A stretch of DNA of 64,000 nucleotides from an uncultured Bacteroidales bacterium. Lineage in GTDB: Bacteria > Bacteroidota > Bacteroidia > Bacteroidales > Paludibacteraceae. Of this stretch, positions 1 to 64,000 are shown piece by piece. The stretch spans positions 47,826 through 111,825 of the forward strand of contig ONEZ01000003.1 in the NCBI GenBank assembly GCA_900316995.1, written 5' to 3'. Both the position numbers and the translations under genes were made by a program. The notes below the pieces were generated by a model, which was not told the origin of the DNA, did no database searches, and saw only the letters and a program-made list of their open reading frames with translations. The first letter of the stretch is position 1; the number at the start of each line of letters is the position of its first letter.

Positions 1-565
1 AGATCTTACCCATAGCAGTACCATCCTCAGCCTCAAACACAACCTTATACCAGTTTGTGAAGCCCTCTTGAACAATAGCCTCAGCTACAGGAGCATCTGG
101 ATTTGCGGGATCATTACCCTCAAATGCACCAAAGAAACAGATGTTCTTGTATGCGCACTCAATAGAAGGAGCCTGGAATGCAAGAGTGTACTTGCCAGCT
201 GTACCCTGTACATTAGGAAGTTCTGTAGGAGTTGGAGGGGTAGCGGTTACAGTAACAGTACATGTAAGCTCCTTGCCGTTATTAGCCGCCTTTACTGTTG
301 TGGTACCCTCTTTCATAGCCTTAACAGAGCAGGTTGCGCCATTAGGGGTAATCTCTGCAATGGTATTATCTGCAATAGTCCATGTAACATCACCTGTTGC
401 GTTAGAAGCGGTGATAGTACCAATTCCATTAACAGAAAGACTCATTGTAGTTGGAGTGATTGTAAAATCAGCGGTAGGAGCAGGCTGTGGGTTTTCTTTC
501 TTACAAGAAACACCAGCTACTACCAAGCCCAAAAGAAGGGCAAATGAAACTAACTTGTTTTTCAT
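1..565 (-). CDS. Ig-like domain lipoprotein, partial (C-terminus beyond window)
   Basis: The reading frame is open from an ATG at 563-565 to the left edge, so about 188 N-terminal residues are visible. It begins with a lipoprotein signal peptide ending GVSCKKE, so the Cys near residue 21 is the likely lipid anchor. Residues of roughly 32-108 resemble a bacterial Ig-like (Big_2) domain: a TLSVNG-type opening, then TWTIADNTIAEI and a GTTTVKA strand. After a Pro/Thr-rich linker a second domain starts (GKYTLAFQAP, ICFFGAFEG) that could bind carbohydrate; this is inference. It lies downstream of the SusC/SusD pair, where SusE/SusF-type surface glycan-binding lipoproteins usually sit. A promoter-like site precedes it, so it may also be transcribed alone. 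Confidence 0.85.
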   Translation of the reverse strand, partial: MKNKLVSFALLLGLVVAGVSCKKENPQPAPTADFTITPTTMSLSVNGIGTITASNATGDVTWTIADNTIAEITPNGATCSVKAMKEGTTTVKAANNGKELTCTVTVTATPPTPTELPNVQGTAGKYTLAFQAPSIECAYKNICFFGAFEGNDPANPDAPVAEAIVQEGFTNWYKVVFEAEDGTAMGKI

Positions 566-626
566 TTCTTTAAATTTTTAGGTTAATAAATAGTTGAAAA
601 AAAAAATCGTTTAATTTTAGACCTTG

Positions 627-656
627 TAAAGGTACAAAAGTTTTTTGTAATTACAA
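627..656 (-). promoter_or_regulatory. Promoter-like site before the first lipoprotein gene
   Basis: On the minus strand a TTG (656-654) is followed after 19 nt by TACCTTTA (634-627). This is one base off the Bacteroidetes -7 consensus TAnnTTTG. It lies about 60 bp upstream of the ATG at 565. It would allow transcription of the terminal lipoprotein gene separately from the SusC operon. Confidence 0.4.
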
Positions 657-663
657 AATTAAG

Positions 664-2004
664 TTATTTTTTTGGCACTGCCTTCATCTGAGCCTTAACC
701 TCTTTGTTCTTTGTTTCAGCCTCCTTGGTTGTTATGGAAGTCTCAAGATCAGAAAGACCTGTGTTATAGTAACCAGTAAGTGTAGCCCAGTTTTCAGCTG
801 TGTAATCAGATTCATTGTACTTCTGGTATGCCTTGGTAAGGTCATTCTTATAGAGGTCAACAACACTCTTACTTACTATAGTTGAATACAGAGCCTTATT
901 GTTTGTGATAGCAGCATCCACCTGCTTAATGGTCTGAGCGGCATCAAAAGCGGCTTTGGCATCAGTGTCAAGCTCGCCAATTTTGGCCCAAGCGGCAGGA
1001 TAAAAGTTATTCTCATCGTATGGAGCAGAGAGGTTAGAATGGCAGATATTTAGGCCAGAAACTCTTGCAGCCTTTACAAACTCTGTCTCAAGAGCAGCGC
1101 GGTCATTAGAAAGCACCTCCTCTATATCCTTAATAATTTTAGATGTGGCCACTGTCTGCTTGCCAGCATTCACTATATTATTTACCGCAGTTTTATCAAC
1201 AGCCTCGTAAGTAATGTCATTTACAAGGTCAAGTGCCTCCTTGCTGTATGAAGCCGGATTAGCTGCATTGTCAAGGTATACCACGCCAGAAGCACGGTAG
1301 GCTGCTACAGTCTCATCAACAGTAGCCGCATTATTGTCTGCTGTGTAAATTGCAGCATACTCGTAAGGAGTGGTGGCATACACACGCACGTTGCTTGAAT
1401 TAACATAGTACTCTCCTTTATTGTCATAACGCTCCGGGAGAAATGTTTTAAGTAACTCGTCATTCGCTTTTTCACCCTGAACATCCACAAGAGCACAGTT
1501 CTTGGTGCCGAAACCATAGAATGTGTAGTCACTATTTTTGAAGTCATTGGGTTTGTCAAACACTACAATGTAGTTATCACCTCTACGCACAATCGAATCA
1601 CCATCTTGCTCTCTGTCTGCAATAACCTCCTCCATTGTAGCACCAATTAAAGGTTCGGCAAAAAGCATTGATCTACCAAGCACAGCAACCTCACAATACA
1701 CAAATTTACCGTCTTGGAAGCTACCTGTAATAAGTGCGATACCAACTTTCATTGCTGTCACCAAACCATTAGCATCAACTGCGGCAACGTAAGGATCAGA
1801 AGTGGACCATGTAACCCCTGAGACCTCTGTACCCTCAGAGCTTTTAACGCCGTAACATTCAACCTTAACCTGAACAGTCTCCCCAACGTATAAAGCCTCA
1901 TATCTAGGTTCGGTTGAGTAGGCTGATGTCTCCTGCTTTTTGCAGGAGAACATAGCCAATGTAGCCAACAGGCATACGCCTAATTTCAAAATATTTGATT
2001 TCAT
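664..2004 (-). CDS. Ig-like domain lipoprotein of SusC/SusD locus
   Basis: This 446-residue protein has a lipoprotein signal peptide (LATLAMFSCKKQ; lipid Cys near residue 21). Residues of about 33-110 look like a Big_2 Ig-like domain (GETVQVKV, VTWSTSDPYVAAVD, GLVTAMKVG). The remainder is mostly predicted helix, with many Ala, Lys and Glu and a basic C-terminus, and is not a family I recognise. It starts 28 bp after the SusD-like gene and has no promoter in between, so it should be co-transcribed. By position it replaces SusE/SusF, and a role as an outer-surface accessory protein that binds glycan or supports the SusCD complex is inferred from context only. Confidence 0.8.
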   Translation of the reverse strand: MKSNILKLGVCLLATLAMFSCKKQETSAYSTEPRYEALYVGETVQVKVECYGVKSSEGTEVSGVTWSTSDPYVAAVDANGLVTAMKVGIALITGSFQDGKFVYCEVAVLGRSMLFAEPLIGATMEEVIADREQDGDSIVRRGDNYIVVFDKPNDFKNSDYTFYGFGTKNCALVDVQGEKANDELLKTFLPERYDNKGEYYVNSSNVRVYATTPYEYAAIYTADNNAATVDETVAAYRASGVVYLDNAANPASYSKEALDLVNDITYEAVDKTAVNNIVNAGKQTVATSKIIKDIEEVLSNDRAALETEFVKAARVSGLNICHSNLSAPYDENNFYPAAWAKIGELDTDAKAAFDAAQTIKQVDAAITNNKALYSTIVSKSVVDLYKNDLTKAYQKYNESDYTAENWATLTGYYNTGLSDLETSITTKEAETKNKEVKAQMKAVPKK

Positions 2005-2032
2005 ATATAATCTGTTTTTTAGTTTTTAACTA

Positions 2033-3685
2033 TTAATAGCCCTCGTTCTGCGCCCAAGGAATTTGGTCATTTGCATGAATCTCAAGCAACTTTTTAGGTA
2101 TTGGGAACCACTTTCTGAAAGGCTCTACACCTGGCTCCTTGAAATCCCAGAAATAACCGTTACCTGTGTATTTGTCAAAACGGATAAGGTCACGACGACG
2201 AACATTCTCCCATGCAAACTCACGGCCGCGCTCATCAAGAATTTCATTAAGAGTGAGTGATGTGTAAGGCTCAAGCCCTGCACGCTCTCTAATGCGCTGG
2301 AAATCAGCCATACCAAGAACAGTACTTACGTCACCACCTCCACGTAGGCAAGCCTCAGCTTTCATATAGAGCACGTCAGCATAGCGGAAGAGTACAAAGT
2401 CATTCTCACTGTATTTATTAACGGTGGAGTTAATTTCAGTCTCATACTTGAAGCAACGAGCGCCATCATTCCAAGTGGCATTCTTGGCACCACCTTTAAA
2501 GCCGTTTACAATGATAACCTCTGTACCGTTTTCATCTTTCACAATATTACCGTTGGCATCTTTTACAGGGCCAAGGAACCAGCCATATTTTTTATCCTTG
2601 TTCTGGAAGTCAATATCAGTACCAGCATTTTCAGGACATGGTCCACGGCGGTCACCATCCTTATAGAGGCTCAAGAATGCAGCAGAGGCGGCAAAACCGT
2701 TCCAAGGCTTCTCAAGCAGACCATAAAGTGTGATAAACGCATAGTGCTGAGTAAGCAGATTGATACGGAGTTTGTTACACATCTTACCAGCTACGTCCTG
2801 ATAGTCAAATGAAGCGTTACCGTTCTCAACTATTACAAAGATGTTTTCCTCACTATTCTCATTGTAAACAAGGAAGTTGTTAAAGAAGTTATCCTCAATA
2901 GTGTAAGCACCTGAGTTAATAATAGCATCACAATACTGCACGCACTTGGCGTATGGATCAGCCACATCTGTAACATCGTATGATTGTGCATTCAGATAGA
3001 GGCGGGCAAGCAATGCATAGCCCAAACCCTGTGTGGCACGTCCGTAGTTCTGAGCCTTTGAAGGCTCTGTAGCTGTAGGTAGGTTTGGCGTGTGCTTTTC
3101 AAGACAATCAACCAACTTATGCCATACTTCAACCTTATTAATCAACGGGAACTGCGCTGTCTCGCTCTCTGGGAACTCCTCAGTGTAAGGAATGTTACCA
3201 AAGAGGTCAAACATTGTGTAGTAGTAGTAGCTACGAAGTACACAAAGCTCTGCTACAAAACGGGCATACATCTTAGCGTCAACTACATCCTGATATGCTG
3301 AAATCTGCTTCAGAATCTTGTTACACAGAGTGGCACCTGATACATTTCTCTCCCAAACAAGCTCAAACGCAGCTCCATCTGCATCCCACTTCATAGTATT
3401 TAAAGCGACCCAGTAACCGTTATCATCCCAGTGGTTACCTGGCTGACGAACCGGGCAGCGAGCCTCGTCAGATGTAAGGGTGTTAAGACCCCAGTATCCC
3501 CAGTGGTCATGTAACCACTTCATTTCAGCGTAGGCCTGACCTACAAGAAGAGCCATATTATCAGGATCTTGAAGAAGCTCCTCTGATGTTGGGTTTCCGT
3601 ATGCCTTTTCCTCCAAGAAATCCTTGCAAGAGGTAAGAGACAGACCCATGGCAAATGCCAATGTATATATTAAAAACTTTTTCAT
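2033..3685 (-). CDS. SusD/RagB-family outer-membrane lipoprotein
   Basis: This is the surface glycan-binding lid that works with the SusC-like channel. It has 550 residues, the usual length for the family. It has a lipoprotein signal (GLSLTSCKDFLEE; lipid Cys near residue 20) and the family's N-terminal pattern LEEKAYGNPTSEELL. The middle is Tyr- and Trp-rich with TPR-like helices (LRSYYYYTMFDLFGNIPY). The C-terminus carries the typical ILDERGREFAWENVRRRDLIRF and a final FRKWFPIPKKLLE. It begins 18 bp after the SusC-like gene, which makes co-transcription very likely. With the two GH13 enzymes nearby the ligand is probably starch or maltodextrin, which is inference from neighbours. Confidence 0.95.
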   Translation of the reverse strand: MKKFLIYTLAFAMGLSLTSCKDFLEEKAYGNPTSEELLQDPDNMALLVGQAYAEMKWLHDHWGYWGLNTLTSDEARCPVRQPGNHWDDNGYWVALNTMKWDADGAAFELVWERNVSGATLCNKILKQISAYQDVVDAKMYARFVAELCVLRSYYYYTMFDLFGNIPYTEEFPESETAQFPLINKVEVWHKLVDCLEKHTPNLPTATEPSKAQNYGRATQGLGYALLARLYLNAQSYDVTDVADPYAKCVQYCDAIINSGAYTIEDNFFNNFLVYNENSEENIFVIVENGNASFDYQDVAGKMCNKLRINLLTQHYAFITLYGLLEKPWNGFAASAAFLSLYKDGDRRGPCPENAGTDIDFQNKDKKYGWFLGPVKDANGNIVKDENGTEVIIVNGFKGGAKNATWNDGARCFKYETEINSTVNKYSENDFVLFRYADVLYMKAEACLRGGGDVSTVLGMADFQRIRERAGLEPYTSLTLNEILDERGREFAWENVRRRDLIRFDKYTGNGYFWDFKEPGVEPFRKWFPIPKKLLEIHANDQIPWAQNEGY

Positions 3686-3703
3686 ATCTTATCTCCTTTC
3701 AAA

Positions 3704-6670
3704 TTAGAATGTCATGTTAAGTCCGAGCATATAGCTGCTAACTCTTGGATAGAAACTTACGTATTGTATACCAGCACTACTAATAGATGAAACGTCAACC
3801 TCAGGATCCAAACCAGAATAGCTGGTAATTGTGAAGAGATTCTGAGCCGTAAAGTACACTCTCATGTGCTGAATATACTTGTTAGCCTTTAGAGGTACGT
3901 TACATCCAAGTGTAATGTTATCACACTTGAGGTAAGAACCGTCCTCAAGCCAGTAATCAGACATCTTACTGTCACGATATGCACCGTTACCATTTGCAAT
4001 AGCATCCGTGGTCTTCTTGTAAACTTGATTAGCCTGTATGCCATCAGTACCTGGAGTGAATGCCAAACGCGTTACGTTAAGAATCTTGTTACCAACCATA
4101 CCACGGAAGAATATAGTAAGGTCAAACCATTTATACTTAATAGTATTGTTCCAACCGTATGAGAAGAGAGGCTGAGCCTTGCCAATGATGGTTTTATCTG
4201 CGTCTGTAATCTGACCGTCACCGTCAAGGTCTTGATAAACGAGTTTGTGGTCAACAACCTCTTTAACCTTGAAGCCATAGAACACACCTATATTCTCACC
4301 TTCACGTATAATCTGAGTCTTCAAGTCGTTCATACCATTACCACCTACGTATCCAGAAGAAACCTCAGTGTAGTTAAGACCTTTGGACGGATCTGAGAGT
4401 GATACAATCTTACTATTATCAAAGGCCATTGTCCATGTAGATGTCCACTGCCAGTTCTTTGTTTTTACAGGAACACCTGTAAGAGCAAGTTCTATACCTT
4501 TTGCAGTAATTTCACCTGCATTGGCAAGAAGTTCATTGTACTGATATGGAGGAACAGGAACTGAATATTTGTAAAGAAGATCCTTAGTGTTACGCATATA
4601 GAGGTCTAAGCTACCATACAAGCGTCTGTTCAGGAATGCGAAGTCAACACCAAGGTTGTACTCGAACTTGCGCTCCCAACGAAGATCTGGGTTGGCATTC
4701 TGAGTGACGGTGTAGGATCTACGCCATGCTCCATTGTACCAAAATGTACCGCCTGGAGCAAGGAGCTCTTTAGAAGCAAGATCTTTTCCCACATTATTAC
4801 CTGTGATACCGAAGCCAAAACGAAGTTTAAGGTCATCAACGTTTTTAGCATTTTTCAAGAAATCCTCACCGCTAATACGCCAACCTACAGATGCTGCAGG
4901 GAACCAGCCCCAGCGGTTGTTCTTACCAAAGCGGGAAGAACCCTCAGCACGGATTGAAACAGAAGCGAGGTATTTCTCTTTGTAGTTATAGTTTGCACGG
5001 GCAAATGCAGAAGCAAGAGCATTAAAGTACCTATGTGATTCAATATTCATCTTCTCTTTGCTAGCGTCTCCATCCTGCATTCTATAGTACATAATGTCGT
5101 CAGTTGGGAAACCAGAATTTTCCATTTTGGAGTCATCAGAAGAGAACTGCTGATATGAGAAACCACCTACAAGAGCAAGACTGTGATCACCCCATTGCTT
5201 AGAGTAGTCAACTGTACCCTCAAAAAGAAGGTTCATGTTACGATTCTGAGAACGTATGGCTTTGCCAGCATCATCAGGAGAAACTGTGTACTTCAAACTG
5301 TTGTACTTGTAGTTATAATTATCGCCCTCTTCCATAGCGGCAAAAGCGTTAATTTTAAGACCTGGCACAGGAAGAATGTTTACTGTGGCGCGTACAGATC
5401 CACGGAAGAAGTTTCCGTCACCATACTCCGAATTGAGAACATACGGTTCTATTGGATTATTGAATCCTGAAGCCTCCACATAGTAGAAACCTGACAATGT
5501 AGACTTGTCATATACAGGATATGTAGGGTTAAGAGTAGCACACATATCATACTGTGCCCAATCCTTATCATTTCTGTAGTGCATGTAAGAGAAGTCATAC
5601 TGCAAATCCAACCAGCCGTTAAACGCCTTCTGGTTAGCAGAGAACTTGGCATTAATCTCATTACGCTTGTTTGTGATACCTTCTGCATACTTATAGTTTA
5701 CAGATGCACGGTAGCTGAACTTCTTGGTGGCACCGCTTATAGCGAAGTTGTGGTTTGTAGTAACAGGAACCTCACGTGATATCATGGCTGCATAATCATT
5801 GTAACTGCCATGACTCAAGCCTGTAAACTTACCGTTCGTCCAATCACTCATGGTAGCGTACTCTTTAACTGTTGTCATACCATTGCTACCAGTCTGGTGT
5901 GCCATAGACACATAACCCGAATATTCAAATGTAGTGGTACCACAGTCAGTGCTCTCAGAAGACGAGCCGCGCTTAGTAGTGATAAGAATAACACCATTTG
6001 TACCTCGTGTACCGTAGATAGCGGCAGAAGAACCGTCCTTAAGAACGTCCATAGAGGCGATATCGTCGGTTGAAAGGTTATCAATATTAGATACAGGAAC
6101 ACCGTCCACAATATACAGAGGTGATGAGCCTGAACCCGCATCAAGTGTTGACGTACCACGAATCTGCACGTTCAAGCCTGTGTTAGTTGGGTCACCACCA
6201 GAGGTGTTTGTAATGGTAAGACCGGCAACCTTACCTTGGATAAGGCCTACAGGGCTAGCCTTTACACCAGCATTAAAGTTCTCTGATTTAACACTTGCAA
6301 CAGAAGATGTGATCTCCTTTGCCTTTTGAGAACCGTAACCCACAGCCACAACCTCTTCAAGCAAAGAGGTGGACTCTTTCAAAACAACATTCACTGAACT
6401 TTTCCCTGCAACGCTCACTGTCTGATCCTCATAACCTGTGTAGGAGATGATGAGTTTTGAGTTAGCGGGAACTGAAATCTCATAATTACCATCAAAGTCA
6501 GTAATGGTACCAACCGACTTATCACTCTCAAGCGTAATATACGCTCCAATAACAGGTTCTCCAGTTTCATCGGTAACGTTACCCGTGATGGTTACTTGCG
6601 CATACGCACCAACCGCTGAAAGTAACGATACTAAAGAAAGCAGTAAAATCTTTAGTAGTGATTTTTTCAT
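3704..6670 (-). CDS. SusC/RagA-family TonB-dependent outer-membrane receptor
   Basis: This 988-residue protein is a TonB-driven channel that imports oligosaccharides across the outer membrane. A signal peptide ends at GAYAQ. Next comes a carboxypeptidase-regulatory-like domain (residues about 26-100; VTITGNVTDETGEPVIGA). The SusC-type junction LEEVVAVGYGSQKAKEIT follows, then the plug with the RGTSTLDAGSGSSPLYIVDG stretch and GTRGTNGVILITTK. The remainder is the 22-strand barrel, ending in a short aromatic C-terminal strand (SYMLGLNMTF). It is the first gene of the minus-strand operon, behind a good promoter and divergent from the LacI-family regulator. The barrel alone does not reveal the substrate; the neighbouring amylases point to alpha-glucans. 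Confidence 0.96.
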   Translation of the reverse strand: MKKSLLKILLLSLVSLLSAVGAYAQVTITGNVTDETGEPVIGAYITLESDKSVGTITDFDGNYEISVPANSKLIISYTGYEDQTVSVAGKSSVNVVLKESTSLLEEVVAVGYGSQKAKEITSSVASVKSENFNAGVKASPVGLIQGKVAGLTITNTSGGDPTNTGLNVQIRGTSTLDAGSGSSPLYIVDGVPVSNIDNLSTDDIASMDVLKDGSSAAIYGTRGTNGVILITTKRGSSSESTDCGTTTFEYSGYVSMAHQTGSNGMTTVKEYATMSDWTNGKFTGLSHGSYNDYAAMISREVPVTTNHNFAISGATKKFSYRASVNYKYAEGITNKRNEINAKFSANQKAFNGWLDLQYDFSYMHYRNDKDWAQYDMCATLNPTYPVYDKSTLSGFYYVEASGFNNPIEPYVLNSEYGDGNFFRGSVRATVNILPVPGLKINAFAAMEEGDNYNYKYNSLKYTVSPDDAGKAIRSQNRNMNLLFEGTVDYSKQWGDHSLALVGGFSYQQFSSDDSKMENSGFPTDDIMYYRMQDGDASKEKMNIESHRYFNALASAFARANYNYKEKYLASVSIRAEGSSRFGKNNRWGWFPAASVGWRISGEDFLKNAKNVDDLKLRFGFGITGNNVGKDLASKELLAPGGTFWYNGAWRRSYTVTQNANPDLRWERKFEYNLGVDFAFLNRRLYGSLDLYMRNTKDLLYKYSVPVPPYQYNELLANAGEITAKGIELALTGVPVKTKNWQWTSTWTMAFDNSKIVSLSDPSKGLNYTEVSSGYVGGNGMNDLKTQIIREGENIGVFYGFKVKEVVDHKLVYQDLDGDGQITDADKTIIGKAQPLFSYGWNNTIKYKWFDLTIFFRGMVGNKILNVTRLAFTPGTDGIQANQVYKKTTDAIANGNGAYRDSKMSDYWLEDGSYLKCDNITLGCNVPLKANKYIQHMRVYFTAQNLFTITSYSGLDPEVDVSSISSAGIQYVSFYPRVSSYMLGLNMTF

Positions 6671-6711
6671 TAAATTAGTTTTTTAAGGTTAATAAATAGG
6701 TTTTGTCTAAC

Positions 6712-6787
6712 AAATACGTTCACAAATATACTGCTCTTTTTATTCTAAAACAATTTTTTCCCCTCTTTTTTCATTCTCAAACGTATT
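6712..6787. promoter_or_regulatory. Inverted pair of possible LacI-type operator sites
   Basis: AAATACGTT at 6712-6720 and its exact reverse complement AACGTATTT at 6779-6787 flank the susC-side promoter. Each has a central CG, as LacI-family operators usually do. One lies at the expected transcription start, the other about 26 bp upstream of the -33 element. A role as operators for the divergent LacI-family protein is inferred. Confidence 0.35.
6723..6753 (-). promoter_or_regulatory. Promoter of the SusC/SusD operon
   Basis: On the minus strand TTG (6753-6751) and TATATTTG (6730-6723) are separated by 20 nt. This matches the Bacteroidetes -33/-7 pattern exactly. The leader to the ATG at 6670 would be about 45-50 nt. 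Confidence 0.6.
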
Positions 6788-6862
6788 TTTTAGATATTTT
6801 AGCAACTAACAGTTAAAAAAATTAACAACCTCACAAACCATTTCATATTTTTTTCGCAAATG

Positions 6863-6893
6863 TTGCAGAAAAGTTTTTTTTTCTATAAATTTG
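6863..6893 (+). promoter_or_regulatory. Promoter of the LacI-family regulator gene
   Basis: TTG (6863-6865) and TAAATTTG (6886-6893) are 20 nt apart, the same spacing as the divergent SusC promoter. The ATG follows 24 nt after the -7 element, so the leader is short. Confidence 0.55.
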
Positions 6894-6917
6894 CAAACTT
6901 GAAGTAAAATAAATGCT

Positions 6918-7925
6918 ATGAGACCACAGATTACAATTAAAGACATTGCCAAAGCACTTGGCATATCACCATCAACCGTATCACGTGCGTTACAAGACCA
7001 CCCTGACATTAGTAAGAAGACAAGAGAGACCGTTCAGGCATACGCCAAGGCCAACCACTACAAGCCAAACGCCATTGCTCTGAGCTTGAAAAAACAGCGT
7101 ACCAATATTATAGGTGTAATCGTGCCTGACATGGTTCACAATTTCTTTGCATCGGTGCTGGCCGGCATAGAGGATGCTGCAAGCAAGAAAAAATACACAG
7201 TGCTGCTCTGTCAGTCTTCTGAGCAGTATGAGAAAGAGGTGGAATGCCTTGACACTCTGCTGGCTTCCCATATATCAGGCTTGCTTGTATCCATATCTAA
7301 AAGCACCACCAAGTTTGACCACTTTAAGGAGGCTCTTGAAGATGACCTTCCAATTGTGCTCTTTGACCGTGTGAGCGCCGAGCTTAACACAGACCAGGTG
7401 GTGGCTAATGACTATAGCGGCGCCTACGCTGCCGTAAGCCACCTTTTGGAGACAGGCTGCAAGCGCATTGCTTTCTACGGTTCGCCTGAGCATCTTACCA
7501 TAACCAAGGAACGCAAGCGCGGCTATCAGGATGCGCAGAAAGACCACGGCATTGAGCCAGACAGCGAGCTTATTTTTGAGTGTGACAACCGCGATGCAGC
7601 TATAGAGCTGACTCCCAAGGTTATGCAGCTCAAAAATTGTCCTGACTCATTCTTTACGGTTAATGACAACACCGCATCGGGTGTGATATATGCCATAAAA
7701 CGTGCCGGGCTTAAGATTCCTGAAGACATATCTGTCTGCGGTTTTGGCGACGGTGTAGTGGCACGCACCTCTGACCCTGAGCTTACCACTGTGGAGCAGA
7801 GCGGTTATGAGATTGGCCAAGCCGCCTGCCTTCGCCTTATTGAGAGGATAGAGAACAAGGAGGAACTTCCTTTCACACGCACCGTGATAGAGACAAGACT
7901 TATTAAGAGGAACTCAACGAGATAA
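6918..7925 (+). CDS. LacI-family transcriptional regulator
   Basis: This 335-residue protein has an N-terminal LacI helix-turn-helix (residues about 4-24; IKDIAKALGISPSTVSRAL), the hinge region (HYKPNAIALSLK) and a periplasmic-binding-protein-like sensor domain (IIGVIVPDMVHNFFASVL through DISVCGFGDG and LTTVEQSGYEIG). It should bind an operator and respond to a sugar effector. It is divergent from the SusC operon and directly upstream of two GH13 genes and a sugar transporter, so it is the likely local controller of the locus. The classic starch locus of Bacteroides thetaiotaomicron uses SusR, a membrane-spanning regulator, so this locus uses another class. The effector is not identifiable from sequence. 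Confidence 0.93.
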   Translation: MRPQITIKDIAKALGISPSTVSRALQDHPDISKKTRETVQAYAKANHYKPNAIALSLKKQRTNIIGVIVPDMVHNFFASVLAGIEDAASKKKYTVLLCQSSEQYEKEVECLDTLLASHISGLLVSISKSTTKFDHFKEALEDDLPIVLFDRVSAELNTDQVVANDYSGAYAAVSHLLETGCKRIAFYGSPEHLTITKERKRGYQDAQKDHGIEPDSELIFECDNRDAAIELTPKVMQLKNCPDSFFTVNDNTASGVIYAIKRAGLKIPEDISVCGFGDGVVARTSDPELTTVEQSGYEIGQAACLRLIERIENKEELPFTRTVIETRLIKRNSTR

Positions 7926-7988
7926 CGTCATCCTGAACGAACAATCCCGCAACCTTTATGAGATGCTCAGCTAACGCTCAGCATGACG
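7926..7988. repeat. CGTCATYCTGA palindromic repeat, copy A
   Basis: The 63-bp segment begins CGTCATCCTGA (7926-7936) and ends TCAGCATGACG (7978-7988), an 11-bp terminal inverted repeat with one mismatch. It fills the gap between the LacI-type gene and the GH13 gene. Related copies lie at 13643 and 56721. Confidence 0.6.
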
Positions 7989-8000
7989 ATTCAACATATT

Positions 8001-9860
8001 ATGAAGAAAAAGCTTTATACATTAACATTGTTGGCGCTGCTGTGTAGTGCCACGTGGGCGGCTAAGAGCGAGAAGCCCTGTGTGAACAAGATTGAGCCGG
8101 TAAGCTGGTGGGTTGGGATGAACAATCCTGAACTGATGCTACAGTGCCATGGTAAAAGCATTGGTGACGCTACAGTGGAGATAAACTACAGCGGCGTAAC
8201 TGTTACCAAGACTGAAGCGGTGGAGAACCCTAACTACCTGTTTGTATTCCTTAACATTGACCCTGCCACCAAGCCTGGCACGTTTGACATAGTGTTTAAG
8301 AAGGGCAAAAAGAGCATTGCAAAGTGCAAGTACACCCTTAATGAGCGTCGTGAGGGAAGCCGTATGAGGGAGAGTTTTAGCTCTGGCGATGCCATGTATC
8401 TCCTTATGCCAGACCGTTTTGCAAACGGCAACCCCTCAAATGATAATGTAAAAGGTTACATACAAGGCGTGAACAGAGCGAACCTTGGCGAGCGCCACGG
8501 CGGTGATTTACAAGGTGTTATAGACCACTTAGGTTACCTTGAGGACCTTGGTGTAACTGCATTGTGGGTTACTCCTTTCTTTGAAAACAATGACACTCAG
8601 TACTCATACCACCACTACGCTGTGGGCGACTACTTTAACGTGGACCCGCGCCTTGGCTCTAACAAGGACTACCGCAATCTTTCTGACAGCTGCCACTCTC
8701 ACAGCATTAAACTGATACTTGACGTGGTGCCTAACCACTGCGGTATTGTTCACTACTGGATTAAAGACCTTCCTACACAAGACTGGATTCATCAGTGGCC
8801 CACATACACAAGCTCTAACTACAGAATGACTGCATGGACAGACCCTCACGCCTCAAAATCTGACATCGAGGTGCTTGAAAAGGGCTGGTTCTCAGGCAAT
8901 ATGCCAGACCTTAACTTAGAGAACCCTCTTCTGTTCAAATACCTTTCACAGGTTTATATCTGGTGGATTGAGTATGGCAATGTGGATGGTCTGCGTGTGG
9001 ATACATATCCTTACAATGACATTCATCTGGCAAGCCGCTTTATGAAGACTTTCCTTGACGAGTACCCTAACCTGCACATCGTGGGTGAATGTTGGGTCAA
9101 GTCTCCTCTTGAAATTGCCTACTATCAGTCTGGCAATAACAATAAGGACGGATTTGACTCAAACCTCCAGAGCGTTATGGATTTTGTGCTTAAAGACAAA
9201 CTGCACGAGGCTTTTAACGAGCGTGACGGCTGGGATAACGGAATGTCTAAATTCTACGCCCACTATGCTCAGGATTTTGCCTACCCCGATGTGAACATGG
9301 TAATGAATTTCCTTGACAATCATGACATTGACCGTTTCTCTGTATCAGTAAAAAGGGATATAAACAAGTATAAGATGGGTATAGCAATGCTGCTTACCAC
9401 AAGAGGTTACCCGCAAATATACTACGGAGATGAAATTATGCTTGACGGCATCGCTGGCAATTATGAAGGGCACCGCTTTGACTTCCCTGGCGGCTGGAAA
9501 GAGGATTCTCGTAACGCATTTACCGCAGAGGGCAGAACCAATGAGGAGAACGAGGTGTTCAACTATATGCGCACACTCCTTCAGTTCCGCAAAAATAGCA
9601 AGGCTCTGCAATATGGCAAGATGACACAGTTCATTCCTGTGAACGGCATCTACGTATTCTCTCGTGAGGCTGAGGGTGAGCGTGTTATGATGATATTCAA
9701 CAACAGCAACAATTCACAGCTTATATCACTTGACCGCTATAAGGAGCTGTTTGAAGGTGCCACAAGCGGCACAGAGGTGGTGACAGGCAAGAAGATAGAC
9801 TTTGATTTGAAGCTCTCTATGCCTGCTAAAACAGCTTACGTCATAAAAATTGATAATTGA
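8001..9860 (+). CDS. GH13 neopullulanase/cyclomaltodextrinase-like enzyme (SusA-like)
   Basis: This enzyme hydrolyses alpha-1,4 (and perhaps alpha-1,6) glucan links in oligosaccharides brought into the periplasm. The ATG at 8001 is preferred to one at 7983 because it begins directly with a clean signal peptide (KKKLYTLTLLALLCSATWAA). The N-terminal beta domain (about 25-120; VSWWVGMNNPELMLQ) is typical of cyclomaltodextrinases. The GH13 motifs are present: DVVPNH at 241, DGLRVDTYPY with nucleophile Asp334, GECW with acid/base Glu363, and FLDNHD with Asp442. The length of 619 residues resembles SusA. The next gene, a transporter, starts 7 bp after the stop, so the two are probably co-transcribed. 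Confidence 0.93.
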   Translation: MKKKLYTLTLLALLCSATWAAKSEKPCVNKIEPVSWWVGMNNPELMLQCHGKSIGDATVEINYSGVTVTKTEAVENPNYLFVFLNIDPATKPGTFDIVFKKGKKSIAKCKYTLNERREGSRMRESFSSGDAMYLLMPDRFANGNPSNDNVKGYIQGVNRANLGERHGGDLQGVIDHLGYLEDLGVTALWVTPFFENNDTQYSYHHYAVGDYFNVDPRLGSNKDYRNLSDSCHSHSIKLILDVVPNHCGIVHYWIKDLPTQDWIHQWPTYTSSNYRMTAWTDPHASKSDIEVLEKGWFSGNMPDLNLENPLLFKYLSQVYIWWIEYGNVDGLRVDTYPYNDIHLASRFMKTFLDEYPNLHIVGECWVKSPLEIAYYQSGNNNKDGFDSNLQSVMDFVLKDKLHEAFNERDGWDNGMSKFYAHYAQDFAYPDVNMVMNFLDNHDIDRFSVSVKRDINKYKMGIAMLLTTRGYPQIYYGDEIMLDGIAGNYEGHRFDFPGGWKEDSRNAFTAEGRTNEENEVFNYMRTLLQFRKNSKALQYGKMTQFIPVNGIYVFSREAEGERVMMIFNNSNNSQLISLDRYKELFEGATSGTEVVTGKKIDFDLKLSMPAKTAYVIKIDN

Positions 9861-9867
9861 TAAAACA

Positions 9868-11208
9868 ATGCAGAAAAATAGAACATTCACCCAGCTTTTC
9901 AATATAAGCTTCGGGTTCTTTGGCGTTCAGATAGCATACGCACTACAGAGCGCTAACATCAGTCGTATATTCGCCACCCTTGGCGCAGATCCGCACACTC
10001 TTAGCTTTTTCTGGATTCTGCCGCCGCTTATGGGTATGCTGGTCCAGCCTCTTGTGGGTAAGTACTCTGACAAGACATGGTGCCGCCTTGGCCGCAGAAA
10101 ACCATATCTTATTGTGGGAGCAATTATAGCTGTGGCTGTTATGATTATGCTGCCTAACGCTGGCAACTTCACATTTGCGCAAGGGCTCTTCCTTGGTCTT
10201 AACGCTGCCATGTGGTTCGGACTTTTCTCCCTTATGTTTCTTGACACTTCCATAAACATTGCAATGCAGCCGTTCAAGATGATGGTGGGAGATATGGTAA
10301 GCACCAAGCAAAAGGGGTTGGCATACTCCATACAGTCATTTTTATGCAACGCCGGTTCACTTGTGGGCTATATGTTCCCTATTTTCTTTACGTGGATAGG
10401 TATTGCAAACGAGGCTCCTGACGGCGTTATTCCAGATTCAGTTAAATGGAGTTTCTATATAGGGGCTGCCATTCTTCTGCTGTGTGTTCTATATACCTTT
10501 GTAACGGTAAAAGAGCTTAATCCACAGGAGTACGCAGAGTTCCACGGGCTTGACAAGGAGCAAGGCAAAGATGCCAGCACCTCAAACAAGGGCTTTATAG
10601 CACTGCTTAAAGAGGCTCCTTCCACATTCTGGACAGTAGGCTTGGTGCAGTTCTTCTGCTGGTCTGCATTCATGTATATGTGGACATACTCTAACGGTGC
10701 CATTGCATCCCTTTGCTTTAACTGGGACGGGGAAAGCACTCAGGTGGCAGAGTTTCAAGATGCAGGCAACTGGGTAGGTGTGGTATTCGCAGTTCAGGCT
10801 ATAGGCTCACTTATATGGGCTGGTCTTCTACCTGTCATTGAGAATGCCGTAGGCAACAAGAAGGCATACGCTATAAGCCTGTTAGTGGGAGCGGTTGGTT
10901 TCATATCAATATTCTATGTGCATGACCAGTACCTGCTATTCCTGAGCTACGCACTTATAGGCGCCACATGGGCTGCCATGCTTGCAATTCCTTTCACCAT
11001 TCTCACAAACTCTCTTAAGGGTGACAACATGGGCTTCTATCTTGGTCTGTTCAACTGTACTATATGCCTGCCACAGATTATTGCCGCTGTATGCGGTGGC
11101 CTGATACTCAGCATGGTGGGTTCACAGGCAGCAATGCTTGTGGTGGCTGGTGTACTACTTATTTTAGGCGCAGCATGCGTTGGTTTCATTAAAGAAAACA
11201 ATAAATAA
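9868..11208 (+). CDS. MFS sugar transporter (SLC45/GPH-like)
   Basis: This is a roughly 446-residue inner-membrane protein with about 12 hydrophobic segments. It carries the loop 2-3 signature DKTWCRLGRRKPYL, seen in sucrose/maltose-type MFS carriers of the SLC45 and GPH group. The ATG at 9868 is chosen over a TTG at 9850, because the latter lies in the end of the preceding gene and adds only repeat-encoded residues. Between the two GH13 enzymes, it is inferred to carry maltose or maltooligosaccharides from periplasm to cytoplasm. It starts 7 bp after the neopullulanase stop, and 19 bp separate it from the next gene. Confidence 0.9.
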   Translation: MQKNRTFTQLFNISFGFFGVQIAYALQSANISRIFATLGADPHTLSFFWILPPLMGMLVQPLVGKYSDKTWCRLGRRKPYLIVGAIIAVAVMIMLPNAGNFTFAQGLFLGLNAAMWFGLFSLMFLDTSINIAMQPFKMMVGDMVSTKQKGLAYSIQSFLCNAGSLVGYMFPIFFTWIGIANEAPDGVIPDSVKWSFYIGAAILLLCVLYTFVTVKELNPQEYAEFHGLDKEQGKDASTSNKGFIALLKEAPSTFWTVGLVQFFCWSAFMYMWTYSNGAIASLCFNWDGESTQVAEFQDAGNWVGVVFAVQAIGSLIWAGLLPVIENAVGNKKAYAISLLVGAVGFISIFYVHDQYLLFLSYALIGATWAAMLAIPFTILTNSLKGDNMGFYLGLFNCTICLPQIIAAVCGGLILSMVGSQAAMLVVAGVLLILGAACVGFIKENNK

Positions 11209-11227
11209 CATACTTAAAAACAAGTAT

Positions 11228-13627
11228 ATGAAAAAATCACTTATCTATGTCTGCCTGCCGTTACTAACTACAGTTCTTTTCGGCTGCAAAAAGTATAGTC
11301 TTAATTTACCGGCAGAGAGTTCTGAGGATATAGGTCTCAACTCATTTGTTACATTAGAGGCGGGATCAAATATTATACTTACCAAGGATTACGTTTTAGA
11401 CCCTGACCGCATTGACTCAGTAACGTGTGACAATAAGATGCTCTTAGTGAAACTGAGCGATGACAAGAGCTACATAAACGTGTTTGCAGGTAAGATGAAG
11501 CCACTCCAGAACGTTGCAATCTGGATGGGCGGAGTGCCATACAGCATACTTTGCAAGCGCACAGACGAGGTTGAATTCACATTCCGTTACAACCCCCAGG
11601 GCAAGCGCTGGAACAGAGTTCAGCTTGCTGGTCAGATGAACGACTGGGTGCCCTCTTATCATCCAGACCTCACCCTCAACAACAACGGCATATATGAGGT
11701 TACATTCCGTATATCCCCGGGAACATATCTCTACCAGCTTGTGCGTGACGGAGACTGGAACCATGATGAGACCAACCCTGAAAAGGTAGATAACAACTCC
11801 GGCAAATTTAACTCAATCCTGCACGTAAGAGGTACACAAGACAAGGCTCCTATACTGCTATCGGATGAAACAGGAAGACGCAGTTTTACACTGAACACAT
11901 TCAATGAAATAAAGCAGGTTTACGCTTACTGGCAGAACTATAAGCTGCCAGACTACTTTGTAGAGGTTTGGGAAAGCGGCAACCGCATTGAAGTGAACAT
12001 TCCAAGCGAGGCCTCAAGTGTAAAGCGCTCATACATCAGATTGGTGGCCGCCAATGACTACGGTGTCTCCAATGACATTCTGGTACCGTTACAGTATGGC
12101 AAGCCTGTTACAGACGTAAAAGACATTACACGTGAGGACAAGCACAGCCAGATACTCTACTCTCTTCTTGTTGACCGCTTCTATAACGGTAACAAGGATA
12201 ATGACCATCCTATGAACCGCCCCGATGTCAACCCTAAGTGCGACTATCAAGGTGGGGATTTAGCTGGTATAACACAAAAGATTGAAACTGGTTATTTTGA
12301 CTCTTTAGGTATAAACACTGTATGGCTGTCTCCTATAGTGCAAAACCCACTTGAGCCATATTCACAGTTAGAGAAGCCTGTCAAGACCAAGTTCTCAGGC
12401 TACCACGGCTACTGGCCTATATCATCAAGCAAGATTGACTTCCGCTTTGGCACAGATGAGGAGATGGAGGAGCTGGTTAAGGCAGCCCACAGCCACGGTA
12501 TTAACGTAATTATGGACTATGTGGCAAACCATGTACATAAGGAGCATCCTATGTTCAAGAATGACCCTACAATATGCACTCCGCTCATTCTGCCAGACGG
12601 CACCAAGAATCTGGAACGCTGGAATGACCACCGCCTCACCACTTGGTTTGACGAGTTCCTGCCGTCACTTGACTATTCAAGAAATGAGATAGTTCAATCC
12701 ATGACAGACTCCGCTGTGGCATGGGTCACCAGATTTGACCTTGACGGTTTCCGCCACGATGCCTGCAAGCATGTGCAGGAGAACTTCTGGAGAACGCTTA
12801 CCTATAAGCTGAAAAAAAAGGTGGAGCTTCCTGAGCATAAGACACTATACCAGATTGGTGAGTCTTACGGCAGTCCTAAACTCATAAGCAGCTACGTAAA
12901 CTCTGGTATGCTAAGCGGTCAGTTTGACTTTAACGTATCTGATGACGCCTCTAATGTGTTTGCTGTTAAAGGGCAGAGCCTCAGCCGTATTAGCAACACT
13001 CTGAATATGAGTCTCAAGACATACGGCTGCCATAATCTTATGGGTTACATTTCAGGCAACCATGACCGTGCACGCTTTATATGCTACGCATCGGGCGATG
13101 TCCGCTATGACGAGGATAGCAAAGCCGCTGGCTGGCTACGTGAAATCTCAGTAACAGACACTACTGCATACAGCAAACTCATACAACTAAACGCCTTTAA
13201 CCTCACAATTCCTGGTGTGCCAGTAATCTACTACGGTGATGAGATTGGCGATGCTGGCGCTAATGACCCTGACTGCCGTCGTATGATGCGTTTTAACGAG
13301 CAACTCAACCAGAATGAGCAGAAGGTGCTTGATAAGGTGTCAAAGTTTGCACGCCTGCGTAAAAGCAGCATGCCTCTCATGTATGGTGATTTTATTGAAC
13401 TGAAACTTGAAGATGACGTTTGGGCTTACGCCAGAAACTACTTTGGCAAGGTTGCCATTGTAGTATTCAACAAGAGTGACGAGGAAAAGAGCATCAAGGT
13501 GCTGCTACCTAAGATTCTTGAGGACAAGAAGTACTACGCTCCATTTAACAACAGCGAATTCAAGATTGAAGACAACATCCTCACCATCACTGTAAGAGCT
13601 AACGGAGTGGAGGTTATAACCAATTGA
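11228..13627 (+). CDS. Surface GH13 alpha-amylase lipoprotein (SusG-like role)
   Basis: This protein has 799 residues from the ATG at 11228, which begins a lipoprotein signal (LTTVLFGCKKY); an upstream start at 11180 would bury the signal inside the transporter gene. N-terminal beta domains include one resembling an AMPK/CBM48-type glycogen-binding fold (about 115-180; VQLAGQMNDW, GTYLYQLVRDGDW). The GH13 motifs are DYVANH at 430, DGFRHDACKH with nucleophile Asp511, IGESYG with Glu545, and GNHDRAR with Asp613. As a lipoprotein it may act at the cell surface, cutting polymer before SusC import, as SusG does. It is longer than SusG and its N-terminal layout differs, so function rather than orthology is claimed. 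Confidence 0.9.
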   Translation: MKKSLIYVCLPLLTTVLFGCKKYSLNLPAESSEDIGLNSFVTLEAGSNIILTKDYVLDPDRIDSVTCDNKMLLVKLSDDKSYINVFAGKMKPLQNVAIWMGGVPYSILCKRTDEVEFTFRYNPQGKRWNRVQLAGQMNDWVPSYHPDLTLNNNGIYEVTFRISPGTYLYQLVRDGDWNHDETNPEKVDNNSGKFNSILHVRGTQDKAPILLSDETGRRSFTLNTFNEIKQVYAYWQNYKLPDYFVEVWESGNRIEVNIPSEASSVKRSYIRLVAANDYGVSNDILVPLQYGKPVTDVKDITREDKHSQILYSLLVDRFYNGNKDNDHPMNRPDVNPKCDYQGGDLAGITQKIETGYFDSLGINTVWLSPIVQNPLEPYSQLEKPVKTKFSGYHGYWPISSSKIDFRFGTDEEMEELVKAAHSHGINVIMDYVANHVHKEHPMFKNDPTICTPLILPDGTKNLERWNDHRLTTWFDEFLPSLDYSRNEIVQSMTDSAVAWVTRFDLDGFRHDACKHVQENFWRTLTYKLKKKVELPEHKTLYQIGESYGSPKLISSYVNSGMLSGQFDFNVSDDASNVFAVKGQSLSRISNTLNMSLKTYGCHNLMGYISGNHDRARFICYASGDVRYDEDSKAAGWLREISVTDTTAYSKLIQLNAFNLTIPGVPVIYYGDEIGDAGANDPDCRRMMRFNEQLNQNEQKVLDKVSKFARLRKSSMPLMYGDFIELKLEDDVWAYARNYFGKVAIVVFNKSDEEKSIKVLLPKILEDKKYYAPFNNSEFKIEDNILTITVRANGVEVITN

Positions 13628-13680
13628 CAGTTACGCAACGCCCGTCATCCTGAGTGAAGCGTGGCGTAACGAAGGATCTC
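13622..13680. repeat. Repeat patch at the amylase 3' end (heptad plus CGTCATCCTGA, copy B)
   Basis: The stop codon of the amylase lies in a heptad-type repeat (AATTGAC then AGTTACG, 13622-13635). This is followed by CGTCATCCTGAGTGAAGCG (13643-13661) and CGAAGGATCT. GTTACGC (13630-13636) and GCGTAAC (13664-13670) form an inverted repeat around it. It fills the gap between convergent genes and might act as a terminator, but no T-run follows. Confidence 0.5.
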
Positions 13681-13689
13681 GGAATTGTA

Positions 13690-16014
13690 CTATCTAATTA
13701 TCAAGACTTTAGCCGCTGAAGAGCGGCTATTGTTTTCATCGGTATTGAACAGATGAAAGAAATACACGCCGCCACTGACGTAACTACCGTGAGATTTGCC
13801 GTCCCATGAGAATGATCCACCGTTTGACTTACCCTCATAAACCAAGTGTCCGCTGGCATCGGTGACTTTTACAACAGTCTCATTCTCAAGGCCTGTCAGG
13901 GTTATAAAGCCGGTGAAATCAGGTGTTACAGGGTTTGGATACACCACTATCTTGTCATCGTTGTACTTCTTTACTGACTCAGTAACACCGTCACGATACT
14001 CCACTATACCAGCACCTGTACCTATAATCACGCTTCCGGTAATACCGTTCACAGCTATGGAGGTGATTTCATCTGAAGGAAGCGGGCTGTTTTCTGTGGT
14101 AAAGTGATGATATGTGGTAAGCCCGTCAGCAGATACAACATATACACCGTTTGTGGTGCCTATCCACTTGCGGTTGGAGCCATCCACTTCAATGGCCTTT
14201 ACAGGTATGCCGTCAAGCAGATAGTCTGCCAAGCCAGTACCGTCTTCACGTGGTATCTTTACACGTGTACACCTATATGACGTTTCAAATATCTTGCTCA
14301 CATTGCTGAATAACACAGGGCCTGCATTGGTGCCCACCCACACTGTTCCACTCTTATCTTCAACCATATCATAGATTTCTGTGGGGGTAATGGTCTTACC
14401 ATCCTTGTCTGTGAAAGTCTTAAAGAACCGCTTGTTATTATCTTTTTTTACAAATATGCCAGCCTGGTCACGGGCACTAAGTATGAAAATAGTGCCGTTA
14501 GAGTGAAAATGTATCTGCTGTATAAGCGCACATGTTTCAAGCGGCGAGAACCCTGTAGCCTCATGCCAGACCTTGTCTGGAGTCATATAGCATATAGCGT
14601 TATACGTCCCCTCCGACACCTCAAGCGAGGTTGCAACCCAAAGGTTTCCATTTGAATCAAATGCAAGACCGTCTGCACGTACATAGTGATTACCGTAATT
14701 TAGCGTACTCTTAAGCACCCCGTTTGTGGATTCTGTGTTATATAGAGCCACCGCCTTGCCGTCAATAAACTCATACACTCCTTCTCCCCACGTGGTGGCA
14801 TATATATGGTTTGGGTTTGAAGGGTCTGCCACAGTAGATACCACATCCATGAACCAGCCGTCAGGAGATATGGCGCCCGCTCCTGAACTCTGAGATGTAT
14901 ATGAATTCCAGCTGCCGTCTTCATATATCATAACAGCACCTGTGAGCAAGCCACGGTTCAAACGTGAATGACCTGGCGCCACCAATGTTCTTGTGCCAGA
15001 GGAGATAATACGCTGAGACCGGAACAAATATGGACCGTCTGGTTTATAAGCCACATTACTCCAGTCACGTGAATCAATATTCCTAAGTCCTTCATTATGT
15101 GACGCCACCCAATACTGCCCGTCAGAGGAGTAAATGGCATCTGTATTTACAACTTGAATGCACTCCTGCTGCCACTGTGTATTAAAACGGCACAACTGGT
15201 AATCACTTCTTCCACATAACAGATTATCTTGGCTTACGTGAATCCAGGCTGCGTCAGATGTGGGGTTTTCAAGTAAAAGAGACCACTCATCTCCTATACG
15301 GCGATACACTCCTCCTGATTCACCTGCCACTACATAACTGTTTGCAAATACACACATCGATGTATAGTTTACATCGGCGTTTGGGAGTGAGATGCCTGAC
15401 GGCTTCCACGTATTGAAGTCAAGCAGATTCTCTCCACTTACCGGAGCTTTCTTTATGATTTTACCCATGAGAGCGTAGAAATAAGGGCCGTCTGCTATAA
15501 GCGAATATACAGGCTCCATACCACCATCCGTTCCTATTACGTAGGTGTCCTTAACCTCATATTTGCTGAGGTTTATTGCCACTATTCCAAAACCGGTACA
15601 CAGATATACGTAGCCATTGTAGAATGTCATGCTTAAAATGCTTTTATCCACTCTTAGGTCCTTGTTACGTATGTCTGCTATGTTATGAATAACTCCATTT
15701 GCGTCTAATATGTCAATATTTGAGTTCGAGTAGGCTAAAACTAACTTGCCAGAACTGCTGTCATACGCTATACAGCTAACAGAGTTGTCATTAAGCCCGT
15801 CGGCCTTGGTATAGGTCTCAATATACTTGTCGGCCTTGGTTATGGAGAATAGATGGCCGTCAGCCAAGGCAAAAACCTTGTCACCGGCATCCACAACCTG
15901 TGTAACGTCATAATAAGATGGGTGTACACGCCACTCCCCCACAGCAGGCAGACTTGCAGTTGCGGTAACACAAACGGCTGAAATTGCAAATAATATAAGA
16001 GACCTAAGTTTCAT
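13690..16014 (-). CDS. PorZ-like beta-propeller protein with C-terminal sorting-type domain
   Basis: This 774-residue protein has a signal peptide (AISAVCVTATAS). It has many repeated WD-like/two-component-regulator propeller blades along most of its length (for example SGTVWVGTNAGPVLF, NRKWIGTTNGVYVVS, NGNLWVATSLEV). The C-terminal 90 residues are Ig-like with the VVYPNPVTPDFTG opening and GVYFFHL ending, typical of type IX secretion (Por) sorting domains. Length, WRVHPSYYDVTQV near the N-terminus and the domain order fit PorZ, which in Porphyromonas gingivalis helps attach type IX cargo to A-LPS. No other Por gene is adjacent. It ends 62 bp from the convergent amylase gene, and the next minus-strand gene, rdgB, is 11 bp upstream. 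Confidence 0.7.
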   Translation of the reverse strand: MKLRSLILFAISAVCVTATASLPAVGEWRVHPSYYDVTQVVDAGDKVFALADGHLFSITKADKYIETYTKADGLNDNSVSCIAYDSSSGKLVLAYSNSNIDILDANGVIHNIADIRNKDLRVDKSILSMTFYNGYVYLCTGFGIVAINLSKYEVKDTYVIGTDGGMEPVYSLIADGPYFYALMGKIIKKAPVSGENLLDFNTWKPSGISLPNADVNYTSMCVFANSYVVAGESGGVYRRIGDEWSLLLENPTSDAAWIHVSQDNLLCGRSDYQLCRFNTQWQQECIQVVNTDAIYSSDGQYWVASHNEGLRNIDSRDWSNVAYKPDGPYLFRSQRIISSGTRTLVAPGHSRLNRGLLTGAVMIYEDGSWNSYTSQSSGAGAISPDGWFMDVVSTVADPSNPNHIYATTWGEGVYEFIDGKAVALYNTESTNGVLKSTLNYGNHYVRADGLAFDSNGNLWVATSLEVSEGTYNAICYMTPDKVWHEATGFSPLETCALIQQIHFHSNGTIFILSARDQAGIFVKKDNNKRFFKTFTDKDGKTITPTEIYDMVEDKSGTVWVGTNAGPVLFSNVSKIFETSYRCTRVKIPREDGTGLADYLLDGIPVKAIEVDGSNRKWIGTTNGVYVVSADGLTTYHHFTTENSPLPSDEITSIAVNGITGSVIIGTGAGIVEYRDGVTESVKKYNDDKIVVYPNPVTPDFTGFITLTGLENETVVKVTDASGHLVYEGKSNGGSFSWDGKSHGSYVSGGVYFFHLFNTDENNSRSSAAKVLIIR

Positions 16015-16025
16015 CTGTATTCTGT

Positions 16026-16604
16026 TTACTGGTTAAGAAATTCAAGAAATTTCTGCATAGCTCTGGCTCTGTGGCTTATTTTGTTTTTGTCGTTTAGTGA
16101 GAGCTGTGCAAATGTCTGGGCATATCCGCTCGGGCGGAATATAGGGTCATAGCCAAAACCCTCTGTGCCAGACCTCTCTTCTACGATGCTACCCTCAACA
16201 ACACCTTCAAAAAAATGGGTTGCGCCAAAAGAGTCTATATATGCTATAACTGTTCTGAAACGGGCTGAGCGGTTACTTACGCCTTGCAGGTTTCTGAGCA
16301 GAAGGTCCATGTTTTTCTCTGATGAGCACTCGTCACCTGCATAACGTGCAGTGTGAACTCCAGGAGCGCCGCCAAGCGCATCCACCTCAAGACCTGTGTC
16401 ATCTGCAAAACATGACTGACCAGTGCGGTCAAATACGTATTTTGCTTTTTGAAGGGCGTTTCCTTCAAGCGTTGGCTCGTTTTCAGGGATGTCTTCTGTG
16501 ATGCCAACGTCTTTTAGACAACGAAGTGCAAAACCTTCTCCAAGAAAGTTCTGCACCTCAATAGCCTTATGTCTATTCCCTGTTGCAAATATCAATGTCT
16601 GCAT
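16026..16604 (-). CDS. rdgB: Non-canonical purine NTP pyrophosphatase (RdgB/HAM1)
   Basis: The enzyme hydrolyses dITP, ITP and XTP to monophosphates, keeping damaged purines out of nucleic acids. It has 192 residues from the ATG at 16604, which opens directly with the family motif IFATGNRHKAIEV; a longer frame from 16673 would overlap the end of tpiA and lacks homology. The substrate motif FADDTGLEVDALGGAPGVHT and the EGFGYDPIF segment are intact, and so is the C-terminal SHRARA. It lies 16 bp downstream of tpiA and 11 bp upstream of the PorZ-like gene on the same strand. Confidence 0.95.
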   Translation of the reverse strand: MQTLIFATGNRHKAIEVQNFLGEGFALRCLKDVGITEDIPENEPTLEGNALQKAKYVFDRTGQSCFADDTGLEVDALGGAPGVHTARYAGDECSSEKNMDLLLRNLQGVSNRSARFRTVIAYIDSFGATHFFEGVVEGSIVEERSGTEGFGYDPIFRPSGYAQTFAQLSLNDKNKISHRARAMQKFLEFLNQ

Positions 16605-16620
16605 AAGAGAAAAACAATAT

Positions 16621-17376
16621 TTAGAATGCGTCAATAATACCCTTGAAATCAGGTGCTTTAAGTGATGCGCCACCTATAAGGCCACCATCAACATCTGGTT
16701 TGCTGAACAGCTCTTTTGCATTGCTTGCCTTGCAGCTGCCACCATAAAGGATAGTAGTATTGTCTGCAACCTCATTGCCGTATTTTGCAGCTATAAGGCT
16801 ACGGATGTAGGCGTGGATCTCCTCAGCCTGATCTGATGTGGCTGTAAGACCTGTACCTATAGCCCAAACTGGCTCGTAGGCAAGAACAACCTTAGAGAAA
16901 TCCTCTGCTGAAAGGTTAAATACAGAACCTTCAAGCTGAGCCTTTACAACCTCATTCTGCTTGCCTGCCTCACGCTCTTCTTTAAGCTCACCTATACAGA
17001 AGATAGGTTTGAGTCCGTTTGCAAGTGCAAGGAGAACCTTCTCTTTAAGAATATCGTATGTCTCATGGTAGTACTGACGACGCTCTGAGTGGCCAAGTAT
17101 GCAGTACTCTGCACCTGTAGATTTAACCATAGCGGCAGAAACCTCACCTGTGTATGCTCCAGACTCCTTATCAGCGCAGTTCTCAGCAGAAAGCTTTATT
17201 ACGCTGCCTTTAATAACATCTGCAACTGTTGCAAGGTGAATAAATGGAGTGCCTATGATAACCTCACAGTTAGGCTTCTCGTTTTTAAGAATCTCTTTTA
17301 GCTCTGTAGCCAATGCTACTCCTTCTTGCAGGGTTTTGTTCATTTTCCAGTTACCTGCTACAATGTTTTTTCTCAT
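16621..17376 (-). CDS. tpiA: Triosephosphate isomerase
   Basis: It interconverts dihydroxyacetone phosphate and glyceraldehyde 3-phosphate in glycolysis. The 251 residues are the usual length. Motifs are NWKMNK near the N-terminus (catalytic Lys), [10 protein letters not shown] (catalytic His) and the signature [11 protein letters not shown] (catalytic Glu), with [12 protein letters not shown] and GGLIGGASL for phosphate binding. Its ATG overlaps the TGA of the preceding DoxX-like gene by 4 bp, which suggests translational coupling. Confidence 0.98.
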
Positions 17377-18512
17377 CGTTGTAAAATATAAGTTGTTATT
17401 GAATGAAGTTTCTCACTATCAGGGAAATCATTATAGTGCCACTTGCCTTTTACCGTGCCGTTCTTAATTAGCACAAGCCCTGGGTTGGAGCGTATAATGG
17501 TTTTTAGGGTAATCTCATCTGTTTGCGCCATAGGGCACTTTACATTGTATCTCTTTACAAAATCTTCTATCTCTGTATGAAACGACGATGTCAGCCAATA
17601 CATAGGCACTTCATTCTCCACCGCCCAGTTATATACACGGTTCACCTCTTCCACACCTTTCTCACTGGCGTTTTCAAGTTTTGGGCTTACTACAAGAAGT
17701 GTGCTCCCCTCACGTTCCAGCACTATGTCTGTGATGTCATCCTCGCCGTTGAGCATAATGGAGAAATCATGGATAGGAGGTGTGTAACCCTTCTCTATCA
17801 GCTCCACATTCTGGCGCACAAATGTCCATGTGGAGTCTTCCGCTGGATAATTATCAAGGGTGAACTCCTTCTCCACACCATCTTTGCTATAGACGAATGT
17901 GGTTCTGTAACGGTCGGTGGGTGCTCCCTCCGGCACTGTCATAAGTTCTGAGATATTATTACCAACCTTATACGGACGGAAATCTATTATAGGCAGGTGA
18001 CGGTAGCTGTACAACTCTACTCCTAAACAGAAAAACACAGGGAACAGCATTATAAGCCACTGCCCTTTCTCCGTAAATCTGGATTTATCATATTTCAGTA
18101 GGAAGAAGAGTGCTATAAGCACCATGTCTATGACCACATTCTTATAGAAAGTCTGCCAGTTTGTGAGCACCAAGGCATCTCCAAAACAGCCGCAGTCTGA
18201 AACTGGATTGTATATTGCAAGGTAGAGCGTCACAGGGGTCATCACAGCCATAAAAACAGCCGCAACCACCGCCGTGAGTTTAAGCTTTAGCGAGCATAGC
18301 ATGTTAAAGCCTATGGTAAACTCCACAATTATCATAAGAAACGCCGCAGGCAGAGCCACTGCTGACAGCTCTGGCACGCCAAACGCTTCAAAGTAATCAG
18401 ACATCTTGTAGCAGGTGCCCAGCGGATCAACTGCCTTTACAATGCCTGAAAAGAGGAACACCGCCGCCAAAAAATAACGGCAAACCTTCTGTGCTATAGC
18501 TCCTGCTTTCAT
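17373..18512 (-). CDS. DoxX/MauE-like membrane protein with thioredoxin-like C-terminus
   Basis: This 379-residue protein has about four or five transmembrane segments in the first 160 residues, with the DoxX/MauE-like [16 protein letters not shown] and a Cys-rich [15 protein letters not shown] loop. The C-terminal 180 residues look like a soluble thioredoxin-type fold ([41 protein letters not shown]) but have no CxxC pair. The same arrangement, a DUF1599 gene then this then tpiA, is known in Bacteroides (the BT_3928 family). The function is unknown; a redox or methyl-type membrane role is only suggested. Both ends overlap neighbours by 4 bp. Confidence 0.85.
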
Positions 18513-19057
18513 TCAGACTCCCCCTCCGCGATTTTTATCAAACCAAACACTGAGTAATTGAGCATATCAAAGTAGTTTGCGTCTATGCCTTCTGAAATAA
18601 GGGTCTTGCCCTTATGGTCCTCTATCTCTTTAGTGCGGTTTATCTTCATTAGTATAAGGTCTGTGTACGAACTTATACGCATACTGCGCCACGCCTCATC
18701 ATAATCATGGTTCTTGGCAAACATTAGCCTCTTAGCCTCAGCCACATAGTGGTCATAAAGGCTTATTATCTCATCACTACCCATATCTATGGTATCAGCA
18801 GCACCGTATTTTAGCTGTATCAACCCTATTACAGAGTAATTCACTATGCCTATAAACTCCGGCTTAATGCCCTCACCCACCAGATTCTCCTTTTTTATCT
18901 CAAGACTGCGAATGCGCTTTGCCTTGATAAAAATCTGGTCTGTAACTGACTCTGAACGCATTATGCGCCATGCCCCTCCGTAGTCTGAGAGCTTTTTTAC
19001 AAATATGTCTTTGCACTGGGCAATAGCCTCGTCAAACTGCTTGTTTGTGTCACTCAT
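18509..19057 (-). CDS. DUF1599/Nmad1-like protein with internal duplication
   Basis: This 182-residue protein is built from two related halves. The first (about 15-85) has the pattern KLSDYGGAWRIMR...TDQIFIKAKRIRSLE...GIVNYSVIGLIQL. The second (about 110-178) has KNHDYDEAWRSMR...TDLILMKINRTKEIE...DMLNYSVFGLIKI. The D-Y-x-x-A-W-R-x-M-R core fits DUF1599, also called a nucleotide-modification-associated domain; the true reaction is not established. Its stop overlaps the next gene by 4 bp, so it heads a coupled run into tpiA. It is preceded by a heptad-repeat tract and the rpsU terminator. Confidence 0.82.
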   Translation of the reverse strand: MSDTNKQFDEAIAQCKDIFVKKLSDYGGAWRIMRSESVTDQIFIKAKRIRSLEIKKENLVGEGIKPEFIGIVNYSVIGLIQLKYGAADTIDMGSDEIISLYDHYVAEAKRLMFAKNHDYDEAWRSMRISSYTDLILMKINRTKEIEDHKGKTLISEGIDANYFDMLNYSVFGLIKIAEGESE

Positions 19058-19092
19058 TTTTTGCAGTATCTATATTAGAGTACAAAGATAGG

Positions 19093-19134
19093 AATTAAAA
19101 GTTAAAAATTAAAAGTTAAGAGTTAAAAGTTATA
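19093..19134. repeat. Heptad repeat tract (AATTAAA/AGTTAAA type)
   Basis: Six consecutive 7-bp units: AATTAAA, AGTTAAA, AATTAAA, AGTTAAG, AGTTAAA, AGTTATA. The tract lies between rpsU and the DUF1599-like gene and would form part of the leader of the latter. Confidence 0.7.
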
Positions 19135-19148
19135 ACCGTCAACTAAAT

Positions 19149-19179
19149 AAAAAAGCGAACTGAATAAAATTCAGTCCGC
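19149..19179 (-). terminator. Rho-independent terminator of rpsU
   Basis: On the minus strand an 11-bp stem (GCGGACTGAAT with ATTCAGTTCGC, one G-U pair) with a 3-nt loop is followed by six T residues. It ends about 30 bp downstream of the rpsU stop. Confidence 0.85.
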
Positions 19180-19209
19180 CGTATGCTTTCACAAAAGGAG
19201 ATATATAAA

Positions 19210-19401
19210 TTACTCCTCGTTAAGGTGAAGCTGCTGAACATAGATGGCATGCATCTTACGCTCTCTCTTCACTTCTGACGGTTTGTTGTAAGCCTGACGC
19301 TTGCGTAACTCCTTTACAACACCTGTCTTCTCAAATTTACGTTTGAATTTCTTTAAGGCTCTTTCAATGCTGTCGCCTTCTTTTACTGGTACTACGATCA
19401 T
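19210..19401 (-). CDS. rpsU: Ribosomal protein bS21
   Basis: This is a 63-residue basic protein of the small ribosomal subunit, with the family opening MIVVPVKEGDSIERALKKFK and the KTGVVKELRKR segment. It is a single gene with its own promoter and terminator. In Bacteroidetes bS21 has been linked, with bS18 and bS6, to hiding of the 16S anti-SD tail, which fits the scarcity of SD sequences here; that point is from the literature, not this sequence. Confidence 0.97.
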   Translation of the reverse strand: MIVVPVKEGDSIERALKKFKRKFEKTGVVKELRKRQAYNKPSEVKRERKMHAIYVQQLHLNEE

Positions 19402-19444
19402 GTTTTATATGGTTTTAATTTTTAATTCTCACATTTTGAGTGCG

Positions 19445-19475
19445 CAAAGTTACAAATTCATTTTAAAAGCACAAA
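19445..19475 (-). promoter_or_regulatory. Promoter of rpsU
   Basis: On the minus strand TTTG (19475-19472) and TAACTTTG (19452-19445) are 19 nt apart, a full match to the Bacteroidetes pattern. The leader is about 40 nt. Confidence 0.65.
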
Positions 19476-19502
19476 CTTTTCATATCCATTTTTAATAAAA
19501 TT

Positions 19503-19532
19503 TTGCATTGTGGCTCTCTTTGCGTACCTTTG
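19503..19532 (+). promoter_or_regulatory. Promoter directly against the aminopeptidase start
   Basis: TTG (19503-19505) and TACCTTTG (19525-19532) are 19 nt apart. The G of the -7 element is only 5 nt from the ATG at 19538, so the transcript would have almost no leader. Confidence 0.6.
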
Positions 19533-19537
19533 TGGGT

Positions 19538-21298
19538 ATGAAAAATTGCATAGATAAGATAGCAGAGCTGCAGCTTTGGCTTAAAAACAATGGTTTTGGA
19601 GGCTGCATAATACCTAACGCAGACCCGCACCAGAGTGAATATGTGGAGGACTACTACAAACTGAGGGGATACTTCAGCGGTTTCACCGGCTCCGCTGGCA
19701 CGCTTGTGGTAACTTGCGGCAAAGCCGCTCTTTTTACAGACTCCCGCTACCATATTCAAGCTGCCTTACAGCTTGAAGGCTCTGGCATTGAGCTTTTTAA
19801 GAGTGGGCTTCCCGATGTTCCGCTCTATTATGACTGGCTGCAAGGTGAGGTTGGTGGCGCCCCTGTGGCGGCTAACGCCTACCTCTTTTCCATTGATGAT
19901 TGGGAAATGCTTGCCAATAAGCTTAAAATACAGAACAATAGCGGTTTTGAGAGCCTTTGGGAGCATCGCCCGGCTCTATGTGACAGCAAAATATACATTC
20001 ATGCCGAGCAGTACTCCGGTGAAAGCGTGAAGTCAAAACTGGAGCGTGTGCGCCAGATTCTACGTGACAATGGCGCAGAACTCTGCATAGTGAGCAACCT
20101 TGACGACATTGCATGGCTGCTTAACATACGTGGCGCAGATGTGGCATATAACCCTGTGGTGCGTAGTTATGTGATTGTAACAGAGGCTGATTGCGTCATA
20201 TTCACAGATTATGACAAGATAAGCCAGAGCGTGGGCGGATATTTTGCAAGCAACGGCATACTGGTGAAACCATATAACGCCATTGCTGATTATTTAACGG
20301 ATTGCACTGGCAGAAGTGTATTATTTGACCGTGGCAGCCTGAACTACTCCATCTACGAAAAGGTGAAAAACTGCAGGAGTCTGGTAAACCTACCCCTATA
20401 TATATCCCGTCTAAGAGCTGTGAAGAACAGCGTGGAGATTGAAGGCTACCGGAACGCCATGGAGAAGGACGGTGTGGTTTGGGTTAGGTTCCTGCAATGG
20501 TTCTACGGCTGTCTGGAAGAAGGGCTTACCATTACAGAACTGGACGTTATGGGCAAGATACGGGAATTGAAAGAGGCTCAGGATGAGTTTGTGGATGAGA
20601 GTTTTGGCACCATAGCCGGCTATGCAGAGCATGGGGCAATAGGGCACTACGCCGCCACAGCCGATAGCAACTACACCATAGAACGCAGAAGTTTTCTTGT
20701 GATAGACACTGGCACACATTACCTTAACGGTACTACCGACACTACTCGCACACTCTCTTGCGGAGAACTTACAGATGATGAACGCAGGGATTACACACTT
20801 GTGCTGAAAGGGCACATAGCGTTAGGCACTGCTGTATTCCCCAAGGGCACCAAGGGCAGCCAGCTTGACATCTTAGCACGCCAGCACCTGTGGCAGCAAG
20901 GTTTTAACTACGGCCACGGTACCGGACATGGTGTGGGGCATCTGCTAAACGTGCATGAGGGTTACGCATGGCTCAGGCCACGTGAGAACGGCATAGGCTA
21001 CGAGCCAGGGCTCACCATGACAGACGAGCCTGGCATCTACCGGGAAGGCAAATATGGCATACGTATAGAGAACACAGTGCTTGTAGCGCCACACTCAAAA
21101 ACAGAGTTTGGCGAGTTCCTTAAGTTTGAGCATCTTACGCTTGCCCCCTACTGTTTAGAAGCCATTAACACTGATATGCTCACACAGGATGAAAAGAATT
21201 TTATAAACCAATATAACAGACATCTGAGAGACAGGCTTAAAAAGTGGCTTAACGCAGATGAAAACCTATTTTTGGAGAGATTGACCTATGAAATTTAG
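19538..21298 (+). CDS. Aminopeptidase P family (Xaa-Pro aminopeptidase, M24B)
   Basis: This is a 586-residue cytosolic metallopeptidase that removes N-terminal residues preceding proline. The ATG at 19538 opens the conserved start (IDKIAELQLWLKNNG, then PNADPHQSEYVEDYYK). Two creatinase-like N-terminal domains lead to the pita-bread catalytic domain. Metal ligands are visible in DTGTHYLNGTTDTTRT, GHGTGHGVGHLLNVHEG and TDEPGIYREGKYGIRIENT. The three-domain length suits the long bacterial type rather than the 440-residue PepP of E. coli. Its last 11 bp overlap the next gene. Confidence 0.95.
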   Translation: MKNCIDKIAELQLWLKNNGFGGCIIPNADPHQSEYVEDYYKLRGYFSGFTGSAGTLVVTCGKAALFTDSRYHIQAALQLEGSGIELFKSGLPDVPLYYDWLQGEVGGAPVAANAYLFSIDDWEMLANKLKIQNNSGFESLWEHRPALCDSKIYIHAEQYSGESVKSKLERVRQILRDNGAELCIVSNLDDIAWLLNIRGADVAYNPVVRSYVIVTEADCVIFTDYDKISQSVGGYFASNGILVKPYNAIADYLTDCTGRSVLFDRGSLNYSIYEKVKNCRSLVNLPLYISRLRAVKNSVEIEGYRNAMEKDGVVWVRFLQWFYGCLEEGLTITELDVMGKIRELKEAQDEFVDESFGTIAGYAEHGAIGHYAATADSNYTIERRSFLVIDTGTHYLNGTTDTTRTLSCGELTDDERRDYTLVLKGHIALGTAVFPKGTKGSQLDILARQHLWQQGFNYGHGTGHGVGHLLNVHEGYAWLRPRENGIGYEPGLTMTDEPGIYREGKYGIRIENTVLVAPHSKTEFGEFLKFEHLTLAPYCLEAINTDMLTQDEKNFINQYNRHLRDRLKKWLNADENLFLERLTYEI

Positions 21299-22772
21299 AC
21301 TTTTGCCGGCTGTGCTGACTCTTGCATTGGCAGTGCAGACCGCTTTTTCACAAAGTTCCGCATCGTTCAGCGGCGATGAAGACACTTACACCTATCAAGG
21401 TTCCATGTTTGACGCTAACCCGCTTTCAAACCAGACCGAGATTCAGATTAAGGCAAAACAGCTTGCAGGAGAGAAACTGCTGCTCGCCTACTACTACTTT
21501 GGGCAGATTTATGTAAAAGACTCCATTACAGTTGATGCAAAGGGCAAAGGCAAGTTTGTATCAAAGGAGAAACTTCCGCAAGGGCTTTACACCATCTGTG
21601 TAAAGCGCACTCCCGTCTTTGACCTTATCTTAGGCGGCGACCAGACCATGACCGTAAAGATTGACACCACAAACCATTATGACAACATTGTGGTTGAGGG
21701 TTCTGCGGAATCTGCTGACTTTAATGACTACGCCATGTTTATGAAACATCTCCAGAGGAACTCAAAGGAGCAGAACGAGCGCATCAAGGAACTTACAGAC
21801 ACTGCTGAAATAAGCAAGATAAAGGCTGAACTCCGCCTTATGGGGGCTTCAATGACAGAAAAGCAGAACATCCTTATAAAGAAGTACCCCCAAAGCATGT
21901 GCGGCATATTTGTAAAGGGTCTGCAATCAGCTGAGTTTAAGGAGCCTGAAGGCTACGAGCAGATGTCAGACTCCATGAAATGGGTATTAGGCTACGCTTT
22001 CCAGCGTGACCACTATTTTGACAACATTAACCTCAGCGATGAGCGCTCACTGCACACACCTTATCTTAGCCAGACCCTTGACACCTATATGGATAAGGTG
22101 CTCATTCAGCGTTATGACTCCATTATTCCGCCCGCACTTGCGTTAGTGGAGAAATCACGTGGCAACGAGAACACATTCCGTGCTATATGCAACTACATGC
22201 TCCAACGCAGCGTAAAAAGCAATATAATGGGAATGGACCGCTTGCTTGTGGACCTTGGCAAAAAATACTATCTGACTGGGACAGCCACATGGGCGGACTC
22301 CACACTTAAATCAAACATTGGCAAGGAGATAAAAAAGATAGAGCACTCTCTTGTAGGCGACACCGCCCATAACATAAAGCTTCAGGAACTTGACGGCAAT
22401 TACCGCCCCATCTATGACATGAGCGGCAGCCAATACACCGTTCTTTTCTTCTTTGAGCCACAATGCGGCCACTGCAAAAAGACAGCCCCACAGGTGGCTG
22501 AGCTGTACGAGGCGTACAAAGACGACCCTCGTGTAAAGGTAATTGCAGTGTATATGCTTACAGACAAGAAGGAGTGGACAGACTTTATAGAGGAGAAGAA
22601 GATGCAGAACATGACCAACGTCTGGGACCCTGAGCGCACATCGTTCTACTGGTACTGGTATGACACATCATCCACACCTATGATATACGTTCTTGACAAA
22701 GACCACAAGATTTTTGCCAAGAAGATAGACGCAGATACTTTGAAACTTATATTTGAACACGAACTTAAATAA
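21288..22772 (+). CDS. Secreted thioredoxin-fold protein (DUF5106/DUF4369-like)
   Basis: This 494-residue protein has a signal peptide (LTLALAVQTAFSQ). Residues of about 45-135 resemble the DUF4369-type beta domain (GQIYVKDSITVDAKGKGKF, LILGGDQTMTVKI). A helical middle follows, and the last 140 residues are a TlpA/thioredoxin fold with the active site EPQCGHCKK and cis-Pro segment STPMIYVLD. It likely acts as a periplasmic or surface disulfide reductase; the target is unknown. It overlaps the aminopeptidase gene by 11 bp, so the pair is translationally linked. Confidence 0.87.
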   Translation: MKFRLLPAVLTLALAVQTAFSQSSASFSGDEDTYTYQGSMFDANPLSNQTEIQIKAKQLAGEKLLLAYYYFGQIYVKDSITVDAKGKGKFVSKEKLPQGLYTICVKRTPVFDLILGGDQTMTVKIDTTNHYDNIVVEGSAESADFNDYAMFMKHLQRNSKEQNERIKELTDTAEISKIKAELRLMGASMTEKQNILIKKYPQSMCGIFVKGLQSAEFKEPEGYEQMSDSMKWVLGYAFQRDHYFDNINLSDERSLHTPYLSQTLDTYMDKVLIQRYDSIIPPALALVEKSRGNENTFRAICNYMLQRSVKSNIMGMDRLLVDLGKKYYLTGTATWADSTLKSNIGKEIKKIEHSLVGDTAHNIKLQELDGNYRPIYDMSGSQYTVLFFFEPQCGHCKKTAPQVAELYEAYKDDPRVKVIAVYMLTDKKEWTDFIEEKKMQNMTNVWDPERTSFYWYWYDTSSTPMIYVLDKDHKIFAKKIDADTLKLIFEHELK

Positions 22773-22826
22773 TTGAGAGTTGATAATTGATAATTGAGAG
22801 TTATCAACTGTCAAATGTCAACTAAA
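22771..22826. repeat. Heptad repeat with internal hairpin
   Basis: Units run AATTGAG, AGTTGAT, AATTGAT, AATTGAG, AGTTATC, AACTGTC, AAATGTC, AACTAAA. The direction flips midway, so AGTTGATAA (22778-22786) pairs with TTATCAACT (22801-22809). The tract begins within the stop codon of the upstream gene. Confidence 0.65.
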
Positions 22827-22831
22827 AAAAT

Positions 22832-23344
22832 ATGGCTTTAATTAAATCAGTAAGGGGATTCACCCCAAAAATTGGCAAAGACTGCTTTATTGCAGACAAT
22901 GCCACTATAGTTGGCGACACCACCATAGGTGATGGTTGCAGTATTTGGTTTGGAGCAGTGCTCCGCGGCGATGTTAACACCATAGCTATTGGCAATCACG
23001 TGAACATACAGGACGGGGCAGTGCTGCACACCCTCTACCAGAAATCAACCATTGAGATTGGAGATTATGTATCTGTGGGGCACAATGTCACAATTCACGG
23101 TGCCAAGATTGAAGACTACGCCCTTGTAGGTATGGGCGCAACGGTGCTTGACGGAGCCGTGGTAGGCGCAGGCGCTATTGTGGCTGCCGGTGCTCTGGTG
23201 CTTAGCAACACTAAGATTGGCGAAGGCGAGCTTTGGGCCGGCGTTCCTGCAAAATTCATAAAAAAGGTGGCACCTGAACAGGCTAAGGAAATCAACCAAA
23301 AGATTGCCCATAACTATGCCATGTACGCATCGTGGTACAAATAA
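22832..23344 (+). CDS. Gamma-carbonic anhydrase family protein
   Basis: This 170-residue left-handed beta-helix protein has hexapeptide repeats (IVGDTTIGDGCSIWFGAVLRGD, shortened here to its key turns IGDG and RGD). Metal-binding histidines are in DGAVLHTL, VSVGHNVTIHG. It belongs to the YrdA/PaaY branch of the gamma class. Many of these proteins bind a metal, but activity varies, so carbonic anhydrase activity is not certain. It is downstream of a heptad repeat and directly upstream of the octad repeat that leads into xer. Confidence 0.92.
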   Translation: MALIKSVRGFTPKIGKDCFIADNATIVGDTTIGDGCSIWFGAVLRGDVNTIAIGNHVNIQDGAVLHTLYQKSTIEIGDYVSVGHNVTIHGAKIEDYALVGMGATVLDGAVVGAGAIVAAGALVLSNTKIGEGELWAGVPAKFIKKVAPEQAKEINQKIAHNYAMYASWYK

Positions 23345-23386
23345 GTTTAGGAGTTAAGGAGTTTAGGAGTTGGGGGTTAAGGAGTT
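23344..23386. repeat. Octad repeat (AGTTNAGG) running into the xer reading frame
   Basis: Units AGTTTAGG, AGTTAAGG, AGTTTAGG, AGTTGGGG and a shortened GTTAAGG run from the last base of the gamma-carbonic anhydrase stop into the first codons of the recombinase gene. Several units contain AAGGAG, which resembles a Shine-Dalgarno sequence. Confidence 0.65.
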
Positions 23387-24257
23387 CATTGATTATCTGC
23401 GGTATGAGAAGCACTATTCTGAGCTTACAGTAACCGCTTACCAGAAAGATTTGGAGCAGTTCCAGACCTTTCTGGCTGTGAACTACGGCATAAATGACAT
23501 TCTTGAGACCCAAAGCGCATTTGTGCGTGACTGGATTATGGAGCTAAAGGAGCTGGAGCGGCTCAGTTCCACATCGGTGAACAGAAAACTATCTTCACTA
23601 AGAAGCCTATTCAAGTTCATAAAGCGCCACGATAGCTCGTTCACAGACCCCATGATAAAGATTCCGGCACTGAAGACCGCCAAACCTCTGCCCATATTTT
23701 TCAGAGAGTCTGACGTGGAACAGGTTCTTGACTCCGACGATGCCATTGACAGCCAGGACTTTCCCACTCTGCGAAACAATATGGTGATGGAACTTCTCTA
23801 TGACACTGGCATACGCCGTGCTGAATTAATTTCAATTAAAGATAGGGATTTTAATTTTTTTTCATTAACTTTGCAAGTACGAGGTAAAGGTGGCAAGGAA
23901 CGTGTAATACCTGTAAGCCCCATTCTTAGGGAAAAGGCCCAAAGGTATATAGAGCTTAAAAGCAGGCTTTTTGGTGACACTGTAAACTTTATAGTTACAG
24001 ACAAAGGTGAGAAGGCCTACCCACAGCTCATATACAGGATAGTCACCCTGGCAATGCAAGGCGGGACATCGCTGGCAAAAAGAAGCCCCCACGTCATGCG
24101 CCACACATTTGCCGAGTCGCTGCTCAACGCCGGTGCTGAGATAAATGCGGTGAAAGAGTTGCTTGGGCATTCAAATCTGGCCGCCACACAGGTTTACACC
24201 CACACCTCATTTGAGCAGATGCGCAAAATATACAGGGAGGCACACCCAAGAAAATGA
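23370..24257 (+). CDS. xerC: Tyrosine recombinase XerC/XerD
   Basis: The protein resolves chromosome dimers by site-specific recombination at dif. It is 295 residues long, the family's usual length. An N-terminal SAM-like core-binding domain (FIDYLRYEKHYSELTVTAY) precedes the catalytic domain with DTGIRRAEL (first Arg), GKGGKERVIP (Lys), HVMRHTFAE (His and Arg), LGHSNLAATQVYTH (His and nucleophile Tyr). No in-frame ATG fits the conserved N-terminus; an in-frame TAG at 23364 leaves the TTG at 23370 as the best start. The first codons come from an octad repeat. XerC versus XerD cannot be decided by eye. Confidence 0.92.
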   Translation: MGVKEFIDYLRYEKHYSELTVTAYQKDLEQFQTFLAVNYGINDILETQSAFVRDWIMELKELERLSSTSVNRKLSSLRSLFKFIKRHDSSFTDPMIKIPALKTAKPLPIFFRESDVEQVLDSDDAIDSQDFPTLRNNMVMELLYDTGIRRAELISIKDRDFNFFSLTLQVRGKGGKERVIPVSPILREKAQRYIELKSRLFGDTVNFIVTDKGEKAYPQLIYRIVTLAMQGGTSLAKRSPHVMRHTFAESLLNAGAEINAVKELLGHSNLAATQVYTHTSFEQMRKIYREAHPRK

Positions 24258-24280
24258 ATTCTTTTTATTAATATATGTGT

Positions 24281-24315
24281 AACTGTCAATTGTCAACTGT
24301 CAATTGTCAACTAAA
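24281..24315. repeat. Heptad repeat tract (AACTGTC/AATTGTC type)
   Basis: Units AACTGTC, AATTGTC, AACTGTC, AATTGTC, AACTAAA lie between xer and hpf. They are the reverse complement of the GACAGTT-type units elsewhere in the window. Confidence 0.7.
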
Positions 24316-24332
24316 AAAGAAAGGGTTTTGTT

Positions 24333-24623
24333 ATGGAAGTTCTAATTCAAGCAATCAAATTTGACGCCACAGAGAAGTTACAGGAGTTTATTCAGAAGAA
24401 GATGAACAAGTTAGAGAGGTTCTATGACGGCATTACCAATATAGAGGTCACACTAAAGGTTGTTAAGCCAGAGACCGCTGCTAACAAGGAGGCTGCTGTC
24501 AAGGTGACAGCTCCGCATGTAGAGCTGTTTGCCAGCAAGATAGCTGACAGTTTTGAGGAGGCTATAGACCTTTGCGCAGAAGCTCTACAAAGACAAATGG
24601 AGAAGGCTAAAGAGAAAAAATAG
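24333..24623 (+). CDS. hpf: Ribosome hibernation promoting factor (short HPF/YfiA)
   Basis: This 96-residue protein binds the small ribosomal subunit in the tRNA and mRNA path during stationary phase and blocks translation. Family features are IQAIKFDATEKLQEFIQKK, KLERFYDGITNIEV and the final DLCAEALQRQMEKAKEKK. It has only the N-terminal domain, without the dimerising tail of long HPF. It lies downstream of xer, separated by a heptad repeat, and upstream of the tRNA promoter. Confidence 0.93.
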   Translation: MEVLIQAIKFDATEKLQEFIQKKMNKLERFYDGITNIEVTLKVVKPETAANKEAAVKVTAPHVELFASKIADSFEEAIDLCAEALQRQMEKAKEKK

Positions 24624-24651
24624 CAAAATATTCAGTTTTTTCTTGAAATAT

Positions 24652-24682
24652 TTTGTCAGTTCAAAAAATAGCCGTACATTTG
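24652..24682 (+). promoter_or_regulatory. Promoter of the tRNA-tuf region
   Basis: TTTG (24652-24655) and TACATTTG (24675-24682) are 19 nt apart. Transcription would begin near 24687, about 43 bp before tRNA-Thr. Confidence 0.65.
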
Positions 24683-24720
24683 CAAGCCGTTTGAGATGGA
24701 ACAACTCATAAAACGGCTTG
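24683..24720 (+). promoter_or_regulatory. Ten-bp inverted repeat at the transcription start
   Basis: CAAGCCGTTT (24683-24692) and AAACGGCTTG (24711-24720) are perfect complements around an 18-nt spacer. The repeat starts right after the -7 element, so it could be an operator, a leader hairpin or an hpf terminator (TTTGATTTTG follows). Sequence alone does not decide. Confidence 0.5.
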
Positions 24721-24729
24721 TTTGATTTT

Positions 24730-24803
24730 GCCTCTTTAGCTCAGTTGGCCAGAGCACGTGATTTGTAATCTCGGGGTCGTTGGTTCGAATCCGACAAGAG
24801 GCT
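24730..24803 (+). tRNA. tRNA-Thr (TGT)
   Basis: A full cloverleaf of 74 nt: acceptor GCCTCTT/AAGAGGC, D arm GCTC/GAGC, anticodon loop TTTGTAA giving TGT, T loop TTCGAAT. The anticodon stem CGTGA/TCTCG has a T-T mismatch at 29-41. No CCA is encoded. Confidence 0.95.
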
Positions 24804-24816
24804 CAAAGAAAACAAA

Positions 24817-24898
24817 GGGCAGTTACCAGAGTGGCCAAATGGGGCTGACTGTAACTCAGCTGGCTTAGCCTTCGGTGGTTCGAATCCATCACTGCCCA
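24817..24898 (+). tRNA. tRNA-Tyr (GTA)
   Basis: An 82-nt class II tRNA with acceptor GGGCAGT/ACTGCCC, anticodon stem GCTGA/TCAGC, loop CTGTAAC with anticodon GTA at 24851-24853, a long variable arm and T loop TTCGAAT. Confidence 0.96.
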
Positions 24899-24918
24899 CC
24901 ACTCTCTCAGTAAACAAG

Positions 24919-24955
24919 CTCGGTTGACCTTAACATAAATCAACTGAGTTTTTTT
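24919..24955 (+). terminator. Rho-independent terminator after tRNA-Tyr
   Basis: CTCGGTTGA (24919-24927) pairs with TCAACTGAG (24940-24948) in a 9-bp stem with one G-U, followed by seven T residues. It would separate the Thr-Tyr tRNAs from the Gly-Thr-tuf part. Confidence 0.75.
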
Positions 24956-24969
24956 GACTAAAGAGGTTT

Positions 24970-25022
24970 GCGGAAATAGCTCAGTTGCCAAGAGTAAAAG
25001 AGGTAAAGCTCTATCAACTGAG
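24970..25022 (+). pseudogene. Partial, scrambled copy of tRNA-Gly
   Basis: Positions 24970-24987 repeat exactly the first 18 nt of the tRNA-Gly that starts at 25048. After a 20-nt A-rich spacer, positions 25008-25022 are the exact reverse complement of that tRNA's D arm (25058-25072). No anticodon or T arm is present, so it cannot be a functional tRNA. Confidence 0.75.
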
Positions 25023-25047
25023 ATTGACGGAGAAAAATTGAAATAAT

Positions 25048-25120
25048 GCGGAAATAGCTCAGTTGATAGAGCACTAGCCTTCCAAGCTGGGGGTCGCGGG
25101 TTTGAGCCCCGTTTTCCGCT
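25048..25120 (+). tRNA. tRNA-Gly (TCC)
   Basis: A 73-nt cloverleaf: acceptor GCGGAAA/TTTCCGC, anticodon stem CTAGC/GCTGG, loop CTTCCAA with anticodon TCC at 25081-25083, T stem GCGGG/CCCGT. The D loop has AGTTGATA instead of the usual GG, and the T loop is TTTGAGC instead of TTC, so positions 19 and 56 have both changed. Confidence 0.95.
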
Positions 25121-25128
25121 CTAAGGTT

Positions 25129-25201
25129 GCCGATATAGCTCAGCTGGTAGAGCGCATCCTTGGTAAGGATGAGGCCACGGGTTCAAGTCCCGTTATTGGC
25201 T
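25129..25201 (+). tRNA. tRNA-Thr (GGT)
   Basis: A 73-nt cloverleaf: acceptor GCCGATA/TATTGGC with one G-U, anticodon stem CATCC/GGATG, loop TTGGTAA giving GGT, T loop TTCAAGT. It lies 44 bp upstream of tuf. Confidence 0.96.
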
Positions 25202-25245
25202 CATAATCATTTAAAAGAATAAATACTAATTAAAAAACAACAATT

Positions 25246-26439
25246 ATGGCAAAAGAGAAATTTGACCGTTCAAAACCGCACGTAAACATCGGTACAATTG
25301 GTCACGTTGACCACGGTAAAACAACCCTTACAGCTGCTATCACAACTGTACTTTCTAAGAGACTCCCATCTGAGGTTAACCAGATTAAGAGCTTTGATCA
25401 GATTGATAACGCTCCAGAGGAGAAGGAACGTGGTATAACAATTAACACTGCACACGTAGAGTACGAGACAAAGACACGTCACTATGCGCACGTTGACTGC
25501 CCGGGACACGCTGACTACGTTAAGAACATGGTAACAGGTGCTGCTCAGATGGACGGTGCTATCATAGTAGTTGCTGCAACTGATGGTCCTATGCCTCAGA
25601 CACGTGAGCACATCCTTCTTGCTCGTCAGGTAAACGTTCCTCGTCTTGTTGTATTCATGAACAAGTGCGATATGGTTGACGATCCTGAGATGCTTGAGCT
25701 TGTTGAGATGGATATGCGTGAGCTTCTTTCATTCTATGAGTTTGATGGTGACAACACTCCTATTATACGTGGTTCTGCTCTTGGCGCACTTAACGGTGTT
25801 CCTGAGTGGGAGGACAAAGTAATGGAGCTTATGGATGCCGTTGACACATGGATTCAGCTTCCAAAGCGTGACGTTGATAAACCATTCCTTATGCCAGTTG
25901 AGGACGTATTCTCAATTACAGGTCGTGGTACAGTTGCTACCGGCCGTATAGAGACTGGTGTTGTTAAGGTTGGTGATGAGGTTCAAATCATCGGCCTTGG
26001 CGCAGAGGGCAAGAAATCAGTTATCACAGGTGTTGAGATGTTCCGTAAGATTCTTGACCAAGGTGAGGCTGGTGATAACGTAGGTCTTCTTCTCCGTGGT
26101 ATTGACAAAGACGAAATCAAACGTGGTATGGTAATCACTCACCCGGGTGTTGTTAAGCCACACGATGAGTTCAAGGCTTCTGTCTATATCCTTAAGAAAG
26201 AGGAAGGTGGTCGTCACACTCCATTCCACAACAAGTATCGTCCTCAGTTCTACATCCGTACACTTGATGTAACTGGTGAGATTACACTTCCTGATGGAGT
26301 TGAGATGGTAATGCCAGGCGACAACCTTGAGATTAAGGTTAAGCTCATTTACCCTGTTGCTTGCTCTGAGGGTCTTCGTTTCGCTATCCGTGAGGGTGGT
26401 AGAACAGTAGGTTCTGGTCAGATCACAGCAATCCTCTAA
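25246..26439 (+). CDS. tuf: Elongation factor Tu
   Basis: EF-Tu delivers aminoacyl-tRNA to the ribosome using GTP. The protein has 397 residues, full length. G-domain motifs are GHVDHGKTT (P loop), the switch region [25 protein letters not shown], and the SAL motif in [10 protein letters not shown]. Domains 2 and 3 follow ([26 protein letters not shown]). It is strongly codon-biased (GGT, CGT, GTT), as expected for a highly expressed gene. It sits downstream of tRNA genes, a common bacterial arrangement, and is followed by a terminator. Confidence 0.99.
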
Positions 26440-26455
26440 TAACAACCCACTTAAG

Positions 26456-26484
26456 ACTTCTCCTCTAAAAGGGGAGAAGTTTTA
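26456..26484 (+). terminator. Terminator of tuf
   Basis: ACTTCTCC (26456-26463) pairs with GGAGAAGT (26473-26480), the stem possibly extended inward, followed by TTTT. It lies about 17 bp after the tuf stop. Confidence 0.75.
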
Positions 26485-26531
26485 AGGTTAAACATAATTG
26501 CCAATTGACTTTCAAGTTGAAAGCAATTCTC

Positions 26532-26559
26532 AACTGTCAACTGTCAATTGTCAATTAAT
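26532..26559. repeat. Heptad repeat tract before tRNA-Trp
   Basis: Units AACTGTC, AACTGTC, AATTGTC, AATTAAT end one base before the 5' end of tRNA-Trp. Confidence 0.65.
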
Positions 26560-26560
26560 T

Positions 26561-26633
26561 ACGGGTCTAGCTCAGTTGGTAGAGCACTGGTCTCCAAAAC
26601 CAGGTGTCGGGAGTTCGAGCCTCTCGACCCGTG
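26561..26633 (+). tRNA. tRNA-Trp (CCA)
   Basis: A 73-nt cloverleaf: acceptor ACGGGTC/GACCCGT, anticodon stem CTGGT/ACCAG, loop CTCCAAA with anticodon CCA, T loop TTCGAGC. The position between tuf and secE is typical of the Bacteroidetes. Confidence 0.97.
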
Positions 26634-26652
26634 CAAAAAAACATAACACACT

Positions 26653-26844
26653 ATGAAGATAGTTAATTATTGCAAAGAATCTTACAACGAACTAGTTCAT
26701 AAAACTACATGGCCATCCATGTCGGAGTTGACCAATAGTGCAGTGATTGTATTAGTTGCTTCCCTTATCACATCACTCATTATTTGGTTGATAGACCTTG
26801 GTTTTGAAGAGATCATGAAGTTTGTTTACGGTCTTTTAGCTTAA
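26653..26844 (+). CDS. secE: Preprotein translocase subunit SecE
   Basis: This 63-residue inner-membrane protein stabilises SecY in the Sec channel. It has a short amphipathic N-terminal helix (CKESYNELVHKTTWPSMSEL, with the conserved TWP) and one transmembrane segment (AVIVLVASLITSLIIWLIDL). It is the short single-span form. Its start is 20 bp after tRNA-Trp and nusG follows in 16 bp. Confidence 0.95.
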   Translation: MKIVNYCKESYNELVHKTTWPSMSELTNSAVIVLVASLITSLIIWLIDLGFEEIMKFVYGLLA

Positions 26845-26860
26845 GAAGGAGGAATCAGCG

Positions 26861-27415
26861 ATGGCAGAGAAATCTGAAAAGCAATGGTACGTGGTAAAAG
26901 CCATTAGCGGGAAAGAAAACAAGGTCCGCGAATATATTGAAGCGGAGCAGAAGAGAAATCCCGTGGTGGCAAGTCACGTTTCACAAGTTCTGATTCCAAC
27001 TGAAAAAGTCTATCAGGTACGCAATGGAAAAAAGGTTGTAAAAGAGCGCAGCTATCTACCGGGATATGTGCTAATAGAGGCCTTACTTGAGGGTGAGGTT
27101 GTGGGTATTATCCGCAACATACCTAATGTATTAGGCTATCTTGGCGGCAAAGACGGCAAGGCTGTACCCCTACGTCCGTACGAGGTCAACAGGATCTTAG
27201 GAACCATTGACCAGACACAGGAGAAGGAGGAGGAGCTTATAGTACCTTACTACGTTGGCGAAACCGTAAAGGTTATTTCAGGACCTTTCAACAACTTCTC
27301 AGGAACCATTGAAGATGTAAACAATGAGAAGAAGAAACTTAAGGTTATGGTTATGATATTCGGGCGTAAAACACCGCTTGAACTGAGTTTTATGCAAGTT
27401 GAAAAGGAACAATAA
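26861..27415 (+). CDS. nusG: Transcription termination/antitermination factor NusG
   Basis: NusG binds RNA polymerase and modulates pausing and termination, and links transcription with ribosomes. The 184 residues include the NGN domain (KQWYVVKAISGKENKVREYI, LPGYVLIEA) and a C-terminal KOW domain (ETVKVISGPFNNFSGTIEDV). AAGAAGGAGG (26844-26853) lies 7 bp before the ATG and is a clear Shine-Dalgarno sequence, uncommon in this window. Confidence 0.97.
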   Translation: MAEKSEKQWYVVKAISGKENKVREYIEAEQKRNPVVASHVSQVLIPTEKVYQVRNGKKVVKERSYLPGYVLIEALLEGEVVGIIRNIPNVLGYLGGKDGKAVPLRPYEVNRILGTIDQTQEKEEELIVPYYVGETVKVISGPFNNFSGTIEDVNNEKKKLKVMVMIFGRKTPLELSFMQVEKEQ

Positions 27416-27475
27416 GGTTACGCTTCAATTGTCCCTATTTCACATATTTTTTATTAACGTTTAGTATTTGATATT

Positions 27476-27919
27476 ATGGCAAAAGAAATTGCTGGACAAA
27501 TCAAATTGCAAGTAAAGGGCGGAGCTGCAAATCCTGCTCCACCGATTGGTCCTGCCTTGGGTTCCAAGGGTATCAACATCATGGACTTTTGCAAACAATT
27601 CAATGCTAAGACCCAAGACAAAGCCGGAAAGGTGCTGCCAGTTGTAATCACCTATTACACTGACAAGTCTTTTGATTTCATTGTTAAGACTCCTCCTGTA
27701 GCCATTCAGCTGCTTGAGGCCACAAAACAGAAATCAGGTTCTGCAGAGCCAAACCGTAAGAAAATTTCTGAGGTTACTTGGGAGCAGGTTAAGGCTATTG
27801 CCACAGACAAGATGCCAGACTTGAATTGTTTCACATTGGAGTCTGCCATGAGAATGGTAGCTGGAACAGCCAGAAGTATGGGTATCACCGTTAAAGGTGA
27901 ATTCCCTGCAAATGTTTAA
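27476..27919 (+). CDS. rplK: Ribosomal protein uL11
   Basis: This 147-residue protein forms the base of the L7/L12 stalk on the large subunit, at the 23S GTPase centre. Features are [38 protein letters not shown] and the C-terminal [13 protein letters not shown]. The 60-bp gap from nusG may hold the usual L1-binding control site, but I could not identify it. Confidence 0.98.
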
Positions 27920-27940
27920 TCTTTTATCGTGTTTTTAATT

Positions 27941-28633
27941 ATGAGTAAACTGACAAAAAAACAGAAAGAAGTTGCTTCTAAAGTTGAAACAGGTAAGAGC
28001 TATTCACTTGCAGAAGCTTCTGCCCTAGTTAAAGAGATTACAACCACCAAATTTGACGCATCTGTTGACATCGACGTACGTCTGGGTATTGACCCTCGTA
28101 AGTCAAACCAGATGGTTAGAGGCGTGGTTTCTCTTCCAAACGGAACAGGTAAGACTGTAAGGGTACTTGCATTATGTACACCCGACGTTGCAGAGGCCGC
28201 CAAGGCAGCCGGTGCAGACTATGTCGGTCTTGAGGAATATATTGAAAAGATAAAAGGCGGTTGGACAGACGTTGACGTAATCATTACCATGCCATCTATC
28301 ATGGGTAAGATTGGTGCTCTTGGTCGTGTTCTTGGTCCTCGCGGACTTATGCCAAACCCAAAGAGCGGTACTGTTACCAATGAGGTAGCCAAGGCCGTTA
28401 AGGAAGTTAAGCAAGGTAAGATTGACTTTAAGGTAGATAAAACCGGTATTGTTCACACATCAATAGGCAAGGTGTCATTCACACCAGAGCAGATTGCTGA
28501 GAACGCTAAAGAGTTTATCTCTACAATCATCAAACTGAAACCATCTTCCGCTAAGGGTGTTTACATTAAGAGTATTTATCTTTCAAGCACTATGAGCAAG
28601 GGTATTAAAATTGACCCTAAATCAGCTGAATAA
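27941..28633 (+). CDS. rplA: Ribosomal protein uL1
   Basis: This 230-residue protein of the L1 stalk aids release of deacylated tRNA from the E site and often represses its own operon. The ATG at 27941 matches the conserved N-terminus ([14 protein letters not shown]); a GTG at 27929 would add four hydrophobic residues without support. The signature around [15 protein letters not shown] is intact. Confidence 0.97.
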
Positions 28634-28650
28634 CACAAAGAATTATCGTT

Positions 28651-29181
28651 ATGAGAAAAGAAGATAAATCAGCATTGGTCAGCACACTGAAAGAGACAGT
28701 CTCTCAATACAGCCATTTCTATGTAACTGACGCCTCTGGTCTTAATGCAGAACGTACATCTGCACTCAGAAAAAACTGCGCAAAGAATGAGGTTAAGCTC
28801 ATGGTTGTAAAGAACACTCTGTTCAAGAAAGCGCTAGAAGAGTTGGAAGGTGACTATTCACAACTTAACGATACTCTTAAAGGCTCAACTGCCATTATGT
28901 TCTGCAACAACGCTAACGCACCTGCACGCCTTATCAAGGATATGCAGAAAGACAAAGCAAACGGCGGCAAACCAGAACTTAAGGCAGCATACGTGCAAGA
29001 GTGTTTCTATATTGGCGCAGACCAGTTGGATGCATTGATAGCAGTAAAATCAAAAGAACAGCTCCTTGGCGAGATTATCGGCATGCTCCAGTCTCCTATG
29101 CAGAACGTTATGTCTGCACTTCAATCAGGAGGCAATACTATTCACGGTGTGCTTAAAACTCTTGGAGAGAGAGCTGAATAA
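28651..29181 (+). CDS. rplJ: Ribosomal protein uL10
   Basis: This 176-residue protein anchors L7/L12 dimers to the ribosome. The N-terminal domain shows YVTDASGLNAERTSALRKNC and MVVKNTLFKKALEEL. The C-terminal helix that binds L7/L12 is present (EIIGMLQSPMQNVMSALQSG). It is 17 bp after rplA and 40 bp before rplL. In E. coli the L10 complex represses its own leader; no such leader structure was confirmed here. Confidence 0.97.
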   Translation: MRKEDKSALVSTLKETVSQYSHFYVTDASGLNAERTSALRKNCAKNEVKLMVVKNTLFKKALEELEGDYSQLNDTLKGSTAIMFCNNANAPARLIKDMQKDKANGGKPELKAAYVQECFYIGADQLDALIAVKSKEQLLGEIIGMLQSPMQNVMSALQSGGNTIHGVLKTLGERAE

Positions 29182-29221
29182 TAAAATTAACAAAGTAATA
29201 ACCTATTAAATTCATAAAACA

Positions 29222-29602
29222 ATGGCAGATTTGAAAAAACTTGCAGAAGAGTTGGTAAACCTAACTGTAAAAGACGTAAACGAGCTTGCTCAGATACTTA
29301 AGGATGAGTATGGTATTGAACCAGCAGCCGCAGCTGTAGCAGTAGCAGCTCCAGCAGCAGGTGGTGCAGCAGCACCAGCAGCTGAGGAGAAGACATCATT
29401 TGATGTTGAGCTTAAATCAGCTGGCGCATCTAAGCTTGCAGTAGTTAAGCTTGTAAAGGAACTTACAGGTCTTGGCTTGAAAGAGGCTAAGGATCTTGTA
29501 GATGCAGCTCCTTCTGTAATCAAGGAAGGTCTTTCTAAAAACGACGCTGAAAACATGAAAAAGCAATTGACAGAGGCTGGTGCTGAAGTTGAATTGAAGT
29601 AA
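29222..29602 (+). CDS. rplL: Ribosomal protein bL12 (L7/L12)
   Basis: This 126-residue acidic stalk protein recruits translation GTPases. It has the N-terminal dimerisation helix ([18 protein letters not shown]), an Ala-rich hinge (about 37-57), and the C-terminal factor-binding domain ([20 protein letters not shown]). A strong hairpin with T-runs follows, before rpoB. Confidence 0.98.
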
Positions 29603-29629
29603 TTAAAATCCTGCCCGTCAGGAGATTAC

Positions 29630-29666
29630 GGTTTGGAACCTTAGAAATAAGGTTCTAAACCTTTTT
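29630..29666 (+). terminator. Attenuator hairpin between rplL and rpoB
   Basis: GGTTTGGAACCTT (29630-29642) pairs over 13 bp (one G-U) with AAGGTTCTAAACC (29649-29661), loop AGAAAT, followed by TTTTT and then TTTTTT a few bases on. Since rpoB and rpoC must be expressed, it is best read as a partial terminator that lowers polymerase subunit synthesis relative to the ribosomal proteins. Confidence 0.75.
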
Positions 29667-29709
29667 ATGTTTTTTCAAAAATAGCGTTGACACATTAATA
29701 ATTCTCTTT

Positions 29710-33516
<3,807 letters not shown>

Positions 33517-33528
33517 TAAAGAAGAGCT

Positions 33529-36500
33529 ATGGCATTTAAAGATAAAGAAAAAGAAAAAAGGGCTGACAATTTCAAACAGATTACAATCAGCCTTGCATCG
33601 CCTGATGAACTAAAGTCTCAGTCCCACGGCGAGGTTACAAAACCTGAGACCATAAACTACCGTACCTACAAGCCTGAGCGTGACGGTCTCTTCTGTGAGC
33701 GCATCTTTGGTCCTACTAAGGACTATGAATGTAACTGCGGAAAGTACAAACGCATACGCTATAAAGGCATTGTCTGCGACCACTGCGGTGTGGAGGTTAC
33801 AGAGAAGAAAGTACGTCGTGAAAGAATGGGACACATTGAGCTTGTGGTTCCAGTAGCTCACATCTGGTATTTCCGCTCGCTTCCTAACAAGATAGGCTAT
33901 CTGCTTGGTCTTGCAACCAAGAAACTTGACGCCATTATCTACTATGAGAAGTATGTGGTTATTCAACCAGGAACACTTACAGATTATGTACAGGGAGACC
34001 TTCTTACAGAGGAGGAGTACCTTGACATTATGGATAACCTGCCAAAGGAGAACCACCTGCTTGAAGACAATGACCCTAACAAGTTCGTTGCCAAGATGGG
34101 TGCTGAGGCTATCTATGACCTGCTCCAGCGTCTTGACCTTGACAAACTCTCTTACGAGCTACGTGACAAGGCAAGCAAGGATACATCTCAACAGAGAAAA
34201 ACAGAGGCTCTCAAGCGTCTGCAAGTCATAGAGTCATTCAGAGCATCTGCAAAAATCAACAAGCCTGAGTGGATGATTATGACCATCATACCGGTTATAC
34301 CACCAGATTTGCGTCCTCTTGTTCCACTTGATGGCGGCCGTTTTGCAACATCAGACCTAAATGACCTTTACCGTCGTGTAATCATACGTAACAACCGTCT
34401 GAAGAAACTTATTGAGATTAAGGCTCCAGAGGTTATTCTCCGCAATGAGAAGCGTATGCTACAGGAGGCTGTTGACTCACTGTTTGACAACACACGTAAA
34501 TCAACTGCTGTTAAGGCAGAGGCTAACCGTCCGCTTAAATCACTTTCAGACAGCTTGAAAGGTAAGCAGGGACGCTTCCGTCAGAACTTGCTTGGTAAAC
34601 GTGTTGACTACTCTGCACGTTCAGTAATTGTGGTAGGCCCTGAGCTTAGAATGCACGAGTGCGGTCTGCCAAAAGATATGGCTGCCGAGCTTTACAAGCC
34701 GTTTGTTATCCGCAAACTTATTGAGCGCGGCATTGTAAAGACCGTTAAGTCTGCCAAGAAGATTGTTGACCGCAAGGACCCTGTAGTTTGGGACATTCTT
34801 GAGCACGTAATGAAAGGACACCCTGTTCTGCTGAACCGTGCCCCTACACTACACCGTTTGGGTATTCAGGCGTTCCAGCCAAGAATGATTGAGGGCAAGG
34901 CCATTCAGCTTCACCCACTTGCTTGTACAGCGTTCAACGCTGACTTTGATGGTGACCAGATGGCTGTACACCTTCCACTTGGTAATGAGGCTGTACTTGA
35001 GGCGCAGATTCTTATGCTTGCTTCTCACAACATTCTGAACCCTGCTAACGGTGCTCCTATCACAGTGCCTTCACAAGATATGGTGCTTGGTCTGTACTAT
35101 ATGACCAAACCACGTCCAGGCGCACTTGGTGAGGGCTACAAGTTCTACTCTCCAAAGGAGGTTATAATTGCTTACAATGAGCGCAAGGTTTCCCTTAATG
35201 CAAAAATCACTGTAAGAACCACCGATGTGGAGAACGGCCTTATAGTTACAAAACTTATTGACACCACCGTAGGACGCGTACTTGTAAATGAGTGCGTACC
35301 AAAAGAGGTTGGTTATATAAATGAGGTTCTTTCAAAGAAGTCTCTCCGTGACATCATCAGCAAGGTTATCAGCATCTGCGGTGTTGCACGTACAGCGGAC
35401 TTCCTTGACGATATTAAGAACATGGGTTACTACATGGCGTTCAAGGGTTGTCTTTCATTCAACCTTGAGAACGTTATTATACCTAAAGAGAAAGAGGCTC
35501 TTGTGCAGGAGGGTTATGATAAGGTTGAGGCCATTCTTAATGACTACAACATGGGCTTCATTACATACAATGAGCGTTACAACCAGATAATTGACACATG
35601 GACACATGTTAACAATAAGCTCTCTAACATCTTGATGAAGCAGCTTTCAGAAGATGACCAGGGCTTCAACTCTGTGTTCATGATGCTTGACTCTGGTGCT
35701 CGTGGTTCTAAGGAGCAGATTCGTCAGCTTTGCGGTATGCGTGGACTTATGGCCAAGCCACAGAAAGCAGGCGCCGAGGGTGGTCAGACCATTGAGAACC
35801 CAATTCTTGCCAACTTTAAGGAGGGTCTGTCAGTGCTTGAGTACTTTATCTCTACTCACGGTGCCCGTAAGGGTCTGGCTGATACCGCTCTTAAGACAGC
35901 CGACGCTGGTTACCTTACCCGTAGGCTTGTTGACGTCAGCCACGATGTTATCATTACAGAGGAGGATTGCGGTACTCTGCGTGGTCTCGTAGCCACTGAG
36001 CTCAAGAACAATGAGGACGTTATATCTTCACTGTATGACAGAATCTTAGGCCGTGTATCAGTTCATGACATTATCCACCCTGTAACAGGCAAGGTAATAG
36101 TTGCCGCAGGTGAGGAGATTACAGAAGAGAGCGCCAAGATAATACAAGACTCCCCTATTGAAAGAGTTGAGATACGTTCAGTGCTTACCTGTGAATCTAA
36201 GAAGGGTGTTTGCGCCAAGTGTTACGGACGTAACCTTGCCACAAGCCGTATGGTTCAGAAAGGTGAGGCAGTGGGTGTTATTGCAGCCCAGTCTATTGGT
36301 GAGCCTGGTACTCAGCTTACTCTGCGTACATTCCACGTGGGTGGTGTTGCAGCCAACGTTGCTGTAGAGAACAAGATAACATCACACTATGATGGTGTAA
36401 TTGAGATTGATGAGCTTAGAACAGTTACAGCAGAAGATGGTTCAACCATCGTGGTAAGCCGACTCTCTGAGCTTAGAATTATAGAACCTACAACAAAGAT

Positions 36501-37809
36501 TGTTCTCACACAGCAGAACATTCCATACGCATCAACCCTGTTCGTTAAGAGCGGTGACACACTTAAGAAAGGTGATGTTATTTGCGAATGGGATCCGTTC
36601 AACGCAGTTGTAGTGTCTGAAAGCACTGGTGTGATGGCTTATGAGAGCATGATTGAGAACGTAACCTACAAGACAGAGTCTGATGAGCAGACTGGTCTTA
36701 AAGAGAAGGTTATCATAGAGTCTAAGGATAAGAACAAAGTTCCTGCCGCACAGATTCTTGATGAGAAAGGCGAGGTTGTTCGTACTTACGCTCTGCCTGT
36801 GGGCGCTCACTTGAACATAGAGGAGAAAGACCAGATAAAGGTTGGTCAGATACTCTTCAAGATACCAAGAGCCGTGGGTAAGGTTGGTGATATCACCGGT
36901 GGTCTTCCACGTGTTACTGAGCTGTTTGAGGCCCGTAACCCGTCTAACCCTGCTATTGTATCAGAAATTGATGGTGAGGTTACATTCGGCAAGGTTAAGA
37001 GAGGCCAGAGAGAGATTGTAATCACATCTAAGAGCGGTGAGGAGCGCAGATACCTTGTACCACTATCAAAGCAGATTCTGGTTCAAGAGAATGACTTTGT
37101 ACGTGCTGGTGGCGCACTCTCTGATGGCGCCATTACACCTTCTGACATTCTTGCTATCAAAGGTCCTACCGCAGTACAGGAGTACATTGTGAACGAAGTT
37201 CAAGATGTTTACCGTCTGCAAGGTGTGAAAATCAACGACAAGCACTTTGAGGTTATTGTACGTCAGATGATGCGCAAGGTTGAGATTGAGGATCCGGGTG
37301 ATACACGCTTCCTTGAGAAACAGATTGTTGACAAACTTGAGTTCATGGCTGAGAATGACCAGATTTGGGGTAAGAAGGTGGTTACTGACCAAGGTGACTC
37401 ATCTGTGCTCAAGAATGGTCAGATTGTTACAGCACGCAAACTGCGTGATGAGAACAGTGCCCTTAAGCGTAAAGACCTCAAACTTGTGGAGGCTCGTGAC
37501 GCAGTTCCTGCAACATCACAGCAGATTCTGCAAGGTATTACACGTGCCGCTCTCCAGACTACAAGCTTCATGAGCGCCGCTTCATTCCAGGAGACAACCA
37601 AGGTGCTCAACGATGCAGCCATAAACGGTAAGGTTGACAAACTTGAGGGTATGAAAGAGAACGTTATTTGCGGTCACTGCATACCTGCTGGTACTGGTCT
37701 TGCTGAGTTTGATAAGATTATAGTGGCATCACGTGAGGAGTATGAAAAGATTATGGAGGCCAAGCGTGGCGGCGTTGATGTAAACGCCACTGCTGATGAG
37801 GAGCAGTAA
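33529..37809 (+). CDS. rpoC: RNA polymerase subunit beta'
   Basis: This 1426-residue subunit carries the catalytic magnesium site. Features are the zinc-binding ECNCGKYK...CDHCGVEV near residue 65, the clamp, [20 protein letters not shown], the catalytic [12 protein letters not shown], the bridge and trigger segments ([20 protein letters not shown]), and the second zinc site [16 protein letters not shown]. The C-terminal tail is acidic (NATADEEQ). It is followed by a strong terminator, ending the transcription and translation cluster. Confidence 0.99.
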
Positions 37810-37828
37810 TCTGTAACACATACACAAT

Positions 37829-37867
37829 AAAAAATTAGGACAATCAAAAGATTGCCCTAATTTTTTT
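37829..37867 (+). terminator. Terminator of the rpoBC cluster
   Basis: AAAAATTAGGACAATC (37830-37845) and GATTGCCCTAATTTTT (37850-37865) form a long stem with one mismatch around an AAAA loop, ending in seven T residues. It lies about 20 bp after the rpoC stop. Confidence 0.85.
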
Positions 37868-37868
37868 A

Positions 37869-37876
37869 TATTTTTG
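37869..37876 (+). promoter_or_regulatory. Possible -7 element before the esterase gene
   Basis: TATTTTTG fits TAnnTTTG and lies 22 bp before the ATG at 37899, straight after the rpoC terminator. No -33 element at the right distance was seen. Confidence 0.35.
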
Positions 37877-37898
37877 CAGAAACAACCATATTTATACT

Positions 37899-38816
37899 AT
37901 GAAAAAACTAATCCCCTCACTTATCATTATGGTCACACTATCACTTGGCGCATGCCAGAAACACTCAGAGGCCCGCTTTGACATTAAAGAGTTTGTATCA
38001 GAGAATCTTTGCAAGAATCCAAGAAGGGTTGAGATTCTACTGCCAAAAGACTATGACGCAAACAAAAATGAGCGCTATGCCGTGCTCTATATGTATGACT
38101 GCCAAAACATCTTCCATGACAGCCTATCCTTTACAGGTGTCTCATGGGGCGTAAAGGAGACCACAGAGATGCTTGCCGACAGTGGCATTATTAAACCGCT
38201 TATAGTTGTAGGCATTGATAACGCCGGTGAACTGAGGGGCAATGAGTACTCTCCAAAGAAACTTGTACAGCGCATTAGGGAGAAAGACCCTCACTACTTT
38301 GACGGCAAGGGAGATTACCTTAATAATGATTCTTTACTCTATAGTGATGAGTTCCTTAAATTTGTGGTGACAGAGCTGAAGCCTTACATTGACAGCACCT
38401 ACCGCACACTGCCTGACAGGGAGAATACTGCCATTATGGGCTCCAGCCTTGGTGGGCTTATGTCACTCTACGCATATCTTGAGTACCCGGAGGTGTTTGG
38501 CAGAGCCGCCTGCATTTCAACCCACTGGCCTGTTAGCTACGGTGATAACACCACTACAGGCACATACGCATACGCAGAACTCATTAAGGAGAGATGGGGA
38601 GAGATTGAGCCGCCTGTAAAAATTTACTTTGACTACGGGACAGAGACTATTGATGCTGGCTACATTAACAAACAGCCCATTATTGACAGCCTCTTTACGG
38701 CACTTGAATATCCTGCCGACAACTACCGTTCAAAATGCTTTGAGGGCAAAGACCACAGTGAGCGCAGCTGGCGTGAGCGTCTGCCTGAGATCATGAAATT
38801 TCTTTGGGCCGAATAG
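37899..38816 (+). CDS. Esterase-family alpha/beta hydrolase lipoprotein
   Basis: This 305-residue protein has a lipoprotein signal (VTLSLGACQKHSE; lipid Cys near residue 20). It resembles the PF00756 esterase family (enterochelin-esterase/esterase D group): EILLPKDYDANKNERYAVLYMYD, a nucleophile elbow GSSLGG (Ser), and a late GKDHSERSWRERLPE holding the likely catalytic His. The nearby Asp cannot be fixed by eye. It is probably an outer-membrane or periplasmic carbohydrate or siderophore ester hydrolase; the substrate is unknown. It stands alone between the rpoC terminator and a bidirectional terminator. Confidence 0.88.
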   Translation: MKKLIPSLIIMVTLSLGACQKHSEARFDIKEFVSENLCKNPRRVEILLPKDYDANKNERYAVLYMYDCQNIFHDSLSFTGVSWGVKETTEMLADSGIIKPLIVVGIDNAGELRGNEYSPKKLVQRIREKDPHYFDGKGDYLNNDSLLYSDEFLKFVVTELKPYIDSTYRTLPDRENTAIMGSSLGGLMSLYAYLEYPEVFGRAACISTHWPVSYGDNTTTGTYAYAELIKERWGEIEPPVKIYFDYGTETIDAGYINKQPIIDSLFTALEYPADNYRSKCFEGKDHSERSWRERLPEIMKFLWAE

Positions 38817-38824
38817 CAAACTGG

Positions 38825-38863
38825 CAAAACACCGTGGGGCGTTATTTAACGCTCCACGTTTTG
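38825..38863. terminator. Bidirectional terminator between esterase and MltF-like genes
   Basis: CGTGGGGCGTT (38833-38843) pairs with AACGCTCCACG (38848-38858), loop ATTT, flanked by CAAAAC and TTTTG. The stop codon of the minus-strand gene (38842-38844) lies within the hairpin. It serves both convergent genes. Confidence 0.75.
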
Positions 38864-40245
38864 TATTGCTCCCACTTGCTTATAACCTGCTTAACATAAG
38901 TCACAACCTCTATACCACGGCAATAGCCGTATTTACAAACGGAATCTGTATAAAACTCAGGCTCTGACTTTAGCAGTATGTAGTGCTCCACGTTGCCAAA
39001 CCAAACATCGGGGTCTTTACCATACTTACGCGCCAAAGCACGTGCGTCAAATATATGTGCCGGTCCTGAGTTGTAGGCTGCAAGTGTGAACTTAACCTTC
39101 TCATCGGGGTCTGTGACAGACGGGAACAGTTTTTCAAGTTTCTTTAAATATTTGGCGCAAAGACTAACGCTAACCTCTGGGTCAAACATCTGTTGCACGC
39201 TATCAGCTCCTAATGAAATTGCTGTCTTAGGCATAAGCTGCATAAGTCCGCAGGCCCCAGCCCAAGACACTGTCATAGGGTCAAACTTTGACTCCTTGTA
39301 GGCCATAGCTGCAAGTAATTTCCAATCCCACCCTATCTGCTGACCATATATCTTGAAGAGGTGATCATACTGTGAGATTCCGTTACGGCTCATTAGCTCT
39401 ATCTTATTTGCCTCAGCTATGCTCTGTTCAAAATATCTGCGGTACAATTTTGTGAACTCTTTTATATGTTTCTTGTCTTCAGCCCATTTATTTATGAAAG
39501 CAAGGAGTTCGTATGAATCTTTTCCCACCGCCCAAGCCGCACGCTGAGGAAAACTTATGCCTAATGAGTAATCAAGTTTAGGGAACAGGTTCTGACTTAT
39601 GCGTGCAATATCGTATGTGGTTACGGTCATTGGTATCTTGTGAGTCGCCACCATGCCTATGAGGTCTTCTGATGTTACTGTATCAGCTGCATACACTATG
39701 TTTATTCCGCCTCCCACTTCATCGTTAAGGTGTTTCAGCCGATGCTCAAATCTGGAGCCTTGACGTACAACCACTTCTCTGCCCACCAAATCAAGCACAT
39801 CACGGGCCATTGTATCACTCTTACACTGCAATATGACTTGGTATGTTTCTGATTGCAGGTTTGTATATGCCAAACCGTCTTTATACTTTGAAATGTAAGG
39901 CATCTTATATGCTATAAGGTCGGCATCGCCGAGCATCATCATTTTATACATGGCCACTTCACTCTCAGCCACGGTTATTTTAAGCTTAACGCCTATGGCT
40001 TCTGACAAAGATTTAGCCATTTCATATTCATAGCCAGCTTCATTGTCTTTGTATAGAAAATAAGATGTGGGACCGTACATGGTAACCACACGCAGGGTGT
40101 CATCTTCACGTATTTCTGCTAAATCACGATGTTTCACACTATCCTCATCACTCTCCTGCCTGTTGCATGACATAACGCATAACGCACTGACAACCATTGC
40201 AAGCACAATTATAAGATTCAGGGGATTGTAAGATTTTTTCATCAT
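38842..40245 (-). CDS. MltF-like lytic transglycosylase lipoprotein
   Basis: This 467-residue protein has a lipoprotein signal (SALCVMSCNRQ). Residues of about 45-270 match a family 3 solute-binding domain (DTLRVVTMYGPTSYF, GYEYEMAKSLSEAIGVKL, VVRQGSRFEHRL). Residues of about 290-420 match a lytic transglycosylase domain with catalytic Glu in AYKESKFDP, followed by SWAGACGLMQLMP and LAAYNSGPAH. This is the MltF architecture: a sensor-like domain joined to a peptidoglycan-cleaving domain, acting in the periplasm. An alternative start lies one codon later (ATG at 40242). ssb is divergent. Confidence 0.92.
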   Translation of the reverse strand: MMKKSYNPLNLIIVLAMVVSALCVMSCNRQESDEDSVKHRDLAEIREDDTLRVVTMYGPTSYFLYKDNEAGYEYEMAKSLSEAIGVKLKITVAESEVAMYKMMMLGDADLIAYKMPYISKYKDGLAYTNLQSETYQVILQCKSDTMARDVLDLVGREVVVRQGSRFEHRLKHLNDEVGGGINIVYAADTVTSEDLIGMVATHKIPMTVTTYDIARISQNLFPKLDYSLGISFPQRAAWAVGKDSYELLAFINKWAEDKKHIKEFTKLYRRYFEQSIAEANKIELMSRNGISQYDHLFKIYGQQIGWDWKLLAAMAYKESKFDPMTVSWAGACGLMQLMPKTAISLGADSVQQMFDPEVSVSLCAKYLKKLEKLFPSVTDPDEKVKFTLAAYNSGPAHIFDARALARKYGKDPDVWFGNVEHYILLKSEPEFYTDSVCKYGYCRGIEVVTYVKQVISKWEQYKTWSVK

Positions 40246-40293
40246 TAAGATTCTTTTTGCTCTGTAAAATTAATGAATTAATTTTTTTTGTAC

Positions 40294-40301
40294 TACATTT
40301 G
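40294..40301 (+). promoter_or_regulatory. Possible -7 element of ssb
   Basis: TACATTTG matches TAnnTTTG. It lies about 100 bp before the ssb start, so the leader would be long. No clear -33 element at 19-20 nt. Confidence 0.4.
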
Positions 40302-40400
40302 CGGTGGAGAAAATTAAAAATACGGCAAACACACCGCTCAGTTACAACGATGGATTCTTTTTTTAGTATTCTCTAAACACTTTTAAAAATTTAATCTTTT

Positions 40401-40877
40401 ATGTCAGTAAACAAAGTAATTTTAGTAGGAAACGCAGGTGACGACGCTAAGGTCCGTTATCTGGACAACAACGTGGCAGTCGCCAATTTTTCAGTAGCCA
40501 CCACAGAAAGAGCTTACACTCTAAACAATGGAACTCAGATACCTGAACGTACTGAGTGGCATAACATTGTGGCTTGGAGAGGGCTTGCTGAAATAGCCGA
40601 AAAGTATGTTAAAAAGGGCACTCAGGTTTATATTGAAGGTAAAATCCAGTCTCGCTCATATACAGACAAGGACGGCATTAAGCGCTTTGCTTACGAAATT
40701 CTTGCAGACAATATGCAGTTGCTGGGAAAGAAGGGCGGCGACGATCAGACAGGGACTAAAACCCCTGCCACTCAAGAAAAAAGGACTTCTACGAAGGGCT
40801 CCAAAACGGAGACCTCCGCTCCTTTTAATGCTGAGCCTACGGCGCAGGCAGGACAAGAGGACGATCTTCCTTTCTAA
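40401..40877 (+). CDS. ssb: Single-stranded DNA-binding protein
   Basis: This 158-residue OB-fold protein protects single-stranded DNA during replication and repair. Features are MSVNKVILVGNAGDDAKVRY, the TEWHNIVAWRGLAEIAEKYV segment and GTQVYIEGKIQSRSY. A low-complexity linker ends in the acidic tip DDLPF, the binding site for SSB partner proteins. It is flanked by a terminator downstream that is shared with convergent nagB. Confidence 0.96.
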   Translation: MSVNKVILVGNAGDDAKVRYLDNNVAVANFSVATTERAYTLNNGTQIPERTEWHNIVAWRGLAEIAEKYVKKGTQVYIEGKIQSRSYTDKDGIKRFAYEILADNMQLLGKKGGDDQTGTKTPATQEKRTSTKGSKTETSAPFNAEPTAQAGQEDDLPF

Positions 40878-40901
40878 TGCGATAGTAGTTGTAACGGCGG
40901 T

Positions 40902-40939
40902 AAAAAAGCCTGCTCCTCAAAGGGGCAGGCTTTAATATT
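40902..40939. terminator. Bidirectional terminator between ssb and nagB
   Basis: AAAGCCTGCTCC (40905-40916) and GGGGCAGGCTTT (40922-40933) form a 12-bp stem with one G-U. An A-run precedes and T-rich sequence follows, so it can act in both directions. Confidence 0.85.
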
Positions 40940-40956
40940 TTCTATTCTTAATTACT

Positions 40957-41748
40957 TTAGAGATTATTTTTCTCAATATCCTTAAAGTAGCGGTATGTTC
41001 CAACTTTTAGTTCGTCGGTGGCAGCATCGTCGCAAACTATGATGCCCTTACGGTGCATCTGTAGGGCGGATATTGTCCATAGATGGTTCACGCTGCCCTC
41101 CACTGCGGCTGCAAGTGCGCGTGCCTTACCGTGACCGTTCACAAGGATAAGCACCTCTTTGGCATCCATCACAGTACCTACGCCTACTGTAAGAGCAGTT
41201 TTAGGCACTTTGTTAACATCTCCTTCAAAGAATCTTGAGTTTGCAATGATGGTATCAGTGGTAAGGGTTTTCTGACGAGTACGGGAGCTTAATGACGAGC
41301 CTGGTTCATTGAATGCAATGTGACCGTCAGGACCAATACCGCCTAAGAAAAGGTCAATACCTCCGGCAGCCTTAATTCTCTCTTCATAATTCTCACACTC
41401 TGCCGCTAAATCCTTGGCGTTGCCATTAAGAATGTTTACATTCTCTTTCTTAATGTCAATGTGACTGAAGAAATTATTCCACATAAATGAGTGATAGCTC
41501 TCAGGGTGTTCCTCTGGTAATCCTACATACTCATCCATATTAAAAGTTATTACATTGGCAAATGAAACCTTGCCAGCCTTGTTCAACTCTACAAGAGCTT
41601 TATACATACCAAGTGGTGATGAGCCTGTTGGCAATCCAAGTACAAAAGGTTTCTCCGATGTTGGAGATGCTGCGTTTATTTTGGCTGCAACATAATTTGC
41701 CGCCCACTGTGACATCTTAGCGTAGTCTGGTTCAATAATTAGTCTCAT
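40957..41748 (-). CDS. nagB: Glucosamine-6-phosphate deaminase
   Basis: The enzyme converts glucosamine 6-phosphate to fructose 6-phosphate and ammonia, feeding amino-sugar carbon into glycolysis. It has 263 residues, the usual length. Motifs are [57 protein letters not shown] with the catalytic Asp and His, and [20 protein letters not shown]. It has its own transcript, ending at the terminator shared with ssb. It is relevant to the RapZ-like domain near 61.4 kb, as RapZ in E. coli senses this enzyme's substrate. Confidence 0.97.
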
Positions 41749-42039
41749 ACTTTTTTTTATTATATATGTTTACAAAGATATAGCAATTAGAGAAAAGCCC
41801 GTCTTTTATCAGCTTTTTTTTGAAAAAAAATTATCATAAACTTACAAAATATTCACATTTGCACAAATAAAGCTATCATATTTTTGCACGATTACGCAAA
41901 TTCAATACAATTTATAACGAGCAGTTACATCTCTTAGTTTTTTACTGGCGGACAATTCTCCCTTTATATCATTATAACATACTATTATAAATTTTTTTTC
42001 ATTATCTTTGTGAATTTAATATGGGCATCTATAGGTAAA
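41749..42039. promoter_or_regulatory. AT-rich divergent promoter region between nagB and holB
   Basis: This 291-bp gap holds no gene. Three -7-like elements are seen: TATCTTTG on the minus strand (41780-41773) for nagB; TATTTTTG at 41879-41886 with TTTG at 41858-41861; and TATCTTTG at 42003-42010, about 30 bp before holB. The last is the best candidate for holB. The rest is A/T-rich with homopolymer runs. Confidence 0.45.
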
Positions 42040-43134
42040 ATGCAATTCAAAGACGTCATAGGACAAAAAGAGGCGAAGGAACTCATAACCAAGAGTGTCA
42101 GGGAGGGACGCATACCCCACGCACAGCTCTACTGGGGCGGCGAGGGGGTTGGCAAGCTTGCATTGGCGCTTGCAACGGTGCAATACATAAATTGTGAGCA
42201 TCCTACTGACACCGACTCTTGCGGTGAGTGTGAGTCTTGCAGGCTTATTGCAAAACTCTCCCACCCCGATGTCCATTTTGTGTTTCCTATAGTGAAAACT
42301 GGCAGTAAAAACGCCTTTTGTGATGAATTTATGCCACATTGGAGGGATTTAGTTCTACATTCACCCTACTTTAACATGCATGAGTGGATGCAAGAGATAA
42401 ACAACAATGGCAAGGTAGGCACTATATACACTACTGAAAGCGAGGCCATAGCCCGTAAACTGAGTCTTAAAAGTTTGAAAGCCCGCTTCAAGACTGTTAT
42501 TATATGGTTGCCGGAATTGATGCAGGAGGAAGGAGCCAACAAACTTCTTAAACTGCTTGAGGAACCGCCTGAAGGCACTTTGTTCCTACTGGTAAGCGAG
42601 CAGCCGGAAAGAATGCTTGGCACTATAGCCTCACGCACACAGTCACTGCACATAAAGAGTATTGATGTTGAAGATCTGGGCAAGGTGTTCCCTGCTAATG
42701 TGGCAAGGCTCTCAGGCGGTAACTACGTTAAGGCTCGTGAACTTGTCGAGGCTCGTAGCAACGCGACGGAGATGACATCGAGGTACCGGAATCTTATGCT
42801 CAGTGCATTCAGGAAGGATTTAGTTGCACTACGTGACATAGCAGAAAATGCAGCAAAGAGCCGTGAGGAGTGTTTAGAATTCCTTAAATATGCGGCAAGG
42901 ATAACAAGGGAGACGTTCATAGCCAACCTGTGCAATCCTCAGCTCTGCTACAGTACAGATAGCGAGGCGGCATTTATTGAGAAGTTCAAAAAGTTTGTGG
43001 ATGTGACAAACATAGAGCAGATAACAGAACATATAACCCAGGCCAGTCTTGACATAGAGCGTAATGCGAACATCAAGATTACAGTTTTTGACATGGGCCT
43101 GCAGTTATTCACCCTTATAAACAACAAAAGATAG
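42040..43134 (+). CDS. holB: DNA polymerase III clamp-loader subunit delta'
   Basis: This protein has 364 residues from the ATG at 42040, which opens the conserved MQFKDVIGQKEAKELI; a GTG at 42010 overlaps the likely promoter. It is part of the replicative clamp loader. It has the modified P loop GGEGVGKLALALA, the zinc module Cys residues (CEHPTDTDSCGECESC), and EEGANKLLKLLEEPPEGTLF with an SRTQSL sensor. The next gene ricT begins 3 bp after the stop. Confidence 0.93.
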   Translation: MQFKDVIGQKEAKELITKSVREGRIPHAQLYWGGEGVGKLALALATVQYINCEHPTDTDSCGECESCRLIAKLSHPDVHFVFPIVKTGSKNAFCDEFMPHWRDLVLHSPYFNMHEWMQEINNNGKVGTIYTTESEAIARKLSLKSLKARFKTVIIWLPELMQEEGANKLLKLLEEPPEGTLFLLVSEQPERMLGTIASRTQSLHIKSIDVEDLGKVFPANVARLSGGNYVKARELVEARSNATEMTSRYRNLMLSAFRKDLVALRDIAENAAKSREECLEFLKYAARITRETFIANLCNPQLCYSTDSEAAFIEKFKKFVDVTNIEQITEHITQASLDIERNANIKITVFDMGLQLFTLINNKR

Positions 43135-43137
43135 AGT

Positions 43138-44274
43138 ATGGATTACACACTTGATAAAGGCAACAGCCGTCTGACCGCTGCAGGCTGCAAGAGAAGTTCA
43201 TGGCAGATGCTTAGCGTATATGACTGGCTGGCTGACATCCCTGTTGACAGGGAGACCATGCAATATGTGGAGGTTCAATTCAAGAACACCAGGAAGGGGT
43301 ATTATCTTAACTCCACTGAGATTCCCTTGGAGAAGGGAGATATTGTGGCAGTGGAGTCAAATCCCGGGCACGATATTGGCACGGTGACGCTGCAAGGTTA
43401 CCTTGTGGCTCTGCAAATGAGAAAGAACGGCTATGACCCCACCAAGAGCGAGGTGCGCCGCATATACCGTAAAGCTAAGCCTGCCGATATTGAGAAGTGG
43501 GAGGAGTCAAAGGCTAAGGAACACGATGCCATGCTCCGCACACGTCAGATAGCCAAAGATCTGAATCTTGATATGAAGATTGGCGACGTGGAGTATCAAG
43601 GAGACGGCAACAAAGCCATCTTCTACTACATTGCAGACCAGAGGGTTGACTTCCGCGAACTTATCAAGGTGCTGGCAGACACCTTCCATGTGCGTATTGA
43701 GATGAAACAGATTGGAGCACGTCAGGAGGCTGGGCGCATCGGCGGCACAGGTCCTTGCGGACGTGAGCTTTGCTGCTCCACTTTTATGACCAATTTTCGT
43801 TCTGTGGGCACCAACGCTGCCAGAGTTCAGGATTTATCTATGAACCCTCAGAAGCTCGCCGGCCAGTGCGCCAAGCTGAAGTGCTGCCTCAACTATGAGT
43901 TTGATAATTATGTGGAGGCTCTTAAGGAGTTCCCGTCAAAGGATATTGTGCTTGAAACCGCAAAGGGGCCTTATTACTTCTTTAAGCTTGATGTCTTTGC
44001 CCGTAAGATGACATACTCCGCCGACAAGAAGGCGCCTGTGGATTTGCTTGAAATGCCGCTTGATGAGGTGTGGAAGATTATCAATGAGAACAAGAAGGGT
44101 AAGAAAGTGAGCGAGATTCAGACATCGGAGTCTAAAAACGAGCCCGAAATAAGTTTTGAGAACGCTGTGGGAGAAGGAAGCCTCACCAGATTTGACAAGA
44201 ACAAGAAGAAAAAGAAGCACAAGCACCGTCCTAACAACCAAAAACCATCTGACAGCGGAGCTGAAAACAAATGA
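43138..44274 (+). CDS. ricT: PSP1/RicT-like iron-sulfur complex subunit
   Basis: This 378-residue protein has a PSP1 domain (about 30-260). The Cys-rich segments GPCGRELCCSTFM and GQCAKLKCCLNYE match the cluster-binding cysteines of RicT (YaaT). In Bacillus, RicT with RicA and RicF affects RNase Y and mRNA maturation. RicA and RicF are not seen here, so the partners are unknown. The C-terminal tail is Lys-rich and disordered. The gldH start overlaps its stop by 4 bp, indicating coupling. Confidence 0.9.
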   Translation: MDYTLDKGNSRLTAAGCKRSSWQMLSVYDWLADIPVDRETMQYVEVQFKNTRKGYYLNSTEIPLEKGDIVAVESNPGHDIGTVTLQGYLVALQMRKNGYDPTKSEVRRIYRKAKPADIEKWEESKAKEHDAMLRTRQIAKDLNLDMKIGDVEYQGDGNKAIFYYIADQRVDFRELIKVLADTFHVRIEMKQIGARQEAGRIGGTGPCGRELCCSTFMTNFRSVGTNAARVQDLSMNPQKLAGQCAKLKCCLNYEFDNYVEALKEFPSKDIVLETAKGPYYFFKLDVFARKMTYSADKKAPVDLLEMPLDEVWKIINENKKGKKVSEIQTSESKNEPEISFENAVGEGSLTRFDKNKKKKKHKHRPNNQKPSDSGAENK

Positions 44275-44738
44275 AAAAACTGCTGAGAATATTACAGCTG
44301 ACCGCCGCCATAGCCGTCATGGCATCTTGTGGCAGGCCGAGCGTTTACAACCAGTGTGCGGATACCGATGAAAACGGCTGGCATATTGACTCCGCCGTTA
44401 TATTCAAACCTGTGATTGCTGACACGCTGCACAGGTACAATATGATTGTAACCGTACGTCACACATCTGACTATCCTTACCAGAACTTCTGGATGTTCGT
44501 GAGAATAACATCGCCAGACGGAATGATTGCCAGAGACCCGTTTGAATGCTATTTGGCTGATAACACCGGGCGGTTCTTAGGTAGTGGCATATCTGTTTAT
44601 GAGATGCCCGTGCTTATATCAGAAAACATCAGGTATGACCAGTCTGGAGAGTACAAGGTTGAGATTCTGCAAGGTATGCGTGACACGCTGCTAACTGGTG
44701 TGAAAAATATATGCCTCACTTTAGAGAGAGTTGACTGA
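44271..44738 (+). CDS. gldH: Gliding motility lipoprotein GldH
   Basis: This 155-residue protein has a lipoprotein signal (AAIAVMASCGRPS; lipid Cys near residue 20). The PYQNFWMFVRITSPDGMIARD and DNTGRFLGSGISVYE segments fit GldH. GldH is needed for gliding in Flavobacterium but is widespread in non-gliding Bacteroidales, where its role is unclear. It is coupled to ricT upstream (ATGA) and to trmB downstream (TGATG). Confidence 0.88.
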   Translation: MKKLLRILQLTAAIAVMASCGRPSVYNQCADTDENGWHIDSAVIFKPVIADTLHRYNMIVTVRHTSDYPYQNFWMFVRITSPDGMIARDPFECYLADNTGRFLGSGISVYEMPVLISENIRYDQSGEYKVEILQGMRDTLLTGVKNICLTLERVD

Positions 44739-45499
44739 TGGGGAAAAATAAGTTACAGAAATTTGCGGAGATGGAGACATACAGCAATGTCTTCCAGTAC
44801 CCGTTTGCACGCCTGCAGGCTGATGGTGGATTTTATGGGAAGGGCAAGTGGCATGAATTTTTTGGGAACTGCAACCCTATTGTTCTGGAACTGGGCTGTG
44901 GCAAGGGTGAATATACTGTAGGGCTGGCAAAAATCTTCCCTGATAAGAACTTTATTGGAATTGACATCAAGGGTGCCAGAATGTGGACAGGCGCCAAAGA
45001 GTCAAACATTGAGGGATTAAAAAACGTAGCGTTCCTCAGAACTGACATTGAACTTATTACAGAGTTTTTTGCTACTGATGAGGTGGCTGAGATATGGATT
45101 ACATTCCCTGACCCACAGATGAAAAAGGTGCGCAAACGCCTCACATCCACCAGGTTCATGGCTTTGTACCAGCAGATATTAAAGCCACAGGGCATTGTAC
45201 ATCTGAAGACGGACAGCCCGTTCCTGTATGCCTACACCACTCTGATGGTAAAGTACAATGGTTACAAGACGCTCCTCTCCACCGACAATCTCTACGCATC
45301 GGGGTATGATGATGAGATACTTAAGATACGCACCTATTATGAGAGCCAGTGGATTGAGCGTGGAATGAATATTAAGTATATAAAGTTTGAACTGGAACAT
45401 AGAGATGAATTCACGGAGCCGCAGGAGGATATCCCAGAGGATGACTACCGCAGCTTTAACCGCCGTTCAAACACACAGATACAGAGTAAGAAAGAGTAA
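44738..45499 (+). CDS. trmB: tRNA (guanine-N7)-methyltransferase TrmB
   Basis: This 253-residue SAM-dependent enzyme makes m7G46 in the tRNA variable loop. Motifs are VLELGCGKGEYTVGLA (SAM site), FIGIDIKGARMW, and TFPDPQMKKVRKRLTS, the TrmB signature. A C-terminal tail rich in acidic residues and Arg (EPQEDIPEDDYRSFNRR) extends past the fold. Its start overlaps the gldH stop by one base. Confidence 0.96.
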   Translation: MGKNKLQKFAEMETYSNVFQYPFARLQADGGFYGKGKWHEFFGNCNPIVLELGCGKGEYTVGLAKIFPDKNFIGIDIKGARMWTGAKESNIEGLKNVAFLRTDIELITEFFATDEVAEIWITFPDPQMKKVRKRLTSTRFMALYQQILKPQGIVHLKTDSPFLYAYTTLMVKYNGYKTLLSTDNLYASGYDDEILKIRTYYESQWIERGMNIKYIKFELEHRDEFTEPQEDIPEDDYRSFNRRSNTQIQSKKE

Positions 45500-45505
45500 A
45501 AAGAT

Positions 45506-46543
45506 ATGGAACTCTATCCTAAATTAATTTTAGAGGCGCTTAGCCATGTTACACACCCAGCCACAGGTAAAAACATTGTGGAGTCTGGTATTGTGGAGGA
45601 CGACATACGCATTGAGGGGCGCAAAGTGTCATTTTCTCTGCTGCTAAAAAGCAATGATCCTCTTGCAAAGTCTTTAGTTAAAGCATCTGAAACAGCCATA
45701 CTCACCTATGTAGGCCCCGATGTTGAGATTAAGGGCAATATCGCCATTAAGAGCCCTGCCGAGCCTGCAGTGGAGAAGGAGGAGCCTCTTAAGGGGGTCA
45801 GGTATAAAATTGCCATTTCATCAGGCAAAGGAGGCGTGGGGAAATCAACAGTAACATCAAATCTTGCCATATCACTTGCAAAACTTGGCTACAAGGTGGG
45901 ACTGTTTGACGCTGACATATTCGGACCTTCAATACCTAAAATGTTTGGTGTGGAGGGCGCCACCCCATACGCAGATGAGAACGGTCTTATCATGCCTATT
46001 GAAAAATATGGTGTAAAAATGCTATCCATAGGTTTCTTTGTGAATACAGATAGCGCTATAGTATGGCGTGGAGCCATGGCTTCCGGAGCCATAAAGCAAT
46101 TACTTACAGAGGCGGCGTGGGGAGAGCTGGACTATCTGCTCATAGACCTGCCTCCAGGCACAAGCGACATTCACCTTACGGTGGTGCAGACTATAAAACT
46201 TGACGGCGCAATAGTGGTGAGCACACCTCAGCAGGTGGCGCTTGCAGATGCGGTGCGTGGCATTGATATGTTCCAGAATGAGAAAATAAACGTACCTGTC
46301 ATAGGTCTCATAGAGAACATGGCTTGGTTCACACCAAAGGAACTCCCTGAAAACAAGTACTACATATTTGGGAAAGAGGGTGTAAGCAAACTTGCAGAGG
46401 AGCGTGGCATCAGACTTTTAGGACAGATACCCCTTGTACAAGGCATCTGTGAGGGTGGTGACAACGGAGCACCAGTATCACTTTCAGACACAATTACAGC
46501 TTTAGCGTTTGATAATATTGCAAAAAGCATTGTCTTTCAGTAA
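45506..46543 (+). CDS. mrp: Mrp/ApbC-family P-loop ATPase
   Basis: This 345-residue protein has a MIP18/DUF59 domain (about 1-80) followed by a ParA-like ATPase with the deviant Walker A SGKGGVGKST and DLPPGTSDIHLTV. The family carries and delivers iron-sulfur clusters. The CxxC pair that usually ligates the bridging cluster is absent; that region reads ENMAWFTPKELPENKYYIF. It lies 6 bp after trmB and at the end of the holB run. The next gene has its own promoter inside the mrp 3' end. Confidence 0.94.
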   Translation: MELYPKLILEALSHVTHPATGKNIVESGIVEDDIRIEGRKVSFSLLLKSNDPLAKSLVKASETAILTYVGPDVEIKGNIAIKSPAEPAVEKEEPLKGVRYKIAISSGKGGVGKSTVTSNLAISLAKLGYKVGLFDADIFGPSIPKMFGVEGATPYADENGLIMPIEKYGVKMLSIGFFVNTDSAIVWRGAMASGAIKQLLTEAAWGELDYLLIDLPPGTSDIHLTVVQTIKLDGAIVVSTPQQVALADAVRGIDMFQNEKINVPVIGLIENMAWFTPKELPENKYYIFGKEGVSKLAEERGIRLLGQIPLVQGICEGGDNGAPVSLSDTITALAFDNIAKSIVFQ

Positions 46544-46558
46544 AATTTATTATCTTTG
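46530..46558 (+). promoter_or_regulatory. Promoter of the rsfS-ftsH operon
   Basis: TTG (46530-46532) and TATCTTTG (46551-46558) are 18 nt apart. The -33 element lies inside the end of mrp. The rsfS ATG follows 23 bp later. Confidence 0.5.
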
Positions 46559-46581
46559 CTCTTTAAACATACAAATCTATA

Positions 46582-46947
46582 ATGGCGGAAATTACAACAA
46601 AAAAACTACTTGACACAATTGTAGCTGGAATTCAGGACCAGAAAGGCAAACGAATAGTGGTGGTTGACCTAAAGAAAACAGGCAATTCTGTCTGCTCATA
46701 TTTTGTTATATGTGAGGGTGGCTCAAACACACACGTCAATGCTATTGCCACCAATCTTAAAGACTACGTGCGTGAGGCCATAAAAGTCAAGCCTCTTGCA
46801 ATGGAGGGCTTTGAGAACTGCGAATGGATAGTTTCAGACTACATTGACGTTATGGTTCATATAATGCAGCGAGGCGCACGTGAGTTCTATGATTTGGAGC
46901 ATTTGTGGGCGGATGCAAAAATTAAGGAAATAGAAGATTTAGACTAA
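46582..46947 (+). CDS. rsfS: Ribosomal silencing factor RsfS
   Basis: This 121-residue protein binds uL14 and blocks subunit joining in starvation. Family features are GKRIVVVDLKKTGNSVCSYFVICEG, shown here by VVDLKK and YFVICEG, then EGFENCEWIVSDYIDVMVHI and REFYDLEHLWADAK. ftsH starts 1 bp after the stop, so the two are coupled. Confidence 0.96.
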   Translation: MAEITTKKLLDTIVAGIQDQKGKRIVVVDLKKTGNSVCSYFVICEGGSNTHVNAIATNLKDYVREAIKVKPLAMEGFENCEWIVSDYIDVMVHIMQRGAREFYDLEHLWADAKIKEIEDLD

Positions 46948-46948
46948 C

Positions 46949-48880
46949 ATGGCAGAAAAGAAACCGGAAAATCCAATAAATAACGGCAAAAATGGGAAAC
47001 CAAGCGGAGGATTCAGCCTCACATGGTTCTATATAGCAATAGCCACTGCGCTGATATTCACTATATTCTACGATGACAGCGCTCCAATGAAGGAAGTCCA
47101 GTATTCAGACCTTCAAGAATACATAAAAGATGGGTATATTGATAAGATTGTGGTTGTTACAAACACAAACCATGCGGAGGTAAGCCTTGTAGACGACTCC
47201 ACGGTTATTTACAATGTGCTTGGCGCCGCCGATGTTAAGAAATACAGCAAAAAACCACAGATACAGTCACAGATACCGTCGCCAGAGAAACTTGATGACT
47301 TTGTGGCTTCTGTAACAGAGAAAAGCGGCCGTAAGATTGACATAAAGTACGAGGAGAGAAAGGATTACGCCTCCACGTTTTTATGGACGTTTGGTCCTAT
47401 ACTTGTGTTTATAGCCATCTGGATTATCATGTCACGCCGCATGACAGGAGGCGGTGGCATATTCTCTGTAGGACGTTCTAAAGCGCAGATAATAGAAAAA
47501 GGGAACAAGATGAACGTCACATTTAAGGACGTGGCAGGGCTTTCAGAGGCGAAACAAGAGGTTCAAGAGATAGTTGAGTTCCTAAAGAACCCTAAGAAAT
47601 ACACAGACCTTGGCGGTAAGATTCCCAAGGGTGCACTGCTTGTAGGTCCTCCCGGCACAGGTAAAACTCTGCTTGCCAAGGCCGTGGCTGGAGAAGCAAA
47701 CGTGCCGTTCTTCTCTCTCAGCGGCTCAGATTTTGTGGAGATGTTTGTAGGCGTGGGCGCATCGCGTGTAAGAGACCTGTTCCGTCAGGCAAAGGACAAG
47801 TCTCCGTGTATTATATTTATTGATGAAATAGACGCCGTGGGTCGTGCCAGAGGCAAGAATCCAGCATTCAATGCAAATGACGAGCGTGAAAACACACTAA
47901 ACCAGCTACTTACAGAGATGGACGGATTTGGCACTAACAGCGGCATCATAGTGCTTGCAGCCACAAACCGTGCAGATATTCTTGACAAAGCGCTACTGCG
48001 TGCAGGACGCTTTGACCGCCAGATAAGCGTGGATTTGCCAGATGTGCATGAGCGCAAGGAGATTTTTGAGGTTCATTTGAGACCTATTAAGTATGCGGAG
48101 GATCTGGACATTGATTTGCTTGCCAAGCAGACACCAGGTTTCTCAGGAGCAGATATAGCCAATGTATGTAATGAGGCCGCCCTTATAGCGGCACGTAGAG
48201 ATAAAAAAGTGGTTGACCGCCAAGACTTCACCGATGCGGTTGACCGTATAATAGGCGGTCTGGAGAAAAAGAACAAGATAACAACCGCAGAAGAGAAACG
48301 TGCCATTGCCGTGCATGAAGCGGGGCACGCATCTGTGAGCTGGCTGCTTGAATACGCCAATCCGCTTGTAAAGGTAACCATTGTGCCACGAGGCAAGGCT
48401 TTAGGAGCCGCATGGTATCTGCCTGAGGAGAGGCAGCTAACAACCACAGAGCAGATGCTTGATGAGATGTGCGCACTGCTTGGCGGACGTGCTGCGGAGC
48501 AGGTTGTACTTGGCAGAATTTCAACAGGAGCGCTTAATGATTTGGAGCGTGCCACTAAGATGGCATACTCTATGGTGGTTTACTATGGCATGAGTGAGAA
48601 GCTGAAGAACATAAGTTACTTTGACTCCACACAGCAGGATTACTCATTTACCAAACCATATAGCGACAAAACCTCTGAGATAATTGACAATGAGATAAAG
48701 TCTATAGTACAAACACAGTTTGACCGTGCCGTAAAGATTATAACAGACAACAAGGAACGTCACGGAGAACTGGCTTCAATTCTGGTGGAGAAGGAGGTTA
48801 TTTACGCTGATGACGTGGAGCGCATATTTGGCGCGAGACCATGGAAAACGCGTATGGATGAGATAACAGCAAAACAGTGA
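46949..48880 (+). CDS. ftsH: ATP-dependent zinc metalloprotease FtsH
   Basis: This 643-residue membrane-bound protease degrades misfolded membrane proteins and regulators. Two transmembrane segments flank a periplasmic domain ([34 protein letters not shown]). The AAA module has [28 protein letters not shown], and the second region of homology [19 protein letters not shown]. The protease has zinc site HEAGH. A G-rich stretch links the second span to the ATPase. The distal gene cdsA follows in 7 bp. Confidence 0.98.
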
Positions 48881-48887
48881 TAAAGAG

Positions 48888-49715
48888 ATGAGCAACCTTG
48901 TTACAAGAACAATTACCGGTGTTGTATTTGTTGCCGCGGTCTTGGGCAGTATAATGTTCCAAGAGCAGTACTACGCATTTACAGCACTTTTTTCCTTATT
49001 TTGCGTACTGGCTCTTATAGAGTTCTACGGAATAATCAACGCCAAGGAGAATGTGAGCGTGAATGTGCCCTACATGGTGTTCTGCGGAATACTTCTGTAT
49101 TTAGGTTGTTTCTGGTGCAGTAGTTTTAACTCAGACCCAAGAAAAATAAGAGGGTTTGTAATTCTCATTGCCTATATTCTATCTATCATAATTCTTATTA
49201 TTAGCGAGCTGTACAGAGGCAAGCCTCACCCCACATACAACCTGGCATTCTCAATATATGGTCAGGTGGTGGTTGCTTTGCCGTTCGGTGTTCTTAACTT
49301 TATAGCAAGGGACCAGTTCCAACTGCTTGCTCTGTTTGTGTTCATCTGGCTTTTTGATACTGGCGCATACGTTTTTGGCAGCTCGTTTGGCAAGCACAAG
49401 ATGATAGAGAGGATTTCACCTAAAAAATCATGGGAGGGTGAGATAGGCGGAGCGCTCACAACCGTGGGCGTGGCCATAGCCTACTCATTCTATTTAGGCC
49501 AGCCGCTTTGGCAATGGGTTGTATTTGCCCTTATAGTGGTTATATTCGGCACATTTGGAGACCTTTCAGAGTCTATGCTAAAGAGAGCATCGGGGCTTAA
49601 GGATTCAGGAAACATTCTGCCTGGCCACGGAGGTATGCTTGACCGCTTTGACAGTATGCTACTGGCGGCTCCGGTAATTTATATTTACATTGAAATTCTA
49701 AAAGCTGTTTCATAA
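48888..49715 (+). CDS. cdsA: Phosphatidate cytidylyltransferase
   Basis: This 275-residue inner-membrane enzyme makes CDP-diacylglycerol, the precursor of phospholipids. It has about seven or eight membrane spans. The family signature is near the C-terminus: FGDLSESMLKRASGLKDSG and GHGGMLDRFDSMLLAAP. The preceding KKSWEGEIGGA is also typical. It precedes the phosphatidylserine decarboxylase gene by 1 bp, joining two steps of phospholipid synthesis in one transcript. Confidence 0.96.
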   Translation: MSNLVTRTITGVVFVAAVLGSIMFQEQYYAFTALFSLFCVLALIEFYGIINAKENVSVNVPYMVFCGILLYLGCFWCSSFNSDPRKIRGFVILIAYILSIIILIISELYRGKPHPTYNLAFSIYGQVVVALPFGVLNFIARDQFQLLALFVFIWLFDTGAYVFGSSFGKHKMIERISPKKSWEGEIGGALTTVGVAIAYSFYLGQPLWQWVVFALIVVIFGTFGDLSESMLKRASGLKDSGNILPGHGGMLDRFDSMLLAAPVIYIYIEILKAVS

Positions 49716-49716
49716 T

Positions 49717-50400
49717 ATGGTAAAGATACACAAAGAGGGGCGCAATATGCTCCTGATACTACTGTTTGCACTTATAATTCTGAACGGTGCGTTATTCTAC
49801 GTATCAAGTTCTGTTATTATTACATCAATTGTTGCTGTATTGTCAATAGTGGTATTCATATTCTTTACATACTTTTTCAGAATATCAAACCGTATCCTTA
49901 TCGCAGATGATACGTATGTGATAGCGCCTGCTGATGGCAAGATTGTGGTTATTGAGCCTGTTATGGAAAATGACTATTTCCATGAGCAGAGAATGCAGGT
50001 AAGCATATTCATGAGCGTATTCAACGTACACGCAAACTGGTTCCCCGTGGCTGGCAAGGTGCTTCACTCTTCTCACCAAAGCGGCAGGAAGATGGCGGCG
50101 TACCTGCCTAAATCAAGCACTGAGAACGAGCGCTCATCTATAATCATTGAAGCCAAGAACGGCCAGCAGATACTTGTACGTCAGGTGGCGGGTGCTCTTG
50201 CACGTCGTATCGTAACCTACGCAAAAGAGGGAATGGAGTGCCACATCAACCAGCAGCTTGGCTTCATAAAATTTGGTTCCCGTGTGGATATGTATCTCCC
50301 TATGGATGCTGAGATACTAACTGAGCTGCATGAAGAGACAATAGGTAACGAAACAATTATAGCGAAATTAAAACATCAAAGTGCCGAAAGCTTAGATTGA
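49717..50400 (+). CDS. psd: Phosphatidylserine decarboxylase-family protein
   Basis: This 227-residue enzyme makes phosphatidylethanolamine and is self-cleaved to form a pyruvoyl group. Two N-terminal membrane spans (LLILLFALIILNGALFYV, IITSIVAVLSIVVFI) precede the catalytic domain, with YVIAPADGKIVV, FMSVFNVHANWFPVAG and the cleavage motif GFIKFGSRVDMY (Gly-Ser). It is the short archaeal/Bacteroidetes type. Its place directly after cdsA supports the assignment. Confidence 0.93.
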   Translation: MVKIHKEGRNMLLILLFALIILNGALFYVSSSVIITSIVAVLSIVVFIFFTYFFRISNRILIADDTYVIAPADGKIVVIEPVMENDYFHEQRMQVSIFMSVFNVHANWFPVAGKVLHSSHQSGRKMAAYLPKSSTENERSSIIIEAKNGQQILVRQVAGALARRIVTYAKEGMECHINQQLGFIKFGSRVDMYLPMDAEILTELHEETIGNETIIAKLKHQSAESLD

Positions 50401-50415
50401 TTTTAATTTCTAAAT

Positions 50416-51957
50416 ATGTTAGTAAAAACTTATAGCGCGGCGGTGCAAGGCATCGGCGCAACTGTTATTACCATTGAGGTGAACATTCTCTCTGGTGTGA
50501 AATTCTTTATGGTAGGGCTACCCGATGTTGCCGTAAAGGAGAGTCATGAACGTATCTTGTCAGCTTTTAACCACACAGGATACAGGTTCCCAAGAAAACA
50601 GGTTATAGTGAACATGTCACCTGCGGACATCCGCAAGGCAGGTTCATCATACGACCTCACCATTGCCACTGGCATTTTAGCGGCATCAGAGGAGCTGAGC
50701 ACGGAGAAGCTGGAAGAATACGCCATTATGGGGGAGCTTTCTCTTGACGGAAGCCTGAATCCGATAAAAGGAGTTCTGCCAATTGCAATTAAGGTGAAAG
50801 AATCAGGATTCAAGGGGCTGATAATCCCTATTGGCAATGCCTGTGAAGCGGCTGTTGTGGAAGGGCTTGATGTTATTGGCGTAAAGAATCTAAGTGAGGT
50901 TGTAGGTTTCTTAAACGGTTCTATTGAGATTCAGCCATTCAATACTCCCAAGGCCATATCAAACGGGGACCTTTGCATGGATTCTCTGCCTGATTTTTCT
51001 GATGTCAGAGGCCAGCAGGCTGTAAAACGGGCACTTGAAGTGGCGGCAGCAGGTGGTCATAATATCATTATGATAGGCCCTCCTGGAGCAGGCAAATCCA
51101 TGCTTGCAAAAAGACTGCCATCCATACTGCCTCCGCTCACTAATGAGGAGTCATTGGAGACCACCAAGATACACTCAGTGGCAGGCCATATTACGGGTAA
51201 CACATCATTGCTCAGACACCGGCCATTCCGCAGTCCGCACCATACAATATCTGACATAGCCCTTGTAGGTGGAGGTTCCTACCCGCAGCCAGGAGAAATT
51301 TCATTGGCGCATAACGGAGTTCTCTATATGGATGAGCTGCCTGAGTTCAAACGCTCCGCCCTTGAAGTGCTACGCCAGCCGCTTGAAGACAGGAAAATCA
51401 CAGTGTCAAGAGCCAACTCCACGGTGGAGTACCCAGCCAACTTTATGCTTGCAGCTTCCATGAATCCGTGCCCATGCGGATACCACGGCGCCCCGTTTAA
51501 GGAGTGCACATGCACTCCTAATGAAGTAAAGAGGTATATGAGCCGAATATCCGGACCGCTTATGGATCGTTTTGACATACAGTGTGAAATCTCACCGATA
51601 CCGTTCAGTGACCTTGCAAGCCGCCCTAAAGGAGACACGAGCGCAGTTATTAGAGAAAGGGTGATTGCGGCACGTAAAATACAGGAGAACCGCTTTAGAG
51701 AGTTTCAGGGGATCCACTGTAACGCACAGATGGATGAACGAATGCTGCATATTTATGCAGAGTCTGACAGTGTTTCCATGAAGATGCTTGAAACAGCGAT
51801 GGAACGTCTCAAACTCTCTGCACGAGCCTACAGCCGCATATTGAAAGTGGCACGAACAATAGCAGACTTAGAAGCCTCTGAACAAGTAAAAAGCCATCAC
51901 ATGGCAGAGGCTATAGGTTATAGGAATCTTGACCGTGAAGATTACTACAACCTTTAA
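50416..51957 (+). CDS. comM: YifB/ComM-family Mg-chelatase-like AAA ATPase
   Basis: This 513-residue protein has an N-terminal ChlI-like domain (GLPDVAVKESHERILSAF, MSPADIRKAGSSYDL), a AAA core with GPPGAGKSMLAKRLPS, and a C-terminal Mg-chelatase domain (SRISGPLMDRFDI, LSARAYSRILKVARTIADL). A Cys-rich zinc-like patch (MNPCPCGYHG...CTC) is present. In Vibrio and Haemophilus ComM is a branch-migration helicase for natural transformation. The gene is also widely found in non-competent bacteria, so competence is not implied. It ends 2 bp from a convergent gene, with no terminator seen. Confidence 0.93.
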   Translation: MLVKTYSAAVQGIGATVITIEVNILSGVKFFMVGLPDVAVKESHERILSAFNHTGYRFPRKQVIVNMSPADIRKAGSSYDLTIATGILAASEELSTEKLEEYAIMGELSLDGSLNPIKGVLPIAIKVKESGFKGLIIPIGNACEAAVVEGLDVIGVKNLSEVVGFLNGSIEIQPFNTPKAISNGDLCMDSLPDFSDVRGQQAVKRALEVAAAGGHNIIMIGPPGAGKSMLAKRLPSILPPLTNEESLETTKIHSVAGHITGNTSLLRHRPFRSPHHTISDIALVGGGSYPQPGEISLAHNGVLYMDELPEFKRSALEVLRQPLEDRKITVSRANSTVEYPANFMLAASMNPCPCGYHGAPFKECTCTPNEVKRYMSRISGPLMDRFDIQCEISPIPFSDLASRPKGDTSAVIRERVIAARKIQENRFREFQGIHCNAQMDERMLHIYAESDSVSMKMLETAMERLKLSARAYSRILKVARTIADLEASEQVKSHHMAEAIGYRNLDREDYYNL

Positions 51958-51959
51958 GA

Positions 51960-53510
51960 CTAATGCGGTAAATCATCAAGAAACTCCATGTCTTCAGATT
52001 TGAAGTCTGAGTCTTCTGAGTTCAAATGGAACAACTTAAGGGTCGGGCCTACTTGCGCGTATGTATTCCACTCTGTAATGGTATATCCTAAAAGAGTTAA
52101 TTTTGCACGTAACATTGCATATATGCCAAAATCAAGGTCCGCCCTATAGGAGTACCACTTGTCATCAGTCGGGTCTATTGAAAATTTACCGTCAAAAAAC
52201 AGGGTTGGGCCTATTGACATCTGAGGTCCTGCACATCCACCAACAAGAACTTCCGCCCCCAGAAGAAATCCAGTGCTTGCCATAGCCCTGAAATCTGCTT
52301 TTACAGGATACCATTTTGTTCTGTTTTTTAAGACTTTAGTGTTGTTATATGAGTCCCAGCCACTTTTCTCATTATATGTAACGCCAACATCGTAAGTCTC
52401 TTTATACTCATACCTCAACCTGCTATAAACCTTACCTGAAAGTTTATAGTAAAATGAGAAATCCAGAGTGGGAGTTACAGTCATAGGTATAGGAATAGGA
52501 CCAACCATAAAAACAAAAGTGTATCCATTAAATCTTGCGATTGGAATATTTGACTTACCTGGCGGAGGGGTTTTCTTTACCTGATAACCGAATGTAACCT
52601 GCGGTTCAAACTCAACCTTTCCATAAACGCCGGCATTAAAGTCCCTCAATTTTGGTGTATATACAAACAGGAACTGATGTTTCATGTATGTATTAAATGA
52701 CAGCCTATAGTTTAGCTCAAACACCAACGGGCATGTAATCCATAATGTGAGGGAGTCTCCCATCACAGGAATATAGAATTTTCTCTCAAGCTCAGTATAT
52801 ACAGATAGAATCTTGCCTGATGAGCCTAGCCCCCCTTCCAAACCAAGCAGATTTTCAGGAGTATAATACATATAGCCGTCTGCCGATGCTCTCTTTTGCG
52901 GGGTTTCATCCAACTCGTCAGCATATACAAACGGTTTGTCATAACCATACGGGTCTGTTAAAAGCACCGCAGCAGGGTGAGTCACATTATCCTTATCAGT
53001 ATATTTTGAGACAAACCGCCTCACGTCATCCACAGTTGCATCAGCAGACCTAAGTGAAGCCTGATTTTCCTTATCAACAAACATTTCAGTGCATAGCTCA
53101 GCATTGCACTCTCCAAGCACATCAGCCACTGTGCCACGCTCCACCTCAAGAATATAACGGTCTTCCACAAGTTTCTCATTCAGCACCTTGCGTATATATG
53201 GCATTTGATTAATTTTTTGCCATATCCCCATTGTGCGCCCCTTAAAAGCAGTTATATTCAGACGCTCCGCCAATTCTTTGCTCACGGCAATTTCAGTGGT
53301 GTCTGGGTTTAGAATCTCAACATCGTTGTCTGATGAAAAACAATGGTATGTGAGTCCTATGGGCGACATGTCATTCCCATCAGACCCAGCAGGTTCACTC
53401 ACAATCTCCAAATCCTTAGCAACATCATCCACCTTACTATCCTTACACGATGTCAAAACCACTGAATACAGCAGCGTACAGACTGTCAACAACAAAACTT
53501 TACATTTCAT
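51960..53510 (-). CDS. Unrecognised lipoprotein
   Basis: This 516-residue protein has a lipoprotein signal (YSVVLTSCKDSKVDD; lipid Cys near residue 22). The first 190 residues are mixed alpha/beta with charged segments (RFVSKYTDKDNVTHPAAVLL). From about residue 215 it is beta-rich with alternating aromatic and polar residues (FYIPVMGDSLTLWITCPL, PIPMTVTPTLDFSFYYKLSGKVYSRL), perhaps a beta-barrel or beta-sandwich surface domain. The last 18 residues are acidic. I do not recognise a family. It overlaps no other gene and sits between comM and the punA-lpxK operon, with a minus-strand TACATTTG (53572-53565) upstream. Confidence 0.75.
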   Translation of the reverse strand: MKCKVLLLTVCTLLYSVVLTSCKDSKVDDVAKDLEIVSEPAGSDGNDMSPIGLTYHCFSSDNDVEILNPDTTEIAVSKELAERLNITAFKGRTMGIWQKINQMPYIRKVLNEKLVEDRYILEVERGTVADVLGECNAELCTEMFVDKENQASLRSADATVDDVRRFVSKYTDKDNVTHPAAVLLTDPYGYDKPFVYADELDETPQKRASADGYMYYTPENLLGLEGGLGSSGKILSVYTELERKFYIPVMGDSLTLWITCPLVFELNYRLSFNTYMKHQFLFVYTPKLRDFNAGVYGKVEFEPQVTFGYQVKKTPPPGKSNIPIARFNGYTFVFMVGPIPIPMTVTPTLDFSFYYKLSGKVYSRLRYEYKETYDVGVTYNEKSGWDSYNNTKVLKNRTKWYPVKADFRAMASTGFLLGAEVLVGGCAGPQMSIGPTLFFDGKFSIDPTDDKWYSYRADLDFGIYAMLRAKLTLLGYTITEWNTYAQVGPTLKLFHLNSEDSDFKSEDMEFLDDLPH

Positions 53511-53625
53511 ATCATCAACCTTTCATTACTAAAGGGTTATACATTTTACTCGCTTCTGCAACGACAAATGTATTGATGTACGAACAAGTTCCGTTTTTAT
53601 AAATGTTAAAATAGCATATAGACAA

Positions 53626-53660
53626 TAAAAAAACTGCTTATGTAATAAATAAGCAGTAAA
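53626..53660 (-). terminator. Terminator of the lpxK-punA operon
   Basis: On the minus strand ACTGCTTAT (53657-53649) pairs with ATAAGCAGT (53641-53633) and is followed by seven T residues. It lies about 35 bp downstream of punA. Confidence 0.85.
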
Positions 53661-53690
53661 ATTGTAACAGAAATGAGTTATTATGTAAAA

Positions 53691-54503
53691 TTATGAAACC
53701 TGAATCAGCTCTTTCATAATAAGAGTCATATATGGTTGCACAGAGTTGGCTATACGTTGAACTTCTTCATGGCTCACCTCCACCACTTTACCCTCTACGC
53801 CAAGGTCTGTGATAATTGACATGGCAAAGACCCTTATACCTGCATGTACGGCAGCAATCACTTCTGGCACAGTTGACATACCTACAGCATCGCCACCTAT
53901 GGTCCTAAAGAACCTATACTCAGCAGGAGTCTCAAAAGTGGGGCCTTGAGTGCCTACATAAACACCTTCCTTTATGCGTATACCGTGCCTCTCGGCAATG
54001 GCTCTTGCCTTAGCACGTAACGTGGCATCGTAGGCGCAGCTCATATCAGGGAAACGCACTCCCAGCTCATTATAATTTTTACCACGCAGCGGATGCTCAG
54101 GGAACAAATTAATATGGTCTGTTATTATCATCAACTCCCCTATTTCAAACTCAGGATTCATACCCCCGGCTGCATTTGAGAGCAGCAGCGTCTCCACTCC
54201 AAGCTCCTTCATTACACGTACAGGAAATGTAACCTCTTTCATTGAGTAACCCTCATAGTAGTGGAAACGTCCCTGCATGGCAAAGACTTTGGTATCTCCT
54301 AACTTACCTATTATAAGTTTACCGCTATGGCCTTCAACTGTTGACACTGGGAAATTAGGAATCTCTTGATATGGTATCTCCTGACTGTCTGTAATTTGTG
54401 TGGCAAGTTCTCCCAAACCGGTTCCTAACACTATACCCACCTTAGGCAGGTACTGCATCCTATTTTGTAAATAAGACGCTGTTTCTTTTATTTTTTTCAA
54501 CAT
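53691..54503 (-). CDS. punA: Purine-nucleoside phosphorylase
   Basis: This 270-residue enzyme splits purine nucleosides with phosphate for salvage. It has IVLGTGLGELA (phosphate site), YQEIPNFPVSTVEGHSGKL, the MQGRFHYYEGYSM segment and NAAGGMNPEF, and the substrate-site TFETPAEYRFFRTIGGDAVGMS. It is the trimeric PNP type. The ATG at 54503 overlaps the end of lpxK by 44 bp; a Met after that stop would remove the first helix, so the overlapping start is preferred. Confidence 0.95.
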   Translation of the reverse strand: MLKKIKETASYLQNRMQYLPKVGIVLGTGLGELATQITDSQEIPYQEIPNFPVSTVEGHSGKLIIGKLGDTKVFAMQGRFHYYEGYSMKEVTFPVRVMKELGVETLLLSNAAGGMNPEFEIGELMIITDHINLFPEHPLRGKNYNELGVRFPDMSCAYDATLRAKARAIAERHGIRIKEGVYVGTQGPTFETPAEYRFFRTIGGDAVGMSTVPEVIAAVHAGIRVFAMSIITDLGVEGKVVEVSHEEVQRIANSVQPYMTLIMKELIQVS

Positions 54504-55548
54504 AGTCAGTTATCTTTTTGTCAAAATCAGCTTTACCGTCAAACAGGAAATCAATCTCCACATCAAGAATGTAGATTCTGTTCATTATATAATCCGGTAT
54601 GTCAAGCGCAACAAGTTTTGCCTCGTCCTTGGGGGTGACAATTATGCACTTGCTATCACTTTCCATATCATCGAATGTACGTGTAATACGGTTTATATCA
54701 TCCATTACATACCTGTGATGGTCTTCAAAAAGCATCTTATTAACATTAGAGCAAACTCCGTCAAGATATTCAACGAGCGGACCAGGATGAGCAATGGCTG
54801 TAACTAAAAGCACAGACTTGCCCTCAAGTGTATCAAGCGGATTTCTGTCTGTTAAACGCTGAGGAACAGTATATTTTATAGTAGCAAAAAACAGGTCCTG
54901 ATATGCGTGCAGTTCAAGGCTGTTTTTAACCTCACGTGCATTAAAAGCTGTCATTTGCGGCGGACATTTGGTAACTACCACTATATCAGCCCTGAGTCTT
55001 GTGGAGACTGATTCTCTCAAATTCCCGTATGGAAGAATCTTATCTTCCATAATGGGGCGTGTGTAGTCAATAAGAAGAATGGTTTTGCCAGCGCTCAAAT
55101 ACCTATGCTGATATGCGTCATCAAGTAGAATGGCGTCTGTTTCAGGATAATTATTCTCAATAGTCTGGATTGCATGGCAGCGGTCTGCATCCGCCACAAC
55201 TCTCACTTCCGGATATTTGCGATGTATCTGATACGCCTCATCACCTATGGTTGAAGCGTTAACTCCTTGCGTAGCCTCCACATACCCCCTTGTCTTTCTA
55301 CCATACCCACGACTTAACTCTACAAGATTATATGTATCTTTAAGAAGCCTTATCAGGTACTCCACCATAGGAGTCTTACCAGTGCCACCAACTGTAATAT
55401 TGCCTACTACTATAGTTGCAGTTCTGAAAGAGCGGCTCTTAATCATCTGTCTGTCAAAAAGATGATTCCTAAAAGCAACCACTAATGAGTATATCCACCC
55501 AAAAGGGTAAAGAAGTATTCTTACTATTTTCTGAGTTCTATTATTCAT
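54460..55548 (-). CDS. lpxK: Tetraacyldisaccharide 4'-kinase LpxK
   Basis: This 362-residue membrane-associated kinase makes lipid IVA in lipid A synthesis. It has an N-terminal hydrophobic segment (ILLYPFGWIYSLVVAF), the Walker A IVVGNITVGGTGKTPM, LSRGYGRKTRGYV, DDAYQHRYLSAGKTILLIDY, and ITPKDEAKL near the end. It is the first gene of a two-gene operon with punA, although the two functions are unrelated. A minus-strand TATCTTTG (55578-55571) lies upstream. Confidence 0.96.
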   Translation of the reverse strand: MNNRTQKIVRILLYPFGWIYSLVVAFRNHLFDRQMIKSRSFRTATIVVGNITVGGTGKTPMVEYLIRLLKDTYNLVELSRGYGRKTRGYVEATQGVNASTIGDEAYQIHRKYPEVRVVADADRCHAIQTIENNYPETDAILLDDAYQHRYLSAGKTILLIDYTRPIMEDKILPYGNLRESVSTRLRADIVVVTKCPPQMTAFNAREVKNSLELHAYQDLFFATIKYTVPQRLTDRNPLDTLEGKSVLLVTAIAHPGPLVEYLDGVCSNVNKMLFEDHHRYVMDDINRITRTFDDMESDSKCIIVTPKDEAKLVALDIPDYIMNRIYILDVEIDFLFDGKADFDKKITDYVEKNKRNSVLFTK

Positions 55549-55587
55549 GACACCAAAAAAGCATGAATTACAAAGATAGTGAAAATA

Positions 55588-55617
55588 TTGTATTAATCTA
55601 ATTTATTTGTAACTTTG
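55588..55617 (+). promoter_or_regulatory. Promoter of ilvE
   Basis: TTG (55588-55590) and TAACTTTG (55610-55617) are 19 nt apart, a full match. The leader is about 40 nt. A minus-strand -7 element of lpxK is at 55578-55571, so the two promoters sit close together. Confidence 0.6.
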
Positions 55618-55660
55618 CGGTTAAAATTTAACAAAATTAACCAATAAATTTTATAACGAT

Positions 55661-56677
55661 ATGGCAAACATAAACTGGTCCGAACTTGGATTCGGATATA
55701 TGAAGACAAATGGCAATGTACGTTGCGAGTATCACAACGGAAGTTGGGGTGAACTGGAGTGGCACACTGATGAGTACATACAGATGCACATGGCTGCAAC
55801 CTGCCTACACTATGGGCAGGAGGCTTTTGAAGGCATGAAAGCATTCCGTGGCAAAGACGGCAGAATACGTATTTTCCGCATTGAGGAGAATGCAAAACGT
55901 ATGGACTCTTCATGTGATGGCATTTGCATGCCGCGTCTCCCTGAAGGCAGATTCAAAGAAGCCGTTATTGAGGTTGTAAAGAAGAATGCGGAATTCATTC
56001 CTCCGTATGAGAGCGGTGCAGCTCTGTACATTCGCCCTGTTCTGTTCGGCTACACTCCACAGATAGGCGTAAGCCCTGCAAAGGACTATCTCTTTATTAT
56101 TTTTGTATCACCAGTAGGGCCTTACTTTAAAGGTGGTTTTGCAACAACTCCATACGTTATCACACGTAAGTATGACCGTTCAGCACCTCTTGGCACTGGC
56201 ATTTACAAGGTAGGTGGAAACTATGCGGCAAGCCTTAGAGCTCATGTTGAGGCACATGCAAAAGGATACTCTTCAGAGTTCTATCTTGATGCAAAAGAGA
56301 AGAAGTACATTGACGAGTGCGGTGCTGCAAACTTCTTTGGTATAAAGAACAATACATACGTAACACCTAAGTCAACATCCATCCTACCTTCAATAACCAA
56401 CAAGAGCCTTATGCAGCTTGCTGAGGACATGGGACTGAAGGTGGAGCGTCGTCCTATACCGGAAGAGGAGCTTTCAACATTTGAGGAGGCTGGTGCATGC
56501 GGTACAGCAGCCGTTATCAGCCCTATATCACGTCTTGACGACCTTGACAACAACAAGTCATACGTATTCTCTAAAGATGGCAAACCAGGCCCTGTAAGCA
56601 CCATGCTCTACAAGAAGCTCCGTGCCATACAATACGGCGATGAGGAGGATATACATAACTGGAACACCGTTCTTTAA
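55661..56677 (+). CDS. ilvE: Branched-chain amino acid aminotransferase
   Basis: This 338-residue PLP enzyme makes the last step of leucine, isoleucine and valine synthesis. Family features are FGYMKTNGNVRCEY, the GQEAFEGMKAFRGKDG segment, TGIYKVGGNYAAS with the PLP lysine, and EEAGACGTAAVISPI. It belongs to the BCAT II-type group, with length as expected. Its stop codon TAA is the first part of a heptad repeat, and a palindromic repeat that ends in T residues follows. Confidence 0.96.
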   Translation: MANINWSELGFGYMKTNGNVRCEYHNGSWGELEWHTDEYIQMHMAATCLHYGQEAFEGMKAFRGKDGRIRIFRIEENAKRMDSSCDGICMPRLPEGRFKEAVIEVVKKNAEFIPPYESGAALYIRPVLFGYTPQIGVSPAKDYLFIIFVSPVGPYFKGGFATTPYVITRKYDRSAPLGTGIYKVGGNYAASLRAHVEAHAKGYSSEFYLDAKEKKYIDECGAANFFGIKNNTYVTPKSTSILPSITNKSLMQLAEDMGLKVERRPIPEEELSTFEEAGACGTAAVISPISRLDDLDNNKSYVFSKDGKPGPVSTMLYKKLRAIQYGDEEDIHNWNTVL

Positions 56678-56717
56678 TTGACAATTGACAGTTGACAATT
56701 GATAGTTGACAGTTAAT
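56676..56717. repeat. Heptad repeat at the ilvE stop codon
   Basis: Units AATTGAC, AATTGAC, AGTTGAC, AATTGAT, AGTTGAC, AGTTAAT begin within the stop TAA of ilvE (56675-56677). Confidence 0.7.
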
Positions 56718-56720
56718 TAA

Positions 56721-56782
56721 CGTCATTCTGAATGAAGCAAAGCGTTTTTCACACTGCACATCATTCAGAATGACTTTTTTTA
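56721..56782 (+). terminator. CGTCATTCTGA palindromic repeat, copy C, acting as ilvE terminator
   Basis: GTCATTCTGAATGA (56722-56735) and TCATTCAGAATGAC (56761-56774) are perfect 14-bp complements. A T-run (56775-56781) follows. It fits a rho-independent terminator built from the dispersed palindromic repeat and lies 45 bp after ilvE. Confidence 0.65.
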
Positions 56783-56799
56783 CAGCACCAACCTTTTTT

Positions 56800-59247
56800 A
56801 TGAAAAAAACGTCATTACTCATACTTACCACTTTGGTGCACTTCATTGCCATCGCTGGCAACATGACAGTTAGCGGACGTATTCTTGACGGAACTACAAA
56901 CCAGCCGCTTGACTTTGTGAACGTAGCCCTATACAAGCAAGGCTCTTCAGAGCCCGTCACAGGCGGTTTTTCTGACGCAGACGGCAAGTTTGAACTACAT
57001 GCCGAAGAGGGAAGATACACATTTAAAGCTACATTTTTAGGATACACTACATATAGTAAAGATGTAGCATCCACGTCAGCGCTCAAGCACATTCGCATAG
57101 GCACGGTGAAACTCACTGAAGACGCAAAACAAATAGCTGAGGTTGAGGTTGTAGGACAAGGTTCAAGCATGAAACTTGACATTGACAAGAGGGTGTTTAA
57201 TGTGGATCAGAGCATTGTGGGCGACGGCGCATCGGCGGCGGAAATACTTGAAAACATTCCCTCTGTTGATGTTGACACAGAGGGTAACGTAAGCCTTAGA
57301 AACAGCTCATCGGTGGAGATATGGATTAACGGCAAGCCATCAGGACTTACAGACACAGACAAAGGGCAGATACTTGAGATGCTACCTGCAGATGCCATCA
57401 AAAGCGTGGAAGTTATAACAAACCCATCAGCCAAATACAATCCTGAAGGCAATGCCGGTATAATTAACATAGTAATGAAAGAAGGCGGTCAGCGAGGCTA
57501 CTTTGGCAGTGTGACAGCTGGTGCCATATACCGTGAAGGATCCCCATACCCAGGCGGCCAGGCAGGGCTAAACTTTACATACAATGAAAGTAAATGGAGC
57601 TTTAACCTTAACTCTAACCTGCGCTATAACCGCCGTGACAGAGGTTCGCACCTTGACCGCAAAAATTTTACAGACTTGGAGACCACGTATCTGAAGCAGG
57701 ATAGCAAAAGTGCGTTCCACAGGCTTAACGGATTTCTGCGTGCAGGGTTCAACTATAACATAACCACTGTTGATGAGATTGGAATCACAGCCTACGGTAT
57801 GATGGGCGGAACCAGAAATAAAGGTAATATTAACTATACAGACCTGGATGCGGCACAAACAGTCACAAAAACTCGTGAGCGCATTACCGGTACAGACGGC
57901 ATACTTGCCTTCTATGATATTACCGCCAACTACAAGCATTCGTTTATCAAAGATATACATGATCTCAGCGCATCGGTGAACTACAACGGGCAAATCCGTA
58001 ACTCAGAGAGCCGTTATTTCACAAACGCCTATCAGCCAGACCTTACTCCCATCCCCGATGCCAAGGTCCGCCAACGCCAGACACTTGATAGCAAAGCAAA
58101 CAACGCATCAGCTCAGATAGACTACATGAACAAAGTGGCAAAAGACCACAAAATAGAGGCTGGGTTAAAGGCAGACATCAAGTTTTCTGACAGCTATGAT
58201 CACACTTACGACTCCATCTTTACAAAAAACAGGGAAGAGGAAGACTTTAGCAAATACAATCCGTTTAACTACTCGGAGCAGGTGTATGCAGCATACATAA
58301 ACTATGCAGCCAAGTTCAACTGGTTCTCATTACAGGTAGGGCTCAGATGCGAGGAGACCATAACTAATGCAAAATCAATAAAAGACGAGTTTCACCGCAG
58401 CTACTTTCAGCCGTTTCCATCAGTATATTTTGGTTTTGACTTAGGCAAATCAAACACACTTCAGCTAAGCTACACACGACGCATAAACCGTCCAAGGGGG
58501 AACCGTATTAACAGCTTTGTGGACCGCAGCGACCCATCAAACTTACGCCATGGAAATCCATGGCTTATGCCGGAATTTGGCAATGTAGTGGAACTTAACT
58601 ATCTTAAAAACTGGGAGATGCACTCACTTAGCGCAAGCCTTTTCTATAACTACACAGAGAATGTGATACAGCAGGTAAGCCGCCTTATCACCACCAATGT
58701 TATGGAGACCACGTATGAGAACATCACCCACAGCCAGAATGCAGGCGCAGAAATAGTGGCAAAAAACAGACTCTTCAAAAACTACCTTGACCTAACAACC
58801 ACTATATCAGCGTACTACTACCAACTTGGAGCAAATGAGCAATACAAAATCAAGCGCACAGACAGTTTTTCATGGAATGCACGTATAAACGCAAACGTGA
58901 AAATTATAAGCAACCTGTCAGCACAAGTAAGCGCCTACTACAGTTCACCACGTATAGTGGCACAAGGCACTGTAGATCAAAGCTACGGAATGGATTTGGG
59001 AATAAAAGCCAATTTCCTGAAGAAAAAACTATCTATTAGTTTCACAGTAAAAGACGTGCTTGACTCACGTAAAAAGGGGCACACTATTACAGAGAGCACA
59101 AACTTTCATCAGGAGAGCTACAGAACATCATGCGACAGAAGTTACCGTCTCACACTCACCTACAATTTTGGCGATATGAAATCCAAAAGCAGGGAGAAGA
59201 AAGATGGTGACAGAAATGACACCGATGATTTTGATGATGATCTTTAA
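56800..59247 (+). CDS. TonB-dependent receptor-like outer-membrane barrel protein
   Basis: This is a 815-residue protein from the ATG at 56800 (signal LTTLVHFIAIAGN), preferred over an upstream start at 56770 that overlaps the terminator. A carboxypeptidase-regulatory-like domain (about 17-95; TVSGRILDGTTNQPLDFVNV) precedes a plug-like domain (VEVVGQGSSMKLDIDKRVF, SVEIWINGKPSGLTD, NPSAKYNPEGNAGIINIV) and a barrel. This arrangement fits the outer-membrane beta-barrel family 3 (PF14905). The C-terminal LTYNFGDM strand is followed by a long acidic tail (GDRNDTDDFDDDL). No SusD partner is nearby, so its ligand is unknown. Confidence 0.9.
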   Translation: MKKTSLLILTTLVHFIAIAGNMTVSGRILDGTTNQPLDFVNVALYKQGSSEPVTGGFSDADGKFELHAEEGRYTFKATFLGYTTYSKDVASTSALKHIRIGTVKLTEDAKQIAEVEVVGQGSSMKLDIDKRVFNVDQSIVGDGASAAEILENIPSVDVDTEGNVSLRNSSSVEIWINGKPSGLTDTDKGQILEMLPADAIKSVEVITNPSAKYNPEGNAGIINIVMKEGGQRGYFGSVTAGAIYREGSPYPGGQAGLNFTYNESKWSFNLNSNLRYNRRDRGSHLDRKNFTDLETTYLKQDSKSAFHRLNGFLRAGFNYNITTVDEIGITAYGMMGGTRNKGNINYTDLDAAQTVTKTRERITGTDGILAFYDITANYKHSFIKDIHDLSASVNYNGQIRNSESRYFTNAYQPDLTPIPDAKVRQRQTLDSKANNASAQIDYMNKVAKDHKIEAGLKADIKFSDSYDHTYDSIFTKNREEEDFSKYNPFNYSEQVYAAYINYAAKFNWFSLQVGLRCEETITNAKSIKDEFHRSYFQPFPSVYFGFDLGKSNTLQLSYTRRINRPRGNRINSFVDRSDPSNLRHGNPWLMPEFGNVVELNYLKNWEMHSLSASLFYNYTENVIQQVSRLITTNVMETTYENITHSQNAGAEIVAKNRLFKNYLDLTTTISAYYYQLGANEQYKIKRTDSFSWNARINANVKIISNLSAQVSAYYSSPRIVAQGTVDQSYGMDLGIKANFLKKKLSISFTVKDVLDSRKKGHTITESTNFHQESYRTSCDRSYRLTLTYNFGDMKSKSREKKDGDRNDTDDFDDDL

Positions 59248-59250
59248 AAA

Positions 59251-59282
59251 TTTGCATTTACTATTGTTAATTAGTAACTTTG
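59251..59282 (+). promoter_or_regulatory. Promoter of the coiled-coil/AmgK/MurU operon
   Basis: TTTG (59251-59254) and TAACTTTG (59275-59282) are 20 nt apart, a full Bacteroidetes match. The ATG at 59323 lies 40 nt downstream. Confidence 0.6.
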
Positions 59283-59322
59283 CACATCATAAATGTCATT
59301 AAGTATTAAAAACTTTATAGCC

Positions 59323-60126
59323 ATGAAAAAAATTGCATTAATTTTTGCAAACCTACTGATGCTCAGCACAGTAGCTATTTACGCTGCAAACAATGACAGC
59401 ACAGATGAAAAGGAGCCTTCAGTTGCATTTAAAATGTCAACAGTTAGCGGGCCGGAGAAAGAGTCTGTAAATGCCTTTACAGTAACCTATTCCTACCCTG
59501 CAAAAGATATGGAGGCAGCCATTATAGACCGTCTTGCGAAGGAGGGTATAAAGGGCAAGAAAGCCAAAAACAATTTTTACGCATTCAAAGGCGTTAAATA
59601 CAATCATCTTTGGTCACGCACATGCGATTTCTATGTTGCTGTAAACGGTTCAAAAACTTCCGGCACAATCTATCTGGTTATATCAACCGGTTATGACAAC
59701 TATATAATTGATGATGACGCAGAGCAAAACAAAGCTGTTTCAAAGTGGCTTACAGAACTTGAGAGTGACATCAAGAACTATATACACAACAATAAGATAG
59801 CTGAACAGGAGAAGGTTGTTAACGACGCAGACAAAGAGGTTGACAAACTCAAGAAAGAGAAAAGCAAGATAGAAAAGAATATTGAGAAGAATGAGGCCGC
59901 CATCAAAGCATTTGAGGCAAGCCGCATGATTCCAGACCAGAGCAATCCTAACGCTATAGACACCAAGACTTTGGAGAAAGAGCAAAAACAGTCCCAGAAA
60001 CTTACAGACCAGCAGAAAAAGCTTGAATATCAGCTTGATGAGATAAACAAGAAGATTGATAATGCTGAGAATGAGTACAGCAAAAACAAAAACAAACTTA
60101 AAGAGCTCAAAACCAACCGTCCATAA
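59323..60126 (+). CDS. Secreted coiled-coil protein of unknown function
   Basis: This 267-residue protein begins at the ATG at 59323, which opens a signal peptide (IALIFANLLMLSTVAIYAAN); an upstream start at 59293 would weaken it. Residues of about 25-155 are a small alpha/beta domain with several aromatic residues. Residues of about 160-267 are a long charged coiled coil (KEVDKLKKEKSKIEKNIEK, TLEKEQKQSQKLTDQQKKL). I do not recognise the family. It is 21 bp upstream of the AmgK-like fusion gene and shares its promoter, so it may be a periplasmic partner in cell-wall turnover, which is inference. Confidence 0.78.
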   Translation: MKKIALIFANLLMLSTVAIYAANNDSTDEKEPSVAFKMSTVSGPEKESVNAFTVTYSYPAKDMEAAIIDRLAKEGIKGKKAKNNFYAFKGVKYNHLWSRTCDFYVAVNGSKTSGTIYLVISTGYDNYIIDDDAEQNKAVSKWLTELESDIKNYIHNNKIAEQEKVVNDADKEVDKLKKEKSKIEKNIEKNEAAIKAFEASRMIPDQSNPNAIDTKTLEKEQKQSQKLTDQQKKLEYQLDEINKKIDNAENEYSKNKNKLKELKTNRP

Positions 60127-60147
60127 ACAAATAACGCACATTTTACC

Positions 60148-61545
60148 ATGACAGAGCTTGAAAAACTATTCTCCGGCATAGGCGACAAACTTGTAAGATG
60201 CGATACAATATCAGGTTCAGGCTCCAACCGTCAATATACAAGACTTCATGGTGAAAAAATTACCGCAATAGGTGTTTATGGAAAGGATGTCTGTGAAAAT
60301 AAAGCCTTTATTGCTTTAAGCAGACACTTCAAAGAAAAAGGCATAAAAGTTCCTCAGATACTGAACGTATCTGAGGACTTTCATTATTATATAACAGAAG
60401 ACTTAGGAGACACACAACTTTTCTCCCTTCTAAGCCCCGATGCACAGCCTGTAGAGCTACTTGAAAAATGTATGCAAGCACTACCAGATATACAGTATAA
60501 GGCAGGTGAGACACTTGATTACACATTATGCTATCCACAACAGGAGTTTGACCGCCACACAGTATTTTGGGATTTGAACTACTTTAAGTACGAATTTCTT
60601 AAACCTAACGGCATAGAGTTTGACGAACTGCTTTTAGAACAGGATTTTGAGCATTTTGCAGAGATTCTGCTTGCAGAAAATACAAACACCTTTATGTTCC
60701 GTGATTTTCAGTCACGAAACGTGATGGTCAAGGATGGAGAGCCTTTTTTTATAGACTACCAAGGAGGGCGCCGCGGGCCGGTGTACTATGATTTGGCATC
60801 GTTCGTTTATCAGGCTAAAGCCAGATTCTCAGAGCAACTCAAACAGCACCTTATTGACACTTACATTGCAGCAGCCAGCAAATACACAGCAATAAATCCA
60901 GCCCTATTTAGGGAAAGGCTTGAATACTTTGTTCTTTTCAGGAATCTGCAAACACTTGGAGCATACGGTTTCAGGGGGCTTGTTGAGCATAAAGCTCACT
61001 TTATTCAAAGCATTCCGTTTGGCATACATAACTTAAAGGAACTGCTCAAAGCAGCTAAATTTGAGGATCTTCCATACCTTACCAAAGTTCTCAATGAGCT
61101 TGTGGAAAACTACCAGGAACCTTTTGTAAACAACACCCGTGAACTCGTAGTAAAAGTCTATAGCTTCTCATACAAAAAGGGCATCCCTATGGACTACTCA
61201 GGCAACGGAGGCGGCTATGTATTTGATTGTAGAGCTGTGCATAACCCTGGAAAATATGAACAATACAAACAAAAAACAGGGCTTGACCAGGATGTTATAG
61301 ATTTCATTGAGCAAAATGGAGAAATGGCTGTATTTCTTGAGCATGTATATGCCCTTGCCGATGCAGCTGTGGCACGCTACCTTAAACGCGGATTCACAGA
61401 CCTAATGTTCTCATTTGGATGTACTGGAGGCCAGCATCGCTCGGTTTATGGAGCGCAGCACCTTGCAGAGCATCTGAACAGCAAGTTTGGTGTAAAGGTA
61501 GTGCTTGAGCACAGAGAGCGTGGCATAATCACTATTTTAACATGA
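60148..61545 (+). CDS. AmgK-like sugar kinase fused to a RapZ C-terminal domain
   Basis: This 465-residue protein has two parts. Residues of about 1-320 match the aminoglycoside-phosphotransferase-like fold of AmgK, which phosphorylates C1 of MurNAc or GlcNAc: catalytic Asp186 in FRDFQSRNVMV and metal Asp203 in FIDYQGGRRGP. Residues of about 332-460 match the C-terminal domain of RapZ: FDCRAVHNPG, TGLDQDV and GCTGGQHRSVY (Cys425 to Tyr434). In E. coli this domain binds glucosamine 6-phosphate and RNA. The next gene is MurU-like and overlaps by 4 bp (ATGA), which supports a cell-wall sugar salvage role. The fused domain has no proven role here. Confidence 0.85.
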   Translation: MTELEKLFSGIGDKLVRCDTISGSGSNRQYTRLHGEKITAIGVYGKDVCENKAFIALSRHFKEKGIKVPQILNVSEDFHYYITEDLGDTQLFSLLSPDAQPVELLEKCMQALPDIQYKAGETLDYTLCYPQQEFDRHTVFWDLNYFKYEFLKPNGIEFDELLLEQDFEHFAEILLAENTNTFMFRDFQSRNVMVKDGEPFFIDYQGGRRGPVYYDLASFVYQAKARFSEQLKQHLIDTYIAAASKYTAINPALFRERLEYFVLFRNLQTLGAYGFRGLVEHKAHFIQSIPFGIHNLKELLKAAKFEDLPYLTKVLNELVENYQEPFVNNTRELVVKVYSFSYKKGIPMDYSGNGGGYVFDCRAVHNPGKYEQYKQKTGLDQDVIDFIEQNGEMAVFLEHVYALADAAVARYLKRGFTDLMFSFGCTGGQHRSVYGAQHLAEHLNSKFGVKVVLEHRERGIITILT

Positions 61546-62279
61546 AAGCAATGATTTTTGCAGCCGGGCTTGGCACCAGGCTGAAACCAATTACAGACAC
61601 ACTGCCTAAGGCACTTGTACCTATTGCAGGCAAAACACTGCTTGAGCACACCATACTGAAACTTAAAAGCAGTGGATTTACAGATATTGTAATAAACGTA
61701 CACCACTTTGCTGGTCAGATAATTGATTTTCTGAAAGCCAACAATAACTTTGGCGTAAACATCTCTATATCAGACGAGAGCGAAATGCTCCTTGAAACAG
61801 GAGGTGGCATACGCAAAGCCGCTCCACTGCTCGGTTCAGAACCATTTCTTATACACAATGTTGATATAGTGTCTAATGTTGACTTGCGCAATCTGTATAA
61901 TGAACATGTTAAAACAGGCGCAGACGCCACACTTCTTGTAAGCAAAAGAGAATCTTCTCGTGCACTCCTATTTGACAATGACGGGAACCTTAAAGCATGG
62001 CGTAACAATAGCACAGGTGAGGTAAAGACTCCTTTTGAGAGCCTCGATATTAACTCACTGCAACCATATGCCTTTAGCGGAATACACGTATTCTCCCCGT
62101 CACTTTTTCCACAGATGAGCGGTTATCCAGATAAATTCCCCATAATGGATTTCTATCTTGACATCTGTAAAAAAGCAAAAATAAAAGCCTTGGTCTGCAA
62201 TGACCTAAGGCTTATAGATGTGGGAAAGCTAAATTCTCTCTCTGAGGCGGAAAAACTTGTCACAGAGTTAAACGCATAG
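61542..62279 (+). CDS. murU: MurU-like sugar-1-phosphate nucleotidyltransferase
   Basis: This 245-residue enzyme has the nucleotidyltransferase start MIFAAGLGTRLKPITDTLPK and AGKTLLEHTILKL, plus LLETGGGIRKAAPLLG and HNVDIVSNVDL. In Pseudomonas MurU uses MurNAc-1-phosphate and UTP to make UDP-MurNAc, bypassing de novo synthesis. The AmgK-like gene just upstream (4-bp overlap) makes MurU the best choice within this broad family; GlmU- or RmlA-like roles are less likely. It ends 5 bp from convergent serB. Confidence 0.85.
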   Translation: MKAMIFAAGLGTRLKPITDTLPKALVPIAGKTLLEHTILKLKSSGFTDIVINVHHFAGQIIDFLKANNNFGVNISISDESEMLLETGGGIRKAAPLLGSEPFLIHNVDIVSNVDLRNLYNEHVKTGADATLLVSKRESSRALLFDNDGNLKAWRNNSTGEVKTPFESLDINSLQPYAFSGIHVFSPSLFPQMSGYPDKFPIMDFYLDICKKAKIKALVCNDLRLIDVGKLNSLSEAEKLVTELNA

Positions 62280-62284
62280 TATTT

Positions 62285-63505
62285 TTAACTGTCAATGTGA
62301 ACATCGCGGAAGCCTAGGAAGTAAAGGATTCCATCAAGACCTATAGTTGATATAGATTGGCTTGCATTAGCCTTTACTTTGGGTTTTGCATGGAATGCTA
62401 TACCAAGCCCGGCCATATTAAGCATAGGAAGGTCATTTGCGCCATCTCCTACAGCAATAACCTGCTCAAGTTCAATATTCTCCACCTGAGCGATAAGGCC
62501 AAGCAGTTCAGCCTTACGCTTACCGTCAACAATCTCACCCACATACCTGCCTGTAAGCTTACCGTCTTCAATCTCCAGATTATTTGCATAAACATAATCC
62601 ACACCAAATTTTTGTCTGAGGTACTCTCCAAAATAGGTAAAACCACCAGAGAGGATGGCAATCTTGAATCCGCTCTTTTTAAGCACTGACATAAGACGCT
62701 CAGCACCATCCATAATTGGAAGGTTCTCCGCAATATCTCTCATAACACTCTCGTCAAGTCCCTTAAGCAATGCTACACGACGTGTAAAACTCTCCTTAAA
62801 ATCAATTTCACCACGCATAGCACTCTCTGTAATAGCTCGTACTTTTTTACCTACACCAGCCCTGTCAGCCAACTCATCAATAACCTCTGTTTTAATAAGT
62901 GTAGAATCCATATCAAAACATATAAGACGGCGTGTACGGCGGTACATATCATCTCTCTGGAAAGATATATCTATACCTTGATGTGTACTAATATCCATAA
63001 ACTTAGCACTTAGAGCTTTTCTATCAGATATATCACCACGTATAGACAATTCAACACACGAGCGTAGATCACTAATATTTGAAATATCAAGTGGCGGACG
63101 GCCTGTCAGACGTTTTATAGAGTCAATATTAAGATTTTGTTCAGCGATGGCGGTTGTTACCAAAGAAAGCTGTGTGGCAGTAATAATCCTGCCTAAAATA
63201 GTTACTACATAACGTTCTTTACCCTGACGCTGAACCCACTGCTCATAACGTTCCACTGAAATAGGAGTAAACCTTACCTTAACACCAATTTCATATCCCT
63301 TAAACAACAAATCCTTTAATACAGGACCTTGTACTGTATCATCCATTTTAAATAAGATACCAAGTGCAAGAGAGTGGTGGATATCAGCCTGACCTATATC
63401 AAGAATAGATGCGTTATACTTACCTAAAATTTCAGTAATAGAAGCTGTAACTCCTGGTTTATCATCACCATAAACAGTAAGAAGAATAATATTGCTGTGA
63501 GTCAT
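62285..63505 (-). CDS. serB: Phosphoserine phosphatase with N-terminal ACT domains
   Basis: This protein has 406 residues from the ATG at 63505; an upstream frame starting at 63583 only translates the heptad repeat. It makes serine from phosphoserine. The first 180 residues hold ACT-type domains (IILLTVYGDDKPGVTASIT, YVVTILGRIITATQLSLV), likely for serine feedback. The HAD domain has FDMDSTLIKTEVID with the nucleophile Asp, ILSGGFTYFGEYL and AVGDGANDLPML. A minus-strand TATCTTTG (63588-63581) lies upstream, so the heptad repeats would form the leader. Confidence 0.96.
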   Translation of the reverse strand: MTHSNIILLTVYGDDKPGVTASITEILGKYNASILDIGQADIHHSLALGILFKMDDTVQGPVLKDLLFKGYEIGVKVRFTPISVERYEQWVQRQGKERYVVTILGRIITATQLSLVTTAIAEQNLNIDSIKRLTGRPPLDISNISDLRSCVELSIRGDISDRKALSAKFMDISTHQGIDISFQRDDMYRRTRRLICFDMDSTLIKTEVIDELADRAGVGKKVRAITESAMRGEIDFKESFTRRVALLKGLDESVMRDIAENLPIMDGAERLMSVLKKSGFKIAILSGGFTYFGEYLRQKFGVDYVYANNLEIEDGKLTGRYVGEIVDGKRKAELLGLIAQVENIELEQVIAVGDGANDLPMLNMAGLGIAFHAKPKVKANASQSISTIGLDGILYFLGFRDVHIDS

Positions 63506-63515
63506 AGTAGTAATA

Positions 63516-63571
63516 AGTTGACAGTTGACAGTTGACAGTTGATAATTGATAATTGAGAGTTGAGAGTTAAC
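63516..63571. repeat. Heptad repeat in the serB leader
   Basis: Eight 7-bp units in tandem: AGTTGAC three times, AGTTGAT, AATTGAT, AATTGAG, AGTTGAG, AGTTAAC. They lie between the likely serB promoter and its start codon. Confidence 0.75.
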
Positions 63572-63580
63572 TTCGAGGTG

Positions 63581-63588
63581 CAAAGATA
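63581..63588 (-). promoter_or_regulatory. Likely -7 element of serB
   Basis: TATCTTTG on the minus strand (63588-63581) matches the -7 consensus. The -33 element is unclear; a TTG at 63606-63604 is only 15 nt away. The leader would be about 70 nt. Confidence 0.4.
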
Positions 63589-63597
63589 ATACTTTTT

Positions 63598-63632
63598 AGT
63601 TGACAATTGAAAGTTGACAGTTGAAAGTTAGG
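63598..63632. repeat. Second heptad repeat upstream of serB
   Basis: Units AGTTGAC, AATTGAA, AGTTGAC, AGTTGAA, AGTTAGG. They are separated from the first serB-side tract by 26 bp containing the -7 element. Confidence 0.7.
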
Positions 63633-63646
63633 GAGTGTAACGATAA

Positions 63647-63662
63647 GAGGGCTTCTGCCCTC
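63647..63662 (-). terminator. Small hairpin beyond the rRNA terminator
   Basis: GAGGGC (63647-63652) and GCCCTC (63657-63662) form a 6-bp GC-rich stem with a 4-nt loop. It lies downstream of the main rRNA terminator and could be a backup. The T-run is weak. Confidence 0.35.
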
Positions 63663-63697
63663 CGCAAAGCGAAAAAAATATAAAAAGGTGGCGGCAC

Positions 63698-63765
63698 AGC
63701 CGTCTCTTTTCAGAGAGCATAAAAAAAGAGAGCAACATTGCATTAACAACATTGCTCTCTGAAAA

Positions 63766-63774
<9 letters not shown>
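63698..63774. repeat. Imperfect 21-bp inverted repeat around the rRNA terminator
   Basis: Positions 63698-63718 and 63754-63774 are inverted copies of 21 bp with one mismatch. The right copy covers the 3' end of the 5S rRNA. The rRNA terminator hairpin lies within the loop and shares one arm. Confidence 0.75.
63719..63762 (-). terminator. Rho-independent terminator of the rRNA operon
   Basis: On the minus strand AGAGAGCAA pairs with TTGCTCTCT (9 bp), with a few extra inner pairs, followed by a run of seven T residues (63727-63721). Confidence 0.85.
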
Positions 63775-63873
<99 letters not shown>

Positions 63874-63947
63874 ATATGTCTCAAGGACTCTGCGTCCTCT
63901 TTATGTCTAACAAACCAAAAACAGCAACACAAGAAAGAAAACCTTCA

Positions 63948-64000
63948 AAAGAAAGCTCGGGCTATTAGTACCGCTCGGCTTTGCCATCTCTGACTTTACA
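63948..64000 (-). rRNA. rrl: 23S ribosomal RNA, 3' end (partial)
   Basis: The minus strand reads a 3'-terminal 23S segment (GAGCGGTACTAATAGCCCGAG). The main body lies beyond the window's right edge. The exact 3' end is uncertain by several nt. The 5S gene follows after about 75 bp. Confidence 0.85.

Follow-up and report, generated by a model that had tools for sequence, protein, structure and literature searches.

A RapZ C-terminal domain joined to an AmgK-like kinase: a possible phosphosugar-binding regulator of cell-wall sugar salvage

An AmgK-like kinase fused to the C-terminal domain of RapZ (RapZ_C) is encoded in the 64,000-nucleotide stretch of DNA analyzed here (the window), and this two-domain protein is confirmed as real; the architecture recurs in many genomes, so the fusion is not the product of chance. 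RapZ_C is best read as a regulator that binds a phosphosugar and acts on cell-wall sugar salvage. The chances are about even that the kinase is a step of peptidoglycan-sugar salvage and that RapZ_C binds a phosphorylated amino sugar and tunes the kinase. This reading draws on the domains, the predicted fold of each half, the conservation of the pocket, and the genome-wide tie between kinase, RapZ_C, and MurU. No paper on a kinase-RapZ_C fusion was found in a literature search, and we know of no ligand or kinase assay on any such fusion.

The fusion gene (60148..61545, + strand) is a single unbroken frame of 465 aa. The kinase half (residues 1-322, 60148..61113, +) features the motifs RDFQSRN (R185-N191) and I202-D203-x-Q205 and matches the Pfam family APH over residues 52-243 of the fusion (E 6.6e-12), above the curated cut-off. 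R185-D186-F187, N191, and D203, which we take to be the APH catalytic residues, are invariant in 27/27 fusion kinases, in agreement with the catalytic residues assigned to this half in the preliminary description. Among NCBIfam models, the kinase half scores best against two for AmgK (54 and 31 bits, with cut-offs of 550 and 500), so that the protein resembles AmgK, the N-acetylmuramate/N-acetylglucosamine anomeric kinase of Pseudomonas, in its APH fold, its best NCBIfam match, and its pairing with MurU, but differs as a subfamily of its own that falls below the AmgK equivalog cut-off and carries RapZ_C. The claim that the kinase may work like AmgK is kept, and the claim of formal AmgK membership is lowered.

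The RapZ_C half (residues 334-457, 61147..61518, +) is supported by Pfam and by the predicted fold. It matches PF22740 with E 5.1e-33 and 114 bits against a cut-off of 27, and the NCBIfam RapZ model NF003828 covers just residues 316-457 of the fusion. The AlphaFold model of this half has a pLDDT of 94.3 and a pTM of 0.89, and its top 16 Foldseek matches are all E. coli RapZ chains; the match to 5o5s has TM scores of 0.81/0.89 (0.89 by target), an rmsd of 2.0, 34% identity, and E 6.5e-10. The fusion of an AmgK-like kinase to RapZ_C and the RapZ-like nature of the GCTGGQHRS region, both proposed earlier, thus hold, the predicted fold being that of the E. coli RapZ C-terminal domain (RapZ-CTD). 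The model of the full fusion has 3csv as its top Foldseek match, and its domain docking is unreliable (pTM 0.69; residues 327-330 with pLDDT < 50). The RapZ N-domain, the P-loop NTPase PF03668, is absent from the fusion protein and gave 0 matches in its own 83%-complete draft genome, as expected from the description of the ATPase half as missing.

The gene lies in a predicted unit that runs from a promoter to murU. A match to the consensus that we take to be that of Bacteroidetes-type promoters, TTTG-n20-TAACTTTG, is the predicted operon promoter (59251..59282, +), so that the coordinates in the preliminary description fit such a unit; the consensus has 6 matches in the whole window versus 1.83 expected, a number reached by 1/100 shuffles. 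The first gene (59323..60126, +; the ORF may also start at 59293) encodes a secreted coiled-coil protein. Judged by eye, its start at 59323 resembles a signal peptide and its C-terminal half a coiled coil; Pfam gives weak matches to coiled-coil families and no others. Among 149 genomes of the order, 3 have a homologue, counting the window genome itself, and one of these homologues is weak (E 1e-4); of the 80 named loci, L031 alone has one. This rules the protein out as a conserved partner. The operon membership proposed for this gene is retained as a prediction. Judging from its occurrence, the gene is a lineage-specific neighbor and probably lies outside the mechanism. The MurU-like nucleotidyltransferase gene (61542..62279, +) shares its first 4 bases with the kinase gene, which bears out its placement beside the kinase. 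Its product is like MurU as a nucleotidyltransferase with MurU model NF045761 as its top NCBIfam match (149 bits), but does not reach the equivalog cut-off of 250.

In the proposed mechanism, the APH half would phosphorylate the anomeric hydroxyl of MurNAc and/or GlcNAc, the presumed substrates, and the neighboring MurU-like enzyme would convert MurNAc-1-phosphate to UDP-MurNAc. The RapZ_C half would bind a phosphorylated amino sugar, putatively glucosamine-6-phosphate (GlcN6P) or a close relative, and would tune the kinase, which is the presumed direction of regulation, in cis where the two are fused and in trans where they are separate genes. Salvage would then track the amino-sugar phosphate pool. 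It is distinctly unlikely that the kinase and the nucleotidyltransferase make another NDP-sugar instead of UDP-MurNAc and that the names AmgK and MurU are wrong. That alternative draws on AmgK and MurU scores far under the NCBIfam cut-offs, and on a window genome that features MurA and GlmS, and hence does not depend on salvage, and in whose 83%-complete draft AnmK and MurQ were not found. However, both AmgK models recognize 27/27 fusion kinases at E <= 1e-5 (Bud32 is a further match for one of them, 7.7e-6), and MurU models lead for the partner with 149 and 129 bits, the runner-up having 87. The gene tie between kinase and nucleotidyltransferase is also that of the AmgK-MurU pair, and both enzymes have been placed in Tannerella forsythia in a report whose available portion does not mention a fusion (PMC7670621).

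The tie holds genome by genome. Pfam found RapZ_C in 36/296 genomes sampled across the phylum; the kinase subfamily occurs in 36/36 of these versus 1/260 others and MurU in 36/36 versus 2/260, with bit limits of 250 (kinase) and 160 (MurU) that were chosen after the score gaps were seen, Fisher values that count related genomes as independent, and overlaps of AnmK, MurQ, and MurU with RapZ_C tallied by eye from tables and counted a second time. In family f18, 63 genomes without RapZ_C score 73-156 bits, short of the kinase limit. In a sample of 149 genomes of the order, which has at least 2 genomes in common with the phylum sample, RapZ_C is present in 124, and in 123 it lies in the same frame as a kinase match or adjoins one on the same contig. 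The converse tie from kinase to RapZ_C is looser, as 8 kinase genomes over the two samples are without RapZ_C; 7 kinase genomes of the order sample lack this RapZ_C, one being a contig-end fragment. The fusion is seen in the common gut bacteria Bacteroides, Parabacteroides, Prevotella, and Phocaeicola.

RapZ_C is found fused to the kinase, split next to it, or unlinked. The two are split but adjacent in 7 genomes of the phylum sample and 7 of the order sample and unlinked in 2, and in a single metagenome bin (L072) kinase, RapZ_C, and MurU form one 760-aa open frame; together these arrangements argue for one pathway. A second triple fusion, suspected from a 750-aa frame in genome G298, was rejected because its extra domain is B3_4 and not MurU. 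RapZ_C also has other partners, namely a Nudix domain and a CofD/GlmR-type protein that adjoins a glutamine-amidotransferase gene. The RapZ_C of genome G390 was likewise rejected as a kinase fusion, since it belongs to a RapZ_C-CofD/GlmR-type protein on a different contig and the G390 kinase has no RapZ_C; that protein is possibly foreign, and its G+C of 41% versus 38% does not decide this. A quick tree, which took in 13/14 split kinases (L181 was left out), shows RapZ_C missing with the kinase retained in at least 4 places, of which well-supported branches force 2, and the row closest to the window kinase is a kinase without RapZ_C. No RapZ_C remnants were seen near kinase-only genes in the 7 loci scanned, which include one contig-end fragment, with G390 outside the scan. 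The absence of RapZ_C while the kinase stays fits an accessory part.

The expectation that the fusion always neighbors MurU is borne out for gene content, with MurU in 36/36 RapZ_C genomes, but not for gene order. By coordinates, MurU is the neighbor in 28/36 phylum genomes and adjoins in 50/77 named loci, with 3 further loci that end at a contig edge. The 77 loci were picked by the motif filter TGG.HR, and another scan used GCTGGQHR and GGG patterns; the ORF caller did not pick up three others of the 80 named loci (L057, L066, and L103), which stand outside the neighbor count but have the same motif when read directly. Because the named loci were chosen by motif, the claim that the motif is invariant is based on the 36 phylum genomes in which Pfam found RapZ_C, and in all of these RapZ_C features GCTGG[QR]HRSV.

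In the window protein, GCTGGQHRS (residues 424-432, 61417..61443, +) forms the anion pocket, a C-x5-R-S motif with C425, R431, and S432. The fusion tail shares its fold, the C-T-G-G-x-H-R-S pocket, and the dimerizing strand with RapZ/YvcJ, the RNase adapter built of PF03668 and PF22740, but has a kinase instead of the ATPase half. The pocket residues C247, T248, G249, H252, and R253 (E. coli numbering) are retained, whereas H190 is replaced by Gly in 112/112 rows of the alignment, 2 of which are gapped at the motif. A subfamily-specific GGG insert (residues 354-356, 61207..61215, +) is also present in 112/112 rows, but is found neither in E. coli RapZ nor in 12/12 aligned RapZ_C domains from outside the fusions. 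Studies on the E. coli protein, according to the available text, report that RapZ-CTD alone binds GlcN6P with a KD of 10 nM by SPR and answers to GlcN6P without the N-domain, although 1-5 mM is needed in gel-shift assays for the effect on RNA release (PMC7073468), and that H190A abolishes activity (PMC9841335). The replacement of H190 together with the added GGG loop means that the ligand may not be GlcN6P. A built-in amino-sugar sensor, as first suggested, thus remains plausible with the pocket mostly kept, while GlcN6P as its ligand is uncertain on these residues. The loss of H190, the millimolar GlcN6P in gel shifts, and kinase and MurU scores below the cut-offs count against the regulator reading, as do the unreliable domain docking, the closest tree row being a kinase without RapZ_C, and the failure to find AnmK and MurQ in the 83%-complete window genome.

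It is improbable, and markedly so, that RapZ_C serves mainly as a dimerization scaffold, keeping two kinases, and perhaps also MurU, together. The E. coli CTD dimerizes via strand 179-182, YVFD, in the available account (PMC5737377), [FY]VFD is retained in 27/27 fusions, and the single kinase-RapZ_C-MurU frame is in keeping with a scaffold. However, the copies of family f5 have FTFD or FAFD, unlinked and separate RapZ_C copies persist, and the invariant positions include the pocket loop, for which a scaffold has no need.

Cysteine phosphatases with a C-x5-R-S/T motif, such as low-molecular-weight PTP, have an anion-binding loop between a strand and a helix. RapZ_C shares the Cys, Arg, and Ser spacing of this loop, and it is conceivable, though unlikely, that RapZ_C is itself an enzyme in which C-T-G-G-Q-H-R-S forms such an anion cradle with an essential cysteine. 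It would then carry out phosphoryl transfer on an amino-sugar phosphate, for example a MupP-like dephosphorylation that feeds the kinase. The invariant motif of the phylum genomes is consistent with an enzyme, as is the retention of the loop C, GG, H, R, and S with D182, R184, and H276 in 12/12 non-fusion RapZ_C from several phyla and plasmids, 2 of which came via the motif filter. RapZ_C also exists as its own polypeptide and is more conserved than the kinase half, with a mean pairwise identity of 0.559 versus 0.452 and the higher value in 339/351 non-independent pairs; this slower evolution is unusual and speaks against a mere regulatory add-on. In E. coli RapZ the mild change C247S is inactivating, and the available text suggests that the -SH may be catalytic (PMC9841335). 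Against an enzyme, no cysteine phosphatase is among the best 50 of 223 Foldseek matches (E <= 10), where the next match after the RapZ chains has E 0.56; among these 50, good matches were only to RapZ, and homology to PTP was rejected. Replacement of MupP, by conversion of MurNAc-6-phosphate to MurNAc for the kinase, was rejected as a general role and MurNAc-6-phosphate excluded as a general substrate, because AnmK is not commoner with RapZ_C (25/36 versus 182/260) and 8/36 RapZ_C genomes have neither AnmK nor MurQ. MurQ is rarer with RapZ_C (16/36 versus 194/260, E <= 1e-60, phylum sample). A broader conjecture, which we regard as rather unlikely, is that RapZ_C is at root an uncharacterized cysteine-dependent phosphosugar enzyme, neither sensor nor RNA binder, common to RapZ/YvcJ, the kinase, GlmR-type and Nudix fusions, and single copies on plasmids. 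E. coli would have recruited it for RNA, and in Bacteroidota-type genomes it would be an unrecognized step coupled to the salvage kinase.

The C-terminal basic cluster of RapZ, K270, K281, R282, and K283, is not retained as such in the 112-row alignment. Seven basic RNA-contact residues are given for E. coli RapZ in the available text of PMC9841335: K170, R184, K194, R196, R211, R238, and K251. K170 (K/R in 104/112 rows), R184 (112/112), and R196 (K/R in 96/112) are kept basic, whereas K194, R211, R238, and K251, 4/7 of these basic residues, are replaced. It is very improbable that RapZ_C binds RNA here and exerts post-transcriptional feedback on salvage. The three residues kept basic and the retained pocket residues that are also touched by RNA in E. 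coli, H190 excepted, are compatible with such binding, and the E. coli RapZ-CTD is reported to suffice for it (PMC5737377). The losses among the contacts and in the cluster weigh against it, and in the available account the RNA-binding region is confined to Enterobacteriaceae, in contrast to the broadly conserved putative metabolite site (PMC7073468). GlmY and GlmZ have no match in the window at Rfam gathering scores. The earlier suggestion of RNA-binding feedback is accordingly not upheld.

The database records seen label the fusion gene "RNase adapter RapZ", which is misleading. RapZ has been studied as an RNA adapter, but its C-terminal domain is described as having a much wider distribution than the enterobacterial RNAs that it serves (PMC7073468, available portion); in the genomes examined here, this domain goes together with a cell-wall sugar kinase. 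The recurrence of the fusion in many Bacteroides-like bacteria hints that the RapZ tail acts primarily on sugars, and on RNA in some bacteria only. The kinase tie, the changed pocket, and the altered RNA surface allow the original role of RapZ_C to be studied in a soluble enzyme of two domains whose activity can be measured. If the proposed role is true, it would be an unrecognized control point, or step, in the peptidoglycan salvage of common gut bacteria.

The fusion is encoded in one frame of 465 residues at 60148-61545, which joins an N-terminal APH-type kinase to a RapZ C-terminal domain (RapZ_C; Pfam PF22740, E 5.1e-33) at residues 334-457. The NCBIfam models closest to the kinase half are two AmgK models, at 54 and 31 bits against cut-offs of 550 and 500, and the NCBIfam RapZ model covers the C-terminal part alone. 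The following gene (61542-62279), whose start overlaps the 3' end of the kinase gene, has MurU as its closest model, at 149 bits against a cut-off of 250. These matches and the gene overlap confirm the preliminary description of a kinase-RapZ_C fusion beside MurU. A small secreted coiled-coil protein that belongs to no known family is encoded upstream of the fusion (59323-60126), and a match to the Bacteroidetes-type promoter consensus lies 5' of it at 59251-59282. The operon proposed for these genes would be compatible with one predicted transcription unit, since the promoter match precedes the coiled-coil gene and murU starts inside the kinase gene. The coiled-coil protein has homologues in 3 of the 149 order genomes, including that of the window, and among 80 named loci only L031 has one preceding the fusion.

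The kinase-RapZ_C fusion is a widespread protein family, and the window's copy is therefore a typical member. RapZ_C is carried by 36 of the 296 phylum genomes, fused in 27 (open frames of 472-524 aa) and free-standing in 9, of which 7 directly adjoin the kinase gene (six in family f5, plus G031) and 2 are unlinked to it (~547 kb away in G271, on another contig in G180). With bit limits placed at score gaps after the search, the kinase profile exceeds 250 bits in 37 phylum genomes, which are all 36 with RapZ_C and G009, where the kinase adjoins MurU and RapZ_C is missing; the MurU profile reaches at least 160 bits in 38, namely the same 37 and G231. Of the 149 genomes in the order sample, which shares at least G000 and G230 with the phylum sample, 124 carry RapZ_C and 130 carry the kinase. 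The kinase match is in the same frame as RapZ_C, or next to it on one contig, in 123 of the 124; the two are split adjacent genes in 7 of the 123, and a contig end cuts the fused frame in 2 order genomes (G356 and G418). Seven order genomes have the kinase without this RapZ_C type, one as a contig-end fragment. Named genomes hold at least 585 relatives, the best 80 of which include Bacteroides, Parabacteroides, Phocaeicola, Prevotella, Tannerella, Chitinophagales, Ignavibacteriales, and a bin called Calditrichia. The suggestion that the fusion always neighbours MurU does not hold: MurU adjoins RapZ_C by coordinates in 28 of the 36 phylum genomes, and in 77 of these best 80 loci, which the neighbour count took in, it is directly downstream in 50, while 3 end too soon. 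The remaining 24 comprise 5 whose fetched stretch has MurU at another place, 18 whose stretch shows no MurU, and L072 (8001-10280), a Bacteroidaceae metagenome bin locus where kinase, RapZ_C, and MurU form a single 760-aa open frame; known from one bin, this frame may be an assembly error. At another locus (L178, 4079-6283, genome G298) a B3_4 domain stands in front of kinase and RapZ_C in 735 aa. Public records from Parabacteroides distasonis and Bacteroides finegoldii label the fusion 'RNase adapter RapZ'. AmgK and MurU have been assigned to an anabolic MurNAc route in Tannerella forsythia (PMC7670621), and the pathway is presumed for other Bacteroidetes (PMC5790795); the accessible portions of these two papers do not mention the fusion. 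A search of the open-access literature that covered titles, the openings of abstracts, and term counts found no paper on a RapZ-AmgK/MurU fusion, nor a study devoted to this family.

The full-length model (mean pLDDT 89.8) has APH- and choline-kinase-like kinases as its best PDB matches, 3csv first, and does not give the relative placing of the two halves because pTM is 0.69 and linker 327-330 is uncertain. RapZ_C modelled alone (pLDDT 94.3, pTM 0.89) has the predicted fold of the E. coli RapZ-CTD (5o5s, TM 0.89 by target, 34% identity), as the preliminary description rightly read it, and the first 16 structural matches are all RapZ (the 17th has E 0.56). The domain was aligned to E. coli RapZ in 112 rows, 77 of them named rows preselected by a motif filter. 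All 110 rows that extend to the pocket motif retain C247, T248, G249, H252, and R253, and GCTGG[QR]HRSV is present in 36/36 Pfam-found phylum genomes independent of that filter. The RapZ_C half is the more conserved of the two: its invariant positions number 28/124 versus 41/320 in the kinase half, with mean pairwise identities of 0.559 and 0.452. In contrast to the E. coli domain, all 112 rows have Gly in place of H190 and a GGG insert before the dimer strand. In 12 non-fusion RapZ_C (E. coli, 7 plasmid-record RapZ, 1 viral-contig, 3 actinomycete-plasmid; 2 came through the motif filter) the loop Cys, GG, His, Arg, and Ser, and D182, R184, and H276, are always kept; position 190 holds H (5 domains), Y (3), F (3), or P (1). 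Because position 190 varies across the family, its change in the fusions marks a changed pocket rather than a dead one.

According to the available text of PMC7073468, the E. coli RapZ-CTD alone binds GlcN6P, with an SPR KD of 10 nM and gel shifts that needed 1-5 mM; the proposed amino-sugar sensor is the best-supported role in the fusion, with about an even chance of being right, although what it binds may be something other than GlcN6P. That RapZ_C acts as an enzyme is less likely. C247S inactivates RapZ, and a catalytic function of the thiol was suggested in the consulted part of PMC9841335. The E. coli domain alone also binds RNA, as stated in the consulted parts of PMC7073468 and PMC5737377. 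RNA feedback, also proposed for the fusion, is very unlikely, since of seven basic residues named along the RNA path of E. coli RapZ (PMC9841335, in part) K170, R184, and R196 are mostly kept in the 112 rows and K194, R211, R238, and K251 are not.

MurA and GlmS are present in the window genome; neither AnmK nor MurQ was found in this draft (83% complete). MurQ is rarer alongside RapZ_C (16/36 vs 194/260 phylum genomes without it), AnmK is equally frequent (25/36 vs 182/260), and neither was found in 8 of the 36, the window's among them, which speaks against MurNAc-6-phosphate as a general ligand or substrate.

The partners of RapZ_C share phosphosugar or nucleotide chemistry. In a Streptomyces plasmid RapZ_C is fused to a Nudix domain, and the remaining 124th order genome, G390, has it joined to a CofD-family protein (L200 1792-3153, contig C118), presumably GlmR/YvcK-like. 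That gene adjoins a glutamine-amidotransferase gene whose start is GlmS-like and a hexapeptide-protein gene that could be GlmU-like; C118 is possibly a contaminating contig. RapZ_C genes without the ATPase half were seen on Streptomyces/Nocardiopsis plasmids (L195 2501-3382, L196 2495-2893, L194 2495-2872), one carrying the Nudix fusion, and are annotated 'RNase adapter RapZ' or unnamed; 31 of 86 records matching the E. coli CTD are Streptomyces, and 3 records were inspected. On an IMG/VR contig that is probably bacterial or prophage DNA, L186 (379-708) holds a RapZ gene of canonical appearance, truncated at the start of the stretch.

The dependence between RapZ_C and kinase is one-sided, since in the phylum and order samples RapZ_C of this type never occurs without the kinase and the kinase does occur without RapZ_C. 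In a quick tree built from 51 kinases, many branches of which are weakly supported, the fused or split state changed at least 6 times (well-supported branches force 3) and kinases without RapZ_C require at least 4 changes (2 forced). The row nearest the window's kinase is G297, a kinase without RapZ_C, and no RapZ_C remnants were found near 7 kinase-only genes scanned. Distant AmgK-like kinases score 73-156 bits with the kinase profile in 63 genomes of family f18, and in the three of them where adjacency was read (L132-L134) a MurU-like gene comes immediately after such a kinase and RapZ_C is missing. The f18 kinase-MurU pair is a natural control for the pair without RapZ_C.
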